From: Hoplostethus atlanticus
Taxonomy: Eukaryota; Chordata; Actinopteri; Trachichthyiformes; Trachichthyidae
NCBI GenBank assembly: GCA_034670405.1
Contig: JAXDDX010000002.1
Location: forward strand, 2,202,001-2,266,000
Length of the DNA: 64,000 nucleotides
Reading direction: 5' to 3'
Shown: positions 1-64,000 of the stretch, in pieces
Numbering within the stretch: position 1 is the stretch's first letter
How the letters are laid out: the number at the start of each line of letters is the position of its first letter
Program-made: the position numbers and the translations under genes
Notes under the pieces: generated by a model
Database searches by the model: none
What the model saw: the letters and a program-made list of their open reading frames with translations, nothing else
What the model was told of the DNA's origin: nothing

Positions 1-540
1 TCTACCAAGCCCCAAGTTTAACAGGAAATCTATTTAATCTGAAGAATCTCATTACACGATCATGGCAGCAGCTAAAGCCTTGACTATTGTCGATAGATGG
101 GAGGTGGGAGGTGGTGGTGGGGGGGAGAGAGAGAAAGGAAGGGCTTGCACAGAAAGAATATGATGCGCAGAAAAAAATGAATTCGGGAATGGATATTCTT
201 TAATTTAATCGTTGTGCATGAAGCAACATAAAGGAGGCATAAAGAGTCTTGCTTCTTCCACCATTCGAGTAGATAATGATTAAATGTTTTCTATTGTGCT
301 ATACAGCTGGAAGCTTTAATCATTCCCAGAGTCAGAGAGAGGAGGCAAAAAAATAAAAACCTCACACCCTTTAGTACATTTGACAGCATTCCAAATATGA
401 ACTTCTTTTAAGGCCATTAAAAGATTATCACTGATTTAACAAAATGTCTGTTCAGAGCATTAGCCACAGACTGTTCCCCAAACCCCTCAGAAGGCTATTC
501 TCTGAGCTTCTATTATCTCATCCACCCAGCACTATTTAAT

Positions 541-690
541 TTCATTTCCATGAATATGCAATGAATTTAATTTTGAACACTATTTTCATCTGTTCCTGTA
601 ATCACAAAAAATGCCAGTGTAATTAGTTTCTAATTACTTGGTGTAATTGTTGTAGTAATCATTTTAATTACCCAAATGCAGAGACATTAG
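541..690. promoter_or_regulatory. candidate homeodomain-motif-rich conserved element
   Basis: Very dense ATTA/TAAT cores in unique sequence: aatttaattttg, gtaattagtttctaattac, gtgtaattgt, agtaatcattttaattac. This is typical of developmental enhancers in gene deserts. Called from motif clustering only. Confidence 0.35.
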
Positions 691-1204
691 ACGCTAAAAG
701 GAAAATAATCTGCTTGTACCTCCTACTGTGGCTCTCATTCTCCAGAGTTTGATATCTAGATTTTGACACGGCGCTGCTTCACAGTCAAAAGACAAGAGGC
801 GATGGAGGGCTGCAGTGTGTGGATGTTTTTATAGCACATGATAGGGGAGGCATGTACTGTATAGGAGGGAATGGGAGGGAGAGAGGGAGGGAGAGGCAGA
901 GGCAGACAGACGGACCAGACTTACATTGTAGCATCTCTGCAATCTGCCGTGTGGAAATTTGCATGCCCCGAAAAGCCATTAAGTTAAAATATACAGTTAT
1001 TGTACCTTTCTGGGACCGGCGCCATACAAATGCTTATTGCATGTGCTTATAGCTCAGTCTACCAGATGGTAAATCATGAAATTTTATGAAATTATTGCGC
1101 CAGTGAGGTGTTTTGAAAAGGAGCAGCTGTGAGGGAGATGGGACATTATAAACACTCACAGGTGTTCTGTCTTTCCCCACCGCCAGCCACAACATAAAAA
1201 ATTA

Positions 1205-1330
1205 AATTATAAACAAACCAGCAAATGTTGTAATCTCCTTCACAGACACACTACTTGCAGGAGAAATTGCTTAAACTAAGCAAAGAATTTAATTTTAATT
1301 TGCATGAAATATTTATTCAGGCTGAGGAAT
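1205..1330. promoter_or_regulatory. candidate POU/homeodomain element
   Basis: Contains a perfect octamer ATTTGCAT at 1298-1305 embedded in aattttaatttgcatgaaat, next to further TTAATTT cores. Unique sequence. Motif-based inference. Confidence 0.3.
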
Positions 1331-2581
1331 TTCATAGCAGGACCCGCTCATCTGCCAAGTTTAGAAATTGCCGAAATGTACATTGCACTGGCATCTCAGT
1401 GCCATGATGAAGATCCATTAGGGAAGGCTCTAATGGGCACTTCACCCAAGCACATATGGGCAAGTACACCTAATAAGAGCGAGCTGGTCAGTGCCAAACA
1501 CCACAACAAGCTTGTGTTTCTCATTAAGATTTTATTCCTTCCTTAGTATTTAATTAGCCAGTCTAGCACAGGGACCGAGGAAGATAGCCTCACATTCACT
1601 ATGTTGCCACCTTCCAAGTCTACAAGATGTAAACTGGAGGCCTCCTGCTCCCTGGCTCACAAGTAGTGTATGATGATGGTACTTGTTGCTCGCCATGAAA
1701 CCTGATACTCTGTAACATAGCCGTGTGGCTATGTTGTGTAGTGTACATAGCAGCCTATTGCTAACCTATTGAGCTGGTGTTGAGGCAGTGGACGTGCTGA
1801 CACGTCATGACCTCAACCAAACTATCATAACACAAATGGACGAAAGCAAATGTTGATGTGAGAGTAATACTTTATGTGAGGTATTGCTATGAACAGAATG
1901 GCTGGTGCAGAGTTAATGGTAACGGTGATATCAATACTTGTCTGGCCTCTTATTCAATAATGCCTTCATGAAGTAATCTCTCAAAAGATGAAAAGGCTTT
2001 CGGCATTTATTTTTTTATCGAAGTTGTTGGAATACAGGTGCAACCCTCAAATTATAGTGAAGAGCATCTTTGGTCTATAACAATCCAATAGCATTTGGAA
2101 TCTTCCGGGACATTTCACCATCCAGTTACCAAGTTATGAAGTCCTTTTTTATGGATATGTATTAATTGTGTATGACAGGGCACTGTAACATATTCAGATG
2201 AGATGCATGTGTATCCTCTCTCTGGAAGTGCTGGTGCCTGGACACGGTGTTGCTGCAAGGCTAGCTGAGATAGTCATGCATATTCAAACCCACTGCTGGA
2301 CATGGCTGCCCTAAATAGGCGAGGAGCGTGCAGCACTCAAGGGTGGTTTGTTTTCCATGGGTTCTTTTTTTCTTATTTCAAGCACCTCCAGCACATACTG
2401 ATCGAGGCCCTCCAAGGCGTGTATTTCACATGAGCTGCAGGCCCTGCATGCCCCCGTTCCCCATCAACGTCACAGTCAAATGTAGCAGTGCATGAAAATC
2501 AAAGAAGCCAAGTGATTAGGCAACTTAGGCCTTGAGTGGCAAATGGTTAGACCTCACAGATACAGTAGATAGGAGCTTAAA

Positions 2582-2611
2582 CTATCTATCTATCTATCTA
2601 TCTATCTATCC
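2582..2611. repeat. (CTAT)n microsatellite
   Basis: About seven tandem CTAT units. Confidence 0.95.
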
Positions 2612-2939
2612 ATCTCTGTTTGTTTTCATTTCCCACATTTGCACCACCTCACTGATATTTAATTAAACTGTAACAAAAACAAAAGCACAGATTAAGATTG
2701 TCATCTTGGGGAAAACCAGGAGTTTAACCAGGTCCAGCATCATGTGATTGCTCCGTATGAATCCAACCTAACTCTCCGGTTATTGTTCATTTAATTGCAG
2801 CCACATTATTTCACTCCTGAGAGGATAAACAAGGACACAATTATTCTTTAAATAAACAAGTCGGAATGATGTATAGAATAAAAGAGTGTGTGGCTGATCC
2901 TTTAGGAGGAGAAAAGCACATTGTGGCATTTGTTTATGA

Positions 2940-3640
2940 GGCTTTAAAACCAAGCGGCTTCTCACACCACAAAACAATGCCTCTCACCAGGAGAATCTCA
3001 TTATGACTCGTAATGACAAATTCTCCCTTCCCAATTATTTGCTGCCATTTCAATGCTATCTTGTGGAGAGAGAATTCAGTTTGCGCAGGGCTGGCCATAA
3101 ACCAGGCGAGGTAGTGTACCAGGCTGGATGGTGATATACTTTGTAATGGCAACATTGCTGACAAATGAAATGGCGCACACAGGACACCAACGCTGCCCTT
3201 GTACGGCTGTTGAAAGCACTTTCCAACTCGCCTTGCACATATTGCTGAAATGCCCTTTGAAGCACTTAGCTGAAGTTGTTCAGCTCCCTTTGCAATACGT
3301 AGAAACGACACTGAAAGGTTTGCCACAAAAAAAAAATCCTTAACATGAGCAGCCATGGAATATGATAATGGAGAATGCAGAATATGGTAATCAAATGTGC
3401 TTTTGCAAATTACCTCAAACTCATCAACAAGAGCTTTTAATGAAATAACATCCTTAAATGAACACTGGGAGAGAGTAAAAAGTGAGCAATGGCTTTTCAG
3501 GGTAGTTTGAATTTTTAATTGCCTGTCGGGAGAATATTAGATAAAGCTTGATTAGAAATAAATTGAAAATCTCTGCTGAATGCATCTGGTGATAGAATTA
3601 CTAAAGGAGACTGGCAGTGAAGGCGGGACATCCATGAAAT
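2940..3640. promoter_or_regulatory. candidate conserved noncoding segment
   Basis: A 700-bp stretch of high-complexity unique sequence without microsatellites. It has tctcattatgactcgtaatgac, cccaattatttgctgcc, tttttaattgcctg and gcttgattagaaataaattg. Overlapping open frames on both strands (the longest, 140 codons, at 2934-3356 minus) look like a by-product of low stop density and have no recognisable domain. Confidence 0.3.
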
Positions 3641-4465
3641 AGCCTTGGAAGACTTTGGAGTTTGATTGATTTACCTTCTATTAGTGATTTTGTTTTTTCT
3701 TCATAACTAGCCCTTTCACACATTAATAGGATACACATACTTTATATGGCATATACATTTAACACACTGTACATTTTAAAATAGCATCGATACCAACAGT
3801 AGATGTTACATGCACACAGATTAAAAAAACAAACTGTATGCATGTACATTTATCAACAGTGTCTAATTTCTAATGCTACTTTAACCTCATGATTTTGCTT
3901 TATGAGGGTGGCAGTTTCACTGATTGGCTGCTTTCTTCGTACACATGTCTGCCTCATGCAAGTTTCTGACCTTTGACCTCTCATCCTGATTTATCCTACA
4001 TGTCTGTAGTCATCATTGCGTCCAAGGCACCGGTAGCACCCAATTAAGCCTAAAGGGCTACAAGATGAAGATGAAGCTGACTGGAAAAAAATATTTGAAC
4101 CCCAATTATGTAATTTCCACCTCCGCCTCACATAAATTCAAGCCACATCTTTAATGGCCTATATAAATTCTTCAACAACTTATACATTTCTTTGATCTCT
4201 GGTAAAAGCAGTGAGTCACCGTGTTCTCGCCAATAACTCCACCATTCTGCAGTTAGCCTAGTGTGATTCTCAGTGACTTTTGGTATATAAATCTGATTTA
4301 TATGCTGCTCAATATTTTGTCATTGTTTCTTTCTATATATATGAACCTACCATATATTTTTAGTAGATAAAACAATTTGCAGTTGTAACCGTCAGTCTAT
4401 CTTAACAGAGTTCGACTTCCCAAAACAAGCATGTCTCTGTATGAGTCGTGAACCAGCTTTGGTTC

Positions 4466-4492
4466 TTGTTGTTGTTGTTGTTGTTGTTGTTG
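4466..4492. repeat. (TTG)n microsatellite
   Basis: Nine tandem TTG units. Confidence 0.95.
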
Positions 4493-6044
4493 TGTTTAAC
4501 AATAATTATACTAATTATACTAAATAATAATACTTTGAAAAAAATTGGGCCATTGACATACAACTAAATATTTTAAATATTTCAAATTAAATTTAATACA
4601 ATTAATATTAATATGAAACATGTCTGCGTTGCGACTATGATTTTAAAACAAAGCATTCAAAATGCAGTGAAGTATTGCTTTAAAGACCAACAAGTAATTC
4701 CTGTTGGGGTAATCAATTTAGTGATTGTTTTTTATTATTGTTTTCAGTAAAAGACCATGCAGTTAAAAAACGAACCATCTATCTGAAATAACTACTCCTA
4801 GATAACAGAGGCCATCACAGTGACAGGCAGGTCAAGGGGTCAGCAGACTGCAGAGCATGTGCAGCGGGGTGTGTGAAATAAAGGACACAGGGGACAGTGA
4901 GCCCAGCTCATCTGACCAGCCTCAAAATACAGGCTGTTCTTTACTCACACCACAGAAAACAGTATAAACAAGCCTGAGAAGAAAACGCTGTCCAGAGAAC
5001 GGCACAAACACTGCCTTGGTTAGGGGTGTGAAGCCACTGGGGCCACCCTATTATAATAATTATTATTATTATTAGTGGTAATATTATGTTTATTGTTCTT
5101 ATTATTATTGTTATTAGTGTTATTATGGTTATTATTATTAATAATCATAATAACACAATCAAGAGGGGCAATTCTGACTGTTCACTTTCCTCCATGACTG
5201 TCATTTCATGATGCATTGCTCTCCTGTTCTAGGATGACAATGTTCATATTACCAAGGTCTGAGTTGTCCTCCATCAGCTTGAACAGCAAGACAATGATGT
5301 TAGCCATTCACCAAGGCCTTCTCAATAACTGCACATGATCCCAGCTGAGTATTTATTACAGGAGATACTGGAACGGTGTCTCAGATGCCATTTTTCACCG
5401 CGATCATAAAGACGGTGGGCCCAGCTGAACCTTCAGCATCATTCGGTTAGTAGTTGGTTAATATTGAGCCTGTCTGCTAGGAGATGAGAGGGGCCAGCAC
5501 AGTGCTAGAGAAGGCACTCACCATTTCAGAGCCACCACTGCTGAGGGAAGTCTAGTGAAAGAAGCGTTTCATTTATTTCAACCTCTCTCTGTAGATTGTT
5601 TACTGCTTGTTTTCCATCCATATTGAATTCTGTCTGAATCAAGACAGTCAGGAAAAAGTACCCAAAACATGTGAACACCTTATTTAATCGCTGACATCAC
5701 AGCAGTTGGATGAACAGAAATTGTACTGAGCATGGGTATGTGTGCAAAAAAAAAAAAAAAAGATATATTGGTGAAATGTGTCGTGTTGTTTCATATATCA
5801 TTGATTAGACAAAATAAAAAAGCCATAACATTGGGTCAGGAGAACACAGGGCACGGATGCTGACATTCTATCACGGCAGACACATATTGACTGGCGCTCT
5901 GAAAGTAGTCACTCACTCATCAGTGTGAGGCAGCCTGATTGAGTTGCCAGCAGCCAGTAAATGAGGCCTCCATCCACTGTGGGTCGAAATGAACTGCAAT
6001 CTTTTCAGACCTTGTTGCAGCCAAGAGACCGAGTGAGTGAGAAG

Positions 6045-6070
<26 letters not shown>
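6045..6070. repeat. (GA)n microsatellite
   Basis: Thirteen GA units. The flanking reading frame that passes through it is an artefact. Confidence 0.95.
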
Positions 6071-6075
<5 letters not shown>

Positions 6076-6469
6076 AACCCAGGAGGATTCCAAATAAGTT
6101 TATTGAAAAAGAGAGAGCAACTGAAGAGAGAAGAAAGCCGTGAACACAAAGCAACCAAGCTTGTGAGTGTAGATGCTTTTGCAGATTAACCCTGAACTGC
6201 ATCATTCTCTTATCCATAACATTATAGGATTATACTACACAAAGACTGAGGAAGTGATACTGCACTGGTCAAATGGAATAACTCGGGAGCATCTCCATTC
6301 ACGTTGGCATTTCCTCCTCAGCATCTTTACCCTCAATCTCGACTTGAACTCTCTTGGTATTGAAAAGACAGAAAGCATGCAGTTAATTATGGCTAATGAA
6401 AGCTTGTTTGAGCAGAGGAGGAGGGGTGTACATTAGGGGGGAGAGTCAAGCGGCTTGAACCAGAGGGTT

Positions 6470-6660
6470 CCACGCACAATTTGTTTGAACCTGGGTCCTC
6501 TTCACTCTCTGCATGCTAATTTACCTTGGGGCTGCACCGCCTGTTTTTAAATATCGTTAATTGACTTAAGAGCTCATCAACGTGCTTCGTCTTCATTAGG
6601 TTAATGAAAAGGCCCAGTGTTTATTTTTCGTAACAGATTGTGGCAATGACATAATCTAAT
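6470..6660. promoter_or_regulatory. candidate conserved noncoding element
   Basis: Unique sequence with gcatgctaatttacc, atatcgttaattgacttaag and cttcattaggttaatgaaaagg. Several ATTA cores lie within 190 bp. Composition and motif inference only. Confidence 0.3.
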
Positions 6661-8559
6661 CGGTTACTTCCACTTTCTGAAGAATCGAGTCCTTCTGACG
6701 TGAGCCGTTGAAACCAATCAGACGTTCTGTGTTTGTGGGTGTCTGTCTGTGACAAAGCAGAGACGGGGAAGGAATTAGAATAAACACATTTAGCCCTTGG
6801 CGTGAAAGTATGTTACCCTTCTCTAATCGACAGTGTGAACTCAAAGGAACGTAATGGTAGCTGTGATGTGTGGGTTTGTTGGGGGTGGATGTGAGAGGGT
6901 TGGGTGGAAAAAAAAAAGAGAGACTGTCCCCGAAAATGGGAGGATTGTGGATTTGTGTCTGTAAACCTAATGGGTTGAAATAAATCAGCTATAGTGGAAT
7001 GTCCATGGCCCTTGCCATGAACCCAAGGGGCCTTGTAGGAATCTGAAAAAGGAGAATATTTTCTCAACAGTTTAGTGGCAGAAGCTATAGAGTGTCAATG
7101 AAATTCACAATAAAACAGAGATCGGTTTAAATCCACTCTCTAATATCAAAGAAGGCGCCCTGTTTCAGTGCAGATCAGGTTTTCTCTCCATGCTTGTGCT
7201 ACATAAATTTGCGATATCAGTTCACATTAGCAGCGGAATCAACAAGGGAGAGACAAACCATTACTGACACAAGTAACTTCATTAAGAATTTGAGAGAAAA
7301 TTGTCACATTACCAGAATGCATCTGATTTCTGTACAAACTCAACTTATACTCCCAATGCTGTAATTTAACCGTTGACTTCTTTTGGCCATCTCTGAGACA
7401 CATATTGCACCAGTAGCCCTTAAACTGTCGAGTGTAGGTGACGCAAATATACAAAGGCAGGAGGAGAGCCACGTCGAGTGTATTTGTCTGAGCTGCTGTA
7501 ATACTTACCAGGGAAAGCGTTTCACACTGATCTTCCTCCTGAGGACAGTAACATTTGAGGCCATCTCTAGTGGTACGGCCCATAAAGAGTGACATGGTGG
7601 TAAAATAAATCAGACTCCCCTCCTCACCCCTTACTGTCTGGGCTGTCTAGCCATCAGAAGACTGCAACAGCTCATCAGCGAGAACTTGAGAATCCTCCTA
7701 GGAGCTGTACTGGGGTCAGCTCGGCCTCTCCACACCATAAACAGCTCCCATTGCAGTTAGGTTCATCACTAACAGTTTTCCCCCCACACTTTTGTTCTCT
7801 GTCCTCCCCTGCACTCCCTTTCTGTAACACCCAATAGCAGACGTTTCCAATAAATCATTTGACCCCTCCTCTTGCCTCTTGTCCAGAAGCCCCTGTCTGT
7901 CCCCGACTTGGCCCGAGATGATGCGTTCTGCTGAAGTCACTTAAATAAAAAGATCGCAGTGGGAGACATAATGTGTTAAAGTAATAAGATGGTCTCGGGC
8001 AGGTCACGGCCCCGCTCCCTGCTCCAGTGCTCCTGTGGAGGCTCTTTGAGTTAATGGGCTGTGGTCAGTGCACTGGTGGGCCATAAACGCTGCCCTCCGA
8101 AACTACAGCCCTGTTCAGACCAGGGGATCCTCCAAAAGCCACTAACTGGTCCATCTAGATAACAGCACACCCAGCACTATTTCCACGGAGCATCTGACAC
8201 TCCCAGGACCTGTAAATCACTTGTATTTATCATCTGCTCTTATACAGCTGCCCTTCAGTGTCAGGATTTGGTGAACGGACTGGATTTCTTCCCCAGCATT
8301 TTCCAAACTTGTCTTCATCTGAATGCTCTGAATTCCAGCCAACCCTTTTCTATTCAGATCTTACAATAATGATTAAAGTAACTATGTTTATCAATTAATT
8401 ACAATGAAATACTAAGATTGGAAAGCTATAACAAATTTAGCTGGTTGCATTGCGATGCTCATTTTTATGATGCCTAGTGTGAGTGAAGTTAGGGTGTGCA
8501 GGCTCGCAGAATGGAGGGAGTGACCGCTAATGAATGTAGCTTAGGGGATTAATGAGAAG

Positions 8560-8920
8560 AAGCAGGAGACGTGTCATGCAGAAGTGTTCTGGCGTCATGG
8601 CGATGGCACCACAGCCCCCGTCCTCGTCTCCACTTACAGTGATTACATGTGAACCCCTGTCATGTGGTATAAGTGCTTTTATGAAATTGTATTAAATGCC
8701 ATTGTTTATGCTTCACTTTTCACTTCCTCATCGGCCTTCCATTTTGGTTTGCTGTTTTTGCTGCCTGCACCGCACAGCACGGTTCATTTGAGTCCAGCTT
8801 TCATCATCAGGGCATTAGCATGTTAAGTCAAATTAGCCAATTTTTCCTCATGCCAGATTTGTAGGACCTTGCTTTTTTACTTTTCAGTCCACTAAGTACT
8901 TTTTGCTCATGATGATTCAT
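8560..8920. promoter_or_regulatory. candidate conserved noncoding element
   Basis: High-complexity unique sequence without repeats: gtgattacatgtgaaccc, tattaaatgccattgtttatgc, gcattagcatgttaagtc, aaattagccaatttttcc. Inference from texture and motif content. Confidence 0.3.
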
Positions 8921-9961
8921 TTGTGTGGCTCCCATGGACCTCTATCAGTATCAACAACAGAAAATAACTGGTTTCAGTAACCCAGCACTGGCTGATGCAG
9001 GTGGATTTACCACAGTGAAAGCCTTTGCTAATAGAGTTTCTGTTCATTTAAGCCTGCAGAACAATCCAATTGTTGGCTTGCTGGTGACAAGCTTTAGAGC
9101 AGAGGGAGAATGAGGACCTACACCAATATTTTGTAATGTGTGGCTCAAGATAGCCACACTGGCTGGCTGAGTTAAGACAAATGCACCTTGGACAAAAATC
9201 AAACAAACATTTACAGCTACAGTGGTGACCAAATTTCCTGAAAAAGAGATCAATTTTATCAGAAAATGTTTAAAAAAATGTAAAATGTCTAAATAAAGGC
9301 CAATAAACAATGAAAAACAAAAACCCGATGTCCCAGTTTTTCCATGGTGGAAATGCTTAGAGAGACACCTAGAAATCATAAACAGAGTCAGTCATACCTA
9401 TCTCACCAAAACAAGAATTTCATATGAATTACCTGATGACAATATACTCATCTGATCATTAATGACTGAATAAGTGATATACCTTTTATATATGTAGCGT
9501 TTATTCATTGTTATCACTGACGTGCTAGTGTACCGTGTGCTGAGATGCTCTCCAGTTGACCCTCTTTGTCGGACTTAATAGCCACACATCTGATTGATTG
9601 TGTTTTCCATCAGCAGAACGTTAATTGTTGATATTCATCGAACATGATCAGTTTGCATCAGCATGTTGTACATGGATGAAGTGAAACTGTCACCTCAGGG
9701 TGGGAAGACACCAATCTGTCCATAGAGTGACAGAGGCATCGACCTGTCTCTGGCCTACATATGGGCCTGATGCACTTCATCACTGTGAATATCAAATTGA
9801 TCCAGGATAATCAAGCCGAGTTGTGCATTTCAAACCCCACACCTTTTCAACCTTTTCCATTCATCAACAGCAACATCAGCATCATCCTTTTGTATATTGA
9901 GTCCTATTTGCGTGGTTTTTTTTAATCTCGTTTTTCTTTCTGTAACCCTCCCTCTCTGTTC

Positions 9962-9963
<2 letters not shown>

Positions 9964-10005
<42 letters not shown>
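9964..10005. repeat. (CA)n microsatellite
   Basis: About 21 CA units, the longest dinucleotide array in the left half. Confidence 0.97.
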
Positions 10006-10008
<3 letters not shown>

Positions 10009-11599
10009 ACAGACAGACCACCTTCCCCCCAGGATGGCTATAATAACCTCTTGGTGTTGGGGCAGACTCTCTGAGAGATATCCTTGAGCCTCACCTCCAT
10101 CTCTCTAACAGGTCACGCCGAGATCCAGGAGATAGTGAGCTATAGTTAAGGTCCAGATCTGCTATCTAGACTTGAATGATGGAGGAAACCATGCGGGGAC
10201 ATGTTTATTGTCACCCAGATGGTCCACAATGCAGTGGCTTGGCGAGCCACATCCGTCCCTAATATAATTCATGGGGTGGCACCATTGTGGGGTGACTGAT
10301 AAGGCCTTCACTTTGCCCTGCACTGGTCACTTGTCTCAAGGAGACTCCAAAGAAACTTCACTCTGTACAAATGGTGGCCAAAATATCTAATCCCACCAAG
10401 GGCTGCACTTTAGAGCTAAAACTTGTGGAGAGGTTACAGGACTGAGAAAGGCCATTTATAATGGGAGAATTCTTCCTTTACCATTTGACTCCTTGAAAGA
10501 ATTCTTATTTAGAGTGGGAAAAAGCAATTTGTTGTGAGAAAACACTACAGGAAATGTAGAGTAGATGAGAGGATGATAACTTAGTGCAAGGCCACCCAAA
10601 GTGGGACGCACAGACAATTGTGGCTGTCCACACTAAATTAAGCCTCCAGAGACTTTTGGCTTTGCATGTCAAAACATTTGGCCATCTGAATTTCTATCTG
10701 GAGGCAAACGCTGAGAAAATGTTATTTTTACAAATTGGAAAATTGTGGTATGTTTGGTGACACTTTGATAGCCAAGGACACCATCAAACACGCATTTCAG
10801 AAGGCAGGCTTAAATGGAACCAAATGCTAAGTTGTCTGAGGAAAAGCCATGTGGTCATTGATCAGTAAGATCAGAGGAGATCAGCTTGGTGCTGTGATGA
10901 CTCCTCAAATCTGTTTCCCATCAAACTGTGGTGGTACCGTTTCTCCAGAGGACGATTCTCTGACAAGGAAAATAGTTACAACTGCATTGTAATGTTTAGA
11001 AATCTGTTATCAATTATCATTCAACTGTGATGCAGACATAGCCTATTATTGTTGTATGGTCACGACCCAAAAGTGCTTCTTCACATAGACCCACCTCTCC
11101 ATCGATTTGTAGCTTTGCAGCCACACAATTTAGACAATTATCCATTTAAATCAACTCAACACTAATCTTGTTGACTCTGATTTGGATTTGGATTTTTTTT
11201 TAACATATAAAACCTTTACAAACTTTTACAAATTATTGCCACACAATTTTTATGAAAAACCTCTGCAGTCATTTAGGACACAATAATCACAGTAAAACTT
11301 GAATAAAATGTTTGGAGGGAGTGCTGGATGGTAGATTGCTGGATGCACAGCAACAGAATACAAGAGCTCTTTCAACCCAAAACAATACAAAGAGAATGAA
11401 TACAATGCAAAGGCACTGACACAAACACAATGTGTGTTCATAGTCTAAAAATTCAAAAGGCATTCATAAGTGGTCTCCCAATCTGAATCAGTAGCCGGGT
11501 CTTATTTTTCAGCAAGACCAATGGTTGGACTTCTGCCTATCGAAGCAGCATCTTTATTCGGACGGAAAATGAATCCTCAAGGAACATGGCCAGGCGCTT

Positions 11600-11790
11600 T
11601 ATTGTGTATGCAGTGTGTGGCCAGGTTCAAATTGGCAATCAATTATCCAATTAAGACTGACAGAAATGCACATCAGGAATTCCAGCCCATCAGTCCAAGC
11701 TTCTGATTGGAACACGATTAGAGGGACTTAATTAAACCCTAGGTGCTGGGTGTTTAAACATCATTTGTGTGGCATCAGAGGGCTTGGAAA
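11600..11790. promoter_or_regulatory. candidate TALE/homeodomain-motif element
   Basis: Unique sequence with ggcaatcaattatccaatta, a TGACAG (MEIS/TGIF-type) core in aagactgacagaaatgc, ttctgattggaac and gacttaattaaaccc. Motif clustering only. Confidence 0.3.
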
Positions 11791-12539
11791 ATATAAATCT
11801 GGACTCTTGATGCTCCACACCTATCCCGTAGTTATTGACTGGTAAAGATCAAATATGTAAAAAAAAACGTCTCTCTGGTTCCGTCCTATATATGTATTGT
11901 AGATGTGACCGTGTTGGTTATTCACAGGAGTGCGAGGAGCATGGAATTGTAAAATGAAATGCATGCCCTTGGGAGGATCAGAAGAAAGAGATAAATATTT
12001 GGGGAAATTGCACAGTACAATGCAATAACAATAGTGTCCATGATATTGTGCCACATTAGTCTTAAAACCATTCCCACGGTTTAGCAGGTTCTGAATAATT
12101 CAAGGGCATACCATACCAAAGAGAGCAATATACATGTGATGTGTAGAATGAAATGCAGCATGATTCTGAGATTCCTTGGGGTATTTTCTTACTTGCCCAT
12201 CCTCTCCTTCTCCTGTGTGGTTGTTTAGTGCCTGTATTGATTTCTGAGCTGTTTCTTCCTCCTATGTCAGACAGTGTGAAATGGAAGGCACTGCATTTTA
12301 ATATTGGGTTGTGAATTAATCATTTTTCCTGATAGCAGAGCTCAGCTCTGTCCCTGTAGGAGAACACCTTATCACAGCAAATAGGATTCAAAGGGAGAGG
12401 AGCAGTATAATCCACAGCTAATTGGATGAAATGGCTGTGCACTCTTTCTCCTTCCAGGGGCTGGCGTCCACACAGCCCCCTCCACAGGGATCTTGGAGCC
12501 ACCGAAGAGGTTATTACAGTGTGTCCTAAGGGAGCATTA

Positions 12540-12650
12540 ATACCTTAGCCCTTGTTCAGACATGCAAATAATCTAATTCAAGGTCTAGCTAATTAACAAC
12601 TTAGCTACAGTAAAAGATAAAGAGGCTCAATAATAGGCCAGAGCTTTTTG
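12540..12650. promoter_or_regulatory. candidate POU/homeodomain element
   Basis: Contains an ATGCAAAT octamer followed by aatctaattcaagg and tagctaattaac. Unique AT-rich sequence. Confidence 0.3.
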
Positions 12651-14579
12651 TAGGAGGGCAATGCACCACCACCTACATCGGCTACACGGATGTCACAACA
12701 AAAACACTGTGGCTGTACTTACAAAATAAAGACGCAACTTTGTATGATTATAGAAAAATAGAGTTTTAAGCAACATTTAGTGGGGACGGTTGACCTCAAA
12801 TGGGTCATTTGACATGAACAAATAATTAAATATGATTGAAAATGTACAGGTGTACAGAGTGTTTTTCTGAATTTGATCCGTACTTGGGACTCGCACCCGC
12901 ACTTTGGTATCAATTCAAGCTTAGCGCAGCAAATTCCGTTCATTCTAAACAATTTTCTGAATAGTGTCCTAGCCCTGGTCATCAACTCCTGGGAGTGTTC
13001 ACAGTATGTAAAGTTTGCATGTGGTGATTTCATTGAAAGATCAGACGGATATGTCAACATTTTTTTGACACTTATCATGCTTAAGACTAATAAGACTTTC
13101 TCCTTGAGTGCTCATGCAGCAGACTATGGGCATTTGAAACGCCTCTGTAGGCTGTTGTCTCATAAGCAGCAGGAAAATGGAACATGTTTTAAGGCATCTC
13201 TGGCTTTTCCGGGGTAAAATGTTAATCCAGCTTTAGCAAGGTTACATGGTCAAGGTTGCCAAATTACCGACAAGCACTAATCACCCTTGCCTTGGAGCTA
13301 GTCTGGCTCAGAAGCAAACACTGTGAACACATCGCTCCCAGCCCCCGCTGCAATGCCTTGCCACCCTCACAACCACTCTCCGTGCCTTTCCTGTGTATGA
13401 AATTGTGATTTACTACATCAATTTACATCTGCCAATACCAAATAACCTTTCCTTAAATACATGCAGTTTCTGCTGTAAAGGGTCTGCGTTGTCCCTCTGA
13501 GGCTGTTTCCCCATGAAACAAGTATGTAAGTGTATGTATCAGGCTTAGACCCAGATAAACATCAAGATCGCTGACCTTTGAAAATTGGGACATTACCATT
13601 AACAGAGGTTCAACAAGAATTAACACTGAAACATTTCAGACTAGAAAATGTGCACACATCAATCCCTTTGTTTATATTCTTTTCAAATTGACCATGAAAA
13701 AGGCCCTGATATTTTACTCATCCAGAATAAAAGGATTGACATTTGGGGAAGAAAAAAATTCAAACTGATTCAACGCAGTCGGAGTCGGAGTGGTTGTAGT
13801 ATTTTGAGTATGGTAAAGAACATATGGTTGTCATATACAAGCAATATGAAATCTTCCTGTGTTTATGTGTGTGTGTGTGTGTGCACATGCACATACACAC
13901 ATGTAGACAAATGACCATTAAGCTGTTCTCCTCTCATCCATGGGCTAAACATCGGTTCCCATAAGGAAGGTATTATAATGGCCACTTAAGTTTACCCGCT
14001 AGCAATGTTCCTAATACCCGATGAGGTTCGTAATTAGTTCAATATGTTTATAGGTAACAAAGAAAACCTCTGCTGTAAAGCAAACCTTGACATACCTAGA
14101 CCTGCTCAATGACTGTGAATTGAACAAATTCAATCACATTTACCAGTCTGACCATCTTATACACATTTGCATCTCTCACAGTGAAACTCACACACATACG
14201 GTGGGGGTAGGGGGTGGGTGCACAAATGCTCTTAACCCAAGGATGCACAAGAGGGATCTCAAAGGTTAGTTTTAGTTGTCCTTTTTGTAAAACATTGCAA
14301 CATTTACAGCCGATCATTTGGCAATTACTTTTCAATTAGAAGTGCCCACTGTCAAAAGATTCTTTAGATGTAGTTTGACGCAGAGAAAAAAACTATAATA
14401 ATAATAATATATATATGTATGTATATGTATATAATAAACTGTACATGATATAGATACTGTACATAGTGGTGTGTCTTTTAGACCCTCTTCATGGAAAAGA
14501 AGGTGTTTGGATGGGTTAATTAAAATATAGCATAAAATATAGTATACCAAGTCTTAGACTCCAATCACTCTTTTTAATA

Positions 14580-14830
14580 GCTTTGTAGCGGCCAGAAAAT
14601 CAAGTATTCATGAAGATTGAGGAAGATGATCCAGTGAACTTCAATTTAATTGGTGCAAATTAAAACAATCCATCTTTTGCAGCTGTCCATCTATCTGCTA
14701 TCACCACTTCATTGCTCGTCTTGCACCTTGATTACAATTATCTTTTAATAGCAAAACTTGTCAGCAATTTCTCTCCCTTCTGATTTACGTCCCAACCCAA
14801 CACTGTGTTGTTCCACTCATATAATTCATG
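14580..14830. promoter_or_regulatory. candidate conserved noncoding element
   Basis: Unique sequence with caatttaattggtgcaaatt, ttgattacaattatc and ttttaatagcaaaac. Low stop and repeat content. Inference only. Confidence 0.3.
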
Positions 14831-16259
14831 TTTTAGTGTAATGCAGAGTAAGCCTCCACTGGGCAGACGCAAGATGTATTGACACCAACACCTCATATCT
14901 GCTGGGTACTATGACATATGGCAAACTGTCTCTCTGCAGTATGGGCTGCAATCCTTCCCTCATTCATACAATGAGGGCATGTTTGCATGCCCGGGGTTTG
15001 GTCACCATAGACTACCCACAGAGTGAGGTACATCAATGGATTACGAAATTAATGCACATGCAGACACTATTTTTTGCAGTGTCCAATAATGGTTCCAGGC
15101 AATTAGACCGAAGGATGACACTCTGACTTTTAATTTGGGACAAAGTGATCTCTCTCTTGCTCCTCTTTCATCCTCCCCTGCCTCTCAACTGATATGCTGA
15201 GCTCAGGCTTTTAGCTGTAGTCTTATTTTATCATAAAATGGGATCTTGCCATTTCTACTCCTCGCAGTGACTGGAAGTTGAAATGTTCATCTTAAGTGAC
15301 TTAAGATTTCATAGGTGACACTTTGTGGTGCTTGGGGAATAGAAGACATCAATAGCTGTTGAGCTAAGCAGAACACATGAACATATTTGCAGGCAGAAGA
15401 ACAACTAAAGATCCAGTAATATTTGGGGACTTACTAAACACAAAAGTATGCTATGCTGTAAAAGTCAAATTGAGCGCTAGCTTTTTGAAATCAAACCCAA
15501 ATATGCCTCTCTAGTACTGTGAGGGGTCCAAGTGGGGCTTGTGTGAGTGTCAGAATAGTTTTCATTAGAAAAAGAGATACTCCACGTGCCTCCTGTTTCC
15601 AACAGAATCACCGGTGCTGCAATAAAATGTAGCTGGCCAACAGGTTTAGCGTTTGAGAAGCTGGGCATTACACTAAATGAGCCATGCATGGGCAATAATC
15701 AGCAGAGTGATGGAGAAGAGTATACAGCCTCCTATGAAGATGTATTATGAACGGGAGAAAAACGTTTGCTCTCTAGTATTCATATGCCAATAGTTATTCT
15801 AACTATGCATACAAAGGAAAATCCAAAAGGTAGGTAGGTGGGTAAAATAGGTAAACATGCTAAGGTAATCTGTCATTTTTTTTTTACAGTTGCAGGGTAC
15901 AGTAAATCACGTGCATTTGTAAATCTGTTGGAGAATGCAAGTCTTCCCCCTGAAAAAAAAAAAAAATCTATCGGTGCTTTAGGGAATTGTCCGACCATTT
16001 CCACTCTGCCCCAAATAAACTTGGATGTTCTCCATCCATCAGGTGACTACATGGAGAGCTGACCTGTCATAAATTCACTCTGTGGGGATGATGACAGGGC
16101 CGGAGCCAATCTTCATGAAAGAATAAAAAAATGGCACTGGCTTCCCATCCCCCATTCTCCGAGCCCCCTTCCAACCCCAGCTCACCCTTTACCCTCACAA
16201 CTGGAGCACCCTCGCTCCCTATCTTTCTGCCTATCTCTCTTTGTACTTACCCCCGCTTT

Positions 16260-16305
16260 GTCTCTCTCTCTCTCTCTGTCTGTCTCTCTCTCTCTCTCTC
16301 TCCCC
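16260..16305. repeat. (TC)n/(TG) pyrimidine tract
   Basis: Imperfect TC repeat with two TGTC interruptions. Confidence 0.9.
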
Positions 16306-18380
16306 CTTTTCTCTCCATGGGTAAGCAGGTAATCATGAGCTGTCACAGAAAGGTGACCCATTAATGTGATGGATACGGTGTGAAAAACAAATGGTGTGAA
16401 ACGTGTGGATTGCTGTCCTTACTGCACCTTGGCCTTTTGTTCTGTCATATCAATATCCACACAGGGCCTCATTACACCGCTGCACTACACAATGAGTGGA
16501 GCGCCAGGGTCAGGACTGCGCCACGCTCCCTTTGACTGGCTCCGACTGGGCTTTTCAGCTCAACCTCACCCCAAAGGACTCCCAGGTAAACAGGAAGAGG
16601 GTAGCCTCTGGAGCTGGAGAAACTGTACATCATCTCAGACCAAATAAGCGCCCCCCCAAAAAGCCTTATTTTAGTGAGGAGCCTTCACTCTGTTACCAAT
16701 ACCCCCTCTTGTCTGTAGACAAAATTGATTGCATGCTACATAAACAAATCACTGAATTTTTTTGTTGATGTCTGGCCCCTCTGTGTCCAGTTAAAGTTTA
16801 GGTGAATTTCTTTTTGACGTGTGAGCGTTGCCTTGGGAGATATGAAGGAAGGTTTTCTTTCTGTTCATTATGTAGGTGCCTGGACATTACTTGGGTTTAT
16901 AAATAGTTACAAGCCATTATTTTGTTATTTCATGGAGGTCAAATAGGCGTTTTTGAAGAATACATGCTGGTGCAATCTGATGTTTCGTCGATTTTGTTTA
17001 GGTTTTCTGCATACTTTCAGATTCCCCTGCTATAAATCAAATTTTCCCAGCTATAGCAGCAATACCACGTAGCATTAACTGAAACTCTGCACTGCCATAC
17101 TGTGTATGAACATGCACAAAGGAATCGATAAGCAAGACTTATATGAATGTACATGGACTTCTAAATTGCCTCAGGCATACTGTAAGATGGGCACTTAGAT
17201 TTTTAAAGAGCCATACTGTCAGTCAAGGTCAAGGGGAGAAGCAGTGAGGAGCTATCACAGTCCTGGCCTAACCCCGCACTGTCCATTACACCTCTCCACT
17301 CACTGGTCAAGCACTTATTAAAGACCAAGGCTAATTTCACTGCCAGGACCTGTGATCCACAAAGTAACAGCTAATCACCAATTAAGAAATATTATGGATT
17401 ACAATCAATTGATTTTAAGTGCAGGATCTAGGCTGATGGAGACAGAAGCTTCAGAGTTTCTCTGGAGGCTGATATGCCCTGCATGCAGGTCAGTCTTGCG
17501 GGTTGATGGCCCGTGTAAAGGCTTGTACTAAAGACAAAAACTGCTTGTGACAGCATCTTCCAAATTTTCAGGCTAAAAAAAAGATTGTATTTGTTTTTTC
17601 TCAAGGGCAGAAACCGCGCCTCGTCTTTGATTATAGGTCACTATGCTGCTGAAAGTAAAATACTCTGTAGCAGTCTCTCCATGTAAGCCAATACAAAGGA
17701 TGTCGATACACCCTCTGTGTTCCCCCTGAGGTCTACAGTGGTGGTCTAGTGGACACCTCAGATGAAACGCTGGAGACTCTATTAAGGACAGTGGTTACGG
17801 GCCACAGACTAATCTAGTATGACAAACTGGAGGTGTCCTGTTATTTCCAGACCCGGTGATGAATCGAGGGCTGTAGTCCCCCATGCTGTCATGTCAGGGT
17901 GGAGCTGAAACAGATTGAGAGGGTGCAGACAGCAGATTGATGTTCCAGGCCTCTTCCCTCTCCTCTAAAACCCACAGAATCAGTCCATTAGCCCTCCTCC
18001 CATTTGCCTATCATTTTACACAGGCAGCTGCCTCCACATTCAAATCTGAGACTCACCTGGGGGATGGACAGAAGGCATACAGCAGACCAGTTATGTCTTA
18101 ACCTTTCATAGTTTAGCTATTATTATTATCAGTATTATTTATAATTGCCAAATTTAAAAAAACAACATAATAATTTGCAATATTTTCATATAAATAATTT
18201 AAAAAATGTCCTAGTCTTTATTGTTGATTGATACAACACAATAGTGACTCAACCTAAACCCAGTTCATGAAAGCTTTTACATTTGCTGTTCTAAACACCC
18301 GGTGTCAAGTAAGTCCTCTGGAGCACAGGAAGTGATGCGTTTTAAATTTCCGGCAGTTTGGAGTAAATGTGGGAACAACT

Positions 18381-18480
18381 GAGCAGCGATAGCCACCGTG
18401 GCTGAACAGACAAACAAAAGAGCGCCACCTACAGAAACTCAAACTTCATCGTCAGAAAATCCAAGGAAAAAGACGTCACA
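18381..18480 (+). repeat. dispersed repeat X, copy 1
   Basis: About 100 bp beginning gagcagcgatagccaccgtg and including gagcgccacctacagaaact. It recurs in the same orientation at 40337-40434 with few changes. Weaker similarity extends about 60 bp upstream (caggaagtga, tttccggca). Probably a non-autonomous transposon family; no terminal repeats were identified. Confidence 0.7.
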
Positions 18481-18860
18481 AGTACAAAAAACACAACAGC
18501 AATGACCGCTTATTACCGAATCACCTTTGTTGGTGAATATTACATATGTTTCCAATGTTAAAAACCACAAAGGTACCGGGATCAAATTCAAACCCGATTC
18601 AAAACAGAACTGGTTTAAATATTATCAAAACATAATTAAATATTATATCATTCATACAATACACTGTTTACAGTAGTTTCTATGTTATTAACATAACAAC
18701 GTTCCTTTTCTGTTCCATTACTTTTCAACTTTTGAATGGTTAGTATGTTATTTACACTGACAGTACAAGGAATCTGCCAGAGGTTAACTATGGTTATCTT
18801 TAATGGAGGAATGAAGACAATGACAGGTCTCCATAGTGGGCCTAGTGTATCTACGTGTTA

Positions 18861-18936
18861 CCCCACCCCCCAACCCACATCCCCACATCCCCCCATCCCC
18901 CATCCCCCATCAACCACCCTCCATCCCCCTCCCCCT
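18861..18936. repeat. C-rich (CCCCAYC)n low-complexity tract
   Basis: Strand-asymmetric C-rich imperfect tandem repeat. Several runs of 4-6 C could form a G-quadruplex on the minus strand. Confidence 0.8.
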
Positions 18937-20632
18937 GCAATGACCGCGTCCCCACTGTAATGTACCTGTGTGTGTGTGAAGGACATCCCGACCGGCAGGG
19001 CTATCACAGACACAATCTCACAGCACTTTAATAACTTTGAGAGCGGTCAGCACCCTGCGCTTTAATAACACTCCCTGTCAGCTCACCCCACACCGCGCAA
19101 AATTGTCTCGTTGGAATTCTTTATGGTGGAGGCCAAAGAACTCTGGTGATGGGGATGGAATATAGCCACGATCAACCCCTTCTACCTCTAAATGGCTTTC
19201 CAAGAGTATGTTTTTATCTTTGGCTCAAAACAAACGGGACAAAAGACAGATACTTGCTTTATGATGCAGCAATAAGCTTTTAAAATCAGCACTGTCGTCT
19301 TTGAAGAAACCCGGCATTTTCTTGGGCACGCTCCTAAAGTTCCTAAAGATAAAAATGTCAGAGTTGACACGGCTGTTTAATGCAAACACACGGCACAGTA
19401 CGTTTCTACAATATGGCCGTCAATAGTACTAAGTAATAGGTTCAAAATAGTCCTAAACAGGGTAAACGTGACGAGGCTATCTCAGGTCTACTGTAGCAAG
19501 TATCGGCATGCACTTAAAGCTGCACTAGGCCAGATTTTTAAATACAAATACACCCATCTTATCGGGCTGCTGTAAAAGTGGTGCCGCAACAAAGAAGAGC
19601 GTCCGATGCCCCCTAATTGCAACCCTGTAGATTTGCTTTATTTGCCCAGTCACAGAAATGATGAATTGAAATTGAAAGAGCGAAATACAAACGGTCTCTT
19701 CAACAGCAGCGAGCAAGGGCTCCACCGAGGGGAAAACTGGACTCACCAACGTTAGATCTTTTAGCCTCTCTCGCCCCTTTGGTGTCCTTTGGTACAAAGC
19801 GATCACAGGCCCGGCCGGGGTTGTCAAACACGAGCGCACTTTGTGGCGCTTTACTGAAGTCGCGTTCGATTATTTCTAGGTATTGAAGCTCACATTTTTC
19901 GAGCAGTTACCTCTCGCTGCCATTTGGAGCCGCCATCTTGCAACGTTGCCTTAGCGCAATCATTATACAAACATTTGATAATCTGCAAGGGGGGGATCAC
20001 AGCTAGCGGCTTCACAAATGCAGCATGTTTATCTCCAGTGTACGTAGTAAAAGAAAAAAACTCAAGCTGGGCATATGAAGTGGAAATCATCCCGCACAGC
20101 ACACAGTGTGCGGCGGCTGCGCTTCAGAGCTAATGCTGGGCTCGGGCTGTGTTTTTTGTGATGCGTCTGTGATTATAGCCTCTCCTGCAGCAGTGGTGCT
20201 ACATTCCTGGTCATCACTGCCTCGTACCACTGATTAACATAATCAGCCAGCATTAGTTATTCATGTGATGTGCAGAAACGCTCGGGGGTCAAATCTTTGC
20301 CCCGTCTAATAACCTATGTTAAATATTAAAGAAGTACATGGGCTGGCTGATTTACATGCCTCTCATCCTGCCTTTAGATGCACTCGCAATAAAAAAAAAT
20401 CACTCTAGGCCTGTGGTCCATTACTTGGACCGAGGGAAATATATAGTATGCTGAAAATCACATTGCTTTGAAGATCTACGGACATAATGTTGTAATATCA
20501 CAGTGTACAACTGCTTTATCTACTAATACTGATTCTGTGCAAAAGATCATGCTACTGTAAACTCAATATGGTATGTAATTGTCTCACATTCAGCCCAACC
20601 AGTAGTAGCCATCATTGCCAAGTACATTCGGT

Positions 20633-20669
<37 letters not shown>

Positions 20670-20780
20670 CCTGTGTGCACATAAGAGGCTTTTTCCACTT
20701 GGCTTCATCTGCCTGTCTGAAAACAAGGAGCCCACTGGGCATGCATGAGCTGACTTGCTGCGTCTTTATGCCTCCATTTC
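18937..20780. other. intergenic block with possible unclassified repeat
   Basis: About 19515-19970 (from aaagctgcactaggccag to gccatcttgcaacgttgcc) is CpG-richer than its surroundings and reads like an inserted non-autonomous element. I found no terminal repeats or target duplication. A GT microsatellite lies at 20637-20665. No coding region is supported. Confidence 0.35.
20637..20665. repeat. (GT)n microsatellite
   Basis: About 14 GT units. Confidence 0.95.
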
Positions 20781-20996
20781 TTGATTAAGAACAACGAGCG
20801 GAGAGGCCAGCCAAGCGTTGAGCTGCCCATGTTGTGTGGGGCCATGCAGTGGGTGGGTGGGGGGGAGACCCTGGCCTGCAGAGAAGGAGGCCGGCTATGA
20901 ACCCTGAGGAAGTCATTAGGAGACCAGTGACCTCACTGGTGCAGAGCTCAAAAAAGCTGCCCACTGGCATGATGTCATACTTCGCATGTCAGCCCT
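20781..20996 (+). repeat. inverted duplicate Y, copy 1
   Basis: About 215 bp, starting ttgattaaga and including gagcggagaggccagccaag and aggaggccggctatgaaccc. It is repeated in reverse orientation at 41430-41643, about 20.5 kb away, with roughly 90% or better identity by eye. Both copies keep an open frame of about 60 codons (antisense here), but no domain is recognised and the frame breaks in the second half, so coding is doubtful. Confidence 0.85.
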
Positions 20997-23089
20997 CATC
21001 ACAGCAACACAGTGAGGAGTCCAAAACTGTGAAAAGGAAATGATGTACCTGGTGGCTTTACCTTGTCTCCACTTGATGCACAGCAACAGCCTCACCTATG
21101 AATCAAACGGATGGGAAGCACCTTTTCACAAACAGTCTCAGCGAACAATACTGCACTGAAGCAGAATAAGTAACAAGGTAGTGGAATACAGAGATAAGTT
21201 CCCAAAATTGACAGCACATAGCAAAGGCTCTGATCATACAGAAAGTCTTCATTAAAGCCCCGGGATGTACATATTGTTGTAGCATAGCACAAAATGCACA
21301 GAATTTCCTGGGTGACAAAATAATCTCTCTGCTACCTTCATATCCGCAGCATTACTAACAAATCCAGGTCCATTTTTTTTCCCCTCCAGTGTTTATAAAC
21401 AATACACACATAAACCATTTACAGCTTCAAAATACATTTAAAAGCTATTACATACCTGGTAGTCCTTATTTCATGAACTCAACCGTTCCCCTTGGGGAGT
21501 TATAAAAGTCTCCAACACTACAAAATAAACACAAACACAGCTACAGCAGCAGGTGGATCTCAAAGGTGGCACTATATTCCAATTCCGGATTGGGCCTTTA
21601 ATGACAACTCGCACCGTGGAAGTGAATGGATGCACAATTTATCACCCGTATTCCCCCCACCCTGTACGACCAGGAGCACCAAGCGTGTAGACTAATGAAC
21701 TGCAAACTCTCCTCTAGGCTTGCCTTTGTAATGATGGAACTACTCAGGATTTCTTTTTTTAATTTGGTCCTTAAGAAAATAACAATCCTCCTTGGCCCTG
21801 CTCATTACTGCTTGGCTGTGGTGACCATTAGGAAATGAAAATAACTTTGCTCATTTTGTATAAAGCAAGGCCTTTAGGCTGAGGGTCTGAGTAAAGAATC
21901 GAATTTCTAAATATAACTTCACTGCTCAGAGGCTGTTATGCCCTCATCTACAGAAACCTTGTGATAGGCTAGTTTCCACGGCCACACTATTCAAATAGAC
22001 TGATTGTTTTGTACACAGCAATGAATAAGTGATTCAAATCAAAACATCAAAAGATGTCCTCGAGCACCACCTCACCCTAGCTAGGTGGGCACCCATAGCG
22101 GGTGGCTTGTCGAGTCCCACCATCCCCCTGCTGACTCCTCTTTTTCCCATGATGCTGCAGTTTTCAAGAGGCAACTTCAGGTCAGACAGTCCGGGGTGAG
22201 AGGCGTCACACGTCTATAGCTGGGCACTGTCAAACTTCATCAGTTTACAAAATCATTCTCTACATGTCAGGATTGTTCTTGAGCAGTAACCAATTAATAA
22301 AAGCAAATAAAAGTTGTATTATTGTGAAAATGTAACTTCAACTATGAACCTTATTTGCAAATAACATCCCTTCATGCCACAACTTCCAGATTATTTAGTT
22401 TGCATGGACTGCTGCGATACAGTGATGTGTGGTGATATATATGTCTGAAAATTTGATTCTAGTGTTTAGGGAACAAGGCGTACAAATGTAAAGTCTCGTG
22501 ATACTCGTCTTACATCGACTCACTTACCAACCCAATGTATTTGGCTGAGACCAATGTCCAGCGGTTGAATGGGCCACAATATTGCACTGAGTGAGCACGC
22601 TCCCAGATCGAGGGTGGACTGCTGTTTAAATCAAGCGGGCGGTCACACTCGATGTGTACATCACCACTGAGGCATGGTGAGCAATGAGACGCCTGTACAA
22701 GGCCCCTGCCGGCCCATCGCGGGGCTGGACTGCTGAGGCCCGTGGGCTGCCTAATCAAATCTGAAACCATCACATTCACTTGGCTATCAGGCAAGGATGC
22801 ATGCAAAACAAAACACAAATCGCCTACACCACCGATCGTGCAGCCTTCCCCCCACCGCTCTCAAAACACCACCATTATGGAAGTATACCATTTCATTTCT
22901 ATCTACCGCTTTCCCATTAGACAGTAGGTGGAGCCGAGCCTGTGGTTAAACAGTGGTTAAAGAAATTGCAGAGCACAAGCGTGCGCCGGCCGATCTAGCC
23001 GGTGCAAAAACGCTTGTGATGTACAGTACAGTATCTGTTTCATCAGCCATATGCAGCTGATAAGTACAATCTCTCCTCAATCTCTAACT

Positions 23090-23360
23090 TTCCAGACCTA
23101 TGAAATTGATGTGTTTATTTAGCGTGTCCAAGCCAAGGCAGAGCAGTAATAGCCTTGTCTAGCGGGTGAAGATGGAATCCCATTGCTTCACCATCGATGC
23201 AGGATAATGGTTTCCTTTGATGGAGATTTGGGCCATCTAAACATAATTAGGCAAGCGTGAACAATGATCTCCATAAAGTGCAGAGTACTAATTAAAACAG
23301 TTCAGCATTACAGCATTTCAAACATGACAATAAAAATAACAAGAGGCCCCAAATGGATTG
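23090..23360. promoter_or_regulatory. candidate conserved noncoding element
   Basis: Unique sequence with gaaattgatgtgtttatttagc, gcagagcagtaatagcc, accatcgatgcagg, taaacataattaggc and tactaattaaaac. Inference from motif density. Confidence 0.3.
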
Positions 23361-24029
23361 CACACTGTGCCGATAGTTCCAAGGAATACACTGTATCAGA
23401 TATTCAAGGGCCATTCAATTCCCTTTAATGACAATACAACTGAGCAAATCATGGAGAATGAACAATACTTTATGGGTTTTTTTCCCCCTAAAAAAAAATC
23501 AACATTCAGTCGCTGCTCAGTATTTTCTCTGTTTCAAAGCACATACAGTAACAGATATGCATTAGGCTCTTGAAACCCATGAAACCCATTCTGTTCTGCC
23601 TGCTTCCACACTGTAGAAGGTCTGGGATGACGCTTTGTATTATGTCAGCATGTTCAACCAATGGTACGACTCTATTTGGGATGTTAGATGGATAACAATA
23701 ATACATCCAAACTGTGTGGAACAAAGCACTTTAGAAATCCACAGGTACTGCATATGAAAATCATTACTTATACAGCATAAATGCATACATAGATACAGTA
23801 ATAGAGTCAAATAGCACTTTGTTTTGCCCACTGCTTTGACCTTGCCTTTGACCTTCATAAAACATGTCTATAAAGATTCAGTCAACATTCAGCACCGCGA
23901 TGTGATATCATTGTGATTACTAAGTTCACTTCTAGTGCCTGCAGCCCATTAATGCTTGTACTACTGCGCCCTCTAAAAGCATTTGAAGCTCAGAAGATCA
24001 GAATAATAATAAAAAGGTTTGCAGTTTTT

Positions 24030-24072
24030 ATGTGTGTGTGTGTGTGTGCGTGTGTGCGTGTGTGCGTGCGTG
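24030..24072. repeat. (GT)n with GC interruptions
   Basis: Interrupted TG/CG repeat on the plus strand. Confidence 0.93.
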
Positions 24073-26538
24073 TTTCAAATAGCCAGTCTCTCGAGAGGTG
24101 CATTGATTCCTAAATGAATGCAAGGGCAGAGAGAAATGGATTTGTTCCTTAAGATGTGACTTTATATCTCTTTCTTTAACATCCCTGCAGCACTGTGTGC
24201 ATTTGATTACACACTGAGAAGGAGCAAATCTTTGCATCTTTATAAAATATTCATTGGAGTGGTTGGGTGAGGCAGGTGCTCTGTAGATGGTTGCTTGGTG
24301 ATGGAGGAAGTCTTTAGAAGTTCGCATGGATGGAAATAGGATTTGGTGTAAACTGTACACATCAGATAAGTAGGTCAGAAATGTTCATGCCAACAAAATT
24401 GCTCAAAATCATCTGTAATTGAGCATCCATCTCAAAGGTATGGACAGGTGTATTTGGTGCACTGCTTTTTTTAGCCTCTCATAAAATGGTGTGTGTTGAG
24501 TAAACGAGCACACCCACTGATTTAACAAACTGTTGTGGATCAGCTATAAACAGAGGTGGCCGTTATTTTCCCATTTCACCCTGATGCAAGATTGATTAAA
24601 TTCCCATTGGACCATTATTCCCCACAACTGGCAGTCTGTGCTGTGCGTTTCCTAGAAATGTTTTTTTAGGGCTTCTTTGTATTTTAAAAGTAAAAGTGTC
24701 CCTTTAGTTACATTTCTTCTATGATCACAAATTCACAATTACATAAAACTAGCTATTATACCACTTACAGCATTGTGCTGCTCTACTGCTCTTTACTCCC
24801 ACCACAGGCCTGCTATGAGCTTGCATTTAACTTCTATCATGTATAAATGATAAGTTGTAAAATAGGGCTCAATACAGATGTTGATTTGATTATTGGCCTA
24901 CAAACGGAATGGTGTTTTAAAGCATAAAAGCCAGTGCAATTATCTAGGGCCATCTTAGGAGAGCGTGCTGTTGGGTTTTTACTAGCATGGGAATGCAAAT
25001 CTATCACTGACAATTTGGAGACATAAAGAAGTCTTCAGTTTGAAGTCTCGAGGTAAACATGAGCCCATATTGAAATTGTGGATGATACAATGAAATAGGG
25101 GATTGATGGTGAAGCAAGGTTACTGCACTGACGGTATAACCTTCTGTTAGGTCCATATCTATATAGCTAGCACATATGTTCGTTCACAAATCCTTTCCAT
25201 GTGTCTCTTTGGGTCTGTCTTATAACAACCCCCACAGTGCTACGAACTGGCCCCCGAACGCCGATAGTCAATTCAGATGACCACATTGGCAGAGTTCCAA
25301 AGGTCACACTTTCTCTGATTTGAGAACATTTTCAATGGAAACAGACATAATCGATTCTGAAATTGATTTCATTGCCTTAATGTGCCTTACCTGGGTAATA
25401 CTTGGACGCATTTGAATGCAAAATATGATCAAATGTATTTATAGTTTCCAGTCATCATTAGAAATTAAGGAATCACATTTACATGTAACAAAGAGAAACA
25501 GTATGAGTGAGTAAATTGTAAATGACTGGTCGGATTGTCTCCAGGGAAGATGTCGGCCTTATATAGTCGATGATCATTATTACTTTATATTCCTGATGTA
25601 TACTTGTACTTGTGGTGCATGTGGAACCTTGCAGTTACAACGGAACTACCGTATTGTTGAAAATGTTGTTCTGAAGATGAAATAGATTTGGTGATGCTGG
25701 AACCTTTAAATGCAGTCTTACTTCAGCTTTCCAGAAAGCCAGAAGGTGTCACTGTTCATGCAACCCCTCCACAATAAATGTGGGAAAGTTGATAACACCC
25801 TCCTGTTAGAGTTCCAGTGTGTGGAGACTGCTGTGCTTTGATACTGAGTTAGTATCTGATTATTGATACTCCATTAGTATCAATTATACACTGGAAAAGA
25901 GCTGGAACTGGAACTGGAAAAGAGAAAAAGATCTTGAAAAAGCGAGTAATACATCACTTTGAAATAAACCAACTAACTGCTAAAGTGTATAATTATAACG
26001 ATAAAATGTATAAATACAACTAGAGCTCAAAGACAAATTATGTTTCAGTAAAGGGGGTTCAGTACATTCTTTCTAGGGCTATAATGTTACAACTATTTTG
26101 AAATTGATGCCAATGATTTAAAAATTGCTTTCAACAAATCAATCTAATTCCATATTTGCTTTCATCTGTGGATTAGCACCCACAACCAATAACCTATATA
26201 AAACAGCGTTGAAGGCAAAAACCCAGAAGAGGAGTCGTGTGAGTTGAAAAGACAGACACAGCCTGCACGTTGAGGGAGTGGGGGAGCTTGTCAAAGGAGT
26301 AATACCCCTTGCTTGGTATCTTCAAAATTGACTAGATGACAAACATGTCTGTCAGTGCTGTGCCAATATAGTTTAGGGCCTCTCGTGATGGGGCACACAC
26401 CCAATGACAGAAGCAGGTCATTTCCGCTACCTGGCATCATAAATCCACCGTCTGGCCCCTGTCCGGGTGCTGATGCTGCAGAACACCACACGCAGTGGAC
26501 CTGTCGGAGCACCTGTGAGCTACTGCACTGTCCCTGTG

Positions 26539-26539
<1 letters not shown>

Positions 26540-26573
<34 letters not shown>
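26540..26573. repeat. (CA)n microsatellite
   Basis: About 17 CA units. Confidence 0.96.
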
Positions 26574-26575
<2 letters not shown>

Positions 26576-26939
26576 GCAAACTCTCTTCATAACAGTAGCG
26601 TTTTAGCTGGCCAGCCCACTGTAACATCTGCTCTTGTATGGCATCATCAGGAGAAAAATAAACCATTTACCTGAGTATTTACTTTTGATGCTGTAACCTA
26701 AATTGTATATTTCAGGTGAAAATGTTTGTCAATAGTACCTTGTCAAGGAAAACACAAAACTGAGATACCGTGGTTCACATGTCCTTTGTGCAGAAACTGA
26801 CAGCTTATATTTCTGTCTGCAGTAAAAAACTGCACTTAATATACAGTAGCATGGCATGAATACAGTGTGAGCACGCTGGCTGGGGGATGAGGGATACTAC
26901 ATGTAATATATTCCTGTTTGCTTAAATCAGGCTCAAGGT

Positions 26940-27060
26940 TAAAACAACACCTATTTCTCTTGGCGTCACATCTCTTTGGCGTAACGCGCAGGAGTTTCGA
27001 TGTGCCAAACATGACACCTCAACTCACTAATACAAGGGAAATAAAAGATGAATGATAAAT
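26940..27060. promoter_or_regulatory. candidate conserved noncoding element
   Basis: Unique sequence with ttctcttggcgtcacatc, tttggcgtaacgcgcagg and gaaataaaagatgaatgataaat. Weak call from sequence texture. Confidence 0.22.
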
Positions 27061-30000
27061 AAGGCTGCATTTTTTTTTACCCCACCCTCGTCTTCTTCTC
27101 CTCTCCTAGACAGAAATGCAAATAGGTCATCGAGCTTCATCCCCCTTTTGCCCTAACATGCAATGACAGTCTTTAAATTCCCTTTTGAAGCCACTTCCAT
27201 GAGAAAAAAAAATATAGGCAACTCTTCCATTTAGCAGGAAAAGGTATTAATGTTTCGGTATGTAAAGCTAGGGATCAAAATATGTGCTTTAGGGAAGCCA
27301 TGACCGGGGTTGAGCGGAATGCGAGATGCCATACATCCTCAAGGTTATCTCTGAAGACAGAGCCCTTTTGGAATCTGCCTCTGCTTTATTTTCTTGAATG
27401 CATGCATCAAGTCAGCCGAACAGAAAAAGATGAAGGTGACTTCTACAACAAGTCAAATGCTTTCTCGCTACACGCATCCTGGCGGTGGTTTTAGGGTGTA
27501 CACCTTGCTGGGGCCACAATGAATGGTTGTAATTTGGAGGGTCCACACCCATCATGCTCTCCCAGTGCTGTGTGTGGATCTGTCTGTGGGCTGGGATTAG
27601 GCAGAGGTACAGTAACCCAAGGGCTAATACAAAGCACTTAAAAAAAAAAGTGTCATTTCCATCCCCAAGTCCCTGAATATTGAAATTAGGTCATCAGTGC
27701 AGCAGAGGCCAATTTTCACCCTCATATATCATGGCTGCCCCTGCACCCAAGGTCTCATTACACCATACATGGTCAATAAGCCATTAACATGCAGCAGACA
27801 ATGTGTAATGTTCACACAAAGACAATGTCGCCACAGTTACAGTAGTGAGTCAGTGTTTGTGGCCGTACGACACATTGAAAAACATACTGAATAGATGTGA
27901 ACATACGATACACTATGTAGGAGGAGAACTCGCGGTATTAACGCTCTCTGGTCAACCAGGAAGTGAAGTGCGTTTGGTTATTTTGACGTTGGTGGTCGTC
28001 TCTAAATGTGAGGGAGAAGCTTTTTGTATGCAACGTCCCTTTTCCAACATCAGTTTGCCAGTGTGATATTCATTTGTTGGAAGCTGTGCTGCATAAACAA
28101 ACAACGCCCAAGGCTACCACTGGCTGGTTAAACAACCACGGGCTGTTTTCTCTTTTCTCCACCACAGTGCATTGTAAATTCCTTGTTGAACCACAAACAT
28201 GCTCCGCTATGTTTATTTAACAAATAGCCTATTGACATTTTCACCTTGTAATATTTATACCTTGCGCGTTATAAAAGTTTATTTCGGAGAGAGTCGACAG
28301 TGTATGGTGTGTGTTAGTGCCGTCTTTAATTCATCATAAACAGCAAACAATGAAAACATGTCAGATTTTCATTTTCTTTTCCAACTCTGTGATGTGGAAT
28401 TGCTTTAGTAACGACAGTTTGGTACCACACATCCTGCCAAGCCAGTAATGATATAAACGTTCCTTTGTTTGTCGGGATTCTACATTTCTTTTTGCTATTA
28501 CACTGCAATAAACTGAAGGCATCAACATTCTTCTAACAAACCAAAGGCAGATTGAGGCCCCTGGCTGCCACTGCTGTAACAAATGGGGCAAATCATTGTC
28601 ACAACCCATGTTTCTTTCTCCTTTAATGTGGTTACATGACTGTGCTGGGACATTTATGGACTGCTTGATCCAGTGCTGGCAGATTAAAACAAAATCAAGC
28701 CAAACTGGTTTAAACCTCCTTTTTGAGGAGTCTTCCAAAATATTGTATACCAAAAAAACAAACATTTTATAAACAATGAAACATTGTTTTATTTTATTGT
28801 CGTGCTCAGATTCAATCTATTTTCTTCAACATTTTTTCCCCGAGTACCTTCTTCCTGCTTGTGAAAATGGGGTTTGTATTGATGAGCTGGGCCCAATATT
28901 GATTTCCCATCATTCCTAGTGTGGACATTTTCTGGTCTATTATACTACAGTCGCAGCATATTCCCCTAGCAGCCGTAAAGTGGATATATGGACAACCTGA
29001 CCTTGGCAATATGGAGATAATGAAATATCCTTAATGACCCTTCCTGAAAGATTTTACAGGCTGGACTATAGACTGCCAACCCATGTACAATAATAGTTAG
29101 CGGAGAAGGATTTTAGAGGCCCAGCTAAATCTAGAGCTCACTACATGTATTGGGAGAACTGTTAACTTGTCTATTTTGCTAGGTTAATGTAACCATTAAG
29201 GGCATGCGGGTATATGATAGGAGCTGTTTATATTTAAGGGTCAGCCCTCTGACGCAGAACCCCTCAAAAATAAAGCATCCTCTGCAAGTAGGTATATGTA
29301 TGGTAACACTTAGTAAATATGTTATTAATACAATTATTCTCGGTTATTTACCCATTACACAAGTTTGCAAACTTTTCCAAGACACATCTAGAATAATTGC
29401 AGCCAAAGGAAATTAATCTATGAACTCCAGAAATATGTATTTTGGTGTCAGAGTTGGTTAGGCTTCAGCAGGTGAATAAGGGAGATCATTATTCACACTT
29501 CACGCTGGCAGTTGTTTCAGAGATTCGTGCCGATAGCAGCTCATAATCATCCCCAGAGCGAAGCAACAATGAACTTGCCCTACCACTCCACTGTCTTCAG
29601 AACACTTCAAACATGCTCCACTTCAAACACAAAAGCAGCCGTCTCCTTTGATGCCATTGTCAAAGAATGAGTTTTGTTCCATCACATTTAAACTCCGCCT
29701 CCTCGGCTGAAACCTAGACGGAGACGTGCGAGAAACAGATTTTTGAACATGAAAAGAGCAGCTGAGTTGTCTGACACAACCCTCAATGCTTCTGGCCCTA
29801 CCTCACTAGGATGGGAAAAACAGTCGGAGCTGTGCAGTAGTCTAGATGGAACCACTTCAGGTAGATACGTGAATAGTGTTTTACAGAATTCATGCTGCAG
29901 AATGAATTATTTCTAATTTATTTATTTTATCTTGATGACCAAAAAAAACTTGTGGTGAGCCACGGCATGTGGTTGAAATGTAGTGGTGCACGGCCAGCCG

Positions 30001-30626
30001 GCTCCGTGTGCAGCTCCTTTACTAAAGGGGGCCTGGTTGCAGAGGCAGCTGGCTGAGCATGTCTGGTTCTGATGAAATCTCACTACAGACACGGCTGGTT
30101 CATAATGACTATAATCACAGCAGATAAGCAACTAGTGCATGGGAAAGAGGGAGGGGATCAGAGGGTGAAAGAAATAGAAAGAGAGAAAAAGTAATTGAAT
30201 CTTTTGGAGGCACATTCAGATGAAAGTCAATGGGTTTGTGGGAGATGCTTTTCAGGGAATGACATTTAGATTACAGAGGTGCCCTGCTCACCACCACGGT
30301 CAACACCTCCTCCTCCACAATAGCACTCCTAAGTCCCCGCAACGCTGATCTCAGAATAAAGAATGCACCGGCGATGTGGAGTTGGAGGAGGCGGCATTTA
30401 CTGTGTGGATATTCTACGGATTTAGAGGGGATGGCGGCGGACAACACGGGCACTGCATTTCATTTGAGAGCGAGGGTTTCAGTTGTCGTTTCTACACTGG
30501 GTTATGTTTCTATTTTGAATACAATGACATCATCACATCTTCATCTCAGTTCCTGTATGCTGATGTGAGTAAAAGCAGTCGATGAACACCCCCTATCAAA
30601 ATGTAAGCCACAGCAACTTCCTCACG

Positions 30627-30644
30627 CCCCCCCCCCCCCCCCCC
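30627..30644. repeat. C18 homopolymer run
   Basis: Eighteen consecutive C bases, giving G18 on the minus strand. It is potentially quadruplex-forming and prone to sequencing length error. Confidence 0.9.
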
Positions 30645-31685
30645 GTCCTGATCCCTCCTATCTCCCGTATTGACACAGACCAGCATATTCCTAATGTTAG
30701 CGGGATCACATATTGCCCGGGTGACACACTTCAAATGTATCTCAGATTAATGATATATCACAGTGAGGGATCTACAAAAACCATTAGTAAGCCTGACACT
30801 TGGATGTCAGATTTTAAAAAATTTCCAAGTAATCTTTTTGATTTATGAAAGTGTGTCCAGGTTCATCGAGAGTGATTCCAGATTTATCACATCCTGGTTA
30901 GAATTATTAATGATTTTCAATTTGTAAATCTGATGCTGCCATGTTCAGAGGAGCTCCGCAGAATCACCAATGGCTGATAGCAGAGTCCGAGGTTTGCTCC
31001 TGAAGCATGATTACTTTATCAAAATATGGCTACCTATGACTTACATTTCACTTATTTTCCACTCTTGCAGAGCCTTTTCCTCTTACCTTCATTTCTCCCT
31101 CCTCACGTACGAGTGCTAAACACATTTTTCAAAAAGAGCTTCAAAACACGGCGGCAGCCACAGCTTATGTCATTGCTTGGCTAATCTTCTGAAGTTAGAC
31201 GTTACACTATTAGTTCCAATTTCCTGACACATGCACTTTTAAGGACCCACTGTGGCAACATGTCAAATGGATGCAGCGCACCGACAGCTGTACCTTGCAA
31301 TCTTTCTCAGCGTTGTTGATGAGCAACACAGCTATGATCATCGTGGCTTTCCAAAGATAGCCAGCTATGTCTCCGTGTCGAGGTGGGCTTTGATGTCATG
31401 TCCATGCATCAGCACGGCTACTTCACTCGTACTTACCACACATGCTCACAGTGCCTGGAGTCCAGTCCTGTATCCGTCCAATGTGAGCGTATGTCCACTC
31501 AGACTCGAATAAGAATGGCACTTTGCAAGTAAGCAGTATAAACACATAACAAGATGTATCGGCATGATGCCTTTTGCTGAAATGCACTTTTTCATTTAAG
31601 CCATTTAGAATTTACCAGGGCCAAAGGTGACATAGAGAACAGTCCATAAGAAGTTGGCTTGTTTCCTCAACAATACTCAACATTT

Positions 31686-31978
31686 ATTCATTCATTCATT
31701 CATTCATTCATTCATTTTTCATAGCCGCTCCTATTCAGGGTCACGGGTGGGGCTGGAGCCTATCCCAGCATGCATTTGGGCAGAAGGCAGGGAATCACCC
31801 ACAGGTTGCCAGTCCATCACAGGGCCAGCACATAGACATACAAACCCACTCGCACTCACATTCACACCTGTGGGGAATTTAGAGTCTCCACTCCACCTGA
31901 GTTGCATGTGTTTGGACTGTGGGAGGAAACCCAGGAGAACACGGAGGGGGAACATGCAAACTCCACACAGAAAGTGCT
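31686..31978 (-). mobile_element. fish LINE/SINE 3' end with (GAAT)n tail
   Basis: On the minus strand: a fragment with tttgcatgttc, tttcctcccacagtccaaa, gtgatggactggcaacctg and ataggctccagcccc, ending in (GAAT)n (plus-strand ATTC repeat 31686-31715). This is the familiar 3' tail of a very abundant teleost retroelement, probably RTE/Expander-like. The family name is from memory. 5'-truncated, no coding capacity. Confidence 0.75.
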
Positions 31979-33521
31979 AACCTGAACACGGTGCTGCAGA
32001 CAGTGAATAATTACAGGCTGAGGATTTTTCCCACTATGGCTTGCTTGTTTGACCAAGTTCTTATTTCTTTATGGTGGCACTGACTTCAAAGGAAGCGTTG
32101 GATGTGTGAAACTGTTGATGACGCTTTTCTGTCCCTGTCCTGTTCTCAAAGAAATACAGCCCCTCACCAGCTTCATGATTCATGGCTAATAGTGCCCACA
32201 TAAATATCTTACTAACACTGTCTGTTTACTTATTCAAAAGACTCAACCACCTTGTTTCCTCCGCTGAATTAAAGGTACCACAGAGGCTTTATATTGATAT
32301 TGATACTTATAAACCCTGTAAAATAGAGTAGCTGCTTTTCAAACGCCTCTGACAGTTGCATAAAAAATGCTTGGTGAATCAGTACATTAACTGATGCTGG
32401 TAATAGTACACTATTAACATCACAACAACTGTTATACTGTAGGTTGTTATGGTCATTATTGACCCCATTATAACCTGCCTTCCCCCACAACCTAGTATAC
32501 ACAAACAGTATGCTCTTCCTCTGTGATCAAACTGGAATCATTGCAAATGTGAGGAACACCAGAGCGCTAGCTAGTAAGCACTACTTGGCAATTTTTTGCT
32601 GTGCTACTCTCAGAAACCTAGCCAGAGCACAGCATGTTGAGAACTGGAGTTGGACCGAGTTCACGAACGGACCAAAAGTGTGCGCAATATGCTCCGTAAT
32701 ACTCCCAACATAGAAAACAGTGGGGAAATGGGCACTCTTGCTGTGCAATTACTGCCTTATCCAAAGCCTCTGTGCTCCTTTTCCTCCATTATAACTTTGA
32801 GACTTGCAGTGAAATTGGTGCACGAGGGAGGTCTTCCATTCAAGACAATTTCAGTAACAAATTCTCTAAACCATTTCTAAGGATTTTCTCACCTTTCTAC
32901 AACTGCCAGTTTTTCCTCCAATACTACTCTCACAGGTAGCCTGGATGAAATGACAGGACCATATAAGACCACCGTACAGCTTTATAAAGAATACACAGTA
33001 GGTTTGTATGAAGGCTTGCAATAAGCCACACAGACTTGGGATAAATAAAACCATAAGTGAATACACACACATTGCAGATGAAGGTTATACAGACTTGTAG
33101 ACTCTAAAGTTTAATGGACACAGTAAACAGCCGTCTGCTGTGTGGTTTTCTGGGTTTTGTTCAGTGGCACAGTGCACGTTAAAACACCCTCTTCAGTTTG
33201 TGCCTCATTGTTTTTCTGTGAACTTAAAAAACTAAAGGCCCATAGATGCAATATTGAACTGTATTATTTTACCGCTTTTTTTTTTTACTTTAATTTTATT
33301 TGTTTTAATGTGTATTTAATTTCAATATATGTGAAAGTTGTAGGTCAGACCTTTCGCACATTTCAGTCAAATGTGCACTGCTCCATAACTAATCTCATGT
33401 TTTGTCTATTGCTTTCCACCATAATGAATTAAAAAAATACCAAAAAAATAAAGAAAACAGCAACCACAAACTTACAGCATTTGGATTTGGTTACATGATT
33501 AATCAGTACAGTATGAAACTT
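31979..33521. other. intergenic block
   Basis: Unique AT-rich sequence between two LINE fragments. I see no gene, microsatellite or regulatory signature that stands out. Confidence 0.6.
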
Positions 33522-34175
33522 CAAGATTCAAGATTCAAGATTCAAGAAGTTTATTTGTCACATACACACACGAGGTGTGCAGTGAAATGTAAAGTGGCAA
33601 TGCTCAGCAGAAATGTGCAAAATAACAGGTTCACACTATTTACAATAAACCAACACAATATTTACAATGTCACAGTTTTAAGAGCTCTATATAAAAAACA
33701 ACACAATATTTACAATAAGAGCACTTTATAAAAATATAGTAAAAAAGGGGAAATTGTATGTATAATATAATATAAATTATAAATTATGTGTAGTCTTTAC
33801 CTAAGTGTGTGTGCATAAGAGGGGCAGTGTGTGTGTCTTGGTGGGGGCCCTGGTGAGGTCAGAGTTCACAGTCCTGATGGCCTGAGGAAAGAAACTCCGT
33901 CTCAGTCTCTCTGTTTTGGCAGCGTGACTACGGAGGCGCTTGCCTGACCGCAGCAGCTGAAACAGTCCGTTGTTGGGGTGGTGAGGATCCTTCATGATCC
34001 TGCAGGCTCTGGTTCTGCACCTCCTGGTGTATAAGTCCTGCAGGGTGGGGAGTGTAGTTCCAATAGTGCGTTCAGCCTTCCTGTCCTGAGCGGAGCTGTT
34101 GCCGAACCAGGCAGTGATGCCAATATGTTGCAGGAAGTGAACAGAGTCATTGCAAGGAAAGACACATTGACCCAT
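33522..34175 (-). pseudogene. 5'-truncated LINE fragment with (ATTCAAG)n 3' tail
   Basis: The minus-strand frame at 34175-33801 reads GITAWFGNSSAQDRKAERTI, later LQDLYTRRCRTRACRIM, and ends RLRRSFFPQAIRTVNS. This is the C-terminal segment of a fish non-LTR retrotransposon reverse-transcriptase ORF (CR1/L2/Rex-like by memory). It is followed by the characteristic 3' UTR (tgaactgtc-type, tttgcacatttctgctgagc) and a short tandem heptamer at 33522-33547 as the 3' tail. No RT catalytic motif is present; the copy is 5'-truncated and inactive. Confidence 0.75.
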
Positions 34176-37100
34176 TTATACACTGAATATGAGCTGGGGA
34201 GTTGAGTTGTAACCGTAGGGGTCTATTCAAAAATATCCATTATATCTCAATCATTGAATCTATTAATATATTAAAAGCGTGAAATGTACCATTTCTCACA
34301 TTATTCTCACATCACACATATACACACATTATATGTGTGTATAAATATAATGACTGTATATAATGGATGTCTATAAATGTGTTATAAATGCATCAAAAGT
34401 TTTTATCAAATTTTGAATCGCCAAATGGATAAATATGGATGACCTAAGACCTAAATCAAAGCCCTTTTTTTCTTCGTAAGCCTGTCATATTTTTGTAATC
34501 TGAAAATGAAGGCTGTATAGCATTTATATGGTGTCTTGAGGTCAAGTACAGTCAGAAAATTTATAAGCTTTACCAATCTGGGCAAATGGATTTTCTGCTT
34601 AATTGGTTACTTTTATTCTTGTTTCTCTTGCAGTCGTTTGCCAATTGGTGAGTCAGTGTGATACAATGTTTATTGCTTTTTGGTAAAGAGCCCAGGGGAA
34701 TTTGTGTGTTGCAGTGGAAGTAATTAACAGAGATGGAAGGGTGGCAGCAAAAGAATTTCAAGCTAAATGAAGGCTCTACTGTCAGACATTTCATTTTTCT
34801 TTTCTGTTTTTTTTTATGTCAGCGATTGTTGTTAATTATTTCTTGGGATGCAGGACATCCTGGTAACCATCACCTATGAAGATCCCACTGTGCTGGTTCA
34901 TTGGAGTCTTTTTATATGATTCACTGTATAGTATTGACTGTATAGGGTCCCTTGTATTAGTTCTTTGGTCAGAATGCAGAGGGGATAGATTTCCCAACCC
35001 TCCCATCCCATTTCCATTATGTGTGCTTGACTGGGAACATAAGGCCATTAACCCTCAAGAGCAGTCCACAGGAAAGGCTATTATATAGTATAGTATACGT
35101 TTCACTGTGTTAGATCATAAGATGATCTGGAAACGCTTAAGAGAATTTATATCTGATCCTTATTGACACTGCAGATGTAAGAGACAGCTTCTGTCTATAA
35201 GTCACATCTTAATTTGCGTAGCTGCAGAAACACCGCTATGTGTTCTCACATCACATGCACATACAATACATCTGCCTAACACATGCTAGACATAAAGATA
35301 CTGATGATTTTAATGAGAATTTTCATCCCTCGTTCGGTTGTACTGTTTATTTCCTTATAAAGCATCAAAAGCTTCATTAAAATTGAACAGGGATGTGTTG
35401 TAAAAAGCAGATGCTCTGAGAAGAAACAGAGGCATGTTGATTCCTCGTGGGAGTGAAAGATGGAGAAGGGAAATGTGCGCTCACCATCAGCAAGATGCTG
35501 TTTTGAAATGGAGCTGGGAATGCGAAAAACCCCCTTAGCTGAGAGTTCAGATTGGGTAAATTCCTGTCTGGATTAATGTGGTATGATATACTTAGTTTTG
35601 TGTACTTATTTACCTCCCCCTATGACTTCACACTTCCAAGAAAAAAGTGTAGAGGTGAAGGGAGACAGTGCAGCAAGGACTGGCAAGGACTGGATTTTAC
35701 ATTTTTTGGCTCAGAGGCAAATGAGAGTTGTGTCCTATACAGTAGATATTCTAGGTGGGAAAAGTCAAGTGTGAAAACCAAGCTGCTTTCTCCTCCCTAG
35801 TCTGTGCAGTCCTGACAAGCTTTGACAAAGGGAGCTGCAAGCTAACAGACTTGACAACAAGCGCCTGTGACAACCATACAAATTAAAGATGACTTATGAT
35901 GAAGTATTGTGGTCTGAGAGGCAAGACAGAAAGTACTAGGACTTAATTTGTGTCAGACTAGCAATGATGGTAATGAATTCCTGCGGTTGGGTTGGACTCT
36001 TTGCCAAGGTTTTGAAATTCATCCAGTGAAGATCCTGCACACCGATTCCAAAGACACGGTGCAGTCATTTGTTGTTGAATCACTTCTTAAATGCAATCAT
36101 CTTGTTCTTCCATGTGAATCAAATCTTTGATTTTATGTCCTTGTCAATTTTGTAAATAACATACACTATTTTTTTTTTAGTCGTAGCTTACACCACAATT
36201 TTCAAGTCCATTTTATCCTGTGAGGTTCTTAAGCTATAGAGCCACATTATTTTATCCATACTGCAAATGACCTTTTATTGAGAATGTCAATAGGAAGATC
36301 TGGTTACCTATGTTGAGGAAGAGGGGGGAACTTAATTGCTCCCAGTGAGTGCAGTCTGAGGACTTGATTAGACCTTGAACCACTTCTCATGTTTTTCATT
36401 TGTGTGGTGACGACCTTCCTCCTGACTAAAATCAGCCTGGGCTCCTTCCATGTCCACTGCTCTCTGGAGATTCATGCCCCAGTGACTCTGACTGCTGACT
36501 TCATTCTATTAACTCTATATTCTGTTCTTTAAAAAGCATATGAAGGGTTCATTATAACCATTTTGAAAAAAAAATAAATAAATAACTGATGCTAATCATT
36601 CAATTCTGCAAAGGTTTGTCAATGAAGGGCTTACATTACCCACTATCCCATAAAAAGTACCATCATTTGGTTTAATTTCATGTCATTTTTCTTTTTATAA
36701 GAGAAGTGGATATCTCAATTTGAGATGAAACTCTCCATATTCAACCAAAGGAAACAGTTCAACCAAACCCTGAATCTGTTTGGTGTTTTAAGAAAACATT
36801 TCATTCTAAATCTTGACAATTTGTTATTCTTTGTTTGAATTAAAACACATACATGTTTAATCTCAATACAGTTGAATTTGAATCTTTCTAATAATACGGC
36901 ATAACGAGGCAGTAAACATGTTGATGGCAGCCAGAGCTGTCTTCTTTTAAGTCTGCCTTGCTAATTTTATTAGATCAAGAAACTGCAGCCACAAAGGAAA
37001 AAAAAAGAGGAAATCACAATGATAGCGCTCAACTGACCCACCTGCCATTAGCAAGATGAATTAGCTGGGTCCATGCTAGTGACAACAGCTACAGAGGGAA

Positions 37101-37911
37101 AATGATCCTGGTGCCTCATAGACCTGGGCTCCCAGACACCACCAGGAAGCAGACAGGGGCCGCACAGACCCCAGAGACCCAGTGGTCAGACAGCGAGAGA
37201 GAGAGAGAGAGAGAGAGAAGAAAGGGAGAAAACAAGATAAACACAATTATTATGGTAGCAATTATGTGGAAGAGTGGTAAGGGTTTGCAATAAAATACAT
37301 TATGCACCAGAATAGTGCAGATTGTGGCACAGATCAACACGCTGGCTACACTGGCTGCTTCTGTGTTTCTTGAGGCACAAGGCAAGAATAATGCAGAGAA
37401 ATGCAAAATGACTCGAGGGATTTAGATGACTGCAACTGTGTACAGTTTTTTGAATGCCATAGCCTGGTTTACCAGTAAGCTTACTCTGATTCTCTGCCTT
37501 GTTTATCACAATAAGCAAGTGCCCCTTGGTCAAAGGGCTGCTTTAGTCTTTTGCACTGCTGCACATAAGGTAGGTGGCTCTGGCTACAAATGAGGTTTAA
37601 TCTTGGATTATGGTTGGCGACCCTTGTCTGATTTTATTACATCATGAAGACCAAATGCACAGAGAAATGTTAATCTAAAAAACAACATCACACACATTAA
37701 CACAAGACTTTTTTTTATATTATTACAGAACAGCATCATCTGTGGTGCCAAGATCTCAATATCGCTGTTTCTTTTTTAGTAGCAACTTCTACCATTAGAA
37801 AATGTAATTATATAAAAACTTAAATAAAAGACTTTAAAGACCTGTTAATTCATTCACCGGTAGAAGGTATTACAGTTGCTGCAGTTCATAACAATACAGC
37901 ACCAACAAAGA
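34176..37911. other. intergenic block
   Basis: No coding region is supported. It contains a (GA)n tract at 37194-37218, A/T runs near 36171 and 36566-36584, and an AT-rich palindromic patch near 34310-34370. Nothing else was recognised. Confidence 0.65.
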
Positions 37912-37916
37912 CCCCC

Positions 37917-38197
37917 TGTAACAACACATTATGTAATAACACCGCATTATGTAATAACTCGACAAAATGTAATACATTTTCACTTCATTATGTAATAACA
38001 CCCGCATTTTGTAATAATCTGCTGCATTTTGTAATAAACAGCCTGAACACAATATGTAATAAATTTCCCCGCATTTTGTAATAAATTATTACATATTGCG
38101 GTGGTTATTACAAAATGTGGGAGTTGCACTTTTTTGTGGATGAAAATGTAATAATAAGGTGCATTATGTAATAACCAACTAAAATGGATGTCTTCAT
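37917..38197 (+). repeat. left terminal inverted repeat of foldback-like element
   Basis: 281 bp; matches the reverse complement of 39891-40170 with about 14 differences and one length change near ttttttgtggatgaaaatg. Confidence 0.88.
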
Positions 38198-39089
38198 TCA
38201 TGAAAATCGTTATAACATAACAACAATGTTTATTTTATGCATTCTAGCATGAATCATACTGAGTCAAAATTAATTTTACGCATTGATTGCTGTGTCCATA
38301 TCCCATACATAAGACCCAAAGGGTACAGGTCACAATCATGGTTAATTTCAGATCTGTCAAAAAATAAATAGCTAAATTAATTGAATATATATAAAACATT
38401 TCTTTAAATATACTGCATGAAGATGCTCATGCATCACATTAATGTTAATGTTAATGCAACACATTAACATTGTGAAAATGTGTTCTATTCACTTAATGTT
38501 TTCTGTTTTGGGCATACATTGTTATACCCTTCCAATTGGCTGGTTAAATGACCAGACAGCATATGCATCAAGAATGTTGATTGTATTATTGTTATTATTA
38601 TTATAATTACTAATTTCCCTCATTATCACATTGTAAATGTATGTAATACTTTCTAACAGGCCTGGTAGCTATTGCTAATTTTCTCTAAAATGCTCAAACT
38701 TGCCAAAAAAACATGTCAGCAACTTAGTTTGTTCATAAATGAGTCAATAAACATGGACATTTGTAAAATATGTGAACTATTCCTATGAATACATTCCTAT
38801 GATGTTAAACAGAGTGAAGGAAAAAAACATTTTCCTTTCAGAAACTTTCTAAGACCAAGATTATCTGCTAGGCGAGTGTTGTCATTGCTAACCAGCACAT
38901 TGTTATTAGCATAAAGGTTTGAGCTTTTATCTTTACACGTTTCATATTAGTTGAGAAGCTACTCTACAGTAAACTCTAAATGAGAGAAATTCTAAATCCA
39001 ATGCTTTGCAGAGAAATAACATTTTATTCACACTCAATATCACAGCCTACCTTTCAACATGTTGCCTTTCAACTAGTGGCCAGTGATCG

Positions 39090-39850
39090 ACACTACAATT
39101 TATTTATTTATAGCACATTTTTTTTAGCACGGTGGCAATTCAAGGTGCTTTACAAAGATTAAAAGACAGAGGCAATTGATACATAGACAATTTATAAGAA
39201 AAGACAATTGATTTATAAGAACAATGAATAAATAAATAGTGGTGTAGGGCCTAGATAAAAACTAGATTTAAAATAAGTTTAACATTTTTTAAAGAACTCA
39301 AATAACTTAACTAAAAGCATCCATGAACAGTGTGGTTTTGAGTCCTGATTCAAAAGTTTCGAGGGTTAAGCTACTTTTAAGATCGACAGGGAGTCTGGTC
39401 CAGCGATGCGCAGCATAGTGAGTGACTAAAGGTTGCTTCACCAACTTTAGCCCTGGCACTGGGCACTACTAGCAGCCCACTCCCACTTGACCTGAGAGAC
39501 CTGGCAGGAGTGTACTCCTTAAACATGTCTGTAATGTATTTTGATCCCACTCCATGTATTGATTTATAAACAAGCAGCATTTCCTTATATTCAATTCTGT
39601 GGCTGACGGAAAGCTAGTGTAGTGACTTAAGAATCGAGGTGATGTGGTCTGACCTTTTGGTCTCTGTAAGAACTCTAGCAGCTGCATTTTGAATAAGCTG
39701 AAGCTTTTTGATGGTCTTTTGGGGAGCCCTGTCAAAAGACCATTGCCGTAGTCAACCCTGCTAGAAATAAAAGCTTTTATGTGGCTATTTAGACTAAGAT
39801 CAGAGTGAACTATAACGCCAAGGGGGGCACCACAGGTCATAGAGGTCTAA
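39090..39850 (-). pseudogene. degenerate CR1/L2-clade LINE 3' fragment inside the foldback-like element
   Basis: Minus-strand pieces include GVIVHSDLSLNSHIK, FISSRVDYGNGLLTGLPK and, in another frame, LLVYKSIHGVGSKYITDMFKEYTPARSLRSSGSGLLVVPSAR. These are the familiar C-terminal RT-region motifs of fish L2-type LINEs. At least one frameshift and a deletion separate them. The 3' end contains the typical caaggtgctttacaaag (plus-strand sense) tail. Inactive. It lies wholly between the two inverted repeats, so it was either captured or inserted there. Confidence 0.8.
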
Positions 39851-39890
39851 TTTAATATTTAGCTTAATTGTTAAAATTCTAATTGTACAG

Positions 39891-40170
39891 ATGAAGACAT
39901 CCATTTTGGTTGGTTATTACATAATGCACCTTATTATTACATTTTTGTCATAAAAAAGTGCCACTCCCGCATTTTGTAATAACCACCACAATATGTAATA
40001 ATTTATTATAAAATGCGGGGAAATTTATTACATATTGCGTTCAGGCTGTTTATTACAAAATGCGGCAGATTATTAAAAAATGCGGGTGTTATTACATAAT
40101 GAAGTGAAAATGTATTACATTTTGTCAAGTTATTACATAATGTGGTGTTATTACATAATGTGTTGTTACA
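39891..40170 (-). repeat. right terminal inverted repeat of foldback-like element
   Basis: 280 bp; the inverted partner of 37917-38197. Confidence 0.88.
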
Positions 40171-40336
40171 CCCCCTACTCCACTATTTCAGAGGGACGTT
40201 TCTGCATTAACGGAAGAAAGAAAATAATGACAATATCGTACAAAAGAGCACACAGGAAGTGACATATTTTACTTTTCCAGCAACAGTGGTTTGTTTGGAA
40301 TAAATAGAAGAAGAGTTAGCATGAGGTAGTTAGCAT

Positions 40337-40434
40337 GAGCAGCGATAGCCACCGTGACCGAACAGACGAAGAAAAGAGCGCCACCTACAGAAACTCAAAC
40401 TTCATAAAGTAAAAGGACGTCACAGTTCTGGCCA
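40337..40434 (+). repeat. dispersed repeat X, copy 2
   Basis: The direct partner of 18381-18480. It shares gagcagcgatagccaccgtg and gagcgccacctacagaaact. It begins about 165 bp after the foldback-like element. Confidence 0.7.
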
Positions 40435-41429
40435 CTGTGAAGTGCAGTGCAAAACCACCACAGTAATGCTTGTTGCCAAAATAAAAACAAAACAAGAATT
40501 TTGACAGATTATAACTTTAACTGAAAGGGGTATTTTTAAATAGGACAATTAATTTGGAACAGACATTTTAGAGCACATGTACACACATTTTAATTTGATT
40601 TTGAATACAGTTTACAGCATTTGCTGATTTCAAAAGTATTTCAATAATCCAAATATGCCTCTAATGCCGGCTAACTCTTTTCCCAAAGGGGTTTTTAGAT
40701 TGCAGCAGGAAATGGGCAACGTTGAGGGTTGAGGGACCAAAATTAAGTCTTACATAATCACCTTGAGCATATCAGAGGATATGTATGTTTAAGGGTGCAC
40801 TACTACTCACACTGCTTATATCATCAATCAATTCATATCATGCACTGTAACACCTGTAAAAAACTGAACATGTTCTGCATTACAGTTCACCTAAAACAGA
40901 CTGCTTTTCATGGAAGAGAAGTATTCATGTTACATATAGTCAAGCTTTAAGTCTTAATACACATCCTGTATGAACAGAAACTACATTTTGACGAGTAAAG
41001 CATCATGGCTTTGCATTTAATTCAGCATGTTGACGCAAGCATAATAGGAAAAAATGTCTTTCCTGTTCCATTAGTAGAGATCTTAGTGAACCAAAAGCCA
41101 ACATACTAAGTCCACATATTGGAGATTCATGGGGACCTTGTTATTATTTATTATTATATTATTACTTCACTTATGTTGTGACAGATTGTTGTGAGGATTC
41201 CAAGTGTGGTGGCGGATGCAGCCCAAGGGCCGTTGTTTACACATCGGTGGATTAAAGGTTTTACTATTTCATGTCAAGACCAGAAATCTGCTGTAACAAG
41301 CCAGTGAGTGAACCTACAACTGCTGTCATCAGTTCAAATTTCACTTTAACACGTTTCTTCATCATGATATTATTCCCGAATGGTCAGTATGTATATGCTC
41401 GTCAGATTCGGTGGCCAGTGGTGGTAGAA
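40435..41429. other. intergenic block
   Basis: AT-rich unique sequence between the two dispersed repeats; a TTATTA patch lies at 41142-41165. No gene was recognised. Confidence 0.6.
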
Positions 41430-41643
41430 TGGCTGATGGCGTGCAAAATATGACATCATGCCAGCGGGCAGCTTTTTTGAGCTCTGCACCAGTGAGGTCA
41501 CTGGTCTCCTAATGACTTCCTCAGGGTTCATAGCCGGCCTCCTTCTCTGCAGGCCAGGGTCCCCCCCCCACCCACTGCATGGCCCCACACAACAGGGGCA
41601 GCTCAACGCTTGGCTGGCCTCTCCGCTCGTAGGTCTTAATCAA
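41430..41643 (-). repeat. inverted duplicate Y, copy 2
   Basis: The reverse-complement partner of 20781-20996; the outer ends are gcgtgcaaaatatgacatca and tcttaatcaa. Single-base changes and one short indel at the C8/G run are visible. Confidence 0.85.
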
Positions 41644-44278
41644 TAGTTGGGGATAGATGCAGACAATCCATTAAAATTGATGTTATTTAGATGTGCTTTA
41701 TTCACATAGTAATCTTATACTCTACTGTAAAGACAAATGTGGGTATTTAACATTTGTAATGCTACGTAGTAATGTGTAAGGATACACACGCAATGGCATG
41801 CATCCTTGTGACTTATATAAGATTAACTGTCACATTACAAGGTTTACCCCTGTGAGACAAAACCTCTGTTATGGTGTTTGCTAGCTAAAGCTCTAGTTGC
41901 TGGACAAATATGTCCTCAGTATAACTGCCTCACATCTGTATTTGTTCTGCTCTGAATCATAGGTGGCCCAAAGCTGTCTTGATAAATAGCTACTCCAGGC
42001 AAGTATGGTGTATGCTCTCTGACACTATAGGTCACATAACCTTGTTGTCGGGACTAAGACTAATGCAATGTGAAGTGTCAAGTTATTATACTGAAACTAG
42101 ACTGTGGAGCGGAACCTGAGCCACTCTGGTGATAGGAAGTAGGTGAAACAAGGCAAGGTGAATGTAAAAAGGTCAGAAAAGGAGGAGATAGTGAGCAAAT
42201 GAGAGGGTATGGAGGGGAAAATATTATACACTAAGTGGGTCTTGTTGGAGGTGAAAAGGGGCATTGGGGTTCTTGGTAGTCGACGTAAATCATAATTGGC
42301 TGCTCAGAGCTGGAGCAATGCAAAACACATTGCTGACTTGGTAGTCGCACATGATGCCAGTAAGGGAACATGTTTGTTTTCAGGAGAACTAAATAATGCA
42401 GTAATAATCCTCCTCACCACGTCTCCCGAGCAAATGCCTCAGCACCTGTCAAGAATTTGCAGTATGTTGTCTAGTGAGAGAGTTGCGAGGAGAAAACGCG
42501 TTATTATTACAAAGCCAAGTAAACTAAAGTAATTGTCTGCAGATGGCAAAAACAAGCCACAGCTGTTAATACAGTGTGAAACATGAGATATGAAATATAA
42601 ATGTAGCAGCGAGGGATTGAGAACAAACCGCATCAGGCCAAAAGCTAATGACTTCCCATTACACGATGTAGCTTATAGGCACATGGCACTAGATAGTGCA
42701 TGGAGGAGGGAAATACGCTGTAAAAATTAGTTTTTTCAGCTAATTACCAGAAGTAATCCAGCTGGGTTGCGGATTTCAGTTTCTGATACATTTCATTTCC
42801 ATTTCATTTCAAATATTTTGTAACAATTTTGCGTTCATTGAATGGCGGGAACACCGAAGCGCGCACCTAGTCAAGCCGTCACAGTGTAAAGACACACTTT
42901 AGGTTCATGGTGACATGAGTTCATCGTCAGGACAGTGATATATATCAGCTCTGGGAGAGTCTCATTTCTATTCAGTGAGTAGTATCACTGGTATCATCAA
43001 GCTTGTTAGTATTAGTAGTAGAAGTAGTAGTAGCCGTTGTAGTATTACTCTATTGATCTCATGATATCACTAGGTGACACACTACACGGCTCACATAGAC
43101 AGAGGAGAATACAGTGGGAACATACAGAAACATCCTATAAATAACGACTAGTACCTATGCTACTGGGAAGCCGCAGTAAGAGGGAGAGTTAGGTACAAGT
43201 CTCGCCGCACTCAGGACAAATGACTGCTCATACCTCTCTGCAGACTTCCTGGAAGTAGAACTCTATTGCTGAAACAACTCCTGTGTTGCATCAGTAAACA
43301 GTGAAGCGGGTGAGCGTCGGCGTCCAGCCATGATGTGAACTTTAGATACGACTCTGTTACTGTACTGTACTGTACAAGATTACACTGAATAGTTGTAGAA
43401 GCTTTTGATAATCTTTCTCAGCATGTTGTCATCCTCTTTTGAGTCGTCCCTCCGCCATCATTTGAGGGTATAGCTAGGGACACATAACAGGATGTTTTTT
43501 TTTGTGGGGAAAAAAACATCAGACGCATCTAGTCGCAAATATGGTGTCACTTTAAGTAGACTTGTCATTTGTTTATGCTTTCTTAAAGCCCCTAAATGAG
43601 TTTAGTCTGTTGTCTACTATGCTTATGCAGTGACCCTGTTGCCTAATCCTGAATAACAAATTGCTTCAACAGCTCTATCATTTTCCAGAAGTTGACAACA
43701 AGCTCTTTTGTTTTGGGATGTCAGGACAGGTAGGGAGTGTCAGAGACACAAAGAGTGGATGGGATTTTCATTATATGCTTTTAGTTACACTATTTCCCTT
43801 AAAAAAATGAAAAACATGAACGTAATGTTGAAGATTATTAGAAAAAAACTTTCTAAAACAGTAGAAGTCAAATCCCTATACAACACTGTGTTATACATTT
43901 CCTTCCCTGTACATTTCCGCATGTACTTTATTTTCGCCTTAGGAACTTGACTTTGAAAATTCCTTGATCAGTGTTTGTACATGAACGTCTAAAGTTACTG
44001 TTACTGTAAAGTTTCTAGATTTAATGGCACCGTAAAGTCAAAGAGAACCTTAAAACATGCTAATTTCACACCTGCCTGTCAGACAAAACAATACAGGCGA
44101 ATGTTTGTGCTTAGTGCTCCGAGCAGTACGCGTTCCTCAGGTCTTGGACATCGAAATGAAAATGAAGTGCCTGCGTGCTGTGATATGCTAATTTACAACT
44201 AATTGAAGTACCTTAAGGACTTCAAGTATGATTCAGTTTTAGAAGTTGACTAACCTGTTGTTTTCATCGGTGCCAAAT

Positions 44279-44313
44279 TCTTATGCCGTATCTTTAATTG
44301 ATACGGCATAAGA
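44279..44313. repeat. perfect 14-bp inverted repeat (hairpin)
   Basis: 44279-44292 and 44300-44313 are perfect reverse complements (tcttatgccgtatc / gatacggcataaga) separated by the 7-nt loop tttaatt. Confidence 0.9.
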
Positions 44314-45779
44314 TATCGCAATTCTGACCTTAATGTGATTATGCTGGGTAACAGCGTTGTCCTCCTCTACGTCGTTCCTGTTGTTTGCGGTGCTATCTAG
44401 CTTGCATGACATGCCAAGGATTAGCTAAGTGTCTGAAAAATGACCAACTACACTCACTCAAAGATGAATAAGCAAAGCATAATGTCTTTAATGCCATTGA
44501 AAATAATAACCAACAATAATTTATATGAAGATTTGTGTAATTAGTGGGGTTAGTTTTGTGTTATACCCATCGTTGTTGCAGCTCTAATGTGAGTCAGTTT
44601 GATGCAACACACTGAATTCAACTGGGCAAGAGTAAAATGTTAGTTTCTTAGTCATTCATGACTAATGAAGTTCTTAGGAAGCCAAATTGAGAAGTTGCAA
44701 CTTTACACAACTACATCAATTGATTTAACAATGTTAGATAATATTGGATTTGATGACACTTTTTTATGGTGTGACATGAGAGAAAGAGAGAGAGAGACTC
44801 TGATCGTCATCTTCTCTATTTTTGTGACTTGATGTCAGTATACTTAAGCAGCACAAAGGCAGCCGTGCTCGCTGACATGCGTCTGCTAAGAGGTAAGGCA
44901 AACATCCGTCTGCTGTCACAAGCCTTCACATGCCTGCCGTTGCCCGGCAAGGTTTGATAAGCCACCATCAGTTCAGAGAAGAGGCTACATGTGATCTTAA
45001 AGCAATCTCCAAGCACCGCTCTTGGTTACAGCATGAACTGGATGGATTGGATTAAATGGGCTTTGAAATGAAATTGAAAATGAACTCCTAAAGATGTAAG
45101 GATAGGTGGGATCAAATGTTAATTAACTGAACTGTTTTAAGCGCAAAGGCCAGTCAGAATCATCTCTTAATAGAAATCAGTGCTGCTGATCTCTTCAGTA
45201 CAGGCAGTCTATGATCCATTATACTCCTACTCAATAAATCAAACTACTGTACGGTACGCTCAAGCTCAAGTCTTTGGCTTTATTATCATGAGGCAAGCTC
45301 TAATAAAGCAAGAAGACTGTAACCTGATGTCTGGCCACAGGTTCAACATATTAGGTTAGCATGGTTTCTTATGTAACTTATGTAATACATGTCTTTGTGT
45401 TTTAGGCCTCAAGACCAAACATACATGGTCTTGATATTGTCTTGGACTCAGCATAGACTAACTTGTCTCAGTCTTGGTCTCAAGGCTTACTAGTCCATAA
45501 AATCAAGAATGAATAACAAACAAAGGTGTTGCAGACGTTGCTGGTAATGTGTTGCTGGTTTGTGTGTACACCACAATGGAAATGGAAAATTAGATGTATG
45601 CCAGTTTATGAATTTCTGTTTCAAACTATACCGATTTAATTTGGCACCAGTAGTGCCATGCAATTATAGTTTTTTTTACATGTTAATGTGTAAACAATTC
45701 CTTTATTGAAATATAACATGGGTCTTTGAACAATGCATTATCAGCAATAAATCAAACCATGAAAAAAAAATTACATTTC

Positions 45780-46000
45780 ACATTTAACATATATAATATG
45801 AGCTGTAGCTTAATAAAATAAATGATATCGTGTCTTTAATTTAATTGGCACCCGCTCGCATCGCGCATATTGCTAATATAATTCCCGATTTCCATATTTA
45901 ATGATGCATGCTTTTCATGGTGAATTTTACTTAGAAAATGTCGTCTTTAATGAACCTTAGACAAAGCTCTAATAGGCATAATCTCAGAAAATGTAACTTC
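45780..46000. promoter_or_regulatory. candidate conserved noncoding element
   Basis: Unique sequence with gtctttaatttaattggcacc, cgcatattgctaatataattc and catatttaatgatgcatgc. A CpG-containing core (cccgctcgcatcgcgcat) sits in AT-rich surroundings. Inference from motif content. Confidence 0.35.
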
Positions 46001-46539
46001 TTTATTTATAAAGGTTCTGAGGCCAATTTTGCTGAGTGCAGTACTTAAAATTCAATAGTTGAACTCTTGAGAAAGCAAATGTATCTATTTGTAAAGGTAG
46101 AATGAGCAAATAGCTTGTAATCCAAATGGCAGGGTAAAGTAGTGCTGTACTCCAAATGCATTCATAATTCCTGAGAGAGGAAATGCCTGCATGTACACAC
46201 CTCATTTTACAGTGTTAGAATGGAGCGGTTTGAAACACCATGATTATGGAGAGACCTAATGGTCTCAGAGACGTTGAAGCTAAACCCAATTACAGCTGTA
46301 CTGATGCACTAAATGTTAACTAAAACAGCATTAAAAGGCTCTGAAACCTCTATGAAACAAGCTGTAGGTGTTTTAAAGGCTCAATTTAAGATGTACCTAA
46401 AAGGCAACATTGACTTTATAATTATAACTGTAAATTGTTAAAGTATGTCATCTTCTTTTGGAATTCAGGAAGTGAAATAGTTTCATATTAGGATTATATC
46501 AGGATAAAGATATGATTTCCTGAGAAAGGTGTTCAGTGA

Positions 46540-46710
46540 GGTTCTGCAGTGGTTGAGTGGACAAATACGTTCTCCTGGGAAACCGTCTGTGCATTGCGCT
46601 TGCATGGGTTTGAATTGAGCTCATGCTAGGCTGTTACATCTCTCTCCTTTTTTTTTTTCCTGCCATTCTTCACTGTATTATCTTGAAATCAAACCAAAAA
46701 CTGAAGGAGA
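46540..46710 (+). mobile_element. tRNA-derived SINE
   Basis: The 5' part has a pol III A-box match (TGGTTGAGTGG, 46550-46560) and a B-box-like GGTTTGAATTG (46607-46617) at tRNA-like spacing of about 50 nt. The 3' part is a pyrimidine-rich tail (ctctctccttttt, cttcactgtattatctt) of the kind ending common teleost SINEs. Degenerate (B-box C to T change), so probably transcriptionally dead. Confidence 0.65.
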
Positions 46711-48189
46711 CTGACTCTCCAGTACAAAAAAAAAAGGTTCAAATAAACTGTACATCCTGATAAGCGCTACTTCTGCTCAATTTGCGCCAATGTACAGATC
46801 TACTATGTTTCAGCGTTATTTACAATGTCAAGATATCCAACAAGCTCCGTGACTAAGAGACACTAACACTGGACACAACTACAGGAGAGACAGGAAAATG
46901 AAGAACTCTGCTGAGAATAATGAGAATAAATGGATGTCAATTTCCATGTGGAATTGGTAACCAATGATCCATTAAGGCAGCCTTTCCACAACAGACAGAC
47001 AAAATAACCTGAATTAGAAGTGCCTGACATTTCAGTTAATTGGACTAACCATGTCAGCTCCACAGTAGCCGCAAACCAGGTTCTGTTAAGTCTTCACCTT
47101 CTAGCTGCTATATGAAATGAGAACAAAGGCCATGTAGCGAGCTTGTCAGGTGCAAGCATCATTGCATTCAAATGATGTGCAAATACTGGAATGAATTAAC
47201 ATACGATCAATGCAGATAGAGTTCTGTAAATATGTACCGTAAAGCTCAGTATTCAGTGCTCATGGTTCAGTTCAGGCTCAGCACCGGCCTGTTCAACTCA
47301 AATACCATGCACAAAATGTGACGGTCCCAGTGTTTTATCAGTGATGACTGGGAAAAGGTTTGTTCTCACACAATGGAAGCAGAGGTACTACCTTAAACGG
47401 GCTGTAAGTCCACAGGGAGGAACTCTTACACTATTATATATTGGCATTTGGTGATGTTGAATACACATTCAACATCACCATCAGGAGTTATTTTGTGTTG
47501 TGAATTACGTTGTTGCATCCACTTTTCCTTAACCTGCCTTGTCTATTTCTGCTTCATTTAGTGATTTGCTACATTTCCATGAACAACAACGCCCAGAGAA
47601 CCTTCCTGAACCTGTTCCATTCAGCTGAGGGTTTTACATGTAGGTGGAGAGAGCGCAATAGCATTAGTAAGAGCAAGAGAGCAGAGTTTTCTAGTCCAAA
47701 AAAAGTGAGTCCCGCCCATTACTCAAAATGCAACATGTTATGTGGCTGCATTGCATTCTGGTCTATTGAGGCTACAATCGGTAGAGAAATTGGTATTTCT
47801 TCCTCTTCTAGGATGGATTTCTCCTTGTGTGATTGTTGAACGTTGTTGCAAATAGTAAGTCTAGAAAGTCCTTGCTCTTTGATTCTGAGAGACTGCCACC
47901 AAAACTTGACCTTTACCGCTGATGTTATGGATAGCTGAAAAATGTTCTTCTATCAAACTCCATTGTAGCTGCGCTGGAAATATCTTGACGTGATGTCACG
48001 TTGTCTACATGTGGCCAGTTATCCAGGGGAATAAGAAAAATACACCACCAAACAACAAAATGGGCACAAAAATGTAAGGTACATAGCTAGTAGCTTTTTT
48101 TTTTTTTAACAGTGAAATGTTTTTAGGTGGATTTGTCCTTTAAGCCTCCAGCTCCTGCATTTGGAAAACAAAAGAAAGCACAGCTTCCC
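46711..48189. other. intergenic block between SINE and pbx3 3' end
   Basis: Contains the perfect hairpin at 47449-47480 and a T-run at 48097-48108. The open frame at 47510-47839 plus (109 codons) has no domain. No gene is supported. Confidence 0.6.
47449..47480. repeat. perfect 14-bp inverted repeat with 4-nt loop
   Basis: 47449-47462 (tggtgatgttgaat) and 47467-47480 (attcaacatcacca) pair perfectly around acac. Confidence 0.9.
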
Positions 48190-48206
48190 GTCATGAAAGC
48201 AAAAGG

Positions 48207-48212
48207 TTTATT
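48207..48212 (-). terminator. distal poly(A) signal of pbx3
   Basis: A canonical AATAAA on the minus strand, 1.6 kb past the stop. A GU/U-rich element follows within about 40 nt in the transcript. Alternative proximal AATAAA hexamers lie at 48694-48699 and 48654-48659. Confidence 0.55.
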
Positions 48213-48496
48213 CATGTTTGAAATTACACAACTACCACAAGGAAGACTTTTCAGTCCAGGGTGTAGTCTGGTTAAAAAGAAACACTAAACATCTTTAATA
48301 CATTAGAATCACTGCCACAAATCATTTGTCATGACTTTCAGTTTCAGAATCACATACAATAGAAAAAAGAGAAAAGAAGTTTGAACCCTGTTGAACAGAG
48401 CAGGAAATTTACAGTTCTGAATACTGAAACCTCTATGCATTACAGTTTTTATAGTGATTTTTTCTTTTTTTTGCATGATTTAGTAACAAGATGAGC

Positions 48497-48505
48497 AACA
48501 TTCAA
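48497..48505 (-). promoter_or_regulatory. miR-181 seed match in pbx3 3' UTR
   Basis: The plus strand reads aacattcaa, identical to miR-181 nucleotides 1-9, so the transcript carries a 7mer-m8 site with extra pairing on both sides. PBX3 is a reported miR-181 target in mammals. The site is used only in the long 3' UTR form, because two AATAAA hexamers lie upstream of it. Confidence 0.45.
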
Positions 48506-48825
48506 AATGTTCTTCAGTATTTACAACAGTTTTACTGTTTGGTGTTAATTTATCAACAATGTTCATCACTCCCCCTCGTAAAAGCCACAGACCAACGACG
48601 TTTTTCATTTTTTCCCCCTATTTTTCATGGTATTAATATTATCATTTCCATTTTTTATTTTTGTCATTTTAAGTTGCAATACAGCAACCGTATTTTATTA
48701 AAAGATTAAAATATACATTAGATTACATGGAGAATGAAGAGTTTACAATGTTACAAGATGTAATTAAAGTAACTACATAAAAACGTTAAACAAGGGCAAA
48801 AAAACGATGGTGGTGATATTGTTTA

Positions 48826-48834
48826 GAGGTAGTA
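48826..48834 (-). promoter_or_regulatory. let-7 seed match in pbx3 3' UTR
   Basis: The plus strand reads gaggtagta, identical to let-7 nucleotides 2-10, so the transcript carries TACTACCTC, a 7mer-m8 site extended by two pairs. PBX3 is a reported let-7 target in mammals. Function here is inferred and depends on the 3' UTR reaching this point. Confidence 0.5.
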
Positions 48835-49825
48835 AGTGAGCACTCTAAGCTACAGAAATGTTGAAAATTATTGGTTTCTATGAATTTGAATGAGGTAATA
48901 AAGCTGTGTATTGATCGGTGGGATGTATAATTACTCTTAAGCTATATTATATACAACTTGTCCTGTGTAATGGGGGCTGTATTCCTCTGTGCCAAAAGGA
49001 AGTGCTGTACTGTGGGGGATTTGTTGATTTCCATTAGTAGTAGAAAACAAAACAAATAAAAACATGTTTACATATGTACATACCTCACATCAAACTATAA
49101 AATATGGAATGGTGTCATGTTATCGTCAAGCAATCAATTATACATCTTTACGTTCCAAGTTTGAATAGTCATTTCCATGTGTTAATGTACTGAGAACATA
49201 TGGCTGTAAGGCAAAATAAATCTTGAAAGTAACTACAAAGCTGCCATTGAGCTGTCAACAGTAGCATTGTTGAGTTGCTGGACAAGATTGCAAACACATT
49301 ACAGTCAAAGAAACAGCTGCTTTAATCTATGTACTGCAAAGACCAAACAGTGTTGTAAAGCCAAACCAATTATCAAAATAGAATATACTAATTAAATCAA
49401 CATAAACTAAGGGCCATTTAAAATATTTTAGAAATGCACATGACAGTGTCATCCAGGTTCAGGGGGGAAAAAAATCTCTCCATCTCCACACCAGAGATTG
49501 AAAATGAACAAGATCTGAGGGCTTTTTCATATTTGTACATATGTGTGCTTACCCCTACGACAAACAACAAATAAGAGCATGGCGAATACAATTGGTGAGA
49601 TTCATGACGACTTGAGAGAAAACACTGAACGATCAAGAAACACCGGGTGTTCATAATGGAGAATGTATTATAATGTAATATATGTGTTTTAATGTGCGGC
49701 ATGGTGATGGGGATTTCAAGGTACTGGAAGGATTTAGTTGTGAAAAGGTTCTGTATATCCTCTGCAGTTGGTCAGCCAGTAAAGAGTCCATGCCCAGCTC
49801 GGGGCTGAGATGTGTGAATAGCAGA

Positions 49826-49918
<93 letters not shown>

Positions 49919-52900
49919 CTAAGAAACAAACAGTAAGGGTGATTAGAATCAAGTTCTCCTTAAAATGAGCCCACTACCAAACTATAAATGTGCATTGTTA
50001 AAATTACACAATTTATTGGCAATAAAAAAACAATTTTATACCCAAAATATGTGGGGAAAAATATTTGAAAAATCCAAACAAGCCAATGCTTCATGTGTAA
50101 AGTGCATTTCGGTTTGCTCTTGTTTGCAATCGGATTTTTAAAAAGTGTGTATTCAATGACGCTGTGCAATTAGTCCAGACAGATACAGTAAGAGAGACTC
50201 TTGGAAACAAATTTGTCTCGTGTCCCAACCAATGGGAGCTATCCCTGAAATCAGTGTCTAAGCAGATTTCAGCAGAGGCAGACAGCTTGTCGCTACATAT
50301 TCTCCTGTCAGTCAAGAAGAGGGAGGGCTCGGTCTGGCTGAGGTGGGGAAAGCTGAGTGAAAGTGACGGGGCAGGGCCTTTCCGAGAGAGAGCCAGTCTT
50401 AGCCAGCCTGGCTTTGCGTTGCTTGAGGCATGACCTAGCCTTTACTGGATCCCGCTACGTCACCACCAACAAAGCTAAAGGTTAGGGTATGCTAATTCAT
50501 CTATAAGGCACTTTCCCAGTCTATGAACCAGGAGCCGTGGGACATCACGTGGCTCATCATGGGCTGGAATTACTCATGATTTAGATTCTTCACCGTAATA
50601 TGAAATCCTTTATAACGTCTGTTAATGCGTACGGTTTCTACATCCAGAGCCTACTCTCTTTTCAGGCGCTAATGTTAACGTGTTGCCATAGCATGGTTGT
50701 TTTAGTAGGGAATCACACCGCTCTGGTGACCCAGCATGCACAGGCCTACACTGCACATGTGAAGTGAGAAACCTTGCGAGAAAGTGCAAAACACTTGATG
50801 CTACTAGGAGTTGACACTTCTAAAGAGCTTATAGTAATAAGCCAAAATGACACCAAGAGCACTGAATGTTGGCAATAGCCCCCACTGTTTGTTTACATAT
50901 CACCTTGTATTCTTTGGATACTATTCACGTAATTATTTCCATTTTTTCCCAATTTTCCAGTACATTTTTTTATTATAAATTGTAATTTCTGGTCTGTGCT
51001 TTCATATTTACAATGTTAAAGCTTTCAAATGATTTCAGACTTGGAATATCCGTGCATTGCACCCAAGAGGCATAACAAAAGACAGCAAATACTAATGTTG
51101 TTCTGATATAGTGGAGAGAAAGCTGTTTGACACTATTTCTCTCTTTCTCTCCCCCCTCTCTTTTCATCCTCTCTCATCAACTAAATTAATCTTTACTCTG
51201 ATAGCTTCAGATTATGCACCGCTTTACAAAAAGGCTCCATATCAAACCTCATCAAGGAAGATGGAATTCACGTCTGGAAAAGGCTGGAGGCGATCACGTG
51301 TTCATATTTTATCATGAAGATAAGGCTATGGAAAATTCTGTGAAGCATTTCAAAACAGCTAAATGAAACAGATACAGTACGGTGGAAGCCTTTTCATCTC
51401 ATTTTGGTTTGAGTCATATGAAGTATTAAAAGATGTTTATTAAAGTAAAGCCGGAGCTTTCAAAGCATGTTTCTATTCCCCCGCCCTGCAATGTGCTTTA
51501 TTAAACGCAACTTTTATCCATTATCCGGTGACAATGTGCCAAAATATCTAAAATGTCTCATATTTTATGGCATACGGTCACTCCTATAAGAAGCTAAATC
51601 AGTCAAAGCTGTTTTCAATGTGGGTTCTCAAGGTCTAAAACAGATTTCACCATGTATCTGATACAATACAGAATACATTCATTTCTGAAAAAACTGAATT
51701 AAATAATTACTCTATAAAATAATAAACAAGAGCACTGAATTTGGACGATAGAGAATAGCAGTGACTTCCTACGGTGCTTTTTATCTCACCTAACCTACAA
51801 GTGGAACAGGAAACATCTCTCTACTTACATTCAAGCCATGTGGACTATACATTGTGTTTCCCCCAAGAGCATCATTGTATCCTGCCGTCTGACTGATAAC
51901 ATGGCGCAGGGTATCCACCTGAGGGGACAGACGAGGTGGACAAGCTGGTCAAGTCAATGTCTCACAGCAGGCTAACACTGACTGTAAACATGCTCAATGA
52001 AATAACTGACAAAGGGTGAGATTGCAAAATACAAAAAAAAAAAAAAAAGGGCCTATAGCATGTGGAAGGAATTCCCAAGACAGCAAACATACTAACCAGA
52101 TCTGCTCATGTTGTTACATGGTTAATTTCAAAATAAAATAATTAAAATAAAATAAAAAAAAGGCATACTGTATGATTTAATGGTATGCTCATGTTCATTT
52201 AATTTTCTACATTGGCTATAGTTAAAGTTATTTTTTTTAAAACTGTTTCTCACACATTTATAAGGAACTAATGAAATTCAGGTAAGTAAAAAAAAAAATA
52301 AAGTGGTAAAATTGCGTTCACAAAAAAAAAAGGTAAAATGAGCGACAACAATGTGAGACATAGGGTAATGACTGTTTTCAATTATCTTTTATTTTTTTCA
52401 CACAAGTGCATGGTTATGGTCGTGTGGCGATTAAATTAAACGTACTCAATGGGAGACAACATTGACAACAATAAGATGAGACAGAAAGACAGTAATATAG
52501 AATACAGACAAAGGGGAAAAGACAGTACCATAAACCCAATACCAACCCAAGAGCTCAAGTCAAAGCCAAATGCATTCACAAAATGTTTGCTTAAATGGTA
52601 GTCTGTTTCAGACATTAGGAATAATCACTGATCAGGAAGTTATTTTTTTGTCATGATAGCAATGGGGTGGGATTATTTATTTATTTTTTGCCGCCAGAAT
52701 ATTCCATCCAAAGCGAATTAGAGTCAGTAAGCACTGTTGTGTTCAACTCAATCAGGAAGGCTAACACCCAGTGCGGCACACGTTTGGTATCAGAGGCCAC
52801 ACTGTGGTAATTTGAACTGCCCTTGTATGAGCAGCATGTTTTTACTGTACTTCAGACTGCACTGTGGATGGCTCAGTACACAGGCAAGACAAGGACGGCT

Positions 52901-52944
52901 CTCTGCACTGGGACACAGGACCTGTCCCTGATCGTGGATCCTAC
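49919..52944 (-). other. pbx3 introns 7 and 8 (with exon 8 between)
   Basis: Intron 8 is 49919-51828 and intron 7 is 51919-52944. Intron 7 is rich in A runs on the plus strand (52031-52047, 52289-52298 and 52322-52331), meaning U runs in the transcript, which are potential PTB/ELAV-type contact tracts beside the dual-coding exon. In intron 8, 50160-50460 is GC-richer unique sequence with no recognised function. Confidence 0.6.
51829..51918 (-). CDS. pbx3: pbx3 exon 8 (dual-coding C-terminal exon)
   Basis: A 90-nt exon. With exon 7 included it reads [20 protein letters not shown], then [10 protein letters not shown], and passes in phase 0 to exon 9. With exon 7 skipped, the Gly codon begun in exon 6 is completed here and the exon reads [15 protein letters not shown], then TGA, which matches the short C-terminus of mammalian PBX b isoforms. 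Both frames are open over the needed length, so the exon is dual-coding. Relative to human PBX3 (QTGGYSDGLGGNSLYSPHN) the long frame has several changes: TAGYNDA, NTM and HGL. The acceptor is gtcccctcag and the donor is AAT|gtaagt. Confidence 0.95.
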
Positions 52945-53057
52945 CTGTGACTGTACATTGGCTCCGACTTGTGCCCCTTGGTAAGAATCCCCATTCAGAC
53001 TCTGCATGCTCAAGAACATGTCCCCAGAGTTTGGGAGGTTAAAAGAACCTGAAGAAC
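52945..53057 (-). CDS. pbx3: pbx3 exon 7 (113-nt alternative cassette)
   Basis: Encodes [14 protein letters not shown], then [23 protein letters not shown], part of the C-terminal region of the long (a) isoform. Its 113-nt length is the same as the known PBX cassette whose skipping produces the b isoforms. In mouse Pbx1 this exon is repressed by PTBP1 outside neurons (established knowledge). The acceptor is ccctttccag and the donor is CACAG|gtagga. A UG repeat lies 54 nt upstream in the transcript and a pyrimidine-rich stretch lies between. 113 is not a multiple of three, so inclusion or skipping switches the reading frame of exon 8. Confidence 0.95.
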
Positions 53058-54155
53058 CTGGAAAGGGAAGATGTAAGTAGCTGAATATATGAGAGGGCTA
53101 TAAGGGGAGGCACACACACACACACACACACGCATATAAATACACAGACACACGCCACTCATGTGTCTGCATACATAGACCCAACTCAAACAGACACATA
53201 CAAATACACTGAAGAAAGATTCCCAGAAAGCAAGCAACTACAAGGGTGAAGGAAGGAACGCAAAGAAATGAACTGAAGAGGACAATGCGCTAAGACTGAA
53301 GGGGGGTATGCGGATCTTGTCACAAAAAAGGGGTGGACACAAACAAAATGAAAATCACATGACACAAGGGACCAGTTCTATATGTGGTTGGTTGCCTAAG
53401 CTCCCAATTGTTCCACATCACCTACTTCCAATCTAACGTTGGCGGGAGATATCACATGGTAAATGACAAGGACAATAAGAAGCTTATGAAAAGACCAGTA
53501 CCAGTAAACATGTTGGTTAAAAGACTGTTTTTGCTCTCTGCAGAATCCAGCTGAAACTCTTCATCTTTCATCTGGAATCCTGGGTGCAAGAAAAAGGGAC
53601 CACTTCATAAGCTTACCACATCCCGACGCAGGTCAACCTAGTCCAAACTCAGCATTACATAACTCATTTTACCGGACTAAACATGCTCTGGTGGGCTTTG
53701 CATTTCCATATGAATCCTATTCAATATGAATTGGATATAATGCCCCTTTTGATATCATATTGTTAGGTAAAATGCTCCCAGCAATTACTTCCCCTTCTAT
53801 TTAGCTAAAAAGCGCTACCATTCAGTGGAACTACATACCATTACATGACAAATGACAGGAAGTTGACAGAAAGTCAAGGGAAACAAATCCCATTGGCATC
53901 ATTCATTTTTTTTTTTTGTTTGCCAAAAATACATGTGTTCTCAGTTCACAAGTCAGGAACGCTGTCTTTATGCATGAGTTTGCTTGGCATCAACCGTCTT
54001 ATAGACAGGAGACACTGTGATCCCCAAGCTGGGAGCAGAGCCTGTCACTCTTGCCTGTATGAATGGTGCATGAGAGAGTGAGGCAGGTAGGCAGCGGGTA
54101 AAGGGCTGAGGTGGCGGGCAGAGTTTTTTTTTTGTCTATATGCAGGAGTGCCTAC
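53058..54155 (-). other. pbx3 intron 6
   Basis: A 1,098-nt intron. Near its 3' end in the transcript it carries a UG repeat (53111-53131) and the pyrimidine-rich approach to exon 7. A T-run lies at 53908-53918. No extra exon was recognised; one pyrimidine/AG site near 53575 lacks a suitable donor. Confidence 0.65.
53111..53131 (-). repeat. (UG)n repeat 54 nt upstream of alternative exon 7
   Basis: (AC)n on the plus strand, which is (UG)n in the pbx3 transcript. It is followed by a stretch rich in UCU/CCUU before the exon 7 acceptor. UG repeats are contact sites for CELF/TDP-43-type splicing factors and the UCUU elements for PTB (family knowledge). Confidence 0.8.
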
Positions 54156-54321
54156 CAGAGTTAGGTGTGGTAGGGGAGTTGGTCTGGCTGTTCTGCACTG
54201 CAGCGGCTGCAGCATGCGCTGCCGTTACTGCAGTCTTGGCGGCGTACAGGTTGGCTTCTTCCTGGAACTTGCCGATATTCTTCTTGTACCGGATCCTTTT
54301 GTTGCCAAACCAGTTGGATAC
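54156..54321 (-). CDS. pbx3: pbx3 exon 6 (recognition helix and Ala/Gln tail)
   Basis: A 166-nt exon beginning [17 protein letters not shown], the DNA-recognition helix with the TALE-typical Gly at homeodomain position 50, the invariant Asn51 and Arg53/Arg55. It continues through the PBC-specific extension helix ([15 protein letters not shown]) into an alanine-rich segment ([10 protein letters not shown]) and [10 protein letters not shown]. The AAHA/AVQN alanine stretch and LYAAKTAV are PBX3-like; PBX1 has [13 protein letters not shown]. The acceptor is ctcccacag and the donor is CTCTG|gtaggc. It ends one base into a Gly codon, which is completed by exon 7, or by exon 8 when exon 7 is skipped. 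Plus-strand frames here are antisense shadows. Confidence 0.97.
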
Positions 54322-55036
54322 CTGTGGGAGAGAGCAGAGGAGAAGCAGAGGAGTCAGACGTCAAGCAGCCACAGCGCAGCGCACTGAGCAGTGTGATTGT
54401 TTCAAGATGTCATGTTTGGGTCCATCAAGTACCCAATTCCCAGCCCCTGCAGTAACGTCCACTGGGTACACAAGCTAATTAAGCCATAATCAGGAATCAC
54501 TTGTGTCTTCTCATGGATGGGAGCATGACATGCTCTCTGTTTGTCTCCTGACAAAACTAACACACTGGGGCCCTCGTCTCCCATCGCACGGGCACTAAAG
54601 TTTTCATAATTTCATATCATGACCACGGCTGTTGAGACAAATGTGCTCACTTTTTACCCTGTGAAGTAATAGTGTGATTCAGGAAAATAATTCAAGGCGA
54701 ATGACAACTTGTAAAAAAACATGTAATGTAACCTTACACATACTGTGAGCCAATGAAATATCATTGTACATAGTTTATGGTATGAAATACTGAACATTGT
54801 CTTTGTGTTGCTACACCCTCAGCGCCTGTCAGACATCAGCTTAGTAACAAAACACATCAAATAGTTTTGTTTACTGTTCAATAATTTTAAGCATGTATTC
54901 CCCTTCATGAGCACAGCTAACCAGTAATATTGGTTGCTATGGGTGTCCATAATGATGGCACTCGCTTGCTTTTATTTTGAAAATCAAAAGCCCAAAAATG
55001 AATACAGTACTTCTGTCAGATATAAATACCGCAATG

Positions 55037-55038
<2 letters not shown>

Positions 55039-55079
<41 letters not shown>
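55039..55079. repeat. (GT)n microsatellite in pbx3 intron 5
   Basis: About 20 uninterrupted GT units on the plus strand, which is (CA)n in the transcript. Confidence 0.95.
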
Positions 55080-55379
55080 GAACGATTCAAGAAGCAATTT
55101 TTCTTGTTTGCAATTATCAAAAACAAGAGTTTGGGGGGGTGAATGCCTGCAGACAATGGCGACCACAGATTATTGGGGCAGCTGATGTTAATTCATATTA
55201 CTCCAACGGCAGGAATAAGTCTTGAGTTCAGTTGGTATGTATGAAACCGGGCATATTTAGATTCCCATTAGTTAGAAAAACTAATTACGCCGAATTGAAA
55301 CGATGACGTCCAACATCACAGTCAAGACTGAAAAGTTGTGTGCGGGGTGAACCCTGTGTGTTAATGCTGGCTCTGCAAT

Positions 55380-55740
55380 AACAGTGGAATAATAATGAGA
55401 TGATGGTTGTTTTTAATGGTCCTATAAATTAGAGTGTCTTGTCGCTGTGCTGCCGCCCGCCTCTCAGGCCCCGCAGCCCACGGCTGGACCAGCCAAAGAG
55501 CAGCTGCCCCTAATGACGCTTTATTTAATTTCCACCCATGTGCTTAAATTTTAATATCCCCAGCAGCCCGCCAATGCTGTGGCGCAAAAACTGACTGGAT
55601 TTGCAGGACATCAGATCATTTCTATCCTGCACGTCTCTGTGCTCTAAATCTTTAATATCTAGGCAATTAAAATTAATGACCATTCAGGCGAGGCCCACTG
55701 TTGGCAGGGTTTCCTTGACATCAATTGTTTGATGGGTTTA
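55380..55740. promoter_or_regulatory. candidate conserved noncoding element, intron 5
   Basis: Unique, low-repeat sequence that mixes a GC-rich core (ccgcccgcctctcaggcc) with TTTAATTTCC, TTTAATATC and AATTAAAATTAATGACC blocks containing homeodomain cores. Enhancers of developmental transcription factor genes often look like this. Called from composition and motif density only. Confidence 0.35.
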
Positions 55741-57089
55741 CCTAGAGGTTAAACTAACAAGCAAGGTTTAATTGGAAGCAATGAAAGCCCTGGCCATCAT
55801 CCTTTTTACTTAACCTGCTTATAGAGGATTGTAGAGCCAAAGAGGATGCAATAGTCTCGCTCTTTCAGACAGCTCACCAAGTGCTCACAAAGCACAGAAA
55901 ATATAGAATAGATGAGTCTCTTTAAATCCAAGTATGATAATATTGTCATACAAACACTCTAATAAGCACAACTGAAGTCTTGAGAACGTCAGTAGTGTTG
56001 TTTGCACATGATAACAGAGTGTGATGGTTGACACTGACAGACTACACACTAGTTCATATTTTACCACACAGTCTTGTTTAGCCCAAATATGGCAGTGATG
56101 TGATTAGATAGTCACCTTACTGTAATACAAATGTGATGAGAAAGTAGCAGCTGAAACATCAACTCGTGATTAGTTAGGATCCAGCAAGGTTGTTATGACT
56201 GTTTTCTACCACTGCATGGTGTTGCAAGCCCGGGCAGACTCAGCAGCGTTGGCACCAAAATCCCCTGGGTGTTACAGCACCCCTTCTCCATTCTGCACAC
56301 ATTCCTCTCCTGCCCACTGAACTCTGGCTTCAGTGATTCTCAGGTTCAGCTAAACATTGAGCAGTGTAAGGTGGGGACCACAACCCAATCTACAGAACTA
56401 ATTCCCCTTTATCTTGTGGCAGGCCGTGCATTCAATTGACTCCCTGTGTGCAGTGAGAACCAGGTTGTGAGACTGAATTACCTGACCTCAGCAGCCTCAA
56501 AGGCAGCGATTGTATAATGACCATGCAGACTCCTTGCAAGAACACGACACCGTTTCCCTCTTTGCTACCCACTAGAGAGGCTATGGAACTGTAGTTAATA
56601 ATTCAAACAATTCCACCCTATTTCAGGTCAATACGCTTCTCTTGTCAATGAAAGGCAATGCATGATCTTTCTAAGATCTCACCTCGCCTGGAGTTAAAAA
56701 TGCCCCAAACCATGAAACCTTGCCTTAATTACAAATACAAAAAAAGGTGATTTCCCTAGCTGTGATACTATCAGTTACACAGAGAGCATTAATAATGAAT
56801 AAACACTCTTTGGCTTTGTTTCTCTAAAGTAATAATGATGCGAAATATTGAAAAGTGTCACTCACTTGAAAGAATAAATGCCACTGAATTGGGTAACATT
56901 AGATTGCAATGCAGATTCATCTCTGCATTAAAGTCTGCCCTTAAAGTCGGTCTAGAGGCCTGATGCCCAAACCCTACGAGTACACTGTCCCCTTCCCCTG
57001 TCTGGAGATTAGATCAATTATGGCCTCTGACACATCCATAAACTCTGACTCAAACTGCAGCCGTCCAATCCCATGCCTTCATTTGGGAG

Positions 57090-57320
57090 CCCCAACGTGG
57101 CACATGCAAAGTGACAGAGGGAAATAATAAGGCTGCCATCACCTTGCATGGTGAGGTAATCTCAACAACGCCATTAGCTCCTTGCACTTCACCGAGTCGT
57201 TAGAAACAAGCGCGCTGGCCTTGGATGAAAGCAGTTTGTTTATTAGCAATCCAGACAGACAGATTGAAATGGTCAGATAATAAAAGCCAATTTAATCTAT
57301 ACTTAAGAAATACATATTTA
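57090..57320. promoter_or_regulatory. candidate conserved noncoding element, intron 5
   Basis: Unique sequence with cttgcatggtgaggtaatc, ggccttggatgaaagc, a TTTGTTTATTAGC forkhead-like motif and a cagacagacagattgaa stretch with TALE-like cores. No repeat signature. Composition-based call only. Confidence 0.3.
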
Positions 57321-58579
57321 TCTTTGTTCATCCAAGCATTTTTCAGGGGCTTTAAAAAAAAAAAAAAAGTTGGATTTGAACTGTAGATTTGAAGGGGGAA
57401 ATATATTCTCAGTCAGTGATACTGCTCCAGCACAGGAAAGCAAACATCTACAGTGCCATTCAGCCATAGAGGAATTGCCCCCCACCCCCGACCAAGAGAG
57501 GCATCTGGGTTTGCAAAGTCCCAGGGAGGACCAGTGTGCTTCACTTGCATTTTAAATGATCCCTGCTAAACCGATGCGGGGCGTTTCAGCGATGATGTAC
57601 TGAGCAAGGCTGTGGATTGATATTGGCATAACATTCACTACGGATGGTTTTTACTTAATGAACCGCTTGTTTAATCACTAGCGCTCGCAAAAGAGTTTGG
57701 GGTGTTTGAAAAACTCTTTGACTGAATCCTCATTGAGTGGCTACAGTGAGTGGCTTCTGCCTCCGAAAGACTCCGGTACAGTGAGGGATAACACAATTAT
57801 GCTGTACTTGGCATCATGTTGAGCCTCAATCACTTAAAATGAGCCAAAGCACTAAGAATAAGTCAATAAGAATGTCTGCCGTGGCCTCCGCTTGTCGAGG
57901 AGTACACCACTAATGGGGCTTGAGATGAGTTCAAGTGAATTTTTAAAAGCCCTCTAATTTCTGCATAGACTGATTTGTTCTCATGGGAACTCATACAGTG
58001 GCCTGTTTAGTGAGGCACTCAGAGAACAGAGAGTGGAGCTCCATTTGTGAGGGTCAGTGCCCATTTCTTAAACCACCATAAAGCACACACTGAACGAGAG
58101 AGAGAGGGGGGGGATAAAATAAATAAACACAGAGCGCAGCTTCAAGAGATTCAAGAGAGGACACAACTATTAGACGCTCTACAACAAACAAAAGTAACGC
58201 CGAATGTGGGAAATCATAATTAAAAAAAAAAAAAGACAAAGAAAAAAGTAAAAGTTATACAATGTGACACATTTGTACACACAATATGGTGACATGGGTG
58301 TCTTCTTAAAAAAAAACAAAAAAGAAAAACATGAGTGTAATCAAAAACAGGTAGTGTGCTTGGGAGCTAAAAGGTACAATGTAAATACTGGAAAAACGTT
58401 TTTAGTGTAAAATCAAAAACGTAAAGCTGTAAGTGCTGTGGAACTTTTGGTAACATTAGCATTGATCCATTAGTATGGGGGGGGATCTGTGCAGTGAGGA
58501 CTGTGAGGTTGTACATACATAAACAAAAGGAGGTACAAAGAATGAAAACAACAGTGGATCAGGAGAAGTCATGACATAC

Positions 58580-58609
58580 CTGTGATACTGTGATGGTGCT
58601 TCCCACCCC
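58580..58609 (-). CDS. pbx3: candidate 30-nt in-frame pbx3 microexon inside the homeodomain
   Basis: Read on the minus strand, intron 5 contains a pyrimidine tract ending tttttttgccttcag, then 30 nt, then a near-consensus donor CAG|gtatgt. The 30 nt encode GVGSTITVSQ in the phase needed by both neighbours (exon 5 ends and exon 6 begins in phase 0). Its last five residues, ITVSQ, equal the last five of exon 5, with synonymous differences (GTA TCA CAG against GTT TCC CAG). If included, the protein reads [25 protein letters not shown], a 10-residue insertion between homeodomain positions about 44 and 45. Because ITVSQ is repeated, the complete recognition helix would be preserved and the turn before it lengthened. 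No expression evidence is available here. It is called from splice signals, phase and homology only. It could be a tissue-specific cassette or a decaying tandem duplicate. Confidence 0.72.
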
Positions 58610-59348
58610 CTGAAGGCAAAAAAGAATGGGCTTTTACAGTATCTGACTCTTCATGACTACACTCAATATACCCCTCAACACCCCCTCCCCACACAAAAAA
58701 GAACATCGCAGATTAACCGTTACTGTATAGATTAACGTTTCTCTGATATTGTGTCCCATGAGGACAAACCATAGAACAATAGGAGTATAAAAAAAAAATC
58801 TAGATAGTAGTCACAATAATAGCAGAAAAAAGAGCACAAGATAATAATGCTTTGGATGTGGGGGTTGGGTGTGAGAGATATTGCCTTCAGGTTTACCCAA
58901 CAAGGAGGCTATATTGTATATAAAGTGGGAAAGTCACATCTTTTGAGGCTGTGCAGAAATCCAAACATATACTGTGAATTTAGCAGAGTCCTGTGACGTC
59001 ACTTGTGGCCGTAAATATATATATTTCTTTTTTACTCTTCACAGCTTAACTGACCTAAGCGACTGACCAGGCAACAAAAGAGAGCACACATGGTGGATGG
59101 GGATGAGAGAGAGAAAATGGCAGGGGACCAAGCGTGGGCCGCTAAGGAAGGACAGCATAGTGCTTTGATTGAGGCCAAGATGATATAGACCTCCTCTCCC
59201 TGTGGCCCTGCTCTGACTGACTGGGACCAGCCTTGACTGAAGCATCATTAGGCAGTCACAATGTCAAGGTTAGGTAAGGACATTGTGTCTCGGTAGTGTG
59301 ACCTATGGTAGCTATCCCTCTAGGCTTTGGCTTTTTCCACCCTGATTA

Positions 59349-59663
<315 letters not shown>

Positions 59664-59746
59664 TCAGGAGCAGAATATTTTGTCCTGCTCTACGAGTCCC
59701 ATCAACACACAAAAGACCAAACTCTGACCAATAAACTGACAAGCGC

Positions 59747-59767
59747 GCACACACACACACACACACA
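59747..59767. repeat. (CA)n microsatellite in pbx3 intron 4
   Basis: About 10 CA units on the plus strand. Confidence 0.9.
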
Positions 59768-60415
59768 AAACACATACAATGTTTAATTTGGTCTGTTGGT
59801 CTCCGATCTCCAGTCCAAGCGTGTAATGTGTAGAGTTTAGCGCAGCGGATGGGTGGGCTTCATGATGGAGCGCAAAGCCCAGTCGGAGTGCATCTCGGTA
59901 CATTATAGAAATCATGGCATGCACAGTTGAGCATTGTTCCTGAAGTGCCACAGCCCCAGGGATCTCCAGCAGAAACAAGCAAACTCTAACTAGATCTGGG
60001 TCCCCCTTCCCTCCCAAGGGCACTACTTATCATGTTGTTGAGCATTTGCTTATTTTGCCTTGTTTACCGCACTTCACACGGGCAGTGGGCAGCGAATGTG
60101 CTTCCACATGGGCAGCTTGGCCCCGAACTCGTCCCCGCTCTCCGCAGAGCTCCACTGCACCACACTGTTAGTGATTAGAGTAATCCACCACACCTGCTGA
60201 TGACCTCCCCTCCATCCATTACACATGACTTGGTCCCCCGTTTCATTTGGTCTTAACTGCTCTCAGGTGCGAGGGCATGGTTTTTTCTTGGAAATGGAGA
60301 ATGCATGGAGGACGTGCGTGGTTAAAATCATGCGTGTCTGCAGCGCCCATACTGTGTGGTGTGCCAAAAAAAAAAAAAGCCAGACCTGCACACAGTCTAA
60401 AAATGACCTTGCTCA

Positions 60416-61677
<1,262 letters not shown>

Positions 61678-61919
61678 CTGTTCGTATTTCTCCAGCTCCG
61701 TGTGGTAGATCTGTCTGATCTGGGTGAGTTTGGCTCTGTAGTCTGAATGTTCGATGGAGTTGTCGGACGCCGCGCCCGAGGCCACGGCTGCAGCGGCGGC
61801 GGAGGCAGATCCGCCGCCTTTCTCCGGTCCCGACACGCCCTCTGCCAGCAGCATGTTGTCTAAGCGCATGAGCTGGGGGTCCGGGGGGTCCTCCTCCTGG
61901 GCACCGCGGATGCTGAGAC
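61678..61919 (-). CDS. pbx3: pbx3 exon 3 (end of PBC-A, Ala-rich linker, start of PBC-B)
   Basis: A 242-nt internal exon of a PBX TALE-homeodomain transcription factor, a nuclear HOX and MEIS/PREP cofactor. It begins inside the Gly codon of [16 protein letters not shown], runs through [20 protein letters not shown] and an alanine-rich linker ([15 protein letters not shown]), and ends at HTELEKYEQ. The acceptor is a pyrimidine tract ending ctgcag and the donor is CAG|gtgagg. [22 protein letters not shown] and AKLTQIRQ are PBX3-type residues (PBX1 has EEEPTDP, GVAGPEK, NSVEHSDY, AKLSQIRQ as I recall them). The length is close to the mammalian exon, with small differences in the alanine run. The upstream exons are not in the window, so the protein is partial at its N-terminus. 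The a/b teleost paralogue is not resolved. Confidence 0.96.
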
Positions 61920-64000
61920 CTGCAGTAACAGAGAGAGAAAGGAGCTCCGGGGTCAGTTAATGCACTGACATGTCTGAGATGCATGAGTCATAATAATAAT
62001 CTATTGAGATTATTAAGAATTTATGAAAAGTAGGATGTAATAGCAATACACATAAATAGAAGAAAGGAATTGAATAAAAACACATACACACACACTCATG
62101 AATAGCCATGGGATCTGATAAAATCATATCTGTGTTACATACAAGAGTTATCAAGTGATTTAAAAGATGATTTTGTTAGCTTAAGTCCTTCTGGCAGGTC
62201 AATCCACAGTCAAGGGGCCCTGATGGCAAAAGCCTGATCACCTTTAGTCTTGAGTCTAGATTAGAGAACGACCGGAGGGGCCCCGCACGAACCTGTCAGG
62301 CTTATCTTAACGGAGGTTTGATCACAGTACTGTAGCACCGAGGGTGACCTTTAAACGGGAACTGAGATAAATATCATTCAATTTGCCCAGTTACAACCAG
62401 AGCGTCACTGGCATCAACTATCATAAGGATGAAAAATAAAAACACATAATACAGGTTATACCATCTGGTTAAATTCACAAATACAATCGTCATAGCCCAA
62501 ACTGTTGAGGGCAATTAAAAACATTAACGTTTGCAGGGTCTGCTATAGTACGAAGAGTCCCCTGCAGGCATGTATTGGGTACCTTCTGTGTATGTGCTGT
62601 GTTCCTGTCGCCCATGTCTAGGCCTGTTCTCTTTTATTTACACACTGCACTGCACACTGTGTGTACGGGGACGCTGACATGACAGCAACATCCATAAACT
62701 GACAAATGCTCAGTGGTGAAGTGGCACTTCTACTCTGTGAAAGGATGCTAAACAGAAAACTATACCTCTAGTAAATGTCTCCATTTTTGACACAGTGAAC
62801 ACTAGGAACTCCAAAAAGTATCTAGATATTTTCTCTTTCTTTATTTCTCTTGAACGCTGCGTTATTCTACATTCTTGATTTTAGAATATTTACTGTGTAA
62901 GAAATAATAGTGTTGAGAAAATAAAAAGATGTGAAGTGTTCCCGCCGTGACTTCTGTTCTTGTTATCGGACCCCGCTGTTTATGTCCTCTGGTTTTTCTG
63001 TCTAGTCAATCTGTCAGCGAGTCATAATCAGCCACCGGTTAGCATACGTGCACACCTGCGTGCACTGGGAACCGCGGCCACTATGCCAGACTTTACAGAG
63101 AATAAAAAAAAAAGAACACTGCTGGGCAAAATTACAACAAAAACAAGCTTGTGCAATGCAGTCCAATAAATGGATAAAAATGTGGCTCAATGGGCAGTAA
63201 ATACTGAGTGGCCACTCAAACGTTATGATTACCAGGGTTGTTTCAATTCAATAATCCCCGCCCCCCCCCCTGCATTTCAGGGATTTTCAACAGCTCATTA
63301 CAGCTTCATTAAGATATGGCCAGCCTCTGGATCCTAAATAAGAAGATTAGCGGCTCTATTGTGTCAGCCAGTAGCCATGCTATCAGAGAGACCCTTTAGC
63401 CGCGCTCTGACCGGCTGACCCTGCACATCGTCCACAGGAGGAAACAGTAGAGGAAACATTCTCTCTCTCTCTCTGTCTGTTTCTTCTAAACACAACCCTG
63501 AATGAAAAATAAGGAAACACATCATATTCTGACCACTTCTCTGAGGTTTTTTCATCTCTTGTTGGTGTGTTTTGTTCAACTGCGGCGCCACTGAAAAACA
63601 AATTTGCCTCTATTTATGGATCGGCTGGCTTTGAGTCTTTTAGGTGTAATGGTGTGAGAGGAGTGGATGAATGTGGCTATTTGTGTTGGAGACATTGAGA
63701 TGCTGGACAAGGCTCCATCAGGCTTGCAGAGCCAAGCCATCCATGTGGACAATATGCCACTGCTCCACTAACCCTCGTCCAAATCACACTGCGTCTGCAC
63801 AACTCCACCCCAAAGCTCTCGTTCTGGACAGGCCCGACTCTTTCTATTCCAGTTTCTGCAGCGTGAAATAAAAACGGCACATGATTCAAACGTTGACCGA
63901 CCAGATGCCCGGCTACATATCTCAACATGCTCTAATAGCTGGTGGTTTGTCTGCCACTGCACTTCATATATTCCTAATTCAGTATTTATGCCCCCACTCT
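61920..64000 (-). other. pbx3 intron 2, 3' part
   Basis: No PBX exon 2 (KQDIGDILHQIM... type) is visible on the minus strand here, so exons 1-2 lie past the right edge. The stretch is mixed unique sequence with a 10-nt C run near 63262 and a short TC tract near 63461-63480. The branch/pyrimidine region of the exon 3 acceptor (tttctctctctgttactgcag) is at its left edge. The open frames here show no recognisable domain. Confidence 0.8.

Follow-up and report, generated by a model that had tools for sequence, protein, structure and literature searches.

The homeodomain of pbx3 in Hoplostethus atlanticus is encoded across an intron that holds a 30-nt microexon, and this microexon is almost certainly real. 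That it is a genuine, alternatively included coding exon in both pbx3 copies of the genome, with the explanation favored below taken as a whole, we judge likely. It lies in the window, by which we mean the whole 64-kb stretch of DNA analysed, where pbx3 exons 3-9 read in frame to the stop on the minus strand (Table 1); exons 1-2 were not found within these 64 kb. The PBC domain, homeodomain and exon boundaries are those of pbx3, a PBC-class TALE homeobox gene, and the peptide joined from exon 5, the microexon and exon 6 is identical at 110 of 110 positions to pbx3b-named models of Scleropages, Gadus, Lampris and Diretmus. Intron 5 splits the homeodomain between codons, at what we take to be Gln44 and Val45 (numbering by Trp48-Phe49-x-Asn51). 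No RNA family reached its gathering threshold in the window.

Table 1. The pbx3 gene and its microexon, in window positions
Feature	Position	Strand	Support
pbx3 exon 3	61678..61919	-	
pbx3 exon 4	60519..60709	-	
pbx3 exon 5, 136 nt, homeodomain helices 1-2, ends CSITVSQ	59382..59517	-	
Upstream intron flank of microexon, conserved	58630..58659	-	paralogue 43/50 nt identical over -1 to -50
3' splice site region: pyrimidine tract + TGC (58616-58618, -9 to -7) + TTCAG	58610..58629	-	19/20 identical in paralogue
Cassette microexon, 30 nt, GVGSTITVSQ, phase 0/0	58580..58609	-	sequence, paralogue copy, 101/120 listed proteins
5' splice site GTATGTCATG	58570..58579	-	8/10 identical in paralogue
pbx3 exon 6, 166 nt, starts VSNWFGNKR (rest of recognition helix)	54156..54321	-	
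pbx3 exon 7, 113 nt	52945..53057	-	
pbx3 exon 8	51829..51918	-	
pbx3 last coding exon with stop	49826..49918	-	

On re-reading the window, the original prediction proved exact in its coordinates, splice sites, 30-nt length, phase 0/0, peptide GVGSTITVSQ and junctions. The acceptor (...TTCTTTTTTGCCTTCAG) ends at 58610, the microexon runs from 58609 to 58580 and the donor GTATGT starts at 58579, between the end of exon 5 at 59382 and the start of exon 6 at 54321. A branch point is presumed within the upstream flank. With the microexon in or out, the frame, read from exon 3 on, stays open to the same stop.

A homeodomain search of the whole genome (632.8 Mb, 1161 contigs) identified seven PBX loci, and one of these, on contig 188, carries the same microexon in its intron (CAG|GGCGGGGGAAGCAGCATCACAGTGTCACAG|GT, peptide GGGSSITVSQ). 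Alignment of intron 5 to pbx paralogues had been proposed as a check, and in this one paralogue the 30 nt and both splice sites are conserved. When the two introns were compared with exons and simple CA repeats set aside, a single block matched at E up to 0.01, the microexon with its flank (138 of 186 columns identical, E 9e-26). Over the 20 bases upstream, the copies agree at 19 positions for the microexon, 10 for exon 5 and 14 for exon 6; over 50 bases the counts are 43, 24 and 31. The exons themselves are identical at 26/30 (microexon), 112/136 (exon 5) and 140/166 (exon 6) positions. Regulated alternative exons are often marked by flanks that are better conserved than those around constitutive exons. 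For the contig-188 peptide spanning exon 5, the microexon and exon 6, the best matches are teleost models at 93-96% identity, most of them named pbx3 and one pbx3a, and we infer that the two loci are a pair from the teleost genome duplication. None of the other five PBX loci (L010-L014) holds a copy, whether searched with up to 9 mismatches in 35 or by its peptide motif; the intervals that separate their exon 5 matches from their exon 6 matches, ~80 to 1450 bases long, lie wholly within the stretches searched.

The insert recurs in teleost protein models. An insert-centred search gave 1974 matches, and in 104 of the best 120 of these the exon 5 tail and V[SA]NWFGNKR are separated by exactly ten residues, which in 101 are of microexon type. 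In six others (P0101, P0102, P0105, P0109, P0110, P0113) a microexon-type tail sits in irregular surroundings, and the 13 that are left carry other sequence at the junction. All named carriers among the matches listed are, judged by their names, teleosts, and widely separated ones: Scleropages, Paramormyrops, Anguilla, Denticeps, Alosa, Danio, catfishes, salmonids, pike and many spiny-rayed fishes. Across the 101 microexon-type rows, V at position 8 and Q at position 10 are invariant, T7 is found in 100 and I6 in 98, and position 9 is S (85) or A (16). G1 is kept in 99, G3 in 95 and T5 in 91; positions 2 (V, G, K, M, A, S) and 4 (S, T, N, G, A, R) vary most.

Models that lack the insert were collected with an insert-free query, which gave 2709 matches. 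The best 120 included 93 new proteins: 78 without any insert, 15 with irregular other inserts of 14 kinds, and none with a microexon-type insert among the matches listed, where this query ranks carriers lower. Four species, Lycodopsis, Anarhichas minor, Lampris and Genypterus, have pbx3b models of both kinds, with and without the insert, on contigs of identical length that we took to be the same contig; these are models, not reads. One gene thus appears in these four species with both isoforms, and the exon is therefore alternative. Among the carriers, P0090 comes from a transcript-like contig, an indirect sign of splicing. The exon had been called unannotated, a description that did not survive the search: predicted proteins with the insert are already public for many teleosts, including Danio rerio predicted isoform X1 (P0067). 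No description of a PBX3 homeodomain insert was found in the open-access literature searched by title and abstract start, and a term search of PMC13281805 gave no hits; the microexon is known to databases as predicted isoforms.

Under tetrapod or cartilaginous-fish names, there was no microexon-type carrier among the matches listed (best 120 of 1974 and best 120 of 2709), a weak negative because the database, clustered at 90% identity, hides members and the insert-free query ranks carriers lower. Models of Naja, Carcharodon, panda, duck and turtle have different inserts at the junction; gar, bowfin, sturgeon and bichir are represented among the matches listed neither as carriers nor as non-carriers. 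Fish models with VGSARLTV-type inserts were rejected as microexon carriers, as they begin like the intron's own reading. The start of intron 5 in the window (59381-59358, minus strand) reads VGSAHLTV, and some fish models have this sequence or VGSARLTV where exons 5 and 6 meet, which probably reflects an annotation artefact, or a donor shift or mis-set intron. At the same junction, a Chanos pbx1a model (P0107) has nine residues, VGPQITLSQ, and a PBX model of the annelid Ridgeia piscesae (P0003) has 11 residues of different sequence, together with a second VSNWFGNKR segment.

The microexon ends in a near copy of the end of exon 5. Intron 5, of 5060 bases, contains 133 in-frame open stretches of 15-60 nt between AG and GT. 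When their last five residues are matched to ITVSQ (BLOSUM62), the microexon scores 22 and the best elsewhere in the intron 9; a longer stretch that shares the microexon's donor also scores 22 and was set apart from the comparison with 9. In each of the two gene copies, a hand count finds 15 of the last 18 bases shared between microexon and exon 5. The shared bases include AGCATCAC on contig 188, and the ancestral microexon may therefore have read SITVSQ as exon 5 does. The original prediction saw here exon-end duplication under coding constraint rather than chance, and this much holds: the ITVSQ copy stands above chance (22 vs 9), is coding and is conserved. Its appeal to synonymous changes is less secure, as the two gene copies differ by two synonymous and two non-synonymous changes (hand count); conservation of the protein across species is therefore the stronger evidence. 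Duplication of the exon 5 end (SITVSQ and donor) would be the simplest account from these sequences and would date before the two pbx3 copies separated; convergent constraint may instead have made the copy.

We considered a predicted structure of the insert-bearing form; a first model was of too poor quality and was set aside. In the prediction the insert forms a loop (125-133), helix 3 stays where it normally lies, and the three helices of the model superpose on a DNA-bound PBX homeodomain, in an alignment biased to the fold and made for the insert-bearing form only. The prediction agrees with the earlier proposal that inclusion lengthens the turn between helices 2 and 3 and keeps a full helix 3. 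The tail of the microexon is presumably a copy of homeodomain residues 40-44, and because the microexon ends in this copy, the recognition helix would be rebuilt from it. Exon 5's own copy, together with the Gly/Ser/Thr-rich part, would pass into the longer loop. Splicing would then toggle PBX3 between a TALE homeodomain of standard length (63 residues) and a long-loop form of 73 residues. This longer form is expected still to fold and would probably still bind DNA; its affinity, flexibility or contacts with partners would differ at the loop. We find this functional reading on balance probable; the altered DNA or HOX-partner geometry originally suggested is unproven.

A long loop in this position is described for the HNF1 (LF-B1) class, whose homeodomain has 21 residues in the same place between helices 2 and 3 (PMC4901127) and has been solved in complex with DNA (8pi7, 1ic8). 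The likeness is confined to loop 2. The HNF1 insert is longer and part of the normal homeodomain, whereas that of pbx3 has 10 residues, lies in a TALE homeodomain and is optional by splicing; upstream, pbx3 has a PBC domain (PF03792, in P0067 and other carriers) in place of the POU-like HNF domain of the HNF1 class.

Other explanations have to be weighed against the long-loop reading. On one of these, the insert would be splicing noise or an artefact of annotation, and gene-prediction pipelines would have propagated a tolerated pseudo-exon that overlies a conserved regulatory element of the intron. Small exons are indeed misplaced at the exon 5/6 junction in database models, as in 15 of the 93 new proteins, and the basis is models, not reads. 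However, the irregular inserts differ from one another (14 kinds in 15), whereas the microexon type keeps a single length and a single pattern in 101 of the 120 listed, is present in both gene copies of the genome and is found in P0090, from a transcript-like contig, which makes an artefact highly improbable. A real microexon could instead break DNA binding, so that a PBX3 form still binding MEIS/PREP via the PBC domain acts as a dominant negative: the insert falls within the helix-turn-helix, and the PBC domain upstream is unchanged. We think this unlikely, since a fixed ten-residue length (104 of 120 listed) and a near-invariant ITV[SA]Q tail are hard to explain for an arbitrary disruptive peptide, helix 3 is kept in the predicted fold (again by a fold-biased alignment), and the DNA complexes reported for HNF1 accommodate a longer loop.

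The loop might also serve mainly as a new docking or modification surface, rich in Ser/Thr, with DNA recognition unchanged. This overlaps the long-loop explanation and differs in the purpose of the loop. It would fit the Gly/Ser/Thr-rich composition, the predicted loop with helix 3 in its normal place, and the good retention of G1, G3 and T5; but loop positions 2 and 4 vary most and the helix-forming tail least, unlike a conserved docking motif, and as the main role of the insert it is doubtful.

In both gene copies the microexon is preceded by TGC at -9 to -7 with a CATTCTTTTT tract. A UGC and pyrimidine tract just before the AG is the layout given for Srrm4-type microexons in PMC12626420, and the microexon shares it, although a given triplet falls within ~17 positions by chance about once in four (arithmetic). 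Such a layout could lead to Srrm3/4-type neuronal inclusion, and we give neuronal Srrm3/4 control an even chance. Srrm3/4-dependent neuronal microexons are likewise short and in-frame, with lengths of 3-27 nt according to PMC7935315 (3-30 nt is allowed for microexons in PMC7392893); the pbx3 exon, at 30 nt, is longer and therefore resembles this class without being filed as a member. The main texts of three zebrafish papers do not mention pbx. Neural alternative splicing of a PBC gene is described for PBX1 exon 7 (PBX1a/PBX1b, PTBP1-regulated; PMC11701043), which alters the C-terminus and leaves the homeodomain intact, whereas the pbx3 microexon sits inside it. Drosophila homothorax, a TALE homeobox gene, also has a conserved, optional microexon, of 3 bp; as described in PMC7392893, it makes up the first three nt of an exon of 48 bp between the MH-domain and homeodomain exons and not a cassette inside the homeodomain.

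The preferred long-loop reading, in its fullest form, is that early teleosts or their ancestors, before the pbx3 copies split, copied a homeodomain exon end into a regulated microexon, giving an HNF1-like, neuron-switched, long-loop DNA-binding mode by which a HOX cofactor would change target or partner choice through splicing inside the helix-turn-helix. We offer this combination tentatively, as possible rather than probable. HOX proteins select their targets partly with the help of PBX proteins, whose homeodomain is strongly conserved across animals. In Pax6 (exon 5a) and WT1 (KTS), a spliced short insert in or between parts of the DNA-binding domain changes target choice; the domains are others and the functional change has been shown there, whereas for pbx3 we infer it. 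With a splice-controlled helix-turn-helix insert in both pbx3 copies and in distant teleosts, a single gene for a HOX cofactor could supply two DNA-binding forms, and the microexon would exemplify a new segment made by exon-end copying so that the helix is restored.

Elsewhere in the gene, exons 6 and 7 flank another in-frame cassette exon, 78 nt long (53579-53502, minus strand), which reads FQMKDEEFQLDSAESKNSLLTNMFT. Many teleost models of pbx3 contain similar peptides, and in some a short alternative C-terminus follows (P0019). P0161, P0166, P0167, P0172 and other teleost models join GAQV straight to DTLRH and so leave out eight residues at the end of exon 7, which suggests another splice choice there.
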